64,000 nucleotides of DNA. It comes from Eutypa lata. Taxonomy: Eukaryota > Ascomycota > Sordariomycetes > Xylariales > Diatrypaceae. This document shows positions 1 to 64,000 of this stretch, in pieces. Position numbers and translations under genes: made by a program. Location: assembly GCA_022661535.1 (NCBI GenBank), contig JAKULF010000006.1, forward strand, positions 310,001 through 374,000, written 5' to 3'. The notes below the pieces were generated by a model, which saw nothing but the letters and a program-made list of their open reading frames with translations, was not told where the DNA came from and did no database searches. How positions within the stretch are numbered: the first letter of the stretch is position 1; every line of letters begins with the position of its first letter.

Positions 1-786
1 GGCAGCCTCCTCAATCTTGCCCTTCTTGACGAAGTAACGAGGAGACTCTGGAAGGATGAACAGACCAGTAGCCAGAACAAAGGCCCACACAAACTGGACA
101 CCAATGGGGGTTCGGTAGGAGCTGGCGTCGCTTCGTCCCTGGGTCGCATAAACAACGCAGTTGGCCAAAAGGATACCAATCGTGATGCAGAACTGGTAAC
201 CAGACACCATAGCACCACGAACCTTCTTGGGGGCGATCTCCGACATATACAGAATGACGACGGCGGAGATGAAACCAACACCGACACCAGCAATCAGACG
301 ACCGAAGACGAATAAGACTTCCTGGTTGGTACTCGCAATCTGCATGACGCAGCCGACGCAGAAGACGGCACAGCCCGCAATAATCGTAGGTCGGCGTCCA
401 ACGAAGTCGGCAATGTCACCACCCATCAGAGCACCGAAGAAAGTTCCGCAGGATAGAATCGAAGTGAACAGCGAGGCCGTTCCCGAAGGGATAACGAATG
501 CAGCCTTTTCAACACCAATCGGCTCGCCCGTCTCGTAGTTGTATGGGATACCAGTGTAGAGGGAGATGAAGTACGGCATGGCCAGGACACCACCCATCCA
601 ACCTACAAACCATTAGTCTTCCTAGAATCATGCTGGTGTATAAACCTCTCGAATCTCACCAGTATCGTAACCGAAGAAGATACCACCAAAGGCGGCAAAG
701 GCGCAGATCAGGTAGGCCTTAACTGTAACGGGGGCCTCGACGCGACCAACATCGGCCGTGCCCTCGACGACTACACCGCCAGCCAT
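1..786 (-). CDS. Hexose transporter (MFS sugar porter), 5' part, cut by window edge
   Basis: Sugar/H+ symporter of the major facilitator superfamily, expected in the plasma membrane. Exons 660-786 and 1-602 (minus), with one 57-nt intron (603-659, donor GTGAGA, acceptor TAG); the 3' end lies outside the window. The N-terminus (MAGGVVVEGTADVGRVEAP) leads into the first membrane span ending FGGIFFGYDTG. Family motifs follow in order: GGDIADFVGRRP (loop between TM2 and TM3), a YMSEIAPKKVRG sugar-transport signature, and PESPRY at the start of the central loop. This fits the fungal glucose transporter/sensor group (RCO-3/HGT-like). About 243 of roughly 550 residues are visible, so transporter versus glucose sensor cannot be decided: sensors differ mainly in a long C-terminal tail. 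The family is certain; the substrate is inferred. Confidence 0.93.
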
Positions 787-1515
787 CTTTTAGGTCCAAC
801 TTATTTTTCTCTCTCGTTTCCTAGTATTCCTGGTTAATGGAAGCCTGAGGAAATGCTCAGGAGATTGGCGGGCTTGGTAGTAGTAGTAGAGCTTCGAGGA
901 TGAAGGATCAGCTTTGGCAGTCGACCACAACCAGAGATGATGTGACTAAAGAAAGAAGAAGGCACCGAGTGACAAGACAAGAAGCCCACGTTGGGGTTGG
1001 CTGGCTGGGGAAAGAGGATTTATGTATAACGGCGACACCTTCCAAGCGAGACTACCACGCGAGCAAACAAACTAAAGCTAGAGAGCAGATGAATTAGATC
1101 CGCAAGCGGATGCGACGTACCAGTACCAGGACCGCAGTGGCCCCGAATCTGGGGGTTACCTATGACTACACTGCATGTAGGTAGGTACTGTAAGTAGGTA
1201 TACAGGCCCTCCCATACATACATACTTACTACATGTATGTAGGTAGTAAGTAGTTAACTACATATTAATATTCGGGGTATTGTACGATACGAATAGCAGT
1301 TACACACCCCAAGCCCAGCATGTGTATGCACAATACTCAATACTCAATTCCACACTCAAGGAGTCGGATTGAGCCTAGACTGGACAGGATCCGCCCTCAG
1401 ATCTGGCGCGGTCGAGGCGCCTCCGGTCATTGGGTGAATGATCTACTACAGGCCAGGATGCGGCCTTACCGTACAGGGATCTAAAAGGGCCTTCTCAATG
1501 CTTTCGCCATGTCAA

Positions 1516-1544
1516 GGGGGGGCAGCGGGGGGCAGCGGGGGGGG
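1516..1544 (+). repeat. G-run cluster (three runs of 6-8 G)
   Basis: Three runs of 7, 6 and 8 G separated by CAGC, i.e. a short tandem of GGGGGGCAGC units. Such a strand can form a G-quadruplex, with one long run split to give the fourth tract. It lies about 0.75 kb upstream of the transporter start codon, on the non-coding strand of that gene. Confidence 0.6.
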
Positions 1545-3004
1545 CCATGAAGACACCACGCTTGCTTCTTGTTCTTGGTCTTGGTCTGGCCGAGATGCAT
1601 CTTGAGAGAAGGATAGCCCCACACAGAACGGTCAAAAAAAAGACACCATCTCAGGATTCACCCACAGAGATTCTACCCTAGTAGTATAAGCTAACTTAAC
1701 CCCAGCTGGAGGGGTTTGGGGAACATGGAGAAAGGACCCTGTTTGGGGTTAGTTAATCCACACCTTACTCCAGACCGTTTCTAGGCTAGCATCGTTAACT
1801 TGCCTCGTCTTTCAGCTAACTACACAGACTCTACCTAAGTAGGCAGAGGCCCTAACTACATACATACATACCTAGGTTAAGGGACCTTTGTAATCTTACA
1901 AGGCAAGTCACGGGTAACACAACAGACAATGAACTACGAGGAGGGGGTTCAAAAGCGACATCGATGCTGTTTCATATGTATATTCTGGATGCGGAGTCGA
2001 GATTGATCGGCAGCCATCATTTGCCCCCTTCCGTCCTAACTGCCCGACTGCATAGAATCTCATCGTTTAAAGTTCTTACTTTGTGACAGAAGACATGAAT
2101 TGAGATCGATGATCGACAACCGCTATGCAGAGAATTCGGTACAATTGGCGTGAGAAAAGAAAAAAAGTGAAAGTCAGGCAAGGGTGGGATGTAGACACAT
2201 GCATAGGTATATTACATGGTACGCAGTGTAGTAATCATACAACCAGGTAGGTAGGTATACAATGTATGTAGGTACGCAAAGAGGGGTCATTCGAAACAAG
2301 TCATGTCCGACATACATCTAGTAACCTCTGTACTACAGATTTTCTAAGAAGGCTGTCATTTATTTGTACGTATTCGATGATGTGTTTTGTAACATGTAGT
2401 TAACCAGTGTGGTAATATAAAATAAGAAAGCAGCGTATGTAGGTATGTATACAAAGCTATGCACGAATTTAATGAACCGACTATAAGGCCGACACACGTT
2501 CATGATGTTGCGCGTGGAAGCAATGCGATTCGCTCCCGACATCTTCAGCTGCGCTCGCTCAGCTACGTAAGTAGTCAAGGCTTGCTGGCCTCCCTATCAT
2601 ACATAGTAGGTGAGGTCTCATGAATCATGAACCAGCAGCTGAGATTGGTCGAAGTGTGTTGATTTGGAATCTCATTGAGATCCTGCCCCAATTGGGGAGG
2701 AAGGATGGACAAGACAGGAAAGCGACGTTACATCACCAAAGAGGGAAACGAGTCAGTGTACAATACAATAATATGTACAATACCTACCCATACTCTCATA
2801 CTGCCATACTACGGCTAAGGCAAACAGACAGCGGGAGAAGCCTGAAGACCAGGGGGGGCGCCCGGGGGGAGAAGATAAAAAAACAACCATGCTTCGGCCA
2901 TGTGGCGTCCTACTCGACTGTCCACCGTTGTTTTTCTTCTTTCTCCACAGTATTGGATAGATCTTGGATACTTATCCTGTCATTTCTTCTTCGGATGGAA
3001 TGGA

Positions 3005-3058
3005 TGTACGTACGTATGTATGTATGTATGTAGGTATGTACATACATACATATGTACG
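3005..3058. repeat. TATG/CATA microsatellite with inverted symmetry
   Basis: A run of TATG units is followed directly by CATA units, so the two halves are reverse complements and could extrude a hairpin. It is the longest of several such tetranucleotide tracts in this intergenic region. Confidence 0.7.
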
Positions 3059-6000
3059 TGAGTGACAGGGTGCCTAAACTTCGATGGGACGGTGGCGCTT
3101 TGCGGGAGCTTGCTTCAAAGTTGCTACCCGCTTGGTGACATGGCCATATGGTCATGGCTTTTTTCGGCGAATCGAGTTACCGTTACTGACGTTTATGAAC
3201 CATAGGTAGCTTTCTAGGCTGGGGAACTTGGCATGCTTAAAAACGATGCCACGCGTCGAGAGACACACGCAGCAGTAGCAGTAGGTAGTAGGTAGAATTA
3301 CGATTCGGATGGCCCAAACATGTGGGAACGAGATCTATCACAGTAAGGGTTACTCACCCACTTATCAGATAATTAAGTGCAGACTTTAATATACAGATGT
3401 AACCACATACGTATATGTGTTATATATACTTTACATATGTACTTACATGTAGGTATTACGTGCATAACCCCTTGACTCCCCTGATCTGAAAAGAATGATC
3501 TTCAATGTTCACTTTGTTGGGTCGAGCAGTAGGTTAAAATATGGGAACCCCCATGTAACAACCTTGAGGTATCAAGTTATCCGGCCGAGATAGTTCGATA
3601 CGAAATCTAGAAACTCTCTTCCATAAGCACCTCCCTAATTCTTACTGTTAGCTGCGCTTGCAGCGTCTCTATCTAGTGGTTGTCGGGTGTGGCAGGCATG
3701 GGAAAATCCTAGCGGAATCCGGCGCTTAGTGGGCCGCCCTTTATTAGTGGACCTGGGGATTCCCCAAGGGGTTGTCAGGTAGCGGTATCCACCTTCTCCA
3801 AGTGAATAGTGATCGGCCCGAATAAAAATAGTACCTAGCGAGGTCTTAGGTTAACTAGATAGATAGACATCCAGACATCGTACCTAATCTAGTGTCATGT
3901 TAAGTAGATGTAGTGTTAATTAGATACAGATCTCAAACTATACCTACCTAGGTAGTCGTCATCCGTCAATGTCCATCTCCCTCGGAAGTGTTGTTAATTA
4001 TTGTCGGTAACGGGGTGGTTTGACAGGTTGACAAATAAGCGGCTATAGCCGCCATGTTCTGAACTCCCTGCTACGTAACGTTATTCTCGATACAACATTT
4101 TTCAATATTTCAAGGTTCGTATATCGACAATAACTTGAATCATCACGAGATCCTGTAGCACGCCTATTATCTCTATACATTAGACGGGCTAGTTTTCGGT
4201 CATTCCAAGTCTTTACGCTGCCACGAGCTAAGAGATGACTTGTGACATATGTATGTAGCAATAGTCTAGTCTATATGGGTCATAGGTAAGCTAATTCTTC
4301 GCCGAGGACTTCGCCCGTCAATTCCCCCAAGCCGCTTGGTCGATATTCACAGGCTTTTTGTATTGTATATACAGCTTGTTGTGTGAGATCCACCCACGCT
4401 TGTTGATAGTATTATGTAGTCTCATGCAGAATCTACACCCAAATGAGCCTACCTACTTGATTTCTTCGTGCTAAGATATACCGAGGCACCAATATATCCC
4501 GATGTTTCGATGTCACTTGAGATATCGAAGAAGAAAAAAAAGGCTTCCCCAATGCTCAACTAGTGAACCCCAAAAATTCTCCAAGCCGCAAAAAATTTAC
4601 CCTTCTTCATGGCGTTACCACGGCCGTTTTCCTCTTGCCAATGCACTTATATTCTATAGTTCGAACGTTTAGCGCAGTCGGCGCTTAATAGTTGAGGCTT
4701 AATCCAGATCACGGGGATGTTTTGTGGTAGTGTTGTAGTACAGACACCGATGCGACGGAACCCGCTGGCCCAGATTCGGTTAATAAATGTAAAAGTTTCA
4801 TGTGAGTGATTTGGACTCAATTGCAACTATCGGGGAATCTTGGTAAGTAACGTACTTGCTAGTACCTGATTGGATAGTGTCCGGGTCTGTCGATATTTTA
4901 TTGCTAACTTAACTAATACTTGCTTTTCTTGTTCATTCTCCCTTCCACAACCAGGTTTCTCGTGTTCCATTCTCTTTAATCTAGACTGATCCAGGTTACC
5001 GGAACCATACGACCTACCAAGCCTAACCTGCTGACATACTACCTGCGCTGCCTAATGTTGAAAGGATAGCTAGTCCCTTACTTACCCGTAGGCTCGTGAC
5101 ATGCACTTTTTTGTGTCTCGTCGTATACGCCACACGGGGTTATGTCTCTATTCATGTCGCTCTAGAACGAACTATCTAAAACTTTGTTCATTATCGGCAC
5201 TGTTTAGACACGAGTTCGTAAACACATAGTAATGTTAATTCTCGTTTCTTTTGATATGTATCATACGCCATTCTTCTTGTTTCACAACTCTGCAGTGTAG
5301 TTTAGTGTTCCGGAATTTAAATAGGGCGGCAGGGTGGCTACCACGCTGTCTGGCTGTTCATATCTTAGAATGGTTGAACAGTTATTGTCTCGGTTTCCCT
5401 CTCGTCTCTTCACCCATATAATAGCAAATAGTCTAGTAGGATTCGGTGGCACAATTCTCCCCGCCAACCTAGTCCGACCCTCGAACGTGATACAAGTAGC
5501 AAGACTGTCACCATTACTCCCTGGTAGGATATATAAATCTGAAAAGTGACTTCATGGAGCCAATACCATAATAATTTCACGTATTTGGGCCTACAGGAAC
5601 TACTCGCCTTTATGACCTGATTTGTAGGAAGCTATTCCAGAAGATTACGTTCTATACCTACAAACTTCGCAATAGTCGACCTAAATTATCTCCGTTATTA
5701 AAAGGAAATATACTCCTATCGTTAAGGTGTAATCGTCTTACAACATCTTGTAATGTTTCTTGTTGACGAGAATCACGACGTTAGTTTTTACTAACTGGTT
5801 AAACGATCCGTTAGACTTGTCACTTGTATATTAGCTATACTGTGCTTAACAGTTCCACTTGTCCTCATGATGCCCATGAACTCCTAGGAGTTTGTTTAAG
5901 TGAGAGCATTTGGGTTGTCCTAGCTGTGGCTGCTACGGGTAACGTCCAGCGTTTAGTCTTCCCCTACTATACACAGCCTACCTCCCCAGCAGAATATCAA

Positions 6001-6536
6001 TGGGATGCTAACCTCCTATCACCAGTTGAAGCGCTGAGACACTGTGAAGACTGATAGCCAATCTTTTCCTATAAATCTGGCATAAAAAGGCATAGCCACC
6101 AGGTTCGATGCAATTAGAAGTTCGATCAATATGAATAGCTGCTCTATCATTGGTGATATAATTACTACTATGAGAGTAGAGCTTGTTGTGATTTGTCCTG
6201 CGATATGTTCAATAAGATGATAATAGATAATAACAATTAGAACAGTGATTATATATGTCTTGCGATAATTAAGTATATAGCTAAAGTAAGTAAAAACAAA
6301 AAACAGAACTTTAGACATCGTTGAACTAACTAACTGCAAGCACATCCCCTTTACCAATGCATACATACGTAGACCTTACCTTGTCAAGTTGCAACTACCA
6401 TCATAGTTGCCTGTAGGATTTATCAATATCAAAACGCTCGCTTCCCTCTTAGCTAGGATATAACCTACGTCTTGGACGAATTCCCCCAGTTGGTCGAAAG
6501 GCCATGGTTACACCTTAGAGATACAATAAAGAGAGG

Positions 6537-7721
6537 TCAGTCTTTCCTTGGGGTTATTAAAACTAAGAAGAGGAAGAGGAGAAGAGCAAGCACTCGGGTA
6601 TCAAGAGACATCAAATACGCACGAAAACGGCGCGCGGCCCGCATCCAACGACCTGTCAAGATCAGCCAAGCATACTGGTTGATAGCCTCGCGGCAGTCGA
6701 GGAACCAGAATATCAGCTTTATCGCCGACGTCTTCAAGGTGGGGGGCGGATATCGTTGTCTGGATCCGAACCCGTGGGGCCCGATGGGCCACTGCGAGAT
6801 GGTCCGATTGATCGGCTTCAGTATTTCTCGGAACGTCGGGCCGCGGCCATCCTCGCCGATCTCGTCTCTTTGGCCGAACAACGGACACCCGTGCCAGTGC
6901 TGCGCGATGAAGACGTGGACCATCTGACGCACCAGGGCTTCCGTCTGTGCGACCTTGGGAACGGGCTCGCCGCCGAACGTCTCGGCGATCATGATCGTCA
7001 TCACGGGGTTGGCGAGACGCCACGTCCCGTTGCCGACGATTTCTTCCTCTCCTATGGTCGCTCCGACGGTGTACTCGTCGCGCTCGTCCCATCCAATCCT
7101 GTCCCAGTCCTGGGGGTCGTAATCCATGTACCTCAACTCCACTAGTCTCTCGGGGCCGTCGACCAGAGAGCTCGAGAAGAAGACCACATCCAGGAGGCGC
7201 ATGAGGTTGCCAAGCTGCTCGAGAGTCAGGTTGTCCTCTGGATACCCCAGGTATGCCTGGATGAACTCGTCCTTGGCCCTCAGCTGCACTCGCGAGAAGT
7301 GCTTTTCGTTGCCGTTGCCGTACGAGGCCGGCCCGCGGACCTTGAGGCTCCAGATGCTATGAGACGCTCTGGCGAAATGGCCAGTCTGGCCTCTCCTAGC
7401 CGGGTTTGGCGGGTCGGTGTACAGATGCTCTCGAGGGCATGAGTGTTCATCTTCGTTCGGTGGGTCAGGGCGGGTAGAGGGGACGATGAATCGGAAGACC
7501 GTGGAACCTGCCGAGGCAATGGCCTTCTTGATTCTTTCGGTCAATCTCCAGATCCGATCGCGGTTGGGAGCTGTTATTCCCCACTGCGGCAAAATGACTT
7601 GCCAGAGGAAGACAATCCCTCCCCAGACTTCTAGGAAGGAATGGTATGCTCGCCATATTACCACGACTACACAGAATAGGGCGAAATAACTCATTGTTGA
7701 CTTGACGATGAACTGAGACAA
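6537..7721 (-). CDS. Degenerate SprT-like domain protein with N- and C-terminal membrane segments
   Basis: Single-exon protein of 394 residues. Hydrophobic segments lie at about residues 11-47 and near the C-terminus (LALLLFLFLVLI), so a membrane location is likely. The middle, about residues 175-305, follows the layout of fungal SprT-like zinc metalloproteases: a 'VFFSSSLVDG' strand, a charged strand pair, an HExxH-helix region and a GHG-like turn. The zinc site is not intact: the expected HExxH reads RQMVH (265-269) and the expected third ligand in the GxxGHGP turn is Arg (GEDGRGP, 289-295). If the assignment is right it is a pseudoenzyme. I assign this from motif layout only, not from a search; it could be an unrelated lineage-specific protein. 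Convergent with nothing nearby; flanks are AT-rich intergenic DNA. Confidence 0.6.
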   Translation of the reverse strand: MSQFIVKSTMSYFALFCVVVVIWRAYHSFLEVWGGIVFLWQVILPQWGITAPNRDRIWRLTERIKKAIASAGSTVFRFIVPSTRPDPPNEDEHSCPREHLYTDPPNPARRGQTGHFARASHSIWSLKVRGPASYGNGNEKHFSRVQLRAKDEFIQAYLGYPEDNLTLEQLGNLMRLLDVVFFSSSLVDGPERLVELRYMDYDPQDWDRIGWDERDEYTVGATIGEEEIVGNGTWRLANPVMTIMIAETFGGEPVPKVAQTEALVRQMVHVFIAQHWHGCPLFGQRDEIGEDGRGPTFREILKPINRTISQWPIGPHGFGSRQRYPPPTLKTSAIKLIFWFLDCREAINQYAWLILTGRWMRAARRFRAYLMSLDTRVLALLLFLFLVLITPRKD

Positions 7722-8691
7722 AGATTCCAGTTTAGGCGCTCTTGGTTGAATTGCGCTCTATAGACCACAAAGGAGGGAGGAGGGAACATATCGAAGCATA
7801 TCAATCGCGGAGTCCTAATTATATATGTAAGTTCCCGTTAAGAAGTAGAAAGCTTGCTTCGCAAAGACCATGTTTGAGGCGGTGAGCAAACACTGTTTTG
7901 GAACACTTTCAATACTCTCCTTTGTTCACCGTTTCATCGCGTAGGAAATTGTAATGGTGGTGGAATAGAAGCAGCACCACACGGAACCCTAAAGAAACGT
8001 TCTTTGCCTATTCTAAACTTGGCCATATGTTTACAAGGATGTGTCTATAGACAATGTGACAATATGACAATGCGCCAATGTGTCTTGTTACACGATCAAG
8101 ACCCCTGATTTTGAAAATAATGGCAACAAAACAAAGCCTGATGTTAGTATTTGCTATAGCCCATCTCTAGGTGTGCCAATGACGTAACGCTAAAGCCTAA
8201 TATAATCCTCGATTGAATTAAAATAGGGCTAAGGAAATCTAGTTGATGTATATCTCTTCTTAGTATATATAACCTCCACTCACACATACCTGCCTAACAA
8301 AGAATACTCATATACTACAGTCTTTGTTTGCCAACGACTTCCCTCATTATGTCTTAAGGGGAAATGATCAGGGAAGAGGACATTCAGGCATTCGATGATC
8401 TGTTTAAATCCCATCTAAAAACGTCGGAATGTCAATATCAGAATATTGTTAGCCTAACAAATGAGTGGATTGTGCTATAAGAGCAAATATAGTAGGGCTA
8501 TCATTAATATTTTAGGGGGAGAGAGTATGTGTATGGGTGTGTGCAAAGACATTAATATAGTAATGGTTGATAAGCAACCCAGATACATTGAACTCCTAAC
8601 CGATGCAAGACGCTTCTCTAAACCAGTTGCCTGATATCAAATTCTAATGCAGTTTGACCCGTTGTCCAATATCCCGAGATCATGACTTCAC
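7722..8691. other. Intergenic region
   Basis: AT-rich stretch between two minus-strand genes. It should hold the promoter of the SprT-like gene (near 7722) and the 3' UTR of the cupin gene (near 8691). I see no gene, RNA or repeat in it. Confidence 0.6.
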
Positions 8692-9681
8692 CTACTTGCG
8701 CTTGGTGATGCCACACGTCTGCAGGCACTGCTCAACACCGAGGGCGACGTTGGTGCTAATGAGACCTCGGAACTTATCCACATCGGCGCCCTCGACGGCG
8801 TTGTCGACCACGGCACGCAGAGTTTCGTTCTCGAGGCCGAACAGGTTGTTCGCGACCTGGCTGACGCCGAAATCCTCGTTCGACTGCGGCGCGACGAGGA
8901 TGACGTCCTCGCAGGTAGGGTTGAATTGAGAGCTACAGCCATGGTTAGCGGGAACTAATTAATATTGGGGGAATTGCAATTCTGGCAGAAAAAAAAGGGG
9001 GGGGGGGGGCTTACTGGATGGCACCCTGGAAGAAGACGGTCATCTGGTACTCCTCGATCGTGTTCATGATGTTCCGGGGTTTGCCCTCGGCGTTCACGAC
9101 GGTGTTCTCAACGACCATCTCGGAGACGAGCTTCCCCTTGGTGACGATGAGCAGCTCGGTGGCGCGGTTGTGGATGTGAGGGGTGTTGAAACCGCAGGGC
9201 TTTATGAACCCAACAGCCATTCCGATGCCCTGATTCGTGAGGGCCTAATGGTATGTCAGTCAGTCCACTGCTAGTTTATAGTCATGACACGTGCTTCCCC
9301 GTCTCCGGATTCACTTACAGGGAACGTTTTGCGGTTCGCGGTCACGATTTCACCTCCAGCCCCCGGCGGGCTAGCAACCCGCTTCGCGTTGAAGTCGAAG
9401 ACGAAGTCCGCTTTGTCGTCCGTCAGGACATTATTGAGGGCGTCGGCACGGGTGTCCGAGAGCAGGATTTGCTGGGTCTTGCTGAGCCCGTCGGCTTGTG
9501 CCGTAGCCCCGGCAGATGGAGCTCCCGTGGGAATTGGGATGGTAACCGTCGAGAGAGTACTGGTGGGGCCACCCGTGTGAGACTCGGAGTCGTTGCCACG
9601 GGCCCCAAGCGGAGTTGCCACGGAGCCGCTGGCGAGAATAGCCACGGCGAGAGCGGAGATTGTAGACTGGCGGAACTGCAT
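8692..9681 (-). CDS. Secreted germin/spherulin-1A-like cupin
   Basis: Three exons: 9319-9681, 9015-9244, 8692-8932 (minus), giving 277 residues. Introns are 9245-9318 (GTAAGT...TAG) and 8933-9014 (GTAAGC...TAG); the second contains a long A/G homopolymer tract at about 8991-9009. Residues 1-22 form a signal peptide ending SVATPLG. The cupin fold carries both motifs: GFNTPHIH...E (metal ligands His144, His146, Glu151) and FFQGAIHSQFN (fourth ligand His198, its codon split by intron 2). The C-terminus ends VEQCLQTCGITKRK. Fungal spherulin-1A/germin-like proteins are extracellular; enzyme activity (oxalate oxidase, superoxide dismutase) cannot be read from sequence. Splicing is well supported because both joins restore conserved motifs. 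Confidence 0.9.
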
Positions 9682-9708
9682 TATGATGGATTTTGATGAT
9701 CTTCCCGG

Positions 9709-9716
9709 CTTATATA
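9709..9716 (-). promoter_or_regulatory. TATA box of the cupin gene
   Basis: TATATAAG on the minus strand, about 28 nt upstream of the cupin ATG at 9681. It implies a very short 5' UTR, as is common in highly expressed fungal secreted-protein genes. Confidence 0.5.
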
Positions 9717-12142
9717 CTTAGGCTTAGGAGAACTGATCGGTTTAGGAAATTGAATCCAAAAAGCGATTGTGGGAGTATATAAGTAATATAAGAATAAGGA
9801 AATTAGACAGGAAAATGAAGAAAATAAAAGGAGATAATATAAAGGAAACCCGTTATAGTTTTGATTGTTTTCTGGTGATGACAGATAGTGATGAGAGTAG
9901 GTAGCCTTCCATATGTGGCATTCCCTTGAATCTTATATACACCAATTCTTCATCATGCAGGACCAGCCCCGATGGGCTGGACTGCAGATAAACCGACAAA
10001 CATTTCCCGAGAGCCATGTTTCTTAGATCTGACAAAGCAGCCCTAACCCAGCCATGATGGATGTTGGCTGTGAGATTCCGGAATGCTACGGTTCCGGGAT
10101 CGCATTTAGACCGATGCACGTCAGCAGCACTGGGCTGGCTATACGGGACGAGGATGCCAAGCCAAGAATGCGGAGGGCAGAAGAAGGAAGGTTCGTCGCC
10201 GTTGGCATTGGCAAACAGCGGCGTCTATTAAACCTGCAATGCGATAAGCGACGGTGTGAGGCAGTGCTTGCCAAGCGCACGAGCAAACAGCATTTGCACC
10301 AAAATAGGCACGTCGGCGGGCTCGGATTGGTCAGATCCTCAGGAAACGAAACGTTCCGGAGCCAACTGACCAATGAGGACGGCGGCGCTTGCGCTTCTCA
10401 CCCAAAAATATATCAATTGGCGGTGGTGTTATAATGGCTGCGCCACGAAGCCACACCACAACGAACGAGTCATTCCATCAGTCTTTTAATAAGATGTTAC
10501 CACCAGCCAACTCACCGGGCCTGGCGACCACTTTTTTCTTTTCTTTGTTGGCGGCAGACAAAGTCGGGAATACTATAGCCGTAGATGATGATGAGGGGTC
10601 TCGTGATGCCAGGAAACGGCAACTCACTGTTCCGGCTACTAGACAACTAATACCAAGCGCTGCTAACTATGATCGCGATCCCCCTAGATGACTTGACGAC
10701 GTGGGCCAAGTATGAGCTATGAGCAGTTGGCCCTTTTATGTGCCTAGTGCTTGGAGTTATTGGTATATTTGCTCACTTGGTGCCCGAGATACCCGACCTT
10801 ACGAGAACTTATAGTCCCGTTTACTATTCTCCAGGTGAGTGCATGATATCACTCGTCATGAATCCAAGGCTTCTACGAGTCAGCTTTCATTCCGTTGCCG
10901 ATGTAGCTAGATCATCACTAGAGCAGACAGTGCACACGGTCCTTAGCGACTTCGATAGGATGAACAAAGGGAGTCTTGCATCATTTGGGTTGGTTGACCA
11001 CACAGATGGTGACAATGGCTCTCTAGAGGGTTGCTTGAGCCTATGATACAGCAAACCTAACTTCTTCACCGAAAGTCTATTTTTATCTTAAATTCTTTAT
11101 AAAATAAAATGAATAAACACGTGCCTCGAGAGCCCCTAGAGTATGATAATTTTGTTAAATGGCCCCTTAACGAGACTTGGATCATTAGATAGTAACGAGG
11201 AAAAGATATATATATAGTAGCAAAGCTACAAGCAATTTTCTCCTTCATTAAGAGTAAGTAATGTATAATGTGCACTCCCCATTTAAGAACTGCAATGATC
11301 CAGATACATCAAGGCGCATTTCCCAATCTTGTAAATAATTGTATGATTAGGTACCTTATAATATTAGGCAAACGTTCTGTCGTTCTCTAGAAGAAGGGCT
11401 ATGCTTGGGTAAATCTCTGGAATCTGGGACCCAGAGTCTCGGGTTTGACATCTATGCTGTAGTGAATGTGTCACATGCTCAAAGCAATCAAAGTAACGCA
11501 GTAGTTTTGCTGCCCATCATTCCAGAAACCTCCCTCGTATAAAACCTGTCAGGGGATGGATGCAACCCTCGTTTATATCATATAAGATATGTTTCCCCAG
11601 GCTATTGACTGAACATGACTGAGTTCACATTCACCTCTTAGTAGCGTGCATACGGCGTATCGAATGAGACATCGCTATTATGGTATTAATGCGTGGAAGA
11701 ATGAAAATAAAACACGATAAGAAAAATTCTGTAAATAATTTAAAGTTACTAGAGGATTTCTGGTTGAGCTCCTTATACGCCAACCCCTTACACTCATAAC
11801 GCAAGATAGTTCCGGCTATCTCGATAGGGGTCTCGATAGGGGGTGAGTTTTGAGACCCGGGAAGATCTCGAATCTTGGTCCCAATATAGCTTAGCATATG
11901 ATAACGAGCGTATGTAGTGTTCTTATTCTTTGAGTTGAATGCAAGAAACCATGCCGCTGACATGATCGCTGCCCCCGCGTGAATGAGAAGGGCTGCTTAC
12001 TACATAACCACATGCTTATCAATCATAAGTTGCGATTTATAGCTCTCCACAAAGCACACTCCCCGCGCGTGAGAAACACCTCTGTAGTCCTACTACATAT
12101 TTTTCCTTCGCAGCAAACTGCATCTGTGACGAGCATAATCTC

Positions 12143-12150
12143 TTATATAC
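12143..12150 (+). promoter_or_regulatory. Possible TATA box of the SnoaL-like gene
   Basis: TTATATAC lies about 25 nt upstream of the chosen ATG at 12175. The close spacing would leave a very short leader, so the role is tentative. Confidence 0.35.
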
Positions 12151-12174
12151 TCGTGATTCGCTTTGTGGGCCATT

Positions 12175-13041
12175 ATGTCCGTATCAGCTTCGGAACTAGA
12201 GTCTAGCTACCGGGGCTGGCTTGATTGCTTGAACGGGAAAAGATGGGACGAGCTGCAGAAATACCTAGATTCAAAATACGACCATGGCGGACAAGAGTTC
12301 ACCCCTGAGGGCTTCGTAGCCCACATACAGAGCGTCTCGGCGGCGATAGGCTTATCTACCGTCCATGTGGACACGACGCTCATCGACGAGGAGAACCAAT
12401 GTGTTGCAGACATACTCTATGCCAGTTTGAACCCAACTGTGCCATTCCTGGGCCCTGAGCCCACGGGGCGAGAGCTGACCCTGAGGGAATTCCGCTTCAT
12501 CTGGTTCAAGAACGGGAAGTGGTCTAAGGCTACGATGGCAATCAACAGCGACGACTTGCGCAAGCAGATGACGGACTCTAACTACCACCACGACCTCGAC
12601 CTTGTGAGCGGGTGGCCTGTCCCGACAGCGAACAAACTGTCGAAGGAGGAACTGAAGGCTACCTACAGAGGCTATATCGACACCGTTGTTTCCCGCCGGG
12701 GAGAAACGGACTTGGCCAAATATGTCCACAGCGAGGTGACCTTCAACAAGAATGTACTTGCGCTAGACGCGTACCGCGAGATGATAGGTGGTTTCCAGAC
12801 AGCGATCCCGGATCTTGATGTTCAGGTAGATGCTTTAGTGGCACAGGAAGAGACACAGCGCATCGCGGTACGGCTATTGGTATCCGGTACGCCGGCCATA
12901 GAATGGGATGGGCTCGCGGCTGGTCGAGCCGTGGTTTTCCCTGAGTATGCCATCTACCAGATTGTTGATGGCAAGATCCAGAGGGTGTTTTCTATCTCGG
13001 ACTTGGACTCGGCGAAACAACAACAACAGCAACAGCAATAA
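12175..13041 (+). CDS. Tandem SnoaL/NTF2-fold protein with C-terminal polyglutamine
   Basis: Single-exon protein of 288 residues. The start is ATG at 12175; the frame is open slightly further upstream but without an ATG. Two similar halves, about residues 1-140 and 155-285, each begin with an ELxxxYRG(W/Y) helix (ELESSYRGWLD and ELKATYRGYID) and end in a strand such as RFIWFKNGKW or YAIYQIVDGKIQRV, as in SnoaL-like polyketide cyclase/NTF2-fold families. The fold serves cyclases, hydrolases and simple binding proteins, so no reaction can be assigned. The protein ends in seven glutamines from CAA/CAG codons, a likely length-variable tract. No polyketide synthase is nearby, so a role in polyketide cyclisation has no contextual support. 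Confidence 0.82.
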   Translation: MSVSASELESSYRGWLDCLNGKRWDELQKYLDSKYDHGGQEFTPEGFVAHIQSVSAAIGLSTVHVDTTLIDEENQCVADILYASLNPTVPFLGPEPTGRELTLREFRFIWFKNGKWSKATMAINSDDLRKQMTDSNYHHDLDLVSGWPVPTANKLSKEELKATYRGYIDTVVSRRGETDLAKYVHSEVTFNKNVLALDAYREMIGGFQTAIPDLDVQVDALVAQEETQRIAVRLLVSGTPAIEWDGLAAGRAVVFPEYAIYQIVDGKIQRVFSISDLDSAKQQQQQQQ

Positions 13042-15203
13042 TAATAGCTAGTCGGATATCATCACGAACAAGTTTGTGAATAGGGTGGATGGGATTACCC
13101 CTTATTTCCCCCCCCTTCTATAGTGCCTGTGTTATAGGCTAATGCTAGTTGACCACTAGGATGGCACCCTGGTATTGCAGACGGGACGTGAACAATGCTA
13201 TAGCATAGCGTGATGATAACCGTTTTTTTATTAAAATTATACAGAAATTAGTTTGGTTATATAAACTTAGAAAAGAGGAAAACCAACACTCGTTACAATC
13301 GCACTGGGCTTTAACTACCCGATCCGCGGTGTTGTACGATAAGTACAAAACTACATGTTGCACAGATGGGGATGTTGAGATTAGGTATTAACTAAGGTTA
13401 TGATTAAGAATGTCACGCAAATGTTCGAATAGTTACATACATAAGTTAGTTCGTTACCCCCCACATCGAACTAGACCAATTGCGACATGGCACGACATGA
13501 CAAGCAAGCAAGTAAGCAAGCACGGGCTCCGATGAAGTCCTCGGAGGAGGGGCCGATAAATGTAACCTTTTATCTGGTAGTATGTATTGCTGAGTAGAGA
13601 TATTTAAATATCTAGAAAGAGTCATTAACTATTAGTTACCTAAGGTACTTAACCATCTGCTAATTAATTGAAGAGAATATTGAATGCGTGGAGCTCAATT
13701 AACCGTCCCGATGTAGTGTAATACTAAATAGTCAGGAGTTTTAAGCCTTGTTTTCATGCCAATCTACCTGTCGCGTATGAATGGATCTCGCGTTTACTAT
13801 ACTATAATGCATGCGATATTAATATGGCTAGCAGGCTAGGTACATATGTAGCTATCTTAATGTTTCCATGGATCAGATATAAATGCGTTGAAGATCGCCG
13901 AGCGGGAAGAAATTTTGCATATGTAACTACATAGGTCTCCTAAAAAGAGTTACCGGTAAAATGATAGGGTAGCACTGATGAGGAATTGAAATATCGGGCG
14001 AGGGTAACAGCGTTATACTGGGTAGTTATCGATATCACTGGTATGAAGCATGATATCATTGCCGTGAATAATTTGGTCACGATGGTTCACTTTCCCTCCT
14101 CGGTCTGGACTCTGAGTTGTCTTAAGAATTTAAAAGGCGAGTTGGAAGTCAGAAACTACCTCTAACATACATACATAGGATGTTGGGTGTAGGGTATGTA
14201 TTCAAATGCCGTTGAATTTCAAGACGTACCTGCATAAGATCGTCAGCCTGTGCTTCCTGCCCATGTTCCTGCCCATGTTCCTGCCCATGTTCCTAGCTAG
14301 GGGTCTAAATCTGCCCCCGACGACGTTTTCTGTGGAAGTGCCACTGAGTGCCTGAACAAGCCCTGACAAGCTTGACAAGCATTTTGTTGCAATGGCGGAA
14401 ATGGGGGGTCAAGGAGGCGGGAACAGATCGGTCAAGCGCCCGTGCAAATTTAGTGTGCTTATCTTGGCTTGTCTGGGCGTTTTCTCTAGTAAAATCTTCA
14501 ATCCTTGTGGGGGGTCTTGGCGGGACGGGCGTAATTTCGTCCCTTCTCAAATCTCATTTCCTGGACGTCTCTCATTGGACCACTCCCAAGAACTTCAATT
14601 CCAGACTATCGCCCCGTCGTCCCAATGGGCACGGTATGGTACCCAGTCGTGGCCCCAGTCGCGATGCCGCACGTCGCTGCTGGGTTCTTCGCTGCTTGTA
14701 TAGTTCGGGGCATCTCCCAAACCGGCAATATCCATCCTGCCATTGGACCAACCTGTTGCTAGCGAGCGAGTTTGTGGGTTATCTTCTGGTTAACGTTAGT
14801 TAGGGAGTGAAGACCCTCAAATTGGTTATGTTTCTTCACCTCACCTAAGTTTTTCTCTTCTCACCTGTCGCTTTTCGTCGTCGCTCGTTATCGTCGTGGG
14901 CCTTTACGATCCTTGGGGAAACCGCTCCCCTATACGCTCTTTTCTGTTTTATTCAGACCCTTACGCTCTTTTGGCAAACAATCTTTCGAAATCGCAAAAC
15001 AAGAGACCGGATCCTTTTGCTTTCTGTGCGCAAGACCGACATTTTATCCAGATCGACCCGTTCTTCCCCATCGTTGATCCTGTTGATCTTGGACTGTTGA
15101 TAAGCGTATAAGCGCGGATCCTGAGCCTCTTACTGCGCCCTAAAGTCTCCTAGTTTGGAGCAGACACTCATTTTTAACGGAATTAAGAAGTACACTCATT
15201 ATC
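13042..15203. other. Intergenic region upstream of the SUN-family gene
   Basis: AT-rich first half (13.1-14.2 kb), then a more GC-balanced segment with CT-rich tracts towards 15.2 kb, which is likely the promoter and 5' UTR of the SUN-family gene. Open frames at 14305-14803 overlap each other in several frames and show no domain. A 12-bp tandem repeat is listed separately. Confidence 0.55.
14254..14294 (+). repeat. 12-bp tandem repeat (TTCCTGCCCATG) x3.4
   Basis: Three exact copies of TTCCTGCCCATG followed by a partial fourth (TTCCT). It lies about 0.9 kb upstream of the SUN-family start codon. Exact identity of the units suggests recent slippage or selection. Confidence 0.85.
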
Positions 15204-16787
15204 ATGAAGATCACGACGGTACAGGCCGCCATTGGGTCGGTCGTCGGTCTTTTGTCCACCCAAGCTTTGGCTACATTACATCACCGACATCAACATCTTC
15301 ACCACCAGAAGCTCTCTCATACTCACACCATTTCAAGTTCGAGTTACAACGAGAAGTACAACGAACGAAATGCAACCGAACTCCGGAAGAGAGGCTCGAA
15401 AGCATGCCAATTCCCGACAGATAAAGGACTCGTCGCGGTGACCCCGGATGGGAAAAATGGTGGTTGGGCTATGGCTCCTGATCAGGAGTGTGTTGGAGGT
15501 ACCTGGTGCCCAATTGCTTGTCCACCGGGTCAAGTTATGAACCAATGGAAACCTGATACGACCTATAGCTTCCCAGAGTCAACTGTGAGTAGTTATCCTG
15601 CAGTATCGGAGGGGCGGATCATTAATTTTGGACTAGTACGGGGGGCTTTATTGCAATGACGACGGAGAAATCGAAGTCCCGTTCAGTGACGAGCCATGCT
15701 GTGTAGATGGCACTGGCACCGTTGAAGTCGTGAACAAGTGCGGGGACGTCGTATCATGGTGTCAGACAGTCTTACCCGGCTACGAGGATATGATTATCCC
15801 AACAGATGTCTTTGACACCGCTACGATCGCTGTCCCTGGCATGAGTTATTGGGATGCAACTGCTGCGCAGTAAGTATACAATGAATTCGAAAAGGCGCAC
15901 GTGATTCTAACAATGATAGCTACTATATCAACGCTCCTGGTATCGGATCCGATGAAGGTTGCAAATGGGGAGACTCGAGCCAGCCGATCGGAAACTGGTC
16001 TCCATTTGTCGCAGGTGCCAATACAGTTGCCGACGGTTCGACATACGTGAAAGTTGGCCTAAATCCGGTGTGGCAGGAATCATCGCTCTCTGGCACCAAG
16101 CCTGATTTTGGCCTGGAAATCGAGTGCCCTAACGACGACTGCAATGGTATCCCTTGTAAAGTTGATGGTAGCGGTGTTGTGAGCGACAATGAGGCTTCTG
16201 GTGCTGGTGGCTCCCCCTTCTGCGTTGTTACAGTCCCCAAGGGTTCCAAAGCCAACGTTGTAGTGTCGTTTTTGGACGGATCAGGAGGAGGAGATTACTC
16301 GACGAGCTCAGCTCCCGTGGAATCTACCACGTCCGCCGCGCCGACTACCAGTTCTACTCCTACCACGACCAGTACGTCTACCTCGTCGACGCCCACCACC
16401 TCTTCTACAACGACGACGTCATCAACCCCTTCATCGACGTCAACCTCATCGATACCGTCGTCGACAACGAGTTCATCACCGTCGTCAACTTCGACCTCTA
16501 CCTCGACCTCGACATCAACTTCCTCATCGTTGTTGTCGTCATCGACTAGTAGTACTTCAGCCTCTTCCACAGCCTTCCTTGGAGGTATCTTCCAGGAGAA
16601 CAGAACAAGCTCGAACTTTGAATGGGCCAGCCCCAGTTCGACGTCCGGACCCGTGGACCTCAGCACCGCGGAAGCCGAACCCGCACCAAGCGAGACGGAT
16701 TCTAACGAGAACGCTGGAAGTAATCATGGCGGTGCGGCCATGGCTGGCCTGATTGTTGCCTTAGTGGCTGCTGGTTACATGCTGTAG
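15204..16787 (+). CDS. SUN-family cell-wall protein (Uth1/Sim1/Sun4-like), GPI-type
   Basis: Exons 15204-15584, 15637-15869, 15920-16787; introns of 52 and 50 nt, both GT-AG. Product is 493 residues. Residues 1-23 are a signal peptide, followed by a His-rich stretch (about 25-41) and a Lys-Arg site (62-63) typical of kexin cleavage. The SUN domain spans about 66-325, starting ACQFPTDKGLVAVTP and including GGWAMAPDQ, CPIACPPGQVMNQW, GGLYCNDDGE, VSWCQTVLPG and SGAGGSPFCVVTVPKGS, with conserved cysteines. A Ser/Thr-rich linker (about 330-420) and a hydrophobic end (AMAGLIVALVAAGYML) suggest GPI anchoring. Family members act in cell-wall remodelling and septation and are reported as beta-glucan-active. 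The second intron splits a His codon and restores AAHYYINAPG, which supports the model. Confidence 0.94.
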
Positions 16788-18622
16788 AAGCCGGCAGTGA
16801 AGAAGCCACTAGCTCGATGTGACTGGCCCGCTTTCTGTTCTCATATAAATAATTCTCAGCATATCCCACGACCCTGGACGACGCCACATCATTGTTTCTG
16901 GATGATATCTACCGTCCCGCCCTTGGAAATGCAACCCATTTTTTAACGATCTTGTTCCGAAGATGTACGACATTGCAAGAGGATATACCTTTTTTTATTA
17001 TACTGGTTACCTGCACATAACGATCTTATCTACCTTTAGTGTTTATTGTTTATTCTTCGAATCGTCCTATGACGTAAGCGATTACTGTCATGCAGACACC
17101 CTTTTTGCATACTATGCTTCGTGTCTACCTATGGTGGAATACTCCTTTTTCTTGCCTTCTCCATTATACCCCATTGAGCGAGTGGCGGCTTGGTGCATTT
17201 TCTGTTGGCAGCGTATCTTCTGAGCGAGAGGAGCCAGTTATTTCGTGGGATGTTTCGAGAACACCGGGGTGGGGGGAAAGGGATTTGATCTATCTTCTAA
17301 ACGGCCGACGGGCCTGTTTTTTTTCATCTATCCATTATTTGCAAGTCGACGGAGCTTGAGGGAGAAACAAAAACGGGAAGGGTTCGGGTTTTTTATGGGG
17401 GGTTAGTTTCCTTTTTTTATATATCAAGGGCGAAACATACGATCAGACGAAAACGTGATTCCGACACGCAGTTTTTGTTTTTCACTATTATCTTTTTCTA
17501 AGCGAGGAAAGTTCCCCCCCCAACGCGTGGCAACAGAAAACCCCCCTCGCTTGATATAGTGAAGGGCTGGATGAGGAAAGTGACCCGAGGGTTTGGGAGT
17601 TAGCGGGGGAAGGAGAGGGAGGGTTTCTGGCTGGGCTGGCTGTTTGTCCAGGGGCAGAGAAAGAAACTCTGGGAGAGAAATATACGTCCTCGCGGCGGTG
17701 GAACTTTTTTTGCCCTTCTGCTGCGGCTTCGGCCTGCGGATCGTTAGGTACTTACGTTAGTTTGTTCAGGACTGACTGACTGCCTACATTCAGAGCTCTC
17801 CATGCAAGATCAATATGAAGCTCACAAACAAACAAAAAAAACTAGTCCGGACCGAGTAAAATCTTCCGTGTCCCTTGCCATCAAAGTGAATGTCTTGCAT
17901 TCGAGCAGCCGTGTTTGACTCTATGAAGTTATACGTATGTCCTTCACATAAGCACAACGATTTTAGATATATCTACCTTGGAATAGCTTCGTGCTCGTCT
18001 TGCACCTTTTGAAGACAGAACAAAAAGAGAGTAAGTGATCTCACTTACTCCAAGAAATGTCCTGAGGTTTCCTATAGTAGGTACCCAGAGAACCAAACGT
18101 CTCTCGACGTCTGCAAGAATACAGTGAGTGTACATACCAAGCAAACCTCTGGCGCCAATAGCGCTGTCTGTATATAGCAAATCGGAGTTTCTTTCTTTCT
18201 TTATATGTAGCAACATGCCTAACTACATGCAAATGCTCCGCAAGGTATCTCTTAAAATACAGGGGGGTATCATGAACATGCATTAACCATCCATCCATCT
18301 GTATTGATCATATAACCGCTTTTCGGTCGAACCACCTGTCATCCCATCCAACAGGGGGGACTCGTGTATGTCCTGATCGATAGACGCACGTATAAACAAA
18401 ACAACACATACATACGTACATACACACATACACCTAACCTATCCGTGGCGCCCGCCCGTCCTCCTCTCCTCTCCTAACCAGCCATCAGGCTAGTCTAGGG
18501 GTTAGGTAGGTAGGTATGTACGTATGTATGTAGTAGAAACCTCTTTCCTACCTAACCTTGTCTCCACGACGAGATGTACGAAGAAAAAATAAAAAAATAA
18601 AAAAAGTCGATCGAGCCGAATT
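16788..18622. other. Intergenic region between convergent genes
   Basis: 3' flanks of the SUN-family gene and the PCI-domain gene. Contains homopolymer runs, CATA/GTAG microsatellites (about 18405-18435 and 18503-18535) and a CTCCTCTCCTCTCCT tract near 18460. No gene or RNA is supported. Confidence 0.6.
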
Positions 18623-20571
18623 TTATACAGCATCACGGTCCCGCACCCAACCGGGGACCTGCTCGATCTCCTCCCTATCATCCCCGACCGTGACCTCGGC
18701 GACGTTCGGCCACCCAAGCGCCACGGGGCTCTTAGTCCGGGGGCCGGTGACGACGAAGCGGGCCTGGGCGTGGGCGATGAAGCCGACCATGAGGCCCTGA
18801 GCGACTAGGCTCGCCACTATGGCTTCGATGTGCTCCGCCGTGACGGGCATGTTGCCCCAGACGAGGCCCTCGTTTGGCCCGAGTCTCCTCGGGCCCCCCG
18901 GCGGCGGGACCAAGGTCGAGTTGCTGTGTTCTGCGCCCCCTGTTCCTGTTCCGGCTCGGTTCGTGATCGCTCTCAGTAGCATCGGGTTGATATTGTTGCC
19001 GCCGCTGCTCGGTGGCCTCCCCCCCTTAGGTGTGGGGTGAGCCGGCACGTACCCCTCTAGTTTCTTCTGGACGAACTGCGCGGCCGTCAGGAGGTGCGGG
19101 AGCTCGAGCATCGCGGCTATCCTAGAGTCTTCTTCTTCGTCATCAACACTTAGCTGCTGCTGCTGCTGCTGTACGTCGTCGTCGTTGTTATTACGGTTGC
19201 TGTTGTCGTCTTCGTCGTGGGGCACGTAGGTGATGAGGAAAACGCGGCGCGTGAAGGTGCGCCACACGAGCGCGCGCAGGCGGTACGTGAGGGTGAGGAG
19301 CAGGCCCTTGCGCAGGAGCCAGTCCTTGTGGGCCTCGACGGCGTGCTGGAGGGCCGGGAAGCTGCCCGCGCGGATGGCGCGCGCGAGGGGCAGGAACACC
19401 GGCGCGAGGGAGTGCGCCTCGGGGCGCTGGAGGAGCGCCGGCGAGGGGAGCCGCCCCAGGAGCATGTTGCTCGGGATCAGGTACGTCAGGATGAGCGTGC
19501 GGTGCTTCTGGAAGCTCGGCGGCGTCTGCAGGTACGCTTCCTGCAGGCAGCGCGCCGCCCGCCGGTAGTGGTTGTTGATGAAGTGGAACCGCCCCAGGTA
19601 GTACAGGTACGTGACGCGCTGCGCGGCCGGGTAGAACGACAGCGGCGGCGAGTTCTGTGTAATCTTAGTAAACACTTGCGTGGCTATCTGCGTCTTGCGG
19701 CACTGTTTCGGTTGTTGTTGAAGGGTTAGTAATCAGTTTAATACAGAATTTGGTATAGGACAGACAGACAGACACTCTGTAAGAGTTTTGGGGTGGAGGG
19801 AGGGGGACCAACTGACGGCGAACAGCAGCTTCAAGGTAACGTTGGCGAAGATGTAGACGCCGACCTTCTTGCCCTCGGGCTGGGCGTTCCGCAGGCTCGA
19901 CCGGTCCGACAGGCAGGCCGTGAAGATCTTCTGGATGATCTCCGTCGTGTGCTCCACGATGGACTTCTGCTCCTCCTCGCCGCCCGCGTCCACCATCGTC
20001 CGGAGCTGGCGCGTGAGGTCGGGCCGCTTGTTAAGCGTCATCGACAACTTGGATAAGGAGGCGCAAAGGGATATGCTCGTCTGGTACATTATGGTCCCGT
20101 AGGTCGGATGATTAAGCGCGGTCTGACAGGCCCTAGTTGGTACAAGGATCGCCATTAGCCTGAAGATGGAATAAAAAGAAGCAATACACATATATATAGT
20201 ATGTAGAGATGAGAATAGGGATGAGAACAGAAGCGAACTTACGTAGTCAGTGAAACGAGCAGCTGGTGTGCGCCGAGGAGATCCTCGAAGTCGACGTCCC
20301 GCCAGTAGGCGAAGTACTCCCTCATGAAGGCGCGGAAGCCGCCCCAGGCGTTGCCCTGGTCCTCGGGCAGGTCATCCTCGTCGGGGAGGCACTGGTCGAC
20401 GAGCTGGGCGACGGCGTCGTTATTGCGGTAGCCGCCCTTGAGCTCGGCGGCGAGGTCGAGATAGTCCTGCGGCAAGGGGGGTTCGACCTTGAGCCAGTCG
20501 CGCAGCCCTTCGCCGTTCCGGTCCTTGAGGAAGCCTCGGATGTTCGTGAGGAACTTGATGGTCAAGGCCAT
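18623..20571 (-). CDS. csn12: PCI-domain protein, CSN12/Thp1 (PCID2) family
   Basis: Exons 20243-20571, 19817-20159, 18623-19702 (minus); introns of 83 and 114 nt; 583 residues. ATG at 20571 gives the conserved start MALTIKFLTNIRGFL; the frame continues upstream without an ATG. The order is N-terminal helices with DWLKVEPPLPQDYLDLAAEL, a TPR-like superhelix containing QRVTYLYYLGRFHFINNHYRRAARCLQEAY and RTLILTYLIPSNMLLG, then a C-terminal PCI winged helix (MPVTAEHIEAIVASLVAQGLM). Relatives are CSN12, associated with the COP9 signalosome, and Thp1/PCID2, which acts in mRNA export with Sac3. A low-complexity acidic, Asn- and Gln-rich insert (about 386-417) makes it longer than usual. CSN12 naming follows fungal annotation practice; the exact complex is inferred. 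Confidence 0.88.
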
Positions 20572-21356
20572 TGTCGCGAACGAGTCACAAGTCACGGGTC
20601 GCGAGGCACTGGCACTGAGTATGTCTCTTTTCTATCTCCCCCTTTATCTCTCACTCTCTCTCACTCTTGTTCTTTGCTCGCTCTCCGTCTCGAGTCGCAT
20701 CAAAGCATCGCGGCGCGTTGTCGTGACCGTTGTATTCGCTATCCTCGTTCGCACTTTGTTGTCGGATGGTTGAGAAGTAGGTAGTGGTCGGGATTGGCAG
20801 GACTGGTGGACTTTTAACGCGTAAGTGATACACCGTTTTTGTTTAGACAGAGATTGGTCCTCTCCTTTGGTACCACTTTGTTGTTGCTGAGGGAGTGTAC
20901 TTAGATAAGTAGGTAAGCTCAGTGTTACTCAAGCGCATGGTTAAGGCTTCAAGCTGCATGTGAATGTTAGCGTAAATCTAGTTAACTATGGGTCACAGCG
21001 TGTGAGATGGCTCCATATTTAGCGGCAATTGAAGGCTTAGCGGCTTTTCTATGCAGGGGAGTGACATCACAAAACAAACCCATCGTATATCTCATATCTC
21101 ATATCTCATATCTCATATCGCATGCTTATGGCATGTGATATTTTACAAAAATTATAGTGCAATGTCCAGTCTTATCCATCGATGGATTAAATCGGACCTG
21201 TCAACGCGATTTCCCTATTAGATACGTACATCATAAGGCTTGCATCTATCATCATTTGTAGTAACCTTGATTATAGATATAAGACATGTCACGTCTGCAT
21301 TCATCTACGTATGATGGGTATCGAAGCTACCAGTAGGCAGCCTAGCATCTAGGCAT
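20572..21356. other. Intergenic region (PCI gene promoter, thiolase 3' flank)
   Basis: CT-rich tract next to the PCI-gene start (about 20635-20690) is probably its 5' UTR. Further right the DNA is AT-rich, with a 7-bp tandem repeat listed separately. No other gene is supported. Confidence 0.6.
21087..21119 (+). repeat. 7-bp tandem repeat (ATATCTC) x4.7
   Basis: Four exact ATATCTC units plus a partial copy, in the region between the thiolase 3' end and the PCI-gene promoter. Confidence 0.85.
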
Positions 21357-22769
<1,413 letters not shown>

Positions 22770-23922
22770 TTTTAAGCAGTAGAAACAAGAATGCACAAGT
22801 ATACGCTCACAAAAATAATAGAATTAGAACCTGAAGGGGTCATATGAAAGTGAAGAAGTAGAGAAAGAAGAAAGCTTATAGTTGCTCGGTCACCTCCAAG
22901 AATTAAAGCCGAGGGTTATTCCAACATGCAGGCTTTCCGGGGCTATCCACTAGGTAGCTCTAGTTATTACTACCCCAAGTTGCTCGGCTTGCAGCGGGGT
23001 ACATGACAGTTAACCGATTCGTTGGTGGGGTGTATCCTTGTCCCGAATGGCATCTTGTCAATTGCCTAGGTATGTAGGTAGCAGTATTGATATCGACAGA
23101 AAGCTGCTATCTGATTGATATATTATTCGCTGGGTTCTTATGCCTTTGTAGGCATACACACTACTATCTCAACCTATGTACCTTCATCAGCTACCTAAGG
23201 TAATAACAGAGCTAGGGATGCTCCATTCTCTTATTAACATGATTATTAATAGTTACTGGACGCAATTGCATCTCAAGTATTAGGTATAGAAATCCATCGA
23301 TTTTCTTTCTCATTAGGCCTTCGTTAGATGCTTCACTAATAACGCGAGGGACGTCGTAGTTGAGTGACAGCTTCTTCATGTGCTCGTTTGCTATTATTCT
23401 GGTCCAGAACGTTGACACATGTATAGACAGCGTGATATAAACTGGGAATCTTTAGTATTCTTCAGCTATTGTTGCATAGGTATAAATCCAGGTCCATAAC
23501 GTTATTTCATGGGATAAAGACGTTAGAGACAGGATGTACATGTATGCATTAAGCATTGTCACGTGCCAACAAAATGCACAGCTAGCCTCTAGTCTAGCCT
23601 CTATCGTAATCAGCTAATTTGATAACAAGGCTTAACGTTTAGCTTATCAAGGATCCGCGTCGGAGTCTAACTAGGAAGTTGCCTCTCGAATGCCATTCAT
23701 TCGAACCTGACACGAACGACCAGCCTGGAATTCAAGAATCATCATCTACGAATTCCGACTTCGCACTCTGACCCTCTACCCCATCTCAACACCTTATTCC
23801 TACAATCCCACCATTTCCCTTCTACCTAACTATTGACAAAGCAAACTCTACATCTGCGACAACCAAAGAAAAGTGAAGTGTAACAGTGACTCTTCAAGTT
23901 TCCCTTCGCTTTACAATTCAAC
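22770..23922. other. Divergent promoter region between thiolase and UBC2
   Basis: 1.15 kb between divergently transcribed genes. The 200 nt before 23923 are rich in CTCTAC/CCATTTCCC pyrimidine tracts and look like the UBC2 leader. No further gene or RNA is supported. Confidence 0.6.
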
Positions 23923-24571
23923 ATGTCTACCGCAGCCCGCCGTCGTTTGATGCGAGACTTTAAGGTAGGAACGAATCTACCACATAATATTCTTGCGCGA
24001 CGAATAGACTTAATTAATAATACTACAGCGCATGCAAACCGACCCCCCTGCCGGTGTCTCCGCGTCTCCAGTGCCTGACAATGTCATGACTTGGTAAGGC
24101 TCCCTCAGGTATTATTACGGATTCTATCATGGTTGATGCTAATGTTAAACCTGTAAGGAACGCCGTCATCATCGGACCTGCCGACACGCCGTTTGAGGAC
24201 GGTACCTTCAGACTCGTGATGCATTTCGAGGAGCAGTATCCGAACAAGCCGCCCGCTGTCAAGTTCATTAGTCAGATGTTCCACCCTAACGTCTACGCCA
24301 CGGGTGAATTGTGCCTGGATATCCTTCAGAACCGGTGGAGTCCTACGTACGATGTCGCCGCTGTTTTGACGAGCATCCAGAGGTAAACCCCAACATATGG
24401 ATCTACCCCTGTTCATCTTCATATGCTTACACTGGTTCTTGGTTTAGTCTACTCAACGACCCGAACACTGGCTCGCCAGCTAACGTGGAAGCGTCGAACC
24501 TCTACAAGGATAACCGCAAGGAATACACTAAGAGAGTGCGAGAGACGGTGGAGAAGAGCTGGGAGGATTAG
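23923..24571 (+). CDS. ubc2: Ubiquitin-conjugating enzyme E2, Rad6/Ubc2 orthologue
   Basis: E2 that monoubiquitinates histone H2B (with a Bre1-type E3) and PCNA (with a Rad18-type E3), and acts in the N-degron pathway; nuclear and cytosolic. Exons 23923-23964, 24029-24093, 24158-24382, 24448-24571; three introns of 64-65 nt; 151 residues, the usual length in filamentous ascomycetes. Starts [17 protein letters not shown]. The catalytic Cys88 sits in [18 protein letters not shown], preceded by the HPN tripeptide ([10 protein letters not shown]). The C-terminus ends ETVEKSWED, without the long acidic tail of budding yeast Rad6. All three joins restore conserved family sequence, two of them inside codons (Trp36 and the Ser of SIQSLL). 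Confidence 0.97.
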
Positions 24572-26338
24572 GCGAATCTTTTATCCCGAAACGACGAAAA
24601 GTCACCCTATGATACCCTTCAAGATATTAGGCTATGTCGGTCACCCACAGTCGGAGCACAATAGAATTCATACCCGACATTCCAGTGTCTTGGCACGATT
24701 CTTTTGTAGCTGGGATATTTCCGTTTTATAGAGCGGACGGAATGTTTCGCTGGAGGAGATAGGGCTGTATTCGTTTCTGGCGTTCCGGCAGGTCCAAGAT
24801 GAGAGAATCTCTAGTTTGCAAAGGAAGGCGCCTACCAAGTGGTGTCCCAAACGGGCTCATATTCTTTCGAGCTTGTAGGCATCAGAGTCAATCTACTTGC
24901 TCTGTTTCCATGTAGTTTCTCGTGGTTTGTTCGTTAGGGATCGCATAGCTAAGGCGTACTTCTTCGGTTCTTTGTTCATTAATTTGAGGGGAAATTGATA
25001 CCTTGAGAGGAGTCTATAGTTATTCATGCTGTTCTGCCAAATTGTGATGTTTCAGTCAGAGGTTGTGTGTGTTCAATGTTCATAATCATTGTGGACGATA
25101 TTATATGTTTGGAGAAATAGTCTTCCCCATCTGTATCTCTACCAAGCCATCATGTACGTAAGTAAGAATACTTAGTAAGTAATTTAAGAGACAAACCACA
25201 ATGACTTATGTATACGCGTCTTATATAACACCAAGCCGTTATTGGCTAAATCCGTAGACTGCCGGAGAGTTGTAGATCAAATTATTGGACTTGGCATTAA
25301 TTACAAAGGTCTATGTTCCTCTCCTACTTACATAATAACAAACCTATACAATATAAGCCTGTAGGTGATGATACAGCTTGCTTAAGGTAGACACCCATAC
25401 GAAGTAACTTCGATAGTCTTCTACCTATTTCTAGATTTCTTGGACCGTCTAAGAATTTCAGGTTTAACGACTTGCTTTGAGTGTGTTTATTCATAAGTGG
25501 GAGATGATCATGATGTATGGATATGGGTAGTATGTACATTAATGATTCGCCTAGGAAGAGCACACCTCTTTCACTTGTTCACTTGAGCATGCGTAACACC
25601 TTCACTTTATAAATACCTATGTACTTATTGCTAACTCTGATATATATACATGGTGTGAAATCACCGGAAGTTAGGTAAAAGTGAAGGATACGGTAGCATG
25701 TCTTATACAGCCATTCCGCCATTGTAATGCACGACATGTACGAAGTACCCAGGTACACATCATCAATGAGCCACATGAAATTCGTTGCATTAACTGTATG
25801 TACTGGGTGTGGAGGGGCAACAGAGCAGCTTAGCCAATCCTGTGCGGATCTCACCCGTCAGGCCCATCAAAGGGGGGTCGTCTTAACCAAGGCTAACCTC
25901 TTTACAGAATATCAATAATACATACCTACCCCTACAACTTGTATGTACCACCTTGACTTGAAGCTCGGCCTTCAGGCACCTGGACAACTTTATCGGTCAA
26001 CTTCGTCGACTTGGAGAAACGCGAATCTTTTTTTTGTGAAATCCCTCCTCTTTCAGGAAATAAGTACCCTACAACATCGACGATCACTTCATTTGGTACA
26101 TACATAACTCTATACTTTTGTGATCTTCATTAGTTAGTCGATTTGTGTTCGCCGTTCATTCGGTTGAGCAGAGTTCATTCATAGCTATCATTCGACGCAT
26201 TTGTTGATTGTTGTATGCGGCAGGCATTCATAATATGACCTCGTCCTGCCTGTCCCGCATCTGCGCATAGCCGTTCTTCTCTCCGTCCTTACGCCTGTCC
26301 CGACTACCCCGTGTCTTCAAACGACGACCACCGCCATC
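24572..26338. other. Intergenic region between UBC2 and kinesin genes
   Basis: UBC2 3' flank on the left; the last about 250 nt before 26339 are C/T-rich and likely the kinesin leader. Open frames here (for example 25324-25563 and 25579-25854, minus) show no domain. No RNA gene is seen. Confidence 0.6.
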
Positions 26339-29280
26339 ATGTCGGGCGCCAATACTATCAAGGTCGTCGCCCGGTTCCGGCCTCAAAACAAGATCGAGCT
26401 GGCATCGGGCGGCCAGCCCATAGTGTCATTCCAGAGTGAGGACACTTGTTCCGTCAATGTAAGTTTTATGATAACCTCAAATATTACTGGTCTCCTTCAA
26501 ATATTATTCTGTGCTGCATACTAACCATCTTTTTTTCTCCCGGTAAAGTCGGCCGAGGCGGCTGGCTCCTTCACTTTTGACCGTGTCTTTGACATGGCCG
26601 GCCGCCAAAACGACATTTTCGAATACTCCATCAAACCTACTGTAGACGATATCCTCAACGGATACAATGGAACAGTCTTCGCATATGGCCAAACAGGTGC
26701 CGGAAAGTCCTACACCATGATGGGTACAAGCATAGAAGATGACGAGGGCAAGGGTGTCACACCACGTATTATTGAACAGATTTTTAGTAGCATTATGTCC
26801 AGCCCGCCAACCATCGAATATACTGTCAGAGTTAGCTACATGGAGATTTACATGGAGCGCATTCGCGATCTGTTAGCCCCGCAAAACGACAACCTACCTG
26901 TTCACGAGGAAAGGAACCGAGGAGTCTATGTAAAAGGCCTCCTAGAGATCTATGTTTCGAGTGTTGAGGAAGTTTTCGAGGTTATGAAGAGAGGAGGCAA
27001 TGCCAGAGCAGTTGCTGCAACCAACATGAACCAGGAGTCGTCCCGTTCTCACTCTATTTTCGTCATTACCGTGACACAGAAGAACCTCGAGACCGGTTCA
27101 TCCAAGAGCGGTCAACTGTTCTTGGTTGATTTGGCTGGTAGTGAAAAGGTCGGCAAGACTGGCGCTAGTGGTCAAACCCTCGAAGAAGCGAAGAAGATCA
27201 ACAAGAGTTTGAGTGCCCTGGGTATGGTCATTAACGCCTTAACTGACGGCCGATCCTCACACGTACCTTATCGAGATTCCAAGTTAACGAGAATATTGCA
27301 AGAGTCTTTGGGTGGTAACAGTCGGACAACTCTTATTATCAACTGTTCCCCTAGTAGCTACAACGATGCCGAAACCCTCAGTACCCTACGGTTCGGTATG
27401 AGAGCCAAGTCTATCAAGAACAAGGCTAAAGTCAATGCTGAGCTCAGTCCTGCCGAACTCAAGGCTATGCTGGCTAAGGCTAAGGCAAATATGACGAATT
27501 TCGAGAATTATATTTCCAACCTAGAAGGCGAGGTACAGCAATGGCGATCCGGTGAGGCGGTACCCAAAAATCAATGGGTACCACCTATGTCAGCGGATGG
27601 CGTTACCACGGCAAAGGCGGATACCAGGGGCGCTCGACCTTCGACACCTTCCCGCCTAATACCGGAAAGCCGGGCTGAGACGCCGTCGTTGACGGAACGC
27701 TCAGGCACTCCTAGCCTTCCCTTGGATAAGGATGAGAGGGAAGAGTTCCTGAGAAGAGAGAACGAGCTTCAGGATCAACTAGCAGAGAAGGAGTCGGCTG
27801 TCGCAGCTGCTGAGAAGAGTCTTCAAGAGACTAAGGAGGAGATGGCCTTTTTGAAAGAACATGATAGCAAGCTTGGCAAGGAGAACGAAAAGCTTACTAC
27901 AGAGGTTAATGAGGCCAAGATGCAGCTCGAGCGCCTAACATTCGAGAGCAAGGAAGCCCAGATCACCATGGATGCTTTGAAGGAGGCCAATTCCGAGTTG
28001 ACGACAGAGTTGGACGAGGTGAAGCAACAGCTGCTTGACGTGAAGATGACCGCCAAGGAGACGACTGCCGTCCTGGATGAAAAAGAAAAGAAGAAGGCGG
28101 AGAAGATGGCTCAAATGATGGCAGGCTTCGATCTGGGCGGCGATGTCTTCAGCGCCAACGAACAAGCCATTGCCAAGGCTATCCAGCAAGTTGATGCATT
28201 GTTCGAGCAAAGCTCAACTGGGGACCCTATCCCGCCGGATGATCTAAAGGATCTGAAGGAGAAGCTCGTGGAGACGCAGGGCATTGTTCGGCAGACCGAG
28301 CTTTCTCTCTACAGCGGTGTGTCAGGTGATGCCGAGACCCGACGAAGGATGGAGCTCGAAGCTCGTCTCGAAAGCTTGCAACAGGAGTTCGAGGATCTCC
28401 TCAGTCGGAATCTTAGCGAGGCTGATGTCGAGGAAGTCAAGGGGCGCCTGCAGAAGGCCTATGCTGACAAGCAGACGACAAAGATGGAGTTGGTTGATGA
28501 ACTCAAGGCGGACATTGCCCAAAAATCATCCGAGAATGCTCGCATGAAGACGCTCATCGATGACTTGCAGAGCCGCATCAAGACTGGTGCTGTCGCAGCG
28601 CCTGGTCTGGCCAACGGCAAGACAATCCAGCAACAGATTGCTGAATTCGATGTCATGAAGAAGAGCCTGATGCGAGATTTGCAGAACCGCTGTGAGCGTG
28701 TCGTCGAGCTGGAGATTTCACTCGATGAAACCCGAGAGCAGTACAACAACGTGTTGCGGTCCTCCAATAACCGTGCTCAACAGAAGAAAATGGCCTTCCT
28801 TGAGCGCAACCTAGAGCAGCTTACTCAAGTCCAACGGCAACTTGTTGAGCAGAACGGGGCCCTGAAGAAGGAAGTCGCCATTGCTGAGAGGAAACTCATC
28901 GCCAGAAATGAGCGCATCTCTAGTCTGGAGAGCTTGTTGCAGGATAGCCAAGAGAAGCTCACTGCTGCGAACCACAGGTGCGTTAAACCCGTTTACCCAA
29001 CTTTCTATGCCCATTTGATACTGACCATAATTGTAGATTCGAGTCCCAACTCACTGCTGTCAAGGAGCGTCTCGAAGCAGCTAAGGCTGGCTCCACTCGT
29101 GGTCTTAACTCGCCTGGTGCTGGCGGATTCAGCTTCAGTAACGCAGGAAGCCGTATTGCAAAGCCGCTCCGTGGCGGAGGTGCTGCCGGTGATGCCCCAC
29201 CCGCTGTCCCAACTGTCAGCAGCCTGCAGAGCGAGGGTAACACCGGCAAGCGAAGCAGCTGGTTCTTCCAGAAGGGTTAA
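26339..29280 (+). CDS. kinA: Conventional kinesin heavy chain (kinesin-1)
   Basis: Plus-end microtubule motor that moves vesicles and dynein towards hyphal tips. Exons 26339-26458, 26549-28977, 29037-29280; 930 residues, close to the known fungal conventional kinesins. The motor domain (about 1-330) has GQTGAGKS (P-loop, 87-94), NQESSRSHS (switch I), VDLAGSEK (switch II) and HVPYRDSKLTRILQ. The neck follows at about 335-375 (LSPAELKAMLAKAK), then a Pro/Ser/Thr-rich hinge, heptad coiled coil from about 425 to 850, and the globular tail (LNSPGAGGFSFSNAGSRIAKPLRGG) ending SSWFFQKG. Exon 1 covers only the first 40 residues. The second intron (59 nt) splits an Arg codon; without splicing the frame runs on into a false C-terminus. 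Fungal kinesin-1 typically works without light chains. Confidence 0.97.
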
Positions 29281-32110
29281 GAGAAAGTCACGCATACAGA
29301 CACATACATGATCGAATCGTTGCAATTTGATAACAAGGCGATCGGGGAAATGATCAGCTAGGACAGTTCACTCGACAACGACATTTGTCTAGGGGTGGGA
29401 TTGACTGCAAACTACAGAGGCCATGCGACGGAGTTCACACCTAGATGTTTTTTTGTTTTGTGTGTGTGAAAGATACTACACTACAGGATTATACCCCAAC
29501 TCTCTCTCTCTCATATTCTCTCCCCGAACAGCACAAGATCGTGATTTGATTTTCCCCTTGATCCTACCCCGCTAGATTTCTTTCCCTCTCCCCCACCCTC
29601 TCCATTATCATGACAGGAATGACATGGCATGGCATTGCACAGCCGTAACGCAAGGATGAAAGAATTATCAATGTAGAGTTTTCTTTTTCTTTTTCAAAGG
29701 GAAGGCGGGGGGTGTTTTTTCCCTTCTTCTTCCAAGTTAGGTACCTAGAGTTTGGAGTGCTGAGCTGAGAGGAACCTTAGACGGGCATGTCGAGACATAG
29801 CCAGCCAATCAGCCAGCCCACCCATTCTGACGAGCATTATGTTGAGTAAGAAAGACCAAAGAAGGGGAAAGGAAATGGAAAGGGGGGGAGGGGAAGGGGA
29901 TGAGGGTTTGATGAAGTCAAGGGAGGCTACAGGCAGGCTATGATGTATGTATGTATGCACGTTGTGTGATGGGGCGATAACGAAACGGGATAACGCGATT
30001 TACGTGTTTCGTTTGTCTAGACTACCTTACTTACTACTTGCTTGGTAAACTACTTACCTATTACTCACTATTGCCGATATTGCCTTGTGCCTTTGGTTGT
30101 CTGCATTAGACCAGCTGGTATCTGAGGGGATTTGCCACAGATCAATGGGATTCCTCCCTTACGAGTTAAATTGTGGTGCTGTTATCTTCCATGGCATGCG
30201 TACGTGCATGTGTGTGTGTATGTGTGATAGGGTATAAACCTGATTATGCAATATGTGTGTGTATGTAATGGAGATGGTGATTATGTGAACTGATGAAGAC
30301 CGGTCGCCTGAATGTACCTACGTAGCTTACTGCTAGTAATACTACCAACATCGTGCCAGAGGGAAAACCGTAGCAGTTGATTGTGATAGTGATGGCAGAT
30401 GGTGGTTTGGTGTTCTACCTAGGTGCTAGGTACTAACGGTGCAGATCGAATATGGCACCTGCTCTTCTCTCTATTCACTACGTGATATAGGAGTAAGTTA
30501 CCTATATGTAAGAAAGCCATGTAGATAGATATATTTGGGTAATATAGCGAGTAGGATGGTGTATCAAAGGCGATGACGACTTCGTGTGGAGGGGAGGATG
30601 AGGATGAGGATGAGGATGGAGTTCAGGATTAGAGAGTATTTGTTGGATTTGAAGAGTAAGGTAGGGATCATCAATTTCTTTGTTTTTGAGGATGCAGTTG
30701 GAATACCTCGCCAGGTCATACGTGTGTATGTGGTAGGTACTGAGCATAGGAATAGTGGTAAGATTCTCCCCAACCTACTCCTACCTACATAGGTAGTATC
30801 TATCACCCACCAACCTGCAACGTACTCTTAGTTACCACCAAGTCTAGTTAATCCTCATACACTCACCAAAGCAATCCAGAGCTGTTCTATCTATCACTTC
30901 ATACATATATAGCATATTTAACTTCAAATAGCATCTATAAGCACAAAGCTACGTATATGTTCTTCGCGAAGTGGGTGGGTTGGTAGGCAAAGCATTTGAT
31001 TGACTGAGTAGAGGCTGATGTTCCATCTCTAGATCTGTAGCGACATAAATAGATGAATGGTTTTCGTTACATATATCGAAGGTCAGACTAAAATTGGCAT
31101 CTACCTTTGAAGTGTCTAGGAATAGGACAGTACGGCGCATGTTCGTTTGTCATGTAGTTGGTTGGTTAGTTGGCTTATTGGCATGTTGGCTTTGCCCCGG
31201 AGAGTTGACAAAATGAACGCCTACCTGTGACGAGGGGCGAGTGTTGGCTTACCGTATAATTGAGTGAGCGAGGCAGCAGGGTAGTGAGGTTCGGCTTACA
31301 CATGTGTGCACGTAGACAGACCCAAAAAAGGGCGCCTACTCACTCACTGCTATACGCACAAGTAATAAATGATGTGAGCAAGAATCCCGAGAGAAAGAAG
31401 AAGAAAGTCACACAGCATAGTTGGTGAAGCGTAAATTAACTAGGCCATACCATGCATTGTACCGGGTATGGTTATAGTATAGGGATTATTTGCGCTGGGC
31501 GGAAAGAATATAACTCTAGTTACTAGAGTAAGTAGATAGAAGATCAGTCAACAGCGCAAAGACTGGTGATATAAGCAGGGTAGTAATCGTCAGTAGACTT
31601 GACCTAATAAAGTATGTCACTCATATAAACTCTACTGTTATGAACACAGACAAGACGGGCGCTAGTTTGTATAACAAAGTTATAGATTCATCCAAATGCT
31701 TGTTTTGGTTTTTTTTGGGGGTTTTTTTTTTCATTGGTGTAATGGCTTGCTTTACCTGGGCCCTTAATATCCATGGTATTTAAAATGATAGTCAGTTTTC
31801 ACAATATCTCCCGTCGTCTGTACCTGCGCCTAATGGATCATCCCATTCGTAAAATATCCACAAGGCTTAATTACATAGCCTAACCTGCATAATAACCTCA
31901 AGTACCCATGTACTACACGCGGCTAAAAACAATATCCATCTGGTGTAGAAATACACATCAATTCGAGTTTGAATCTAGCCAAGAGATTCCTTGGCCAGCT
32001 GAGACACTGGTGTGATGTGGTGCAACATAGTGCAGTGTGGTAAAGTAGAACAGAGCGTGCCAACAAATTTTGAAGTGCGAAAAAGCAAAGCCTACCCTAC
32101 CGGATTACTT
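29281..32110. other. Intergenic region downstream of kinesin
   Basis: 2.8 kb of 3' flanks from two convergent genes. Contains CT/GT microsatellites (about 29499-29515, 30205-30225), GTAG/CATA tracts and a GGATGA tandem repeat. Short open frames at 30502-30806 are products of the repeat. No gene is supported. Confidence 0.6.
30595..30619 (+). repeat. 6-bp tandem repeat (GGATGA) x4
   Basis: Four near-exact GGATGA units in intergenic DNA; it keeps short frames open on both strands by chance. Confidence 0.8.
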
Positions 32111-33265
32111 TCAGTTCTCGACCTTCTTAGCAAAGCGGAGGATGACGAGCAGCTCGGGGATGACGATAGCCATCCACGCAAGCGAGAGGACGAAGCCGAC
32201 CAAGAAGATCTTGACGTAGAGCTTGATGAGGCGGACCCACGAGGCGCGGGAGAAGGTGGTCCACGCGTCCTTGACGGTGACGTAGCCCCGGCCGCCGACG
32301 ATGGCCGGCTCCAGCTTGCCCTGGAAGGAGCGGTCGAAGGGGACGATGGTCTCGTCCTCCTCGGGGAGCAGGGACGCCTGGACGCGCGTCAAGACCACGT
32401 GCGCGGGGATCACGAGGAACACCTTGAGGGTCATCGACAGCACGAGCACGACCAGGGCCTTCCAGACGTCGGCGGGGGTGCCCTCGGGCACGGTACCCGG
32501 CTGGGCGGCGCTCCACTCGGGGAGGCCGAGGGCGCTGCCCACGAGCCGCGGCAGGAACGACGAGAGCTCGAGCGCGAAGAAGTACAGGACGATGGGGAGG
32601 CTGGTGGCGCGGAATGTCTTGCCGAAGGGCGTCAGGCGGCGCCAGAACGGCTTCGGGCTCGGCGCCGAGATCACGACGTGCAGCCAGGCCGTGTAGAGCT
32701 GGACGAGGGCGACGGCGCAGACGGGGCCCGCCACCAGCGACGGCACGAACGCGCTCACCAGGATCCCGTAGATGAACATCGTCCCCGCGAACATGGCCAC
32801 CCAGGCCGCGAACCCCCGGAAGTACGAGAGCCACCCGCTGATGCCGTACAGGGTGCGGTGGGTCGCGCGGAACGAGGCCGTGATCGCGCGGGTCTCGGAG
32901 CCGGCGGATTCGGAGGCGAAAGCGGGAGCGGCGGCGTCGTCGCCCGGGAGGGACTGCGCGTCGTCGTTGAGGGAGACGGGCTCGTAGGCCGGTGGGGACG
33001 GGTCCTCGATCATGGCCAGCACTGGGTAGATGTTGTTGAGGGTGTAGCTGATCTGTAGGCAGGTTGCGAGTTAGTATTGTGGTTCGCCATCTCGATATAC
33101 TTTTGACTTGGCCTGTTCTGTGCTGTTCGTACGTACCATCATGAGAAATGGAAGGAAAATGATCACATCCAAAACGAGTAGACCCCAACCCCAACCGGGC
33201 AGCTCGTACCCACCCATGGTGGCCTCTCCCCGCCGGTAAACAGCGTGAGCTACTTCGCGATACAT
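32111..33265 (-). CDS. Multispan membrane protein with PPAY motif, function unknown
   Basis: Exons 33137-33265 and 32111-33052 (minus), one 84-nt intron (GTACGT...ACTAAC...CAG); 356 residues. Starts MYREVAHAVYRRGEATMGGY. I count five to six hydrophobic segments: about 28-48, 119-140, 142-170, 195-218, 245-268 and 325-350. Between the first two lies a Pro/Ser/Asp-rich loop with PSPPAYEPVSLNDD; PPAY (63-66) fits the PPxY consensus bound by WW domains of Rsp5/Nedd4-type ubiquitin ligases. The protein resembles a conserved fungal family of unknown role; I do not recognise a transport motif. The coding DNA is strongly GC-rich, so long open frames on other strands are shadows. Confidence 0.85.
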
Positions 33266-35115
33266 CTTCGATCGCTTACTAGCTATATCGTTCGTACTAT
33301 GACGGTATAAATAATGTTGTTGTAGATAGATAGATAGAAGTTACGGAAAGAAAATAGGGAGATACAACGAAAAAAGGAAATTCGAATTAAAAGTGAGACA
33401 AAAGTTGACAATATTTAGTTAGTTTAGACAATTGAGGGAGGGAAAAGAAAAGCTGAGAACAAAGAAGGGAAAGGTGGGCATAGAGAGTGAGAGCTGACGA
33501 ATGAGCCTTATAAGAGAAGCTCGGTTCGGTTCGGGGGCTGAAGGCGAACAACTAACTACTACCTACATAGGTACTTCGTATGTACGTACAAGGGTTGATT
33601 GGGCCATACCAATCTAGAACTCGTAAGGCAACAGCGTCGCCTTTTGCGTCTACATAGTTATGTACTTTAGCAGCTTAGCTTAGGGGCCCGTCAGCCCGTC
33701 TGCCTGCCCTGCGCCCCGACCGTGCCGCATAGATGCCGCTAAACCCGGCGCGTAACAGGTATGAGACGCCTGAAGCTGCACGTCAGTCAGCCAAGCTATC
33801 CAAAAGTACCCGTATAAATCACTTCATCAATATTCCCGACACAAATGATATGGTAACGGGTTTAACACCGATGTGGGGCTCTCTATGAATCGGGTTATAG
33901 TGCATTCGCTGCTTTTGCCCAGGGTCGGCTTAGTCAGTTATTGGGCACGTAACTGAGCCGGTGCTTTCATAAACGGAGTTTAAGGTAAACTGTAGTTAGG
34001 TAGTTATCGGGCATGTTCTCAAGCAGAAGCAGGCTTTTGCTGGTGGCCAATGGGCACCCTGTTGCCCCTTAGAGGGAATGGGCCGGTCCGAAATCACCAA
34101 ATTATGTATCAATTGTGGTTACGTAAGCAACTTGTTGATTCTAAAGGCTTTCTATTCTTCGAATTGCTGGATTGCTGAATACCGCTGCTGAATGAAGTCA
34201 TCACCACCCCATTATGGGCTAGTTTGACGAATATCACGATGTTGAGTTGACCTTCTGCTGCCACTTACTTTACCACCTATGCTTTCTTGCTGCTTAAGCA
34301 TGTAAGAACTATATTTTTACCATATTTGGCAGCTAAGGAATATCTCTTTATATAGACGATAAATTTTTTTTATTACGTTTTGTGAAGAGTTAGGGGTCAT
34401 TTTATTGGTCTCAAGAAGTTTGATGTATTGTCAGGAACCTAGGTCGGAAATATCTAGTTACATAGGTGCTATTCCGGCTACAAACGCCGGAATGGTGACG
34501 TCTGACACCGAATCCCTCCGTTTGACCTGGTGGCTCTCAGCCACTACGTTGCTATCCCACCTAATAAATATCCCACACGTTTTATACTAATCATAATTTG
34601 GTTGCAATGTCCAATTCAACAGCTTCTCAATAAACCGCTCAAATTCCTTTTCATGGTAAGAACTCGAAGGGTCAGTCTCAGGGAAGCTGGACACGGAAAC
34701 AGAAATTCTAGACTAATAGGTTGAGAAGAGTAAAGTGAGAGACAATAATAGGAAAATATATTAAATCGCTCATGAGGATCATTATGGAAATGCATGGTAT
34801 CATCTTGCCGTCTGCCCTGAAACAACCCAGCCTTCAATTGGTAGAAAAGGGCCTCAGGATCACCCCCCAGAGGCGGAAATCAAGCATTGCCATTGGAAGA
34901 TAACGACCAGGCTGTTTAAGATACATGCCACCTTCACCGGGCGATATGAATTACCCCTCTTTCCGGCGTGGCGAGTCAATGCTTTTCTTTTCTGTCTAGC
35001 ACCCTCTTTCACGAAGTATTAATAAGAGAAGGCCTGCGGTATTTGCTCACGACCAAAATTTGTTCTAAATCCTCTCACTTTGCGTTAAAGTCTGCGGAAG
35101 AGCCTGTGATAGATC
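33266..35115. other. Intergenic region between divergent genes
   Basis: Left end is the promoter side of the membrane-protein gene; right end is upstream of the 698-residue gene. AT-rich, with GATA and GTAG microsatellites. Short open frames at 34405-34837 show no domain. No gene or RNA is supported. Confidence 0.6.
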
Positions 35116-37212
35116 ATGACGCTGCAGCTAGGATTCGGGCCGGGGACTGTCGATGGCATTCAACTCGGCATCAATGAATTCGCTTCAGCCTTGTTAGTAG
35201 GCGAAAGATTCGGGTCTATATTTACGCGGTCAGAAAATGCACAACTCTTCGAAAACCTAGCGGCAGGAGCCAAGGTCTCTATACAAGAACTCCCGCCATG
35301 GCTTCATCGGGTGCAGTTTGCTCGGACAACGCTCATGCATGGCGAAAATATGAGGCCAATTACCGACATCAGGACTATGAACTCTATTCAGACCAAGACT
35401 CTAGAGGGTCTTGCCACGTTCGTCACGCTCTGCTGCCAATGGACGCATACGCCGCATGCAACTGCTGCCCGCTTTATACGGGAGCTCATCACAGGGGACT
35501 TGGGTCCAATAGTTGACCCGGGCTACCTTCGAAAGTCACCTAAGTCGATCATCAAAAAGCTCGAAATGCTGATAGACCGTTTCATCCGCGCCACTATTGA
35601 TTCTGATGCGGGTTCGCCTCAATCTGTGGAAGTGCAGAACTCACTAGCTCAGCTCTCTGTTAAGGCAGGACGAGTGTCCTTCAACCCGTTCCGGTCTGAC
35701 CGGCTCACCGCTTCAGACAAACAACTACTAGCCTGTATGTTGGGATCCAAACCAGAAGCAAGTCCTGACCAAGAGTCATCCGGTCACGGAGCATATGATT
35801 TGTCCCTAGCTCGACCCCTTCACAAGGATAGCCGTGTGCATGACACAGTTTCTATAACATCTGCATCTATTGCGATAGCAGCCGCTGCGAATAACGCAGA
35901 TGTGTATGTAGAATGTCGTACAGAAGATAGTGTGTTTTATCTCCCCAAAGAACCACTCAATGGACTTTCCAATGGCCTTACGCCCCTGTTCCTGGTCCGA
36001 CTTTGGTTATGTCAACCCCCGTCGCACGTGAGCAACATGATTGACGTATACAACCAGCACTTTACCAAGCCTGGGGAGCTGGAATCGGCGCAAGAGGAAG
36101 CGCCAATGAGTATGAGCTATCCTACGATATATGGGGGGCATCTTGAACTCAGTATGGCCGCTGCCAATATCTTGGGCTTTGATCCACAATACACGGTAAT
36201 TGAGAGAGAAAAGGCAATATCCCAGCTATGGCAACAAGCATTTGATTACGGCTTTACACTCCGTTTGCAAAGGTCTTCCGAGCACTGGCAAGCGTATCTG
36301 CACCTGGAACACTCTTCTGGTGATAATTTTGAGCTATCAGACAAAGCGGTTCGTCTCGCTAAACTTTTAGCGAACCATGGTAGTAGACGGGAGAAGTGGC
36401 TTCAAAAGACTCCAAATCAGTCTAAACTGCTCCTCGCTGCTACAAAGATCATCGATGACCTTTATAGCCTTGAGAATTATGATAGGGAAACTTTAACAAG
36501 GGAACTACTCGCAGGCTCTGCTTTGATCAAGCTTGCAATGACAGTCGGGGCGCTCCATCAGATGACTCATAGTGATGGTACTGAACTATCTGCTTACGCT
36601 ATAAGCTCTGAGATCCTTCAGGAAGGGAATACGATTCTCTGGGACTTCTTAACGAATGCAATGGGCAGAGGTGTTGGCACAATGTGCCTGATTCTAGCCA
36701 CAGGTGCTTTATGGACTGGTACGACATCTGAGGCAGCATGGCCAATTTCCCAGCAGAACCAAGTCCGAGTAAGCCAGAATTCTATTTACGAAAGCTCTGC
36801 AGATCACACCGTACTAGGCAAGGTTGGACCTCACGGAGTCGTCGTACTAGAAATTGTGCGGAACCCTGTCCAATTTGCCCTCTTCGGACTATCCAAACCT
36901 GTTGTGTTCTTCACCAGAGGTTCCATACCTTTGCTAGGTCGCGATACTCGAGATGGTTACATCTTGACATCGCGGCAGAGAATCACTCGTTCAAAAGATG
37001 GTGTACAACTCCAGAGCCGTGCAGCTGAAAGCGCCGATAGTAACGCTATCAAGTATTCAGATCCCGTCATTACCGTCGAGCCCGACACGTCGGACGAGCT
37101 CAGATCGACAATAATCTGTGCCTGGTATGGGGGCGATCTCGCCTTTGAGATTGACCCGCTCATGGCTATATTGAACGTTTCTAAACCCGTGAACAATCTA
37201 GGCAAACTCTAA
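35116..37212 (+). CDS. Unknown 698-residue protein at the edge of the repeat block
   Basis: Uninterrupted single-exon reading frame of 698 residues from the first ATG (MTLQLGFGPGTV). I do not recognise the family. It is mostly soluble-looking, with one hydrophobic stretch at about 510-530 (GRGVGTMCLILATGALWTG). N-terminal part has a helical look (INEFASALLVGERFG...LPPWLHRVQFARTTL). The start fits fungal proteins that open with 'LGFGPGTVDG', but no motif gives a function. The frame is intact, so the gene is not visibly damaged by RIP although it abuts a fully RIP-mutated block. The stop codon (37210-37212) lies 5 bp before the proposed LTR, so the native C-terminus may have been cut or moved by the insertion. 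Orphan or lineage-specific gene is my best guess. Confidence 0.7.
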   Translation: MTLQLGFGPGTVDGIQLGINEFASALLVGERFGSIFTRSENAQLFENLAAGAKVSIQELPPWLHRVQFARTTLMHGENMRPITDIRTMNSIQTKTLEGLATFVTLCCQWTHTPHATAARFIRELITGDLGPIVDPGYLRKSPKSIIKKLEMLIDRFIRATIDSDAGSPQSVEVQNSLAQLSVKAGRVSFNPFRSDRLTASDKQLLACMLGSKPEASPDQESSGHGAYDLSLARPLHKDSRVHDTVSITSASIAIAAAANNADVYVECRTEDSVFYLPKEPLNGLSNGLTPLFLVRLWLCQPPSHVSNMIDVYNQHFTKPGELESAQEEAPMSMSYPTIYGGHLELSMAAANILGFDPQYTVIEREKAISQLWQQAFDYGFTLRLQRSSEHWQAYLHLEHSSGDNFELSDKAVRLAKLLANHGSRREKWLQKTPNQSKLLLAATKIIDDLYSLENYDRETLTRELLAGSALIKLAMTVGALHQMTHSDGTELSAYAISSEILQEGNTILWDFLTNAMGRGVGTMCLILATGALWTGTTSEAAWPISQQNQVRVSQNSIYESSADHTVLGKVGPHGVVVLEIVRNPVQFALFGLSKPVVFFTRGSIPLLGRDTRDGYILTSRQRITRSKDGVQLQSRAAESADSNAIKYSDPVITVEPDTSDELRSTIICAWYGGDLAFEIDPLMAILNVSKPVNNLGKL

Positions 37213-37217
37213 GACCC

Positions 37218-37503
37218 TGTATCATACACTGAAGTTATCGTGAATACTGTATACGGAAGTGATTTATAGGTTAGGGTGTATATTAATTATGTAAGGTTGA
37301 TTAAAGAAGGGAAGAAATCCTTTAAGATGCAGCTTAAAGAGTTACATCTCTTATATCCCATACAAAAGCAATATAACGAAGAAGATCGTTTATTTATAAT
37401 TTATATAATAAAGAATAAAACGATAATATTTTATCTTTAAGTAAATATAATAAATAAAGGTTAAAATAAAGTGGTTTTATTATTTCTTATTAAGTTTAAT
37501 ATA
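37218..37503. repeat. Left LTR of element 1 (partly RIP-spared)
   Basis: Aligns co-linearly with 43209-43492. Differences are nearly all C/T or G/A, with this copy holding the unmutated base. The first about 200 bp keep many G and C (for example TATACGGAAGTGATTTATAG), while the last 100 bp are as AT-rich as the block interior. Confidence 0.8.
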
Positions 37504-40500
37504 TTTCTTTAAATCGAAAAAAATTTAAAAAATAAAATTATTACGAAGTAATTTAATATTTTAAAAAGAAAATTATATAATATTATAAATATAAATATAA
37601 AAAAATTAAAGTTTAATAAAAGTTTTAATAAAAAGTTTTAAATTAATATTAACTTTATATAACGTATAAAATTAATATTAATTTATTAATTTTAAAAAAA
37701 TTTAAACTTTTATTTTTAATTTTTAAAGTTAATATTTTAATTATTAAATTATAAAACTTTTAATTATTAAATATTAATTTTATTATTATTATTTATATAA
37801 TATATATAAGTTTAATAATTAATAAAAAAATAAAAAAAAACGCGTTTTTTTTAAAAGTTTTTTTTAAAAAAAAACGTAAAGTATTTTTAACGAAATTTAA
37901 ACTTACGTTTTTAACTTTAAAAGTTAATGTTTTATTATTAAATTATAAAAATTTATTAAAAAGTTTTAATTTTATTATAATTAAAAAAATTATATTAAAT
38001 AATTAAATAATTTCATTTAAAAAAATAAAAAATGTATTTTATAAAAGTTATTTAAAATTATCGTTATATAATAAATTCGAAATATTAATAAAGTTTAATA
38101 TTTTTATAAAGTTTCGATATTTTTAAATATTAAATAACTTTATTAAATCGTTTATAATTATTTTTATAATAAATATTTACTTTAACTTTAACTTTTTAAT
38201 AACGTAAACTTTTCGAAGTTAATAATAATATATATTAACGTATTTAAGCTTTATTATAAAACGTATAATATTTTTAATAATTAATTTAATAATTTATTTA
38301 TTATTAACTTTAATAATTAATTTTTTATTTAAAGTTACTTTTATTTTTTTTAATAAATAAATTAAAAATAAAGCTTTTTTAATTATTTAAAATAAAGTTA
38401 ATAATTTAATTTTAATATTTAAAATAATTATTATATTTTATTTATTAATTATTTATATAATTAATTTTTTAAATATTTTTAAAATATATTTTTAAAAGCT
38501 TTATTAATTAAAGTTATTAATAAAAAAAGCGTTATTTAAAACGTATAAAAAATAAAATAAAATGTTTTTATTAAATCTTTTATATTAAAAAAATAAATTA
38601 TATATATTATATTTATATAATATAACTTTATTTTTAATAAAATAATATTTAAAGTTAAAATTTTAATAATATAAAGTTAAATATAAAATTATTTTAAAAA
38701 TATTAAGTTTAATTAAAATCGTTTTATATAAAAGATTATTATTTTTTTAAAAATATAACTTTTTTAAAATTATTAATATTTTATTTTTATAAAGTAATAA
38801 AAATTTTTATTAAAAAACCTTATAATTTTTTAAACTTTAATTAAATTTAAAACGATTATATATTTTTTTTAATAAGTAATTTATAATAATTATAATTTAT
38901 ATTTAACGTAATTATATAAAATTTTAATATTTAAAAATTATTATAAATTATTAAAGTTTTTAAATATAAAACGATTTATTAATTTTTTAATAAAATTAAA
39001 AGCTTAATTTATATTTTTCGTTTTATATAATAAATAAATATTATTAATATAAAAAAAAAATAATAAATTATTTATTTAAAAATATATAAAAGTTTTCGAA
39101 AATAATTTATAAATTTAACTTTATTATATTAATAAATAAATTTTAATATTATAAAAAAAATAACTTTTTTAAATTATATAAAGCGTTAATTAATTATAAA
39201 TAAAATTTAAATTATACGTATTTTTAAAAAAAATTAATATATATAACTTTATTAAATTTTAAATAAAAAAAATATTTATTATATTAAATTATTTCGTTTT
39301 TAAATTATAATAAATTTTTATTATTATAAAAACTTTAAAAAATCTTTTTATTAATATAAATACGTAAATATTTAAATCGTTTCGAGCTTATAAATTATTA
39401 TAAATAATAAGTTTAATTTTAAATTTTTAAAAATATTTAAATTCGTTAAATTTATAAGTAAATATTTATATTATAAATAATATTTTTATATTATTTATAA
39501 CTTTAAATACATTTTATATAAAAGTTATTATAATTAAGCTTTTTTTATAACGTATATAATTTTATTTTTTATTTATAATAACTTTTTAATATTTAATATA
39601 TTAATAAAATTAAACTTTAATTTAATTTTTTAATTTTTAAAAAAAAATTACGTATTAATTTTATAAAAGTAATAATTATTATAAAAATAACGTTAAAAAA
39701 TATAAAATATATAAGTGTTTTTAAACGTATAACGAATATATTAATATAAATAATTATATTTTTTTTAAAATAAATAAATTAAAAAAAATAAATTAAATTA
39801 TAAGTAATACGTTTTAAAAAATATAAATCGTATAATTTAAAAATAACTTTTTTTTTATTTTTTTTTAAATTAAAAAATTTAAAATTATAATTAAATTTAA
39901 AAAATTAACTTTATAATACTTTTATTTTAATTTTTAAAAAAAATAATATATTTTAAATTTTATTAAATAATAATATATATATTTATTAATAATTACTTTA
40001 ATTAAATTAAAAAATAACTTTTAAAGTTAAAATTTTAATTTAAAATAAATCTTTTATATTTTTTTTTTAACTTTTAACTTTTATTATTTTATAAAAAAAA
40101 ACTTTCGAATTATTATTTTTTAAGTTTTATATATAATTATATTTCATTATTAATAAAAAAATATTATATTAATTATTTTTAATTTTTAAATTATATTTAT
40201 TAATATTATTAAAAGTTTTTTTTAAAACGTTTTAAATCTTTATTAAAATTATTACGATAATATTTATAATAATTTTTTCGTTTTTTACTTTTTTAATAAA
40301 ATATAAATAAAGTAATTTAATATATAATAACTTTCGAATTATATTAAAAAAATTAATTTTTAAAAAAAAAAAACATATTATCGATTTTTTTATTACGTTT
40401 TATAATTTTAAAAACGAAAAGTTTTAAAGCTTTTAATATATATTAACTTAATTTATTAAAAATAACGTTTTTAACAATAATAACTTTTTATTATATAAAT

Positions 40501-43208
40501 ATTTAAACTTTAAATATATTATTTATAATGTATTTTATTAAATAATTAATATATATATAAAGATTTATTTTAATTTATTAATTTTTTTTATTATATATAT
40601 TAATAATAAAAGAATAAACTTTTAATTTATATATTTTAAAATATTTTATAAAAAAAAAAATTAATTTTAAAAATAAAAATATTATTACGTTTAATTATTT
40701 ATATTTATAAAACTTATATTAATAATTTATAATTAAAATGTTTTATAAAAATATAATTATAAATATACGTAATTATTTTAATAACTTTAAGTTATAACTT
40801 TATAAAAAATTAATTATTTATAATTATATAACGTATTTTCGTAATTATAATTCGCTTAATGCGTTTTTAAACGTTTATAAATTTTATTATATAAAAAAAT
40901 ATTTATTTATAAATTATTTTTAAATTTAAAAGTTAACGTTATAAAGCTTTTTTAAATAAAGTTTTATCGTTTAATATAATAACTTTAACTTTAATATTTA
41001 ATTATAATTTAATAAATTTTATAACGTTAAATAAAATAATAAAAGCGTATTTTTTTTAATTAAAAATATATAAAAGTTTAACTTTTATAATTAAATATAT
41101 AATAATAAAAGTATATTTACGTTTATTATAAACTTTATTAAATTTAAAAATATTAATATATATTTTTATAAAAGAAATTTTTTCGTAAATTATAAATCTT
41201 TAAAAAAATTTTTAAATGTTTTTTATTAATAAATAAACTTTATATTTTATAACGATAAATATTATAATTTTTTTATTAATAAAACGTTTTATAATTTATT
41301 TAAATATACGCTTTTTTATATAAATAAAGCGTTCGTATTGTTATTATATAATAACTTTAAATATTTTTAAAAATAATTTATTATTATTATTATAAAGTTT
41401 AACTTTAATTTATATTATAATAAAAACGAAGTTTTTAAATATAAATAATTTTATATATTCTTTAAGTTCGTTAAAGTTTATAACGCTTTTATTATTATTA
41501 AAGTTTAAATCTTTTTTATTTTAAATAATTATAACGTATATTATAAAAATAAAATTATTATTTTTATTTTTAAAAATTAAAAAAACGTAATATAATATAA
41601 ATTATTTATTAATTATTTTAATATAAGCGAATTTTTTTCGTAAAATCTTTTTATATAAAAAGTTAATTTTATAATTTTAATATAATTTAACTTTTTCGAA
41701 TAATTTATTTAAAATTAAATTTATATATATAATTAATATATATATATAATTTTTAAAATAAAAAAGTTATTTTTTTTTATTTTTAATAATAATTTTAATT
41801 TACTTTATATTTATTTTTAATATAAAAAGTAAAGTTTTATTAAAAATAAGTTTTTCGATATTATATAACTTTAACTTTATAAAGTTAACTTTTTAATTTT
41901 TTATATAATAATTTAACTTTATATTATAAAAAATAAATTTTTTTAAAAAATATTAAATAATTAATATATAAATAATAACTTTAATTTTTATTAATATTAT
42001 TATATATATAATTAAAGTTAAGTTAAATAAAAAGTTAAACTTTTTATATATTATTTTAATATAACTTTTTAATTTATTATTTACTTTATTAATTTTATTT
42101 ATTATAATTTATTTAATTTTAAAATTAAATTTAAAACTTTTTAAATAAATAATTTTATAAATATAATAATAATTATTATATTAATGTTTTTTATTATATA
42201 AGCATTTAATTAATAATTTAAAAAGTTTTAATAAAAACGTTTTATTTAAAATTTAATTATTAAAAGTTACGTTTATAATAAACGTATTTTAAAATATTTA
42301 ATTAATTTTAATACTTTAAATAAAACGAAAATAAAAGTAATTTTTAAAGCGTTTAACGAATTTCGAAATTTTATCGATTTTAATAATATTTTTATTATTA
42401 AATATAATTTATTTAATAATAACTTTTTATATAACGTTAAAGTTTAAAAAAAAGATATTTATAATAATAAAAAAATTTAAATAATTAACGTATTTTTTTA
42501 TTTTAAAGATTTTAAGTTTAATTATTTTAATATAAATTCGTTAATATTTATTTAATTAAATATTAACTTTAAAGTTTTTAATTATTTAAAAAGCTTTTTA
42601 ATAAATAATATTAATTTTATAACGATAAATATTATTATTAAATTTAAATTTAACTTTTAAAATAATTATTTTTCGTTTAAATATAATGCTTTTTAAAAAA
42701 ATTTAATAATAATTAAAGTAAATAAATTAATTAAAATATATAATGATATTTTTAATTAATAATTATTAAGCGTTTTATTTATTTTTAATTTAATTATAAA
42801 TCTTTATAAGTTTTAAAAATTTCTTATATTTTTTATTTAAAAGTTTTATTTTAAATTTAACGAAATTATTTTTTAAATTAAAGTTAATATTTCGTTAAAT
42901 AAAGTCGATTTTAAATTTAACGTAATATTTAAAAAAGTTATATTTATAAATATTATTAATTTTAAAAAAAAAACATATAATAAAATAATTTTTTTTTATA
43001 ATATTTAAGTTAATTATAACTTTAAATATATAATAATAAAATAATTTAAATTATTTTCGTTAAAAGCTTTTTATAAAAAAATAATAATAACGAAATTATA
43101 TTTATAATTTATAATAATAACATTAAATATTAAAAAGAAATAAAAAATAAAAAGTTAATTAAAATATTAAAATAAAAAATATAAATTAAATTTATAATTT
43201 TAAAATTT

Positions 43209-43492
43209 TATATTATATATTAAAGTTATTATAAATATTATATACGAAAATAATTTATAAGTTAAAATATATATTAATTATATAAAATTAATTAAAAAAA
43301 AAGAAATTTTTTAAAATATAATTTAAAAAATTACATTTTTTATATTTTATATAAAAGTAATATAATGAAAAAAACCGTTTATTTATAATTTATATAATAA
43401 AAAATAAAACGATAATATTTTATTTTTAAATAAATATAATAAATAAAAGTTAAAATAAAGTAATTTTATTACTTTTTATTAAGTTTAATATA
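43209..43492. repeat. Right LTR of element 1 (fully RIP-mutated)
   Basis: The RIP-converted twin of the left repeat. The shared segment ATTTATAATTTATATAATAA and the common end AAGTTTAATATA fix the alignment; sequence diverges completely after 43492. Confidence 0.8.
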
Positions 43493-44360
43493 AATTATTA
43501 CTTTTAAAAATAAAAATCTTTAAAAAAATTACGTTTAATTTAAAAATTAAATTATACGAATTTCTTATATAAAAGCTAAAACGATATTTTTTTTAATTAT
43601 TAAATTTTTTAAACTTTTTTTAAAAAAAAGTTATTATAATTAAATATAATAACGTAATCTTTTAAGTTTATAATTTTATTTAACTTTTTTACGCTTTAAA
43701 ACTTATTTTAATATATTATATTTTAATTAATAAAAATAAATTAAATTATACGAATATATTATTTAATGAAAAAAAAGTTATAATTAAATATAACGAAAAT
43801 ATTTAAAGTTTATTTTTTATATTAAAAATATTTTAAATTTTAAAATCTTTAAAATTTTATTATTTTTTATTATTTTTAATATTATTATAATAATATTTAT
43901 AAAAACTTAATTATTAAAATTTAATTAATTATATAAATATAAATATAAAAAAATAATTCGTTTTTAAATATATTATTATATAATTTTATAATTTAAAAAT
44001 ATTATTTTAATAATTATATAAATTATTTAATTTATAATTATAAATAAATAAAAATGTTAATTTAATAATTATTTAATTTTATAACTTTATAAATTTATAA
44101 ATATAATAATATTTATTTTTATTATTTATTTTAATATATTATATTATTTTTAAATTATTTTATATAACTTTAATATTATTACTTTAAATTAAAATTAAAT
44201 TAATAAATAACGTAATATAAAAAAATATTTTATTTTTAAAATAAATTCGTTTTATTTTATTAATATTTAATACTTTTATAATTTATATAATTTCTTTTAA
44301 ACGTTTTATAAAAAAAACGTATTATTTTTATTTAAAAAAATTTAAGTAAAAAGTATAATA
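43493..44360. other. AT-rich spacer between the two LTR elements
   Basis: 870 bp of the same RIP-type composition. It contains two related segments (about 43545-43660 and 43735-43800, sharing ATTAAATTATACGAAT and ATAATTAAATATAA), so an older repeat fragment may lie here. No gene or motif can be read. Confidence 0.5.
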
Positions 44361-44365
44361 TAATA
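44361..44365 (+). repeat. Left target site duplication (TAATA, RIP-converted)
   Basis: Equals the right-hand CGGTG after one C-to-T and three G-to-A changes. Confidence 0.6.
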
Positions 44366-44560
44366 TATTAAATAATTAACGTTATATTAAAAAATTAATA
44401 AATTATAAAATAATAATATAATAATTATAAACTTTTTAAAAAATAATAATTATATAAATAATAAATTATCTTTTTTAATTTAAAAAATAATTAATTTTAA
44501 ATTAATTTTTAATATATTTTATATTATTTTTTATATTTTAATTTATTTTAAAAATTAATA
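44366..44560 (+). repeat. 5' LTR of the Ty3/gypsy element
   Basis: 195 bp. Matches the 3' LTR except for RIP-type transitions and one 20-bp gap located between direct TTAATAA repeats, consistent with a deletion by slippage after insertion. Confidence 0.85.
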
Positions 44561-46954
44561 AATTAAAACTTTTTCGCTTTAATTAAATCGTAAAAAATAA
44601 AAAAATATAATAATTATTAATTATAATATTAATAAATTCTTTTAATAATTTTATATAAAAGTTTAATTTTTTATTTAAATCTTTTAAAACTTTAATTTTA
44701 TTAACGTTAATAAATCTTTTAAATTTTTTAATAAATTTAAAAAAAATCTTTAAAAGTTAAACGAAAAAATTAAACGCTTAATTTATAAACGTATTACGTT
44801 ATAAATTAACTTATTAAAAAAAACATTAAAAAGTTAAATTATAAATATAAATAATTATAAAATTAATTAATTATTTTAAATAATAACGAATATATAATAA
44901 ACTTTCGTTTAATATTTTTTAAACGAAAAATTATATTTTTTTTTCGTTATTTCTTTTATAATTCGTTTTAAAAAACTAAGCTTTTTAATTAATTTTATTA
45001 TTTTTAATATTTTTTTTACTTTTATTACGAAATATTTTAATAATAAATTTAATAAAAACTTTAATATTTTTAATAAAATTAATTAATTATTTTATTTATT
45101 ATTAAATTTTATTTATTAAAAAAATAATTACTTTAATTATAAATATTTCGTTACGTAATTAAATATTTAATTTAATATTTAAATATTTATTTAAAAGTAT
45201 TATTAAATTAATTATATAATTTTTTATTTTAAATATAACTTTTTCGTTTAACTTTAATAATAATTATAAAAAGCTTAATAATAAATAAATTATAAATAAA
45301 TAAACTTTTTTATTATTAAATTAAAAATTAAAAAACAACGAAATAAATTTTTATTAAACTTTTCGAAAATAAAAAATAATAATTTATTAAATTTAATAAA
45401 AAGCTTAATAATATTTATTAATAAATAAATAAATTCGTTTTTATATATTATTTAAAATATAAAAAAGTTTTTATTAATTATTTTTATATTAAAAGTATTA
45501 TTTTTTTTATAAGTTATTTTATTACGAAATTATATTTTTAATTTAATAATTTTATTTTTATTTTTATAAATAAAAATAATTTAAAAATAATTTATTAATT
45601 AACTTTTAAAATAAAAAACGTATTTTTTTTATAATAATAAAAGTTTTTATTACTTTTTAAATAAATTAATATTAAAATTTTATATCGTAAATTTTAATTA
45701 TTTTGTTTTTTTCGAATTAATTAATATTTTAATTTTTTTTAAGCATTTTAATATTTAATAAATTAATAAAATTAAACTTTTTAAAAAAAGTTTATTTTAA
45801 ATATAAATCGTTTAAATATTTTATATAAAATTACTTTAATAAAAATATAAATAAAAATTTATTTAAATTATTTAAAAAATATATTTATAAAAATTATAAA
45901 ACGAAAAAACATTTACTTTTTTAATATTTTAAAATAAAATACTTTTAATATAATAAAATAAATTATATAATTTAAATATATAATTTAAAGTTTTTTATTA
46001 AAATAAATATTTAATTTATAAAAAATATTTATAATTAAAATAATATTTTCTTTTATTATATATATTATAATATATAAATATAATAAAAAAACGCTTAAAA
46101 TTTTAAAAAAACTTAAATAAATTTAAAAGTAAATTATAATATTATATAAAAAAAAGTTATAAAAGAAAATAAATAATTATTTTTATTAAAATTTAATTTT
46201 ATTTTAATTAATTTTAATAACTTTTTTATTATTATATTTAATATTATTTATTTATAAATTAAAATTATAAACTTTTTTAATTTTTAAAAAAAACATCGTT
46301 TTATTATTATAAAAATAAAAAGTTTAAATTTAATATTTAAATTATTTTAATTTAAAAAAATAAATTTAATTATTAATTAAAAAACTTATAAATAAAAACA
46401 TCGTTTTAAATATATTAATATTAAATTAATCGATTTAATAAAAAAATTACGAAATAATTAAATTATAATAATTATTATTTTAATTAATTTAATTAATTTA
46501 AATAATTTAAAAAGAAATTATTAAAAAAAAAACTTATAAAATATATAAAAAAAATATAAATTTAATTATTTTAATATTTTTTTAAAAAAAAAGTTATAAA
46601 GTTAATATTATATTTAACTTACGAATATAAAATCAAATTATTTAATTAAAAGAAATTATTATAAAAACTTTTTTATTTTTTATTAAAAAAAAAGTTTAAA
46701 ATTTTTAAAAAATATTTCGAAATAATAAAAAAAAAAGTTAAATTTAATGTAATATTAACTTTATTAATGTTTTTATTTTATTTATTTTAAAAAAAAATAC
46801 TTTATAATTATATATAAATTATAAAAACTTAAATTAAATAATATAAAAAAATTAAACTTTATTATTTTTAATATAAAAAATCTTAAATCGTTTATTATTA
46901 ACTTTAATATATATAAAAATAAACTTAAAAAATAAATATTATAAAATATAAATT

Positions 46955-47125
46955 AAAAAAAATCGCTTTTTATACGAAATATAATTATTTTAAATATTTA
47001 ATAATATTATTTAATTTAATAAATACATTAATTACGTTTTAATTTTATATTAATAAAATATTTAAAAAACTTATTAATATTATTTATATAATTTATTTTA
47101 ATAATATTTTAATATATAATAAAAA
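46955..47125 (+). pseudogene. Reverse transcriptase remnant of the Ty3/gypsy element
   Basis: In one plus frame the sequence reads KIAFYTKYNYFKYL, then LFNLINTLITF, then YIIYFNNILIYN, at the spacing of the gypsy RT blocks 'KTAF.T..G..E..VMPFGL.NAP.TF' and 'YLDDIL.YS'. Each departure is what G-to-A or C-to-T would give (Asp to Asn, Pro/Ala to Leu/Ile/Thr, Gly to Asn). The catalytic Asp pair is read as Asn-Asn. Only the motif core is clear; stops interrupt the frame. Confidence 0.85.
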
Positions 47126-48644
47126 CTTTATAAAATATAAATTATATATTTAAAAAATATTAAATAAATTACGTAAATAAAAGTTATATATAAATTTTAA
47201 TAAATATAAGTTTTATATTTTTTTTTTAAAATATATAATATTATTTAAAAAAATTAATATAAAGTTAAATTATATTAAAGTTATAATTAATTAAAAACTA
47301 CTTTAAAGCGTTTATAATATTTAAGTTTTTTTAAACTTTATTAATTTTTATCGAAAATTTATTAAAATTTATATAAAAATTATAATTTTATTAACGAATT
47401 TATTATACGAAAATATTAAAAAAACCTTTAATTTAACTTTTAAAAAACGTATTATTTTTAAAATTTTATAAAAAATGTTTTAAATAAATAAAATTTTTAA
47501 ATATTTTTTTTTATTTATATTAAAATAAATATATTAAATAAAATAATAAAAGTTATTATTTTTTAATTATATAAAAATTATTAATATTTAATAACGTTTT
47601 AATTTTATAAAATAACTTTTAAAAAAATAAAATACGTAATAAGTAATAATAAATTATTAATTATCGTTAATGTTTTTAAAATATAAAAACACTTTATTAA
47701 TTATTTTTAATATTTATTAAAAGTTATTATAAATTATTTTAATTTTAAATATTTAAAAATTAAATAACGATTTAATACGAAATAATTAAAATAATTAAAT
47801 AATTTTTTTATTTTTAATTTCGTTATTTATTTTTATTTAAATAAATAAAATTTAATTAACGATTTATTTCGAAAGTTAAATTTTATTTATAAAAATAAAA
47901 CCGAAAAAGTTTAAAAAAATAATAATATAAAGTTATTAAAATAAATATTATAAATAAAGATATTTTTATTTATATTAAAAGATATTAATTTAATTCGTTT
48001 AATTAAAAAAGTTAACGATATAATTTAAAAAAAAACATTCGAAAATATAAAGTTAATAATTAATATTAATTTTAAAAATATAAAAAAAATATTAATTAAA
48101 ATTATAAATTACGAATTATTTATTTTATAATCGTTAAACGAAAATAAAATAATCGAAATAATTTTAATATCGAATAATTAATTTATAATCGAAATTATAT
48201 TTAATTTATAAAAAAAAAACTTTTTTATATAAAACGAAAAATAAAAAGTTAAAAAGTTTTAAAAAAATAAAATTAATTTACTTTATTAATATTATAATAA
48301 TATAAATAACTTTTTTAAATATAAAATTATAATATACGTTTTTTATAATATTAACATTAAAAAAAAGTTAATTAAATAATATTATAATTACTTTATAATA
48401 AAATATTTTAAAATTATAAAAATATAAAAGTTATTAATTTAAAATTATATTTAAAAAACATAAAAGCGAAATATTATTATATATATTAAAATTTATTTAA
48501 AATATTAATATACGAAAGTTATATATTATTTATTTTACGAATAACTTATAATATTATTAATTTTAATTATTTTTTTTTAAAAAATTAATATAAACTTTAT
48601 AATTAACTTATTATATTTTATAAAACCTTACGAAATAAAAAATT

Positions 48645-48935
48645 ATAACGTTATTTTTATCGTTATAAATAAAATAACAAAATACGCTTATTATATAATA
48701 ATAACATTTTATTTTATAATTAACGATTTAATAAAAATTTTATTTTGTTATATTTTTAATTAATACGAAATATTTAAAGAAATAATATTTAATAAAAGCT
48801 TTTTATTTATTAATAATTTTTAAAAAACTTTATGTTATTTTTTTTTTATAAAATAACGATTTAATATTATTTTTTATTTTTAAATAAACGATTAAATAAA
48901 GTAAATAAATTAATTATTAAAGTATTATTTTAAAG
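48645..48935 (+). pseudogene. Integrase core remnant of the Ty3/gypsy element
   Basis: A plus frame reads VIFIVINKITKYAYYI (expected VDR.TKYAH), then EIFKEIIFNKSFLFINNF (expected GIP..IVSDR...F.S.FW), then IIFYF-IND-IK-IN (expected TAFHPQTDGQTER.N) with stops where Gln codons would be. The three blocks are at normal spacing for the D,D-35-E core and follow RT by about 1.5 kb, as in Ty3/gypsy elements. Confidence 0.85.
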
Positions 48936-51072
48936 TTTATTATAACTTTAAATAAATAAATTAAACATTATATTTTTTTTATATAATTTATTTATAATAA
49001 CATTTAACATTTAACGATATAAATAATATTTATTTAAACTTTTTTAAATGTTTTTTAAAAGTATTAAAAAATGTATTTTTTTTATTAAAATTAATAAAAT
49101 TATTTTTTTTAATTAAAGTTATTATAAAACGCATTAAATAAATTAAAAATAATAAAAATATAACGTAATTAAATTTATATAAAGTATAAAACGTATATAA
49201 AAAATATTATAATAAAGATTAATTATTTAAATAATTTAAAAAAGATTAATAAATTATAATATTATTAAAATATATTAATTAACGAAAACTTAATAAAAAG
49301 CTTTTTAATAAATATATTAAACCTTTTTAAATTACAAAAGTTATAACTTTTTATTTAATATATAAAATTTATTTTTTATTATTTTATAATAAAATTTATA
49401 ACGTTTTTTTTATATTATTAATAAAGTTATAATATAATAAAAAAAACTTTAAAAACGAACGAAAATTAAACTTTAATATAAAAGTAAAAAAGTTATAAAT
49501 AATAAAAAAAATCATTATATATAAAAATAAAAAACGAAATAAATAATTTTTTATAAAATAAAATAATTATTTTATAAAAAAAAAACATTTAAAAACTTCG
49601 AAAGTATTTTTTAAAAAGTTTAATAAAATTATATAAAAAATTATTAAATTATAAAAAATAAAAAATAAAACGAAAAATTTAAAATAAATTAATATATAAT
49701 TAATTAATTAATTTCGTAAAAAAAAGAATTTATTTAATTACGAAGTTTTATTAAAGCTTTAAAAAAAGTTATATTTTTATATTTTATTTATAAAACGTAA
49801 TTTATAATTTTATAATTTCGTTAATATTAATTAAACTTTTTAAAGATTTAATAATAATTTAAATATTTTTTTTAAAACTTTTATTAAAATTATTATTACG
49901 AAAAGCTTTTATAATAAATCGCTTTATAATTTTTTTAATTTCTTTATAAAAAGCTTTTTAAGTTTTTATTTAAATAATATTAATTTAAAATTAAAATAAA
50001 TTTAAAATTAAAAGTTTAAAAGTTTTTAAAAATAAAGTTATTAAATAATAATAAAAAAATAACTTTAATTAAATTTTATTTTATAATAAAAGAATTATAA
50101 TTAAATTATAAAAACGAATTAATAAAGATTTATTAAAAAAATAAAAATAATATATCGTTTATTTAAAAAAAAAGATTTTATTTTAAATTTTATAAATATT
50201 AATTTAAAACTTTTATATAAATGTTTTTCGTTATTTACGAATTAATATTTATATTTTAAAAATATATTAATTAATTTATAATAAAACGAATATTATAAGT
50301 TTTAATGTTTTTTTTAAAAAAAATTAAATAATTAAATATAAATTTCGTTAACGAAAATAAACGCATTAACGATTTAATATAACGAAGTAAAATTTTAAAA
50401 AAAAGTTAAAATCGTATTAATTAAAAGTTAATTATTAATTATTAACTTTAAATATAATTTTATTATTTTTATAAAACTTAAAATATTTATTTTACGATTT
50501 TAAAGCTTTATTAAAAACGTAATAATAACTTAAAGTACGTGTTATATTAACGATATAATATAAATAAAAAACGAATCGATTTTTATTAATAAAAAATTAA
50601 TTAAAAAGTTTTAAAAGAAAAGAATTATATTAATAAAATTTAAAAGTAAAATAAAATTATAAACGTAAAAAAAAAAACGTTATTCTTTTAAAAGCGTTTT
50701 AAAATAAAAATTATAAAGTAATTAATAAAAAATATTAAAATAAATATAATTATTATTTAAAAAATTAATAACGAAATTACTTTATAACTTTATAACGAAT
50801 TTTTTAATAAAAGCTTATTATAAATAAAGAATTTTATATATTAAAAGTTATATAATAATAAATTAAAAAAAAGATTTTAAAAATAAAACGAAAAGAATTT
50901 TAATTAAATTTTAAAAATAATGTAAAAATAATAATAAGATTTTTTATTATATAAATAAACTTTTTTTTAAACGATAAAGTTTTTTATTATAATAAAATAA
51001 TTAAAGCTTTAATATTATTATTATATTTAAGTTTTATAATATTTTTTATAAAGCTTTTATAAATAAAAGCTT

Positions 51073-51081
51073 AAAAAAAAG
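51073..51081 (+). other. Polypurine tract
   Basis: AAAAAAAAG, 4 nt before the 3' LTR, where plus-strand primer tracts of LTR retrotransposons sit. It supports plus orientation. Confidence 0.5.
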
Positions 51082-51085
51082 TTTT

Positions 51086-51300
51086 TATTAAATAATTAAT
51101 ATTATATTAAAAAATTAATAAGCTTATTAATTTTTTAATAAATTACGAAGTAATAACGTAATAATTATAAGTTTTTTAAAAAGTAATAATTATATAAATA
51201 ATAAGTTATTTTCTTCGATTTAAAAAATAATAAGTTTTAAATTAATTTTTAATATATTTTATATTACCTTTTGCACTTTAATTTACTTTAAAAACTAACA
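51086..51300 (+). repeat. 3' LTR of the Ty3/gypsy element
   Basis: 215 bp. Its last 40 bp still carry C and G (ACCTTTTGCACTTTAATTTA) where the 5' copy reads ATTTTTTATATTTTAATTTA. The sequence turns into ordinary DNA exactly at 51301. Confidence 0.88.
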
Positions 51301-51305
51301 CGGTG
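51301..51305 (+). repeat. Right target site duplication (CGGTG, unmutated)
   Basis: First five bases after the 3' LTR; read as the original target sequence whose partner at 44361 has been RIP-converted. Confidence 0.6.
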
Positions 51306-53076
51306 CAACTGGGCGTGTTGAATTATTTGCCGGACCTCTAGAGTAAGGGGTAACTGGATAATAACTACTACCCTTTGTTCCTTAGCGCCTAGCAAAGATG
51401 CCTAGAGATCGTATAGTAAAGATGGATAAATACTACCATGTAACTAACGTTTTATTCGTCTTACTTCAAGAGGAGGAGGAAATAGGAACACAAAAAACAT
51501 GGTTCCTGCCTACCTAGCTACATATTAACTAAGATTCTGACCATCACCCTGTAACAGAGAAGGAAGTCCGTAGCTTCTTATGTAAGTTTCGAGAGGTTCT
51601 AGGCCTCCCGTGGGCTTTAATGCTCGATACGACGTAATTCACACCTTCTAAATCTATATCAAATTTTGTGGCAGGAAGCACCACGGTCTACCTACCATCT
51701 GTCACTCTCTTTGGGGGCAAGTATATACTCCCTGGTACCAACAGCTCAGCCGCCAGTGGCATAAAACCCCTCTTCCCTCAGTAATTATCTTCAACCCTTT
51801 CTCTTCTTCAAACCCATCACATTCAACACTATCATGTTCTTCACCACTGACCACTCTCCTCTCTATTCCTCTTTTCCTTATACCCATCTGTATCTTCTTC
51901 TAAGACTCAGAATATTAACCTGTAAGGGTTGATGATCATCACAGTCTTAGTGGCCCCTACGACAACCAATATGAGTTTACCAATCCATGGTATTCTCATT
52001 CCCAATGGGGCCAGGTTAACTTAGTTGCTTTGTATCACGGGTATTTACTAACCACCCAACGTGATACGCCTCGGTGTTCGAGGGTGGACCGTCGAGCCAC
52101 CCTATGACGATCATCAGTAAAGCAGTGCCATACGGCTCTCTGGCTTGCCAGAACTAATGCATTTCTCCATCCCATTGTTCAGATGATGTTTTCAGTGGAA
52201 TGTGAAACCCTCAGTCCCAAGTTTGAACCCCCTGTACTTTACCAGGCTCAGCCACTTTTAATGTAAGAATGATCGAAAAGATCTCCTGTGCACAAAGAGC
52301 TTATCATCACCTGAGAGATTGACAGCTAGCTAGTAGGCTTGCTTAAGCCTTGTTTCCCTGGTCTCCTGGGGAAAACTTTTTTCTTTTTTGGAAAGTATTC
52401 ATGTAAAGAAAGGTGGTTGCAATAACAAAAGGAAAATGTATGACAACTGATCCTGTAAATAACCAGGGAAGGGCAAAGGTCGATCGATGCATGAGACATG
52501 ATAGGTAACTAGAACTGAATGGGGGACAGTCCTAGTCCTGATGGGAGACGACGAAATAAGATGAAGAATCTAGCCGTGAAGAAATAAAAGGAAACTTTGT
52601 ATAGCGATCTTACCTTTGCGGATAAACAGGTACTGATGTTCATTTTATTTCAATGCGCCGGCGATTTTCTTAGATATTGTCTCCTTAATAGTGGTCTTCT
52701 GCGACGGAGACATAAAAAATATCAAATATTCATCGTAAAATATCCATATGATCATGATGGGGAAAGATGATGAGGGACAAAAACTGAGGTAGAGTTTGGG
52801 TTGGGATAGTTTCTGAGCGTATTCATGAATTTATATGTGACGGACTTACAGAAAAGGCAGTCATGGGAGAGCAGGTACATGTAGATACTACTTAGGTACG
52901 TACCTCTAGATACTACGGAGTTAGGCAGGCCTGGAGCACTGTGACTGGACTGGTTAAACCTCGGATGAAAGAAAGCCCCATAATAACGAGGACAGGCGTA
53001 ATTGTCACCTCGCACAGCGCTAGGTATTTATATGACTATAATGCAAGCTTTTCTCCAACAACAAGCAGCTTCAGCT
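51306..53076. other. Unique DNA right of the repeat block
   Basis: Normal base composition returns at once. Short open frames only (51702-51887 and 52752-53015, minus), without domains. The stretch may hold decayed gene or transposon fragments, but none can be identified by reading. Confidence 0.5.
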
Positions 53077-53106
53077 GCCCGGTTAGCTCAATCGGTAGAG
53101 CGCGAG

Positions 53107-53158
53107 GTAATTCTTTCTTCCTAGCTCTTCCATTGGCTTTAACTAACTCCTAGATTAG
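53107..53158 (+). other. 52-nt GT...AG insertion inside the tRNA anticodon stem
   Basis: Begins GTAATT, has a pyrimidine tract (53111-53131), a branch-site-like TTAACTAAC (CTAAC at 53143-53147) and ends TTAG 11 nt later. Length and signals equal the spliceosomal introns of protein genes in this window. An AG shared by both borders makes the exact joint ambiguous by two bases. Confidence 0.7.
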
Positions 53159-53165
53159 ACTCTTA

Positions 53166-53179
53166 ATCAATAGAGGTTT
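53166..53179 (+). other. 14-nt canonical-site tRNA intron
   Basis: Sits one nucleotide 3' of the CTT anticodon, the usual position for nuclear tRNA introns. ATC occurs at both borders, so the joint could be shifted by up to three bases; the canonical site is chosen. Confidence 0.75.
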
Positions 53180-53215
53180 ATCTCGAGGTTGCGGGTTCGA
53201 CCCCCGCATCGGGCT

Positions 53216-53649
53216 CTATTCCCGGTGCATCTCGTTCAAGCGAGACACTTCGAACCATTTCTTTTTTTGCCTTTCCCCCTTCTTTTTTATCGTTGATCCA
53301 TCCTACTGAGTAGGCCTTGCTTAGTGAGAGAGAAAGATAGATAGATAGAGATGTCTTTGGTGGCACTGGGTTCTTTCTTTCTTTCTGCTTTGCTCTGTTG
53401 ATAGGCGTATAAGTATTTTGTCTATTCTCAAGGGGGGTGGAGCACGGTTTTGGTATGGTTTCCACCCTCTCCTTTCTCGTGTTAGATAGCAAGTAGCAAG
53501 TAGGAAGGTAAAGGGAGGTTACTTCGAAATAGAGTACATTATTATAATATTATACTGAAGCAGGTAGAACAAGTGAACTACAAGCACCATTATCTGTCTA
53601 TCGTGTTGTTTGAGACAAGATCAACTTTAATAATACCTTCCCTCTTCCT
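53216..53649. other. Intergenic region between tRNA and GMC oxidoreductase
   Basis: Contains the tRNA trailer, GA/GATA microsatellite (about 53327-53352) and the 3' flank of the GMC gene. No further gene is seen. Confidence 0.6.
53262..53268 (+). terminator. Pol III terminator candidate (T7)
   Basis: First T-run of four or more downstream of the tRNA, 47 nt past its 3' end. Confidence 0.45.
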
Positions 53650-56630
53650 TCATGCGGCATCCGCAAGAATAACATCGGCAGCCTTCTCAGAGACCATATA
53701 CAGACCGAGTACCGGAAACGTCCCTATGATCTTAGGGAAAATAGACATGTCGACGACCCTCAGCCCATCGACGCCGCGGACCCGGAAGTCGCCGTCTAGC
53801 ACCGCCCGAGGATCACCGTCGACACCGATGGGGCACTACAATAATATTGTGAGTCAGCCATTCATTCATTTATTCTCCTCTGCGAATACGTTACGAATAT
53901 CTTAGCAGGGTGTAAGAGTCATACGGGGGGGCCCTTTTCATCCCAACAAGCATAGATAGATAGGTACGCTTCTAAGCCCACTTGAACCCCCAAAGGTACC
54001 GAACATTAAAATAGAATAAAAAATACTACAGAAGATAGGTAGGTAGGTAGGTAGGTAGTTAGTTAGGTACGTGACTTACACTCGAACTAGCATGATGACC
54101 CCACGCCTCGTCGCGCGCCCACTGCGTATACTCCCCGTCCGAGGCGACCTCCTCGGGCGGCGGCCACACGCGCGTGAAGTTGCCGTCCAGCGGCAGCAGG
54201 TCCGCGTAGACGCTCTCGGCGTACCGGATGCCCTCGAGGACCGCCTGGAGGTCCTTCTCCGCGTCTTCTGCGGCGGCGGTGGGGGAAGGGGAGCCCTCGC
54301 CGAAGCTGTGGAAGGTGATGTCGGGCGGGTCGCGCGGGTTCGCGCTCGTCAGGTTTACGGTCCCGCCGTTGTTGCGGCCGTGCGCTTTGAGGATCAGCCA
54401 GGTCCAGTAGTGTTTCTGTGCAGGAGAGGCAGGCAGGGTTAGCTTGTTCTTGTGTACGGTAGTTATATGGTTGTGTCTGGTGGGATGGTAAGGGGCTCTT
54501 GTGGTTGAGATGATGTCCCTTGATCCATCGTTATGTGTTAAAGGTGGAGAAGGTGGTGGTGGTGAATCTTCACAGCTCTAAAAGGGGACTGTCGGGACTC
54601 CTTACATTTTCAAGCACTTTCTTGGAGTATCCCGGAAAATAGCCTTGGAATAGCGCTGGGATTCCTCCAATCCAAAGGTCATGGGCGCCCTAGAAAACTG
54701 GTGGTTAGCAGGAGTTTGGAGTTCAGGCGAGAGTATTAGCAGTCGATAAGTGATAGCTACTTACTTCGGCAACGGAAGATTTATTCCATACAGCCAATGC
54801 CTAGAAAGGGAGTAATTAGTCAACCATTAACGTGTAGCATGGTTTCTGAATGCTCTAGGGAGCCGTAGGCCGTGTCTCAGGAGAGCGATCATATGCTAGA
54901 AAACAAGCCAAGAACAGCTGTATCGCACGCAGGAAAGTGTTTTGATAACGAGACTTACAATTCCATTCGTAGTATATGCCCCTTTGAGCGGACCTAGCCC
55001 GTCCTCCCATTGGTCGTAGCAAGGGTCGTCGCCTTCAAGGAACGTGCAATCCTTGATGAGAGCGAACTCCGATTCAGCTGTAGCTGATACGCCCACTTCG
55101 TATCTGTCTTGCAGGTTGGTACCTACGCCCGGGAGGTCCTTGATAACCGGGATGCCAAACTTCTCCAGCTCTTCAGCAGGCCCCACACCCGAAAGCTTCA
55201 AAATCTGGGGGGTGTTGAAGGTCCCGCCAGATACGATGATTTCGCGCGTGGCAGAGATGGTCCCGGGAATACGGCTGTCAACTGTAAGGCTGGAGCGCGG
55301 GTCGGCTCTGTACAGGCTCTCGCCATACAGATAATCTACGGAAATCGCCCTTGGCTTCTCGCCGGTGGTGTCGAAGTTGACTTTGGTAACGAGGGTGTTC
55401 AGAGCGATATCGAGGGGGTACTTCTTCGTCCCATCGTCGTTTGTAGCGGTTGCTACCTCGTAGACTAGGTTCCTGGGTGTGGTTCTCTTGTAGTCGGGTA
55501 TGCTCATGGATAGGGGGATCTGAGCGAGGACTGTCTCAGTGTCCCGGTTCGGCGAATTGTTGTTGATGTCGGTAAGTAGTAACTACCTCCATATTTAGCA
55601 TATAAGCGCTACAATCACTGGGGAACAACGGATTTACCGTAGCTAACCCATCTACAATGCCCGCCACGGCAGCAGCCGGTAGAAGCTATATTATGTGTGA
55701 GCTAGTGGAGATTTCACCTCAAGATGAGGCTGTTGCGACCTACGTCTCCCAGGAAGCCACCTAATAAACCGTCGATAACTCTGACTATCTCGCTGACGAG
55801 GCCCTCTGTCTGGAGCCCAAAGGCTGTAGCTGCAGCAACCACCATAGACAAGAGCTTGACATCCTGGGCGATCAGAGTCAGCGGGGTCAAGGCAGTTTCC
55901 AACCAACCGGTGTATCCATGAGCACCGGTTAAATCACTGGGGAGGTAACGGTTCTTCTCCAGCTTCCGGAAGTATCCTCGCATGTTCTCAGGATCCCAAC
56001 TCGAGTCGCCGGTCAGGTTCTGGATACACGACCAGTCGTCATCCGCCGGGAGTATCATGATCAAGGCATGGTGCTCCGTGCAGCCGCCGAGAGCGCCGAC
56101 GCGGGGGTAGAAGTTCCCGAGAGGCTCTGCGCCCTCGGGAGGGTTGACCCCGGAGTACAGGTTGCCTTCCCGTGTCCGATACGTGTACTTCCTGTCACGC
56201 TTGGCCTGCTCGATATTCTCGTAGTGGTGCGTGTAGAACCCCCAGCTGAACTCGTTCCTCTCCGAGGAGTGGATGCTGAGAGCCGGGACCTCGACCTCCT
56301 TCATGCGGCCATGGTCAGCACCGGCATCGATCAGGAGTACGCTGTGGCCTGCTTGTGCGAGTCTGGCTGCTAGTGGCGAGCCTCCGGCACCGGACCCGAC
56401 GATTATATACTCATAGGTTTTATTAGTATCCGGTGGGTTGACTGGAAGTTGATCGCCATTTGGTGGTAGATGGTTCTGCTCACGGACGCGAGGAACAGTT
56501 TCGTCGATTTCAACCCTATAGTATTATTAAGTTCATGTCTCAGATACCGTTGGGGTCGTTTTAAGACATACTCGGGATCCACGGCAGCCACCGCCACACT
56601 AAGCAGCGCAAATAAGGTTACAAACTTCAT
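53650..56630 (-). CDS. Secreted GMC-family FAD oxidoreductase
   Basis: Eight exons (minus): 56572-56630, 55744-56515, 55638-55685, 54959-55582, 54765-54800, 54606-54689, 54080-54415, 53650-53835; 714 residues. Signal peptide [21 protein letters not shown]-binding [17 protein letters not shown] (61-77) with LLIDAG, a [15 protein letters not shown] block in place of the usual GGSS..N.M, the second GMC signature [18 protein letters not shown], and C-terminal [12 protein letters not shown] (His648/649) before [25 protein letters not shown]. The last block lacks the usual Asn before Pro (GTFP). Relatives oxidise aryl alcohols, sugars or choline; the substrate is unknown. The 48-nt exon ([16 protein letters not shown]) and the 36-nt exon are inferred from splice signals and frame. 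Three introns (158, 190 and 244 nt) are long for this genome; the last holds a GTAG microsatellite (about 54036-54064). Confidence 0.85.
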
Positions 56631-57846
56631 CTCGAGATAAACCAGACGGGGTGCTGAAAGAGCGACAAGAAGACGATAGACAACAATTCCTAGTTATTTA
56701 ACATGGCCACCCAGCACGGACGCGTAACAAGTGATCGAGGCGAGCTACACACCACTCCTTTAATGGCCTTGTAGGGAGGTATGCGTGTAACACGCCTCTG
56801 TGTGAAATAATTTCACCTCTGCAGTCGTGACTGCATCATGAGAAGCTATATGGGGTAGTATTTGCTTACCAGCATATTCTTGATTAAACTTATAGCCAAA
56901 AGCACCAATCGCAGGATGTACAACGACGGGTTTGTCTGGGGAGATCTTCAGCTTGGACTTCCTAAATGGGCAACAGCAATACAAGCTGGAATGTCTTGGT
57001 ACTTGCGAAGCTTGGTGCGTGCAGTCTAAAATAGGCAGGCCAATTAAACACGTGCAGCCTGCAGCCTGCATTCATTGGCAATGTGACGGCCAAATTAATC
57101 GGTGCTGAGTGGCGTTTCTATCGATTATGTAACTAACTATAGGGAGGTAGACATGTGATCTTGAGAGGGCAAGTCAGTGCCAATTTAAACGATATCCTTA
57201 CATATTATGACCCGAAGAATACATACTTGTTCAGTAATAGCTGGTGATTGTTCTATGATTAGTATAATGAACTTATAGTTATTCGGATTGTAAGATATAT
57301 TAATAACGGTAGTATATTATGATATACTCCTAAGAGGTCTTCTCAATTATTCTGGTAACCACTTACAGGGGTTGGTTAGCAACCACCACGCAGTCTTGTG
57401 TGATGTCTAGAGAAGTCCTCTAGCCAATGATACTCCTATTCAGTGGCTCATGTTCAATATCTTTCGGGGTGTTGGATTTGGGCACAGAGGTTATAGCATC
57501 ATCATGATAATATGTAACTGTTATCGTGCTTGTAATTCGGTCTAGATTGCAAAGGTGGTTTCTACGAATCGTCAGGGAGTAGACAAAGTTCACATCCTGA
57601 CAGATGATCGATGTTCTCATCATTTTGAAGCTTTCTGGCAATTATGAGCTCAATTTTGTTGTGCTTCTCTACTATTGCTGTCGAATCATTGGCAACTACC
57701 TCATGAATGGACTGAAGCTCGGTCTTCCGGACGCTCCCTAATGATGGCTCCAGGGAGATATATCTAGACTAGATGGTAGCGTATACTACGACACACGAAG
57801 TTCGGACTGGGACTACCAATATCATCCGACCTCTAGTGAGGGGCCC
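56631..57846. other. Intergenic region upstream of the GMC gene
   Basis: GMC promoter side at the left. An open frame at 56760-57071 (minus) contains DKPVVVHPAIGAFGYKFNQEY but shows no known domain. AT-rich middle. No gene can be supported. Confidence 0.5.
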
Positions 57847-59409
57847 GAGAGCCTCCAAAACTATCAGGGGGGTGGCTATCACCTAATCTACCTTGGAGAT
57901 ATCCTAGACAGTGAAGATCGATACCGAGGAAACCACAAGCTCACAAAGCCTAAGGCAGTTGCCTAGAGCGGCTCCTACGGTGAAGTTAGTTAGTGTCTGA
58001 TCGAAAGACACGTGCTCTTTTACAAAGCAGTCTACGGAGTAACTACGGTAGGGAATGTATATTTAGCCGGTGGAAGGCATATAAGCATAATTAATAATAT
58101 AATTTTCAGCGAAGTAGCTAATACACTATGGTGCAGCGGTGCCGCAACGCGGACCGTCTTTACACATTCTTCATCACTCAATTGGATTCCTTTCCCACTC
58201 CCCTGGGACCCCTGCACCCTTCGCTTGTTTTTTGGGGGGTTCGAATCCCCGAACAAGCCTTTTTTCTTTTCTTTTTTCTTCCTTTTCACCCTCCCGCCTA
58301 CTTCGAAGGCTTTGGCACTGCTTGGATTACCGGGACAACCAAATGTGCAAGTACGTTGCCGTCAATGTGAACGTCGCCGATATGAACACGGCCGATATGG
58401 TCGATCTCGTCCCTGAGAAGCTAGACGAGACTGTATCAGGTGTAGAGTTTATTGCTAGTATAAGTCACCATTTCTCCCTGGAGGTCCCAAATAGAACCCA
58501 TTAGTGCCTGGCACTCCCATTACTCGGCCCACGCGTCTCTCCTGACCTCTGGATAAGGATGGACGATCACGAGTCTAAAGTGAAGGCCATGTGGCATCAG
58601 GCGACTCAGGCCACGGAGGTTAGTATATCATGTTACCCATTTCCCCTACTGTATTTCCAATGACTTCAACCAGACTTTGGACCGGGAAATATACTCGTCA
58701 AATTTGTCAACTTAGACCACCTAGTAGAAGTCGAATTGCTCTCACCCCTCAGCGCACCTGAACTGTATGAGGTCTGGATGGAAAATGAAGAAATTCTGTT
58801 CCGGTTTCGTCTCCCCAATATATTGTTGCATCAATCGATTTCTCACGATCAAATCGAAAATATCTGGTGGGTCAAATTTGCGAGTCGTTCCTAAAATCAC
58901 CATCACCCAAAGAGTTCGGAGTACCACTTCCACACCTCTCTCCATAACTCCTTCTGGAATACAGTGCAGGTCAGGGCTAGGCTGGTGAGGACGAGACAGC
59001 TGAGGATGAAGCAGCCATCGTGGTCTCTAGCGACCTATGAGCACTTAGTTGCACCCTCTTTGAAATCCGCAAGCAGATTCCCCTCTTCTATTTACTACAT
59101 GATGAAGATGAACAATTCTCTGATATAGTAGGTAAGTTGGGAAAGATGCCTGACCGGCCGTGGATTAGCTGGAAGGTAGAGTATAAATATCATGGCGATG
59201 ATGGAAATAGGGTCTTTGGAGGAGAGACTAGACCCACAGAGTGGTCTCTTGAACATAAGATGCAGCTTTCGGGAGGGGAGGAAGTCCTATTGATCCCTGA
59301 AGCTGAACGGGAACCTCTGGCGGACTTGTTCCGGAAAAAGTTATGTTACGAACCAGGGAAGAGATCAAGCGCAAGAGAGACCTTAGACCATGGGTGGTTT
59401 CAGACATAG
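57847..59409 (+). pseudogene. SRPK-like Ser/Thr protein kinase pseudogene
   Basis: Pieces of one kinase lie in order on the plus strand. 57847-57945: ESLQNYQGGGYHLIYLGDIL...RYRGNHKL, the SRPK N-terminus. About 58298-58340: YFEGFGTAWI, a glycine-loop remnant. 58343-58510: CKYVAVNVNVADMN (Lys of the VAVK motif replaced by Asn) and HHFSLEVPNRTH with TAG at 58501. 58504-58620: CLALPLLGPRVSPDLWIRMDD. About 58680-58890: GNILVKFVNLDHL...APELYEVW. 59137-59409: WISWKVEY...EPGKRSSARETLDHGWFQT, the C-lobe end. At least two frameshifts and two stops break it. The catalytic HRD and DFG regions are lost or unreadable. A 350-bp non-kinase stretch with a pol III-like sequence interrupts it at the glycine loop. 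Confidence 0.78.
58129..58265 (+). ncRNA. Pol III-like unit: A box, B box, tRNA-like minihelix, T-run
   Basis: TGGTGCAGCGG (58129-58139) fits the A-box consensus, GGTTCGAATCC (58238-58248) is a perfect B box, and TTTTTT (58260-58265) follows as a terminator. The B box lies in a T-arm-like hairpin enclosed by a perfect 7-bp stem GCTTGTT/AACAAGC (58223-58229 with 58252-58258), like a tRNA acceptor/T minihelix. No acceptor partner exists before the A box, so it is not a normal tRNA. It could be a tRNA-derived SINE, a tRNA relic or chance. It sits inside the kinase pseudogene. Confidence 0.45.
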
Positions 59410-59882
59410 AATCAGGGGACTTGGATGAGGACTCTGAAAATATCTATCATGTATTGCTCCACTTGCTTCAGTAACTAGTACTTTATGCCGGAGATAACGA
59501 TATTTTCATCGCCTTTATACTCCATATCAACATCTTTAATCTTTAACTAACGGCTTTAAACGTGGGAAATGTTGAGCTGAATACACGCATGAGGCCCCCC
59601 TTCAACGATGGTAATAGGTACACTAGCTCTCGTTCTTATATATCAGGTTCTAGGTAGGGGTACGAGACTATAATCATGTCATGACAAGAGCTGAAAACTA
59701 TCCCTTTTAGGAATTATAATATTGTTCTTCAGCAGAACCTGCACAGCATAGACCCCTCCTCACCGGGATTCAATGTCCATTCGCCGATGCATCCCTGCAC
59801 ACAGCTCTATCTACTAAGTATATAAACAAGAATGCTGCGGGCGTCCCAAACATTCATATCGTAGTGGGTAAAGTAAGCTATC
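59410..59882. other. Intergenic region upstream of the CE3 esterase
   Basis: AT-rich; holds the esterase promoter with the TATA box listed next. Nothing else is recognised. Confidence 0.6.
59819..59826 (+). promoter_or_regulatory. TATA box of the CE3 esterase gene
   Basis: TATATAAA, about 57-64 nt upstream of the ATG at 59883, a spacing that gives a normal short leader. Confidence 0.55.
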
Positions 59883-60732
59883 ATGTTCACCAGTAGACTC
59901 CTCCCACTCTTTGCTGCATTTATAAGCAGCATGGCCTTCGCCCAAAAGGTCAAGTTGCGGTATATGCCACTGGGCGACTCCATAACGGAGGTCGTATGCT
60001 GGCGTTCGAAGCTCTGGCATATGCTGCAGACGACGGAATGGGCGGACGTGGACTGGGTCGGCTCTAGCAAGCTAGACAACTTCTGCGGCGACACGGCATA
60101 TGACCACGACAACGAGGGACATTCGGGGTTCCAAGCAGTCGGCATTGCCAACCTGAGGCTACTTCCCGTGTGGCTGCAGGCCAACCCAGCAGACGTGATT
60201 ACAATGCATCTGGGAATCAACGACCTCTCGCAGGGACACCAGGTCACCGAGATCATCGCTGCTTTTACGGTTCTAGTAGACGATATGAGGAGTAGCAATC
60301 CAAGGATGAAGATTATAGTAAGTGTCCCGTGCTCCCAGAAGCATAGTTTTCCCTTCATCCCGGCCTTCAATATATGTGCTAAGCCCGAATAAGGTCGCTC
60401 AAATTATCCCGATGGCCTTTGACGCCTTTGGAGTCATCCAGTCCCGAATCCAGAGCCTGAACAGCGCCATAGTCCCGTGGGCTCACGGGCTCAACAGCAC
60501 CGAGTCTCCGATCTGGGTTGTCGATCAGTATACGGGCTTCAGCAACACCGCTCACCTCCGCGACGGCATCCACCCCAATGATTCCGGCGACAGGAAGATG
60601 GCCAACGTCTGGTACCCTGCCCTAGTGCATGCGTTTGCGGTAGCTAAGGCGGACAAACTGCTCGAAGCGTGCCAGATATGCTGGTCTGCAAATGCTATGT
60701 CGGGTCAGGAACATTTTGTTCGAACGGGTTAA
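59883..60732 (+). CDS. Secreted SGNH/CE3-type carbohydrate esterase
   Basis: Exons 59883-60317 and 60394-60732, one 76-nt intron (GTAAGT...AAG), phase 0; 257 residues. Signal peptide MFTSRLLPLFAAFISSMAFA. SGNH blocks: MPLGDSITE (nucleophile Ser), DNEGHSG (oxyanion Gly), GINDL (Asn; most relatives have GTND) and DGIHPN (catalytic Asp and His). This block set is that of family CE3 acetylxylan esterases, which remove acetyl groups from hemicellulose. The C-terminal 25 residues after KADKLLEA (ending HFVRTG) look non-conserved. Position next to a GMC oxidoreductase and dead transposons suggests an accessory, plant-polymer-related locus, which is inference. Confidence 0.9.
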
Positions 60733-61065
60733 CACGGGAGATTTTCCGTGTTGGGGAAGAAAATGCAGCTAGTAAAATTTAACCGCTGAAGAAGAAAGAT
60801 ATTGGCAATGAGTTGGATATAAATAGGGGGGCGAAGGCCCATATTACGATCTATCATATATAACTACATACATGTATGTATAAAGTGGGCTGGTGTGGTT
60901 AGGCAGATAAATTAGTACCTCGGTACCTTGAACAATATACTTATTCAAACTCCACAACGATTATCTAACCAGATGCACCATTACATCACTAACTGCTCAA
61001 GGATAAAACCATACGAAAATAACCAAAACATCTTCATGTTATAGAGACATACAGACAGACAACTA
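60733..61065. other. Intergenic region between esterase and PPM1
   Basis: 333 bp, AT-rich, with the esterase 3' flank and the PPM1 leader. Nothing else is seen. Confidence 0.6.
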
Positions 61066-62359
61066 ATGTCTGCGCCTTCGATACCCAACCTCCTCTCCCT
61101 GCGAGGTTCGTTGGGAGGAGGAAGCAGAGGAGGAGGTCGCGGTCACGGTCGAGGTCGCGGGCGGGGCGGCGGTCCCCACTCATCGTCGTCTGCCGCCGGT
61201 CACGACACTGTTATTCAGGGGACGGACACGGACGCCGCTGTGTCGCGCATGAGCGCCGTCGACGCCGGATACTTAGAAGACCCATTCGCTCAGTTTTTCG
61301 TCCAGAGGCCCGCCGTCGGACATATGACGAGAAGACTCCCTATCATCAATCGAGGTAAATAAACATCGCACAGCACCACCACACCACCACCGCCCTTCCC
61401 AAAACAGCAGCCCCGTAACATCACCCCCTTTTGTATCTATATTTTCTAAACCCGCCAACATTTTGCTAAAGTAGAACATAGGAACATACGCCCGAACAGC
61501 AGCGCTCGACCGTTTGATTTCGTCATTTCTCTCTAGGACGAGTGGTGGTAGCAGTGAGCAACAGGGGGAACGACAGATCATCTCGCTAGGCGCGGGCACC
61601 GACACGCGTGTCTTCCGGCTGCTCTCTCCTCATCAGAAACAACAACAGCAACAGCCACAGCCACAGCCAGCACAAGCGAATCTCATCTACCACGAGATCG
61701 ACTTCCCGGCCGTGACCGCCAAGAAGCTGCAGCTGGTGCGGGCCGTACCGCCGCTGCGGAGCATCGTGCCGGACCCGGCGCTCGTGTCCGCCGAGGGGGA
61801 CGAGACGACGTGGAGCAGTAGCGGACAGCTCCCGGATGGCTGCGAGTACTGGTGCCATGGCCGCGACCTGCGCGACCTGCTCAAGCCCGACGCGAAGGCG
61901 CTGCGCGGCTTGCGCCCCGACGTCCCGACGCTGCTGGTGTCGGAGTGCTGCCTGTGCTACCTAGAACCGCACCAGGCTCTGGAGGTGATTCGGCATTTCG
62001 CGGACAAGATCCCGAACCTGGCTGTGGTATTGTACGAGCCTATCAAGCCGGACGACCCGTTCGGCAGGCAGATGGTGTCGAACCTGGCGGCGAGGCGCAT
62101 ACGTATGCCGACGCTGGATGTGTACAAGGACGCTAAGGGCCAGCAGGCGCGGCTGAGGGACGCGGGCTTCGAGCAGGTCGAGACGATGTCGGTTGAGGAT
62201 ATATGGCGGTCCTGGATCCCCGAGGGGGAGAAGGAGAGGGTGGATGGCCTGGAAGGGTTGGATGAGGTCGAGGAGTGGAATCTTCTCGCTGCGCATTACA
62301 TAGTCGCGTGGGCTTGGAGGGGGCAAGGATTTGAGGGCTGGAATAGTGGTGCGAGTTAA
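61066..62359 (+). CDS. PPM1: Leucine carboxyl methyltransferase 1 (PP2A methyltransferase)
   Basis: SAM-dependent enzyme that methylates the C-terminal leucine of the PP2A catalytic subunit and so steers PP2A holoenzyme assembly. Exons 61066-61354 and 61482-62359, one 127-nt intron splitting a Gly codon; 388 residues. The join restores [13 protein letters not shown]. Other motifs: [14 protein letters not shown] (SAM site, 130-143), [24 protein letters not shown] and [15 protein letters not shown]. The N-terminus carries an unusual RGG/RG-rich stretch (about 15-36), and a Q/P-rich loop ([14 protein letters not shown]) follows the SAM motif. Both inserts are low-complexity and absent from the compact yeast enzyme. 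Convergent with SPT3. Confidence 0.95.
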
Positions 62360-62677
62360 GACCAGATAGAGCGCCGGAGGTATCATATCTCGCCGTCAAA
62401 CACTAAGTCACCATTCGCGATGTAACGAGTCACCATAAGATATAGCGCTTGATTCCATTACATGAGCATTGCTTCATCTATTGCCTAATAATGCTAAAAG
62501 TCCAATGATACCAAGTGATAATATCTGCAAACCGTGAACGCCTTTCCAACCAGGGTATACCGAGCGGCCCAAAAAAAAAAAAAAAAAGAGCGCATCCAAT
62601 TCACCACCTTCTCCTTGCCCCAATGATGTCTGCCTTGTGAACGACGGCCTCCGTAACCTTTCTTCTTCGCCGCCAAC
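62360..62677. other. Convergent 3' region between PPM1 and SPT3
   Basis: 318 bp shared by two convergent genes, with a 17-bp A-run at about 62573-62587. No other feature is seen. Confidence 0.65.
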
Positions 62678-63667
62678 TTAAAATAGTTTCAAGTTTGTCT
62701 TCAGTTGCAACCGCGAACCGTTCAGCATAGCTCTCGACTTGATAGGCCGCGTCTGGAGCCGGCGGAACGCTTCCTGGACGTGGCGGGTTTCGACAGGGGC
62801 TCTCCCCTCGCTGGGGGGATCGAAGAGGCCCTGAGGCGCGAGCTTCCGCTTCTTGGTCCCATTAGTGCCGTTCTCGCCGCCGCTGCGCTCCTTCCATAGG
62901 TCCTCCTGCTCCTTGATCTTGAGGGCCTCTTCCGTCAGGGTCTGGACCATCTCGAAAGTGAGGAAGCCCAGGATGTCGACAATGTCGTCGGACGGCTTGC
63001 TGTCCGTCACGATGCCGAACCCGGCCCACTCCCGGAACCGCTTGCCCTTGCGGTAGGTGAACGAGGCCTGCCGGTACTCGGACCAGGTCACGTACTCCTC
63101 GCGCGTCATGGCCTTGGTGCGCTCGTCGGCCTTCTGCAGGCGCTGCAGGGTGATGAAGTTCATCTCCTCCTCCTCCTCGTCCTCCTCGTCGTCGCGCTCG
63201 GGGACCTCCTGGCTGTAGAACGACGAGGGCTCCCAGGGCAGCTTGACCTTGGCCTTCTTGTTCTTCTTGGCGGCCTCCTCAACGACGGGGCCCCCGGGCA
63301 TGGCGCCGCCGGGGCCGCCGACGCCGCCGGTCGGGTCGTCGGCCACGCCCAGGTCGGCCTCGCCGCCCTTCTCGTCCGAGTCCTTGGCGCTCTTGCGCAC
63401 GTCCTTCCACGACAGGAAGGTCCGCAGCCGCGACACCTTGGGCGCGTCGTCCCGGATCTGGAAGATCAGGTCGTTGATGGTGATGGTGCGCACGCCGCGC
63501 CGCGCCGCCAGCTCCGTGCACGCCCGCAGCATCTCGATCACCTGCTGCCGCACGATCTCCTCGATCATCGCCGTCGTCTCGACCGACGGCTCCCCCGTCT
63601 CCCCCGACACGTACATCATCTGCTGGATCTCCTGCCGGTACTTGTGCTGCTTGTTGCTGTCCCCCAT
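62678..63667 (-). CDS. SPT3: SAGA subunit Spt3 (double histone-fold protein)
   Basis: Component of the SAGA coactivator that helps deliver TBP to TATA promoters; nuclear. Single exon of 329 residues. The N-terminal histone fold (about 8-75: [22 protein letters not shown]...[34 protein letters not shown]) is related to TAF13. A Gly/Pro- and Lys-rich linker (about 105-145) and an acidic run ([10 protein letters not shown], about 166-175) separate it from the second, TAF11-like fold (about 185-265: [23 protein letters not shown]...[19 protein letters not shown]). It ends VQEAFRRLQ...[15 protein letters not shown]. The linker is longer than in yeast Spt3. Confidence 0.95.
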
Positions 63668-64000
63668 CTTGACGAATTGAGTTGGTGAGAAACGCGGATA
63701 GATCCTTATGAAGAGAAAGGGAAAGAAAGAGAGAGAGTGTGTGTGTGCGTGTGGCGCGCGCGTGTGAGCAGCGACGGAACAATGGAGCGAATGAGTTGGA
63801 ATAGCACCACCTGAGTCGGTCGGCGATCCCCAAACAACGCAAAGAACCCAAAATATAGCTTATAAACTGCGCCTGTCCCTAAAAACTAGTTATGTAATGC
63901 TATTATGAGAATAAAAATGGTGAATCCAACTTATTCCGATATAAATGTATACATTAGTTAGAGATTCTGTAGGCCGCAATTGAATTGAAGGCTTTGGATT
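63668..64000. other. SPT3 upstream region
   Basis: Contains a GA/GT/GC alternating microsatellite (about 63728-63766) likely within the SPT3 leader or promoter, then AT-rich DNA to the window end. Confidence 0.6.

Follow-up and report, generated by a model that had tools for sequence, protein, structure and literature searches.

The introns of tRNAs and those removed by the spliceosome are usually seen as separate, each kind having its own enzymes and often its own location in the cell. Eukaryotic tRNA genes contain an A box and a B box and are followed by a T run, and their canonical intron lies between positions 37 and 38, from where it is removed by the tRNA endonuclease and a Trl1-type ligase. 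We know of no tRNA with an intron of the spliceosomal type, and a limited search of literature titles and abstract openings, which is a weak negative, found none. Two kinds of unusual intron are already known, namely mRNA-like introns of the U6 type in Pol III RNAs and multiple introns in tRNA genes of archaea, red algae and nucleomorphs (accessible part of PMC4090602). In Schizosaccharomyces pombe, U6 has an mRNA-type intron that is removed by the spliceosome from the Pol III transcript (Tani and Ohshima, cited in the accessible parts of PMC8917221 and PMC10484740). For tRNAs, the same part of PMC4090602 lists introns at 30/31 in archaea and two-intron genes in nucleomorphs, and reports a tRNA-Lys(CUU) that is split at 30/31 in Nanoarchaeum equitans and some Staphylothermus. 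The accessible parts of two nucleomorph papers (PMC4035089; PMC6461891) contain nothing on spliceosomal introns in tRNA.

The tRNA-Lys genes described here, from the ascomycete Eutypa lata, resemble S. pombe U6 in apparently placing an mRNA-type intron in a short structured Pol III RNA (PMC8917221 and PMC10484740, same parts), but their host is a tRNA, they occur in several copies and as two isoacceptors, and their second intron is of the tRNA type. This second intron (insert 2) is like the canonical eukaryotic tRNA intron, including its pairing with the anticodon loop, whereas insert 1 sits in the anticodon stem and carries spliceosomal signals. With archaea, Cyanidioschyzon and nucleomorphs the Lys genes share the presence of more than one intron, and with archaea the 30/31 site (same part of PMC4090602); however, insert 1 has GT-AG ends and a branch-like motif, shows no bulge-helix-bulge in what is a weak test, and resides in a fungal nucleus. 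The split gene of Nanoarchaeum equitans and Staphylothermus agrees in isoacceptor and junction, but here the parts lie within one gene, and the match is taken as a coincidence. A leader hairpin that extends to tRNA nucleotide 2 and a trailer complementary to the 3' half of the tRNA are further features newly noted here.

Five interrupted tRNA-Lys genes

The window, i.e., the whole 64-kb stretch that was analysed, comprises bases 310001-374000 of contig C2 in a genome of 54.5 Mb and 29 contigs. Its forward strand contains a tRNA-Lys(CTT) gene with two inserts at 53077-53215. Exon 1 (53077..53106) supplies tRNA nucleotides 1-30, with the A box, and is followed by insert 1 (53107..53158, 52 nt); the seven nucleotides of exon 2 (53159..53165) are tRNA nucleotides 31-37, with the anticodon CTT at 53162-53164, and after insert 2 (53166..53179, 14 nt) exon 3 (53180..53215) provides nucleotides 38-73 and the B box GGTTCGACCCC. 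Without both inserts the gene reads as a 73-nt tRNA-Lys(CTT) with every stem paired and one G-U pair in the acceptor stem. The sequence-only reading had proposed the removal of 53107-53158 and 53166-53179, and its coordinates and lengths proved exact. In this copy insert 1 could be shifted by at most 2 nt, and one of the three placements gives exact GT...AG ends. Upstream, a TATA-like element (TATTTATAT, 53025..53033, forward strand) has counterparts before the other Lys copies; since similar elements also precede several non-Lys tRNA genes and U6, it is not Lys-specific. Downstream, a conserved trailer (53216..53261) leads to a run of seven Ts (53262..53268), the probable Pol III terminator, both on the forward strand.

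A BLAST search of the genome with this gene found five full-length loci on five contigs, four with a CTT and one with a TTT anticodon. Besides the window copy, these are the tRNA-Lys(CTT) genes at C6:183716-183854, C5:5297010-5297149 and C24:852270-852415, and the tRNA-Lys(TTT) gene at C11:2831412-2831551. Both inserts are present in all five, one of 52-60 nt at 30/31 and one of 12-14 nt at 37/38, so the 14-nt insert was rightly placed at the usual tRNA intron site and the 52-nt insert, assigned from the window alone to the interval between nucleotides 30 and 31, occupies an equivalent site in each paralogue. Because five paralogues carry the pair, the two inserts in the window gene are, by comparison of the copies, beyond chance. 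The A box, the B box and a downstream T run are present in the Lys genes, the T run following a trailer of 45-47 nt. After intron removal, all five mature sequences fit tRNA-Lys, with U33 and the anticodon CTT or TTT, the stem-by-stem check having been made on the CTT sequence.

ARAGORN, and Rfam at its gathering threshold, reported no tRNA in the 64-kb window, and its calls at the five Lys loci were Tyr, Arg, Pro, Asn and, in one case, a Lys(ttt) containing one unusual intron. The gene structures were therefore read from the alignment. In addition, three of the five copies were scanned for all readings with a single insert, and for all two-insert readings with a GT-AG insert upstream of a 37/38 intron, in which the anticodon stem has all five pairs, position 33 is U and position 37 is a purine. 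Each of the three yielded one reading only, which is Lys with insert 1 at 30/31. A single large intron, running from the anticodon loop to 37/38 with the anticodon in the first part, would allow a CGAGG-UCUCG stem with one G-U pair; however, it places an A at position 33 and its anticodon-like triplets vary among the copies, and single-insert readings were rejected in the scan of the three copies, none having both U33 and a purine at 37. We regard such an intron as exceedingly improbable.

The divergence among the five copies is concentrated in the inserts. Mean pairwise identity is 0.99 for exon 1, 0.98 for exon 3 and 0.94 for exon 2, a figure that includes the anticodon change, and falls in the inserts, to 0.64 (insert 1) and 0.68 (insert 2). 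The mature 73-nt tRNA-Lys(CTT) is identical among the C2, C6, C5 and C24 copies, and the tRNA-Lys(TTT) of C11 differs from it at four exon bases, with C27-G43 replaced by U27-A43 and pairing thus kept. Because the exons barely diverge while the inserts do, the five loci are probably functioning, intron-bearing Lys genes and not decayed copies. The C11 TTT gene shares the intron, the leader and the trailer with the CTT genes, so that one Lys isoacceptor probably derives from the other, with the intron already present at the time.

No intact nuclear tRNA-Lys gene was detected elsewhere in the genome by BLAST and two anticodon-arm patterns. BLAST with the joined mature CTT and TTT sequences matched nothing but the five interrupted genes, each in separate halves, and a single uninterrupted tRNA of 85% identity, which was rejected as an intact Lys because it is tRNA-Arg(TCT). 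An uninterrupted anticodon-arm pattern allowing up to two mismatches gave 17 matches, against 20 in a reversed control, with no recognisable tRNA-Lys among the 12 loci given to ARAGORN (0 tRNAs) or the five judged from their matched letters. A second pattern with one mismatch likewise gave 17 matches (10 in the control) and no recognisable tRNA-Lys; here ARAGORN was run at six loci, one match is the Arg(TCT) gene, and the ten matches on C19 and C25 were assessed from their letters and their contig, some of them being read. At the six loci ARAGORN reported two tRNAs, Thr(cgt) and a Pyl call, whose matched letters are identical; the tRNA genes recognised among the one-mismatch matches comprise Arg(TCT), Thr(CGT) and some of organelle-like type. 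An uninterrupted Lys(TTT) of very different sequence does occur on the 44.8-kb contig C19, which is judged to be organelle-like by its tRNAs. An Rfam search of the genome, in which 63 of 1970 candidates were scored, found at least 62 tRNAs and none at the five Lys loci, a result that is no proof that intact Lys is absent. A nuclear genome cannot do without tRNA-Lys, and insert 1 therefore has to be removed, barring an intact copy that is missing from the assembly or very divergent.

Organelle-like tRNA clusters were seen on C3, C19, C23 and C25, with an identical tRNA-Phe/Leu pair on C3, C23 (twice) and C25; the repeats on C3, C23 and C25 are possibly mitochondrial DNA assembled several times.

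Candidate routes of insert removal

The ends of insert 1 resemble those of U2-type introns, for which the consensus is GT...AG with a 5' site like GTRNGT. Its 5' ends read GTAATT (C2), GTACGA (C6), GTATGT (C5), GTACGA (C24) and GTACGT (C11), so that GTA is found in all five copies, G at position 5 in four and an exact GTRNGT in two (C5 and C11), the window copy having the weakest 5' splice site. The 3' end is TAG in C2, C6, C5 and C24 and CAG in C11, which gives GT-AG ends throughout, and a branch-like motif lies in the expected range, 10-30 nt upstream of the 3' end, in every copy (CTAAC in C2, CTGAC in C6, CTAAT in C5 and C24, TTAAT in C11). In the window gene the putative branch site is at 53143..53147 on the forward strand, with the branch A at 53146, and the equivalent motif is in place in all five copies; the YTRAY adenosine is 12-14 nt from the 3' end, as measured by script in four copies and counted from the sequence in the window copy (13), where the script gave only the overlapping TTAAC. 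The exon joint reads GAG/A, which resembles mRNA exon joints. Moreover, insert 1 lacks any run of four Ts in all five copies although its T content is 38-45%, an absence matched by only 7 of 1000 dinucleotide-shuffled sets (the copies being paralogues and thus not independent); because T runs are stop signals for Pol III, this avoidance fits a Pol III transcript. The insert 1 signals shared among the copies are likewise not independent, since the copies are paralogues.

Three mRNA introns of the same genome served as a yardstick, an ambiguous candidate in the 5' part of the thiolase gene being excluded. Two are kinesin introns placed by protein alignment (GTAAGT..ACTAAC..AAG and GTGCGT..ACTGACC..TAG), and the third is a thiolase intron placed by eye (GTAAAT..TTAACC..CAG). 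These introns, and that of U6 described below, show signals of the kind found in insert 1, and one kinesin intron carries a run of seven Ts, unlike insert 1. The kinesin is up to 95% identical to a Monosporascus protein over 88% of the query, and an Spt3 protein whose gene lies in the window shows 91% identity to those of Diatrype stigma and a Monosporascus; by these identities the organism should be a member of the Xylariales close to the Diatrypaceae. Judged by its ends and branch-like motif, insert 1 looks like a U2-type spliceosomal intron, and there is a good chance that it is the spliceosome that removes it. The earlier suspicion of a real double-intron tRNA gene gains support from the five copies; the signals of insert 1 are, however, spliceosomal-like.

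Insert 2, in contrast to insert 1, is of the type cut by the endonuclease. In all five copies its AGAG forms a four-pair helix with the anticodon loop, including one G-U pair. At the cardinal A-I pair, between position 32 and intron position -3, three copies have C-G; the window copy and C11 have C-U there. By its 37/38 site and its pairing with the anticodon loop, insert 2 is an ordinary tRNA intron. A search for a bulge-helix-bulge with a full four-pair central helix gave 0 of 5 for insert 1 and also 0 of 5 for insert 2, and this test does not discriminate because insert 2 fails as well.

That a Pol III RNA can be spliced by the spliceosome in this fungus is suggested by its U6 gene. The single Rfam U6 match (47 of 2960 candidates scored; reverse strand of locus L026, 1566-1620, near 1132945-1133057 of contig C1 in assembly G000) starts inside an intron. 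The gene reads GATACAG/GTTAGT...TTCTAACTATTAAACAG/AGAAGATTAGCATGG, i.e., with a 55-nt mRNA-type intron (GTTAGT..TCTAAC..CAG) directly 5' of AGAAGATTAG and with a B-box-like GCATTCGATTC inside the intron; what precedes the intron we take to be the U6 5' exon, recognised by eye against known U6 sequences. Because U6 has an mRNA-type intron here and a precedent in S. pombe, the spliceosome very probably does splice a Pol III RNA in this fungus.

The reading that best suits these data, and one that we consider rather likely, is that the five loci are working tRNA-Lys genes in which the spliceosome takes out insert 1 and the tRNA endonuclease and ligase take out insert 2. Pol III would produce a precursor of about 215-225 nt from the leader, assumed to be 25 nt long, to the T run. 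The spliceosome would then excise insert 1 as a GT-AG intron and join nucleotides 30 and 31, completing the anticodon stem, after which the tRNA endonuclease and ligase would excise insert 2 at 37/38.

Two other accounts have to be set against this one. The tRNA endonuclease might cut at both inserts, insert 1 being an ectopic tRNA intron of the kind known from archaea, red algae and nucleomorphs, with GT-AG ends by coincidence. Archaeal 30/31 introns and two-intron nucleomorph genes are on record (PMC4090602, in the part accessible), and insert 2 is itself of the endonuclease type; yet GTA, the branch-like site and YAG are conserved in all five copies while the interior of insert 1 mostly varies, and the missing four-pair helix at insert 1 points the same way, weakly, given that insert 2 lacks it too. 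Removal of both inserts by the endonuclease is therefore improbable in our judgement. Still less probable is that the five loci form a tRNA-Lys family of dead or SINE-like copies, in which case the genuine Lys genes would be absent from the assembly or too divergent to be found. Members of a repeat family can have common flanks and inserts, the completeness of the assembly is unproven, and Rfam scored only the fraction of tRNA candidates given above. However, divergence over the whole length, as in a SINE family, is not what is observed, for the exons hardly diverge and the inserts do: four CTT exon sets are identical while their introns differ, the TTT copy has a compensatory pair, the A and B boxes and T runs are intact, and the BLAST search with the mature sequence reached as far as tRNA-Arg(TCT) without retrieving an intact Lys. 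With four further copies, identical mature CTT sequences and no intact nuclear Lys detected, the view that the window gene is not simply decayed has held.

Leader, trailer and folding of the precursor

In the window copy the leader hairpin GCAGC-UUCA-GCUGC (53065..53078, forward strand) has a 3' arm that ends at tRNA nucleotide 2, and in all five copies the hairpin ends exactly there; one of its pairs is G-U in C5 and in C24, and in C11 a C-G pair is replaced by U-A. The flanks were compared with those of 29 nuclear control tRNA genes, which are locus L001 and 28 of 40 further loci (L059, where ARAGORN called nothing, was dropped, as were the 11 loci that lie on C3, C19, C23 and C25, the contigs of organelle-like character). 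Any 5-bp leader hairpin reaching nucleotides 1-4 was found in 4 of these 29. The Lys trailers are 45-47 nt long before the T run, against a control median of 6 nt, with one control longer (63 nt), and the first run of at least four Ts after the tRNA body follows the trailer in all five Lys copies.

The trailer contains two stretches complementary to the tRNA. A CCCGRTGC-type stretch pairs over 8 bp with the tRNA sequence GCATCGGG (in the window, 53221-53228 with 53206-53213), and a TCGAACC-type stretch pairs over 6-7 bp with GGTTCGA of the T arm (53250-53256 with 53194-53200); both pairings are found in all five copies, and in all five the two stretches flank, in register, a small hairpin (53230-53245 in the window), all on the forward strand. 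Trailer substitutions mostly keep the pairing, with one of 15 trailer pairs broken in two of the five copies, and consensus pairs changed on both sides number only 4 of 50. Because 4 of the 29 controls have a single tRNA-trailer complement of at least 7 bp, one complement alone is unremarkable; two in register in five copies are, from the alignment, striking.

In folding models of the unspliced precursor, the last 25 tRNA nucleotides pair with the trailer at a mean probability of 0.58 in C2, 0.56 in C6, 0.59 in C5, 0.31 in C24 and 0.59 in C11, while the value is at most 0.02 in 29 of 29 controls, whose trailers are mostly short, which favours low pairing (five are at least 24 nt). With insert 1 removed, the number of shuffled trailers per 100 that pair as well is 0 for C2, 1 for C6, 0 for C5, 10 for C24 and 1 for C11. 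The trailer-paired fold is favoured over the cloverleaf by 14.0 (C2), 8.5 (C6), 7.5 (C5), 3.8 (C24) and 10.6 (C11) kcal/mol in the unspliced precursor and by 7.4, 5.3, 6.3, 2.0 and 4.9 kcal/mol, respectively, once insert 1 is removed. Removal of insert 1 thus shifts the model toward the cloverleaf in all five copies and flips the balance in none, in a model that has no tertiary structure, proteins or modification and in which removing any insert is expected to shift the balance somewhat. When the trailer is deleted from the unspliced precursor, the T arm is restored in four copies (0.67-0.99) and absent in C11 (0.02), and the acceptor stem is still held down by the leader (0.00-0.50). A low acceptor-stem probability alone is not evidence because 5 of the 29 controls have a value of 0.12 or less in their own flanks; the pairing with the trailer is. 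In the folding models, leader and trailer would together keep the precursor out of the cloverleaf.

These models raise the possibility, toward which we lean slightly less than away, that leader and trailer act as a lock on the precursor. More speculatively, the leader hairpin and the trailer might hold the acceptor and T arms away from the cloverleaf until insert 1 is removed, and such a lock might keep RNase P, RNase Z, the endonuclease and export waiting for the spliceosome to do its work; the acceptor and T arms would then be freed by an RNA chaperone or by trimming of the trailer. The introns could also be as proposed and the flanks serve La binding, termination or stability, or be remnants of an inverted duplication, with no lock at all. 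This has not quite an even chance in our estimate, a little above that of the lock. The five flanks are related by descent, and among the controls a trailer complement of 7 bp or more, a leader hairpin and a poorly formed acceptor stem each occur in the few genes counted above; trailer substitutions that mostly preserve pairing, the C-G to U-A change in the C11 leader, and the two stretches in register around a hairpin in every copy argue for the lock.

Interrupted tRNAs elsewhere and meaning of the Lys genes

Patterns for the interrupted gene, its 5' half or its 3' half had no match in a viral contig collection, and those for the interrupted gene and the 5' half had none in genome contigs of bacteria, archaea and viruses. 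In the Eutypa genome, 656 B boxes were counted, against 431 in a reversed control. The first 100 places (C1 and part of C2) were followed up, with the window's own gene and two tRNA-Asp left out and the other 97 fetched in 89 regions; a strict filter passed 10 of the 97 as tRNA-like, and in the four of these ten that were put through the reading scan no additional tRNA with a GT-AG interruption could be made out.

Two other groups of elements came to light. A tRNA-like family beginning with GCCGCGTGGTGTAATGGTTGCACACTCTCAC has 15 members, at L162-L171 and five more places, with L094 the same as L162 and L131 among the five. The arm of L131 can be read as Arg(CCT) if a 34-nt insert is placed between positions 32 and 33, not at 37/38; of the ten copies read, three (L162, L167 and L171) are without U33 in this reading, and the T stem of six contains a bulged A. 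The other group, L089, L137 and L151 on C1 and C2, is a family of elements of 179-199 nt whose 5' end is tRNA-like and whose 3' end is of the acceptor/T-arm type (GCCAGGT...ACCAGGC). They contain a second B box, with a T run starting 3-6 nt past the end, and may be SINE-like or an odd Pol III gene.

If the tRNA-Lys genes are spliced as proposed, a Pol III precursor destined for a cloverleaf would prove open to the spliceosome, and the idea that introns can originate by reverse splicing into non-coding RNA would gain support. Such splicing would also tie the translation of AAA and AAG codons to the capacity for splicing and explain why these Lys genes are overlooked by annotation programs. That every nuclear Lys gene depends on the spliceosome and in addition carries a precursor lock, coupling the supply of tRNA-Lys to splicing capacity, is a bolder proposal that we put forward tentatively, with rather more doubt than confidence.
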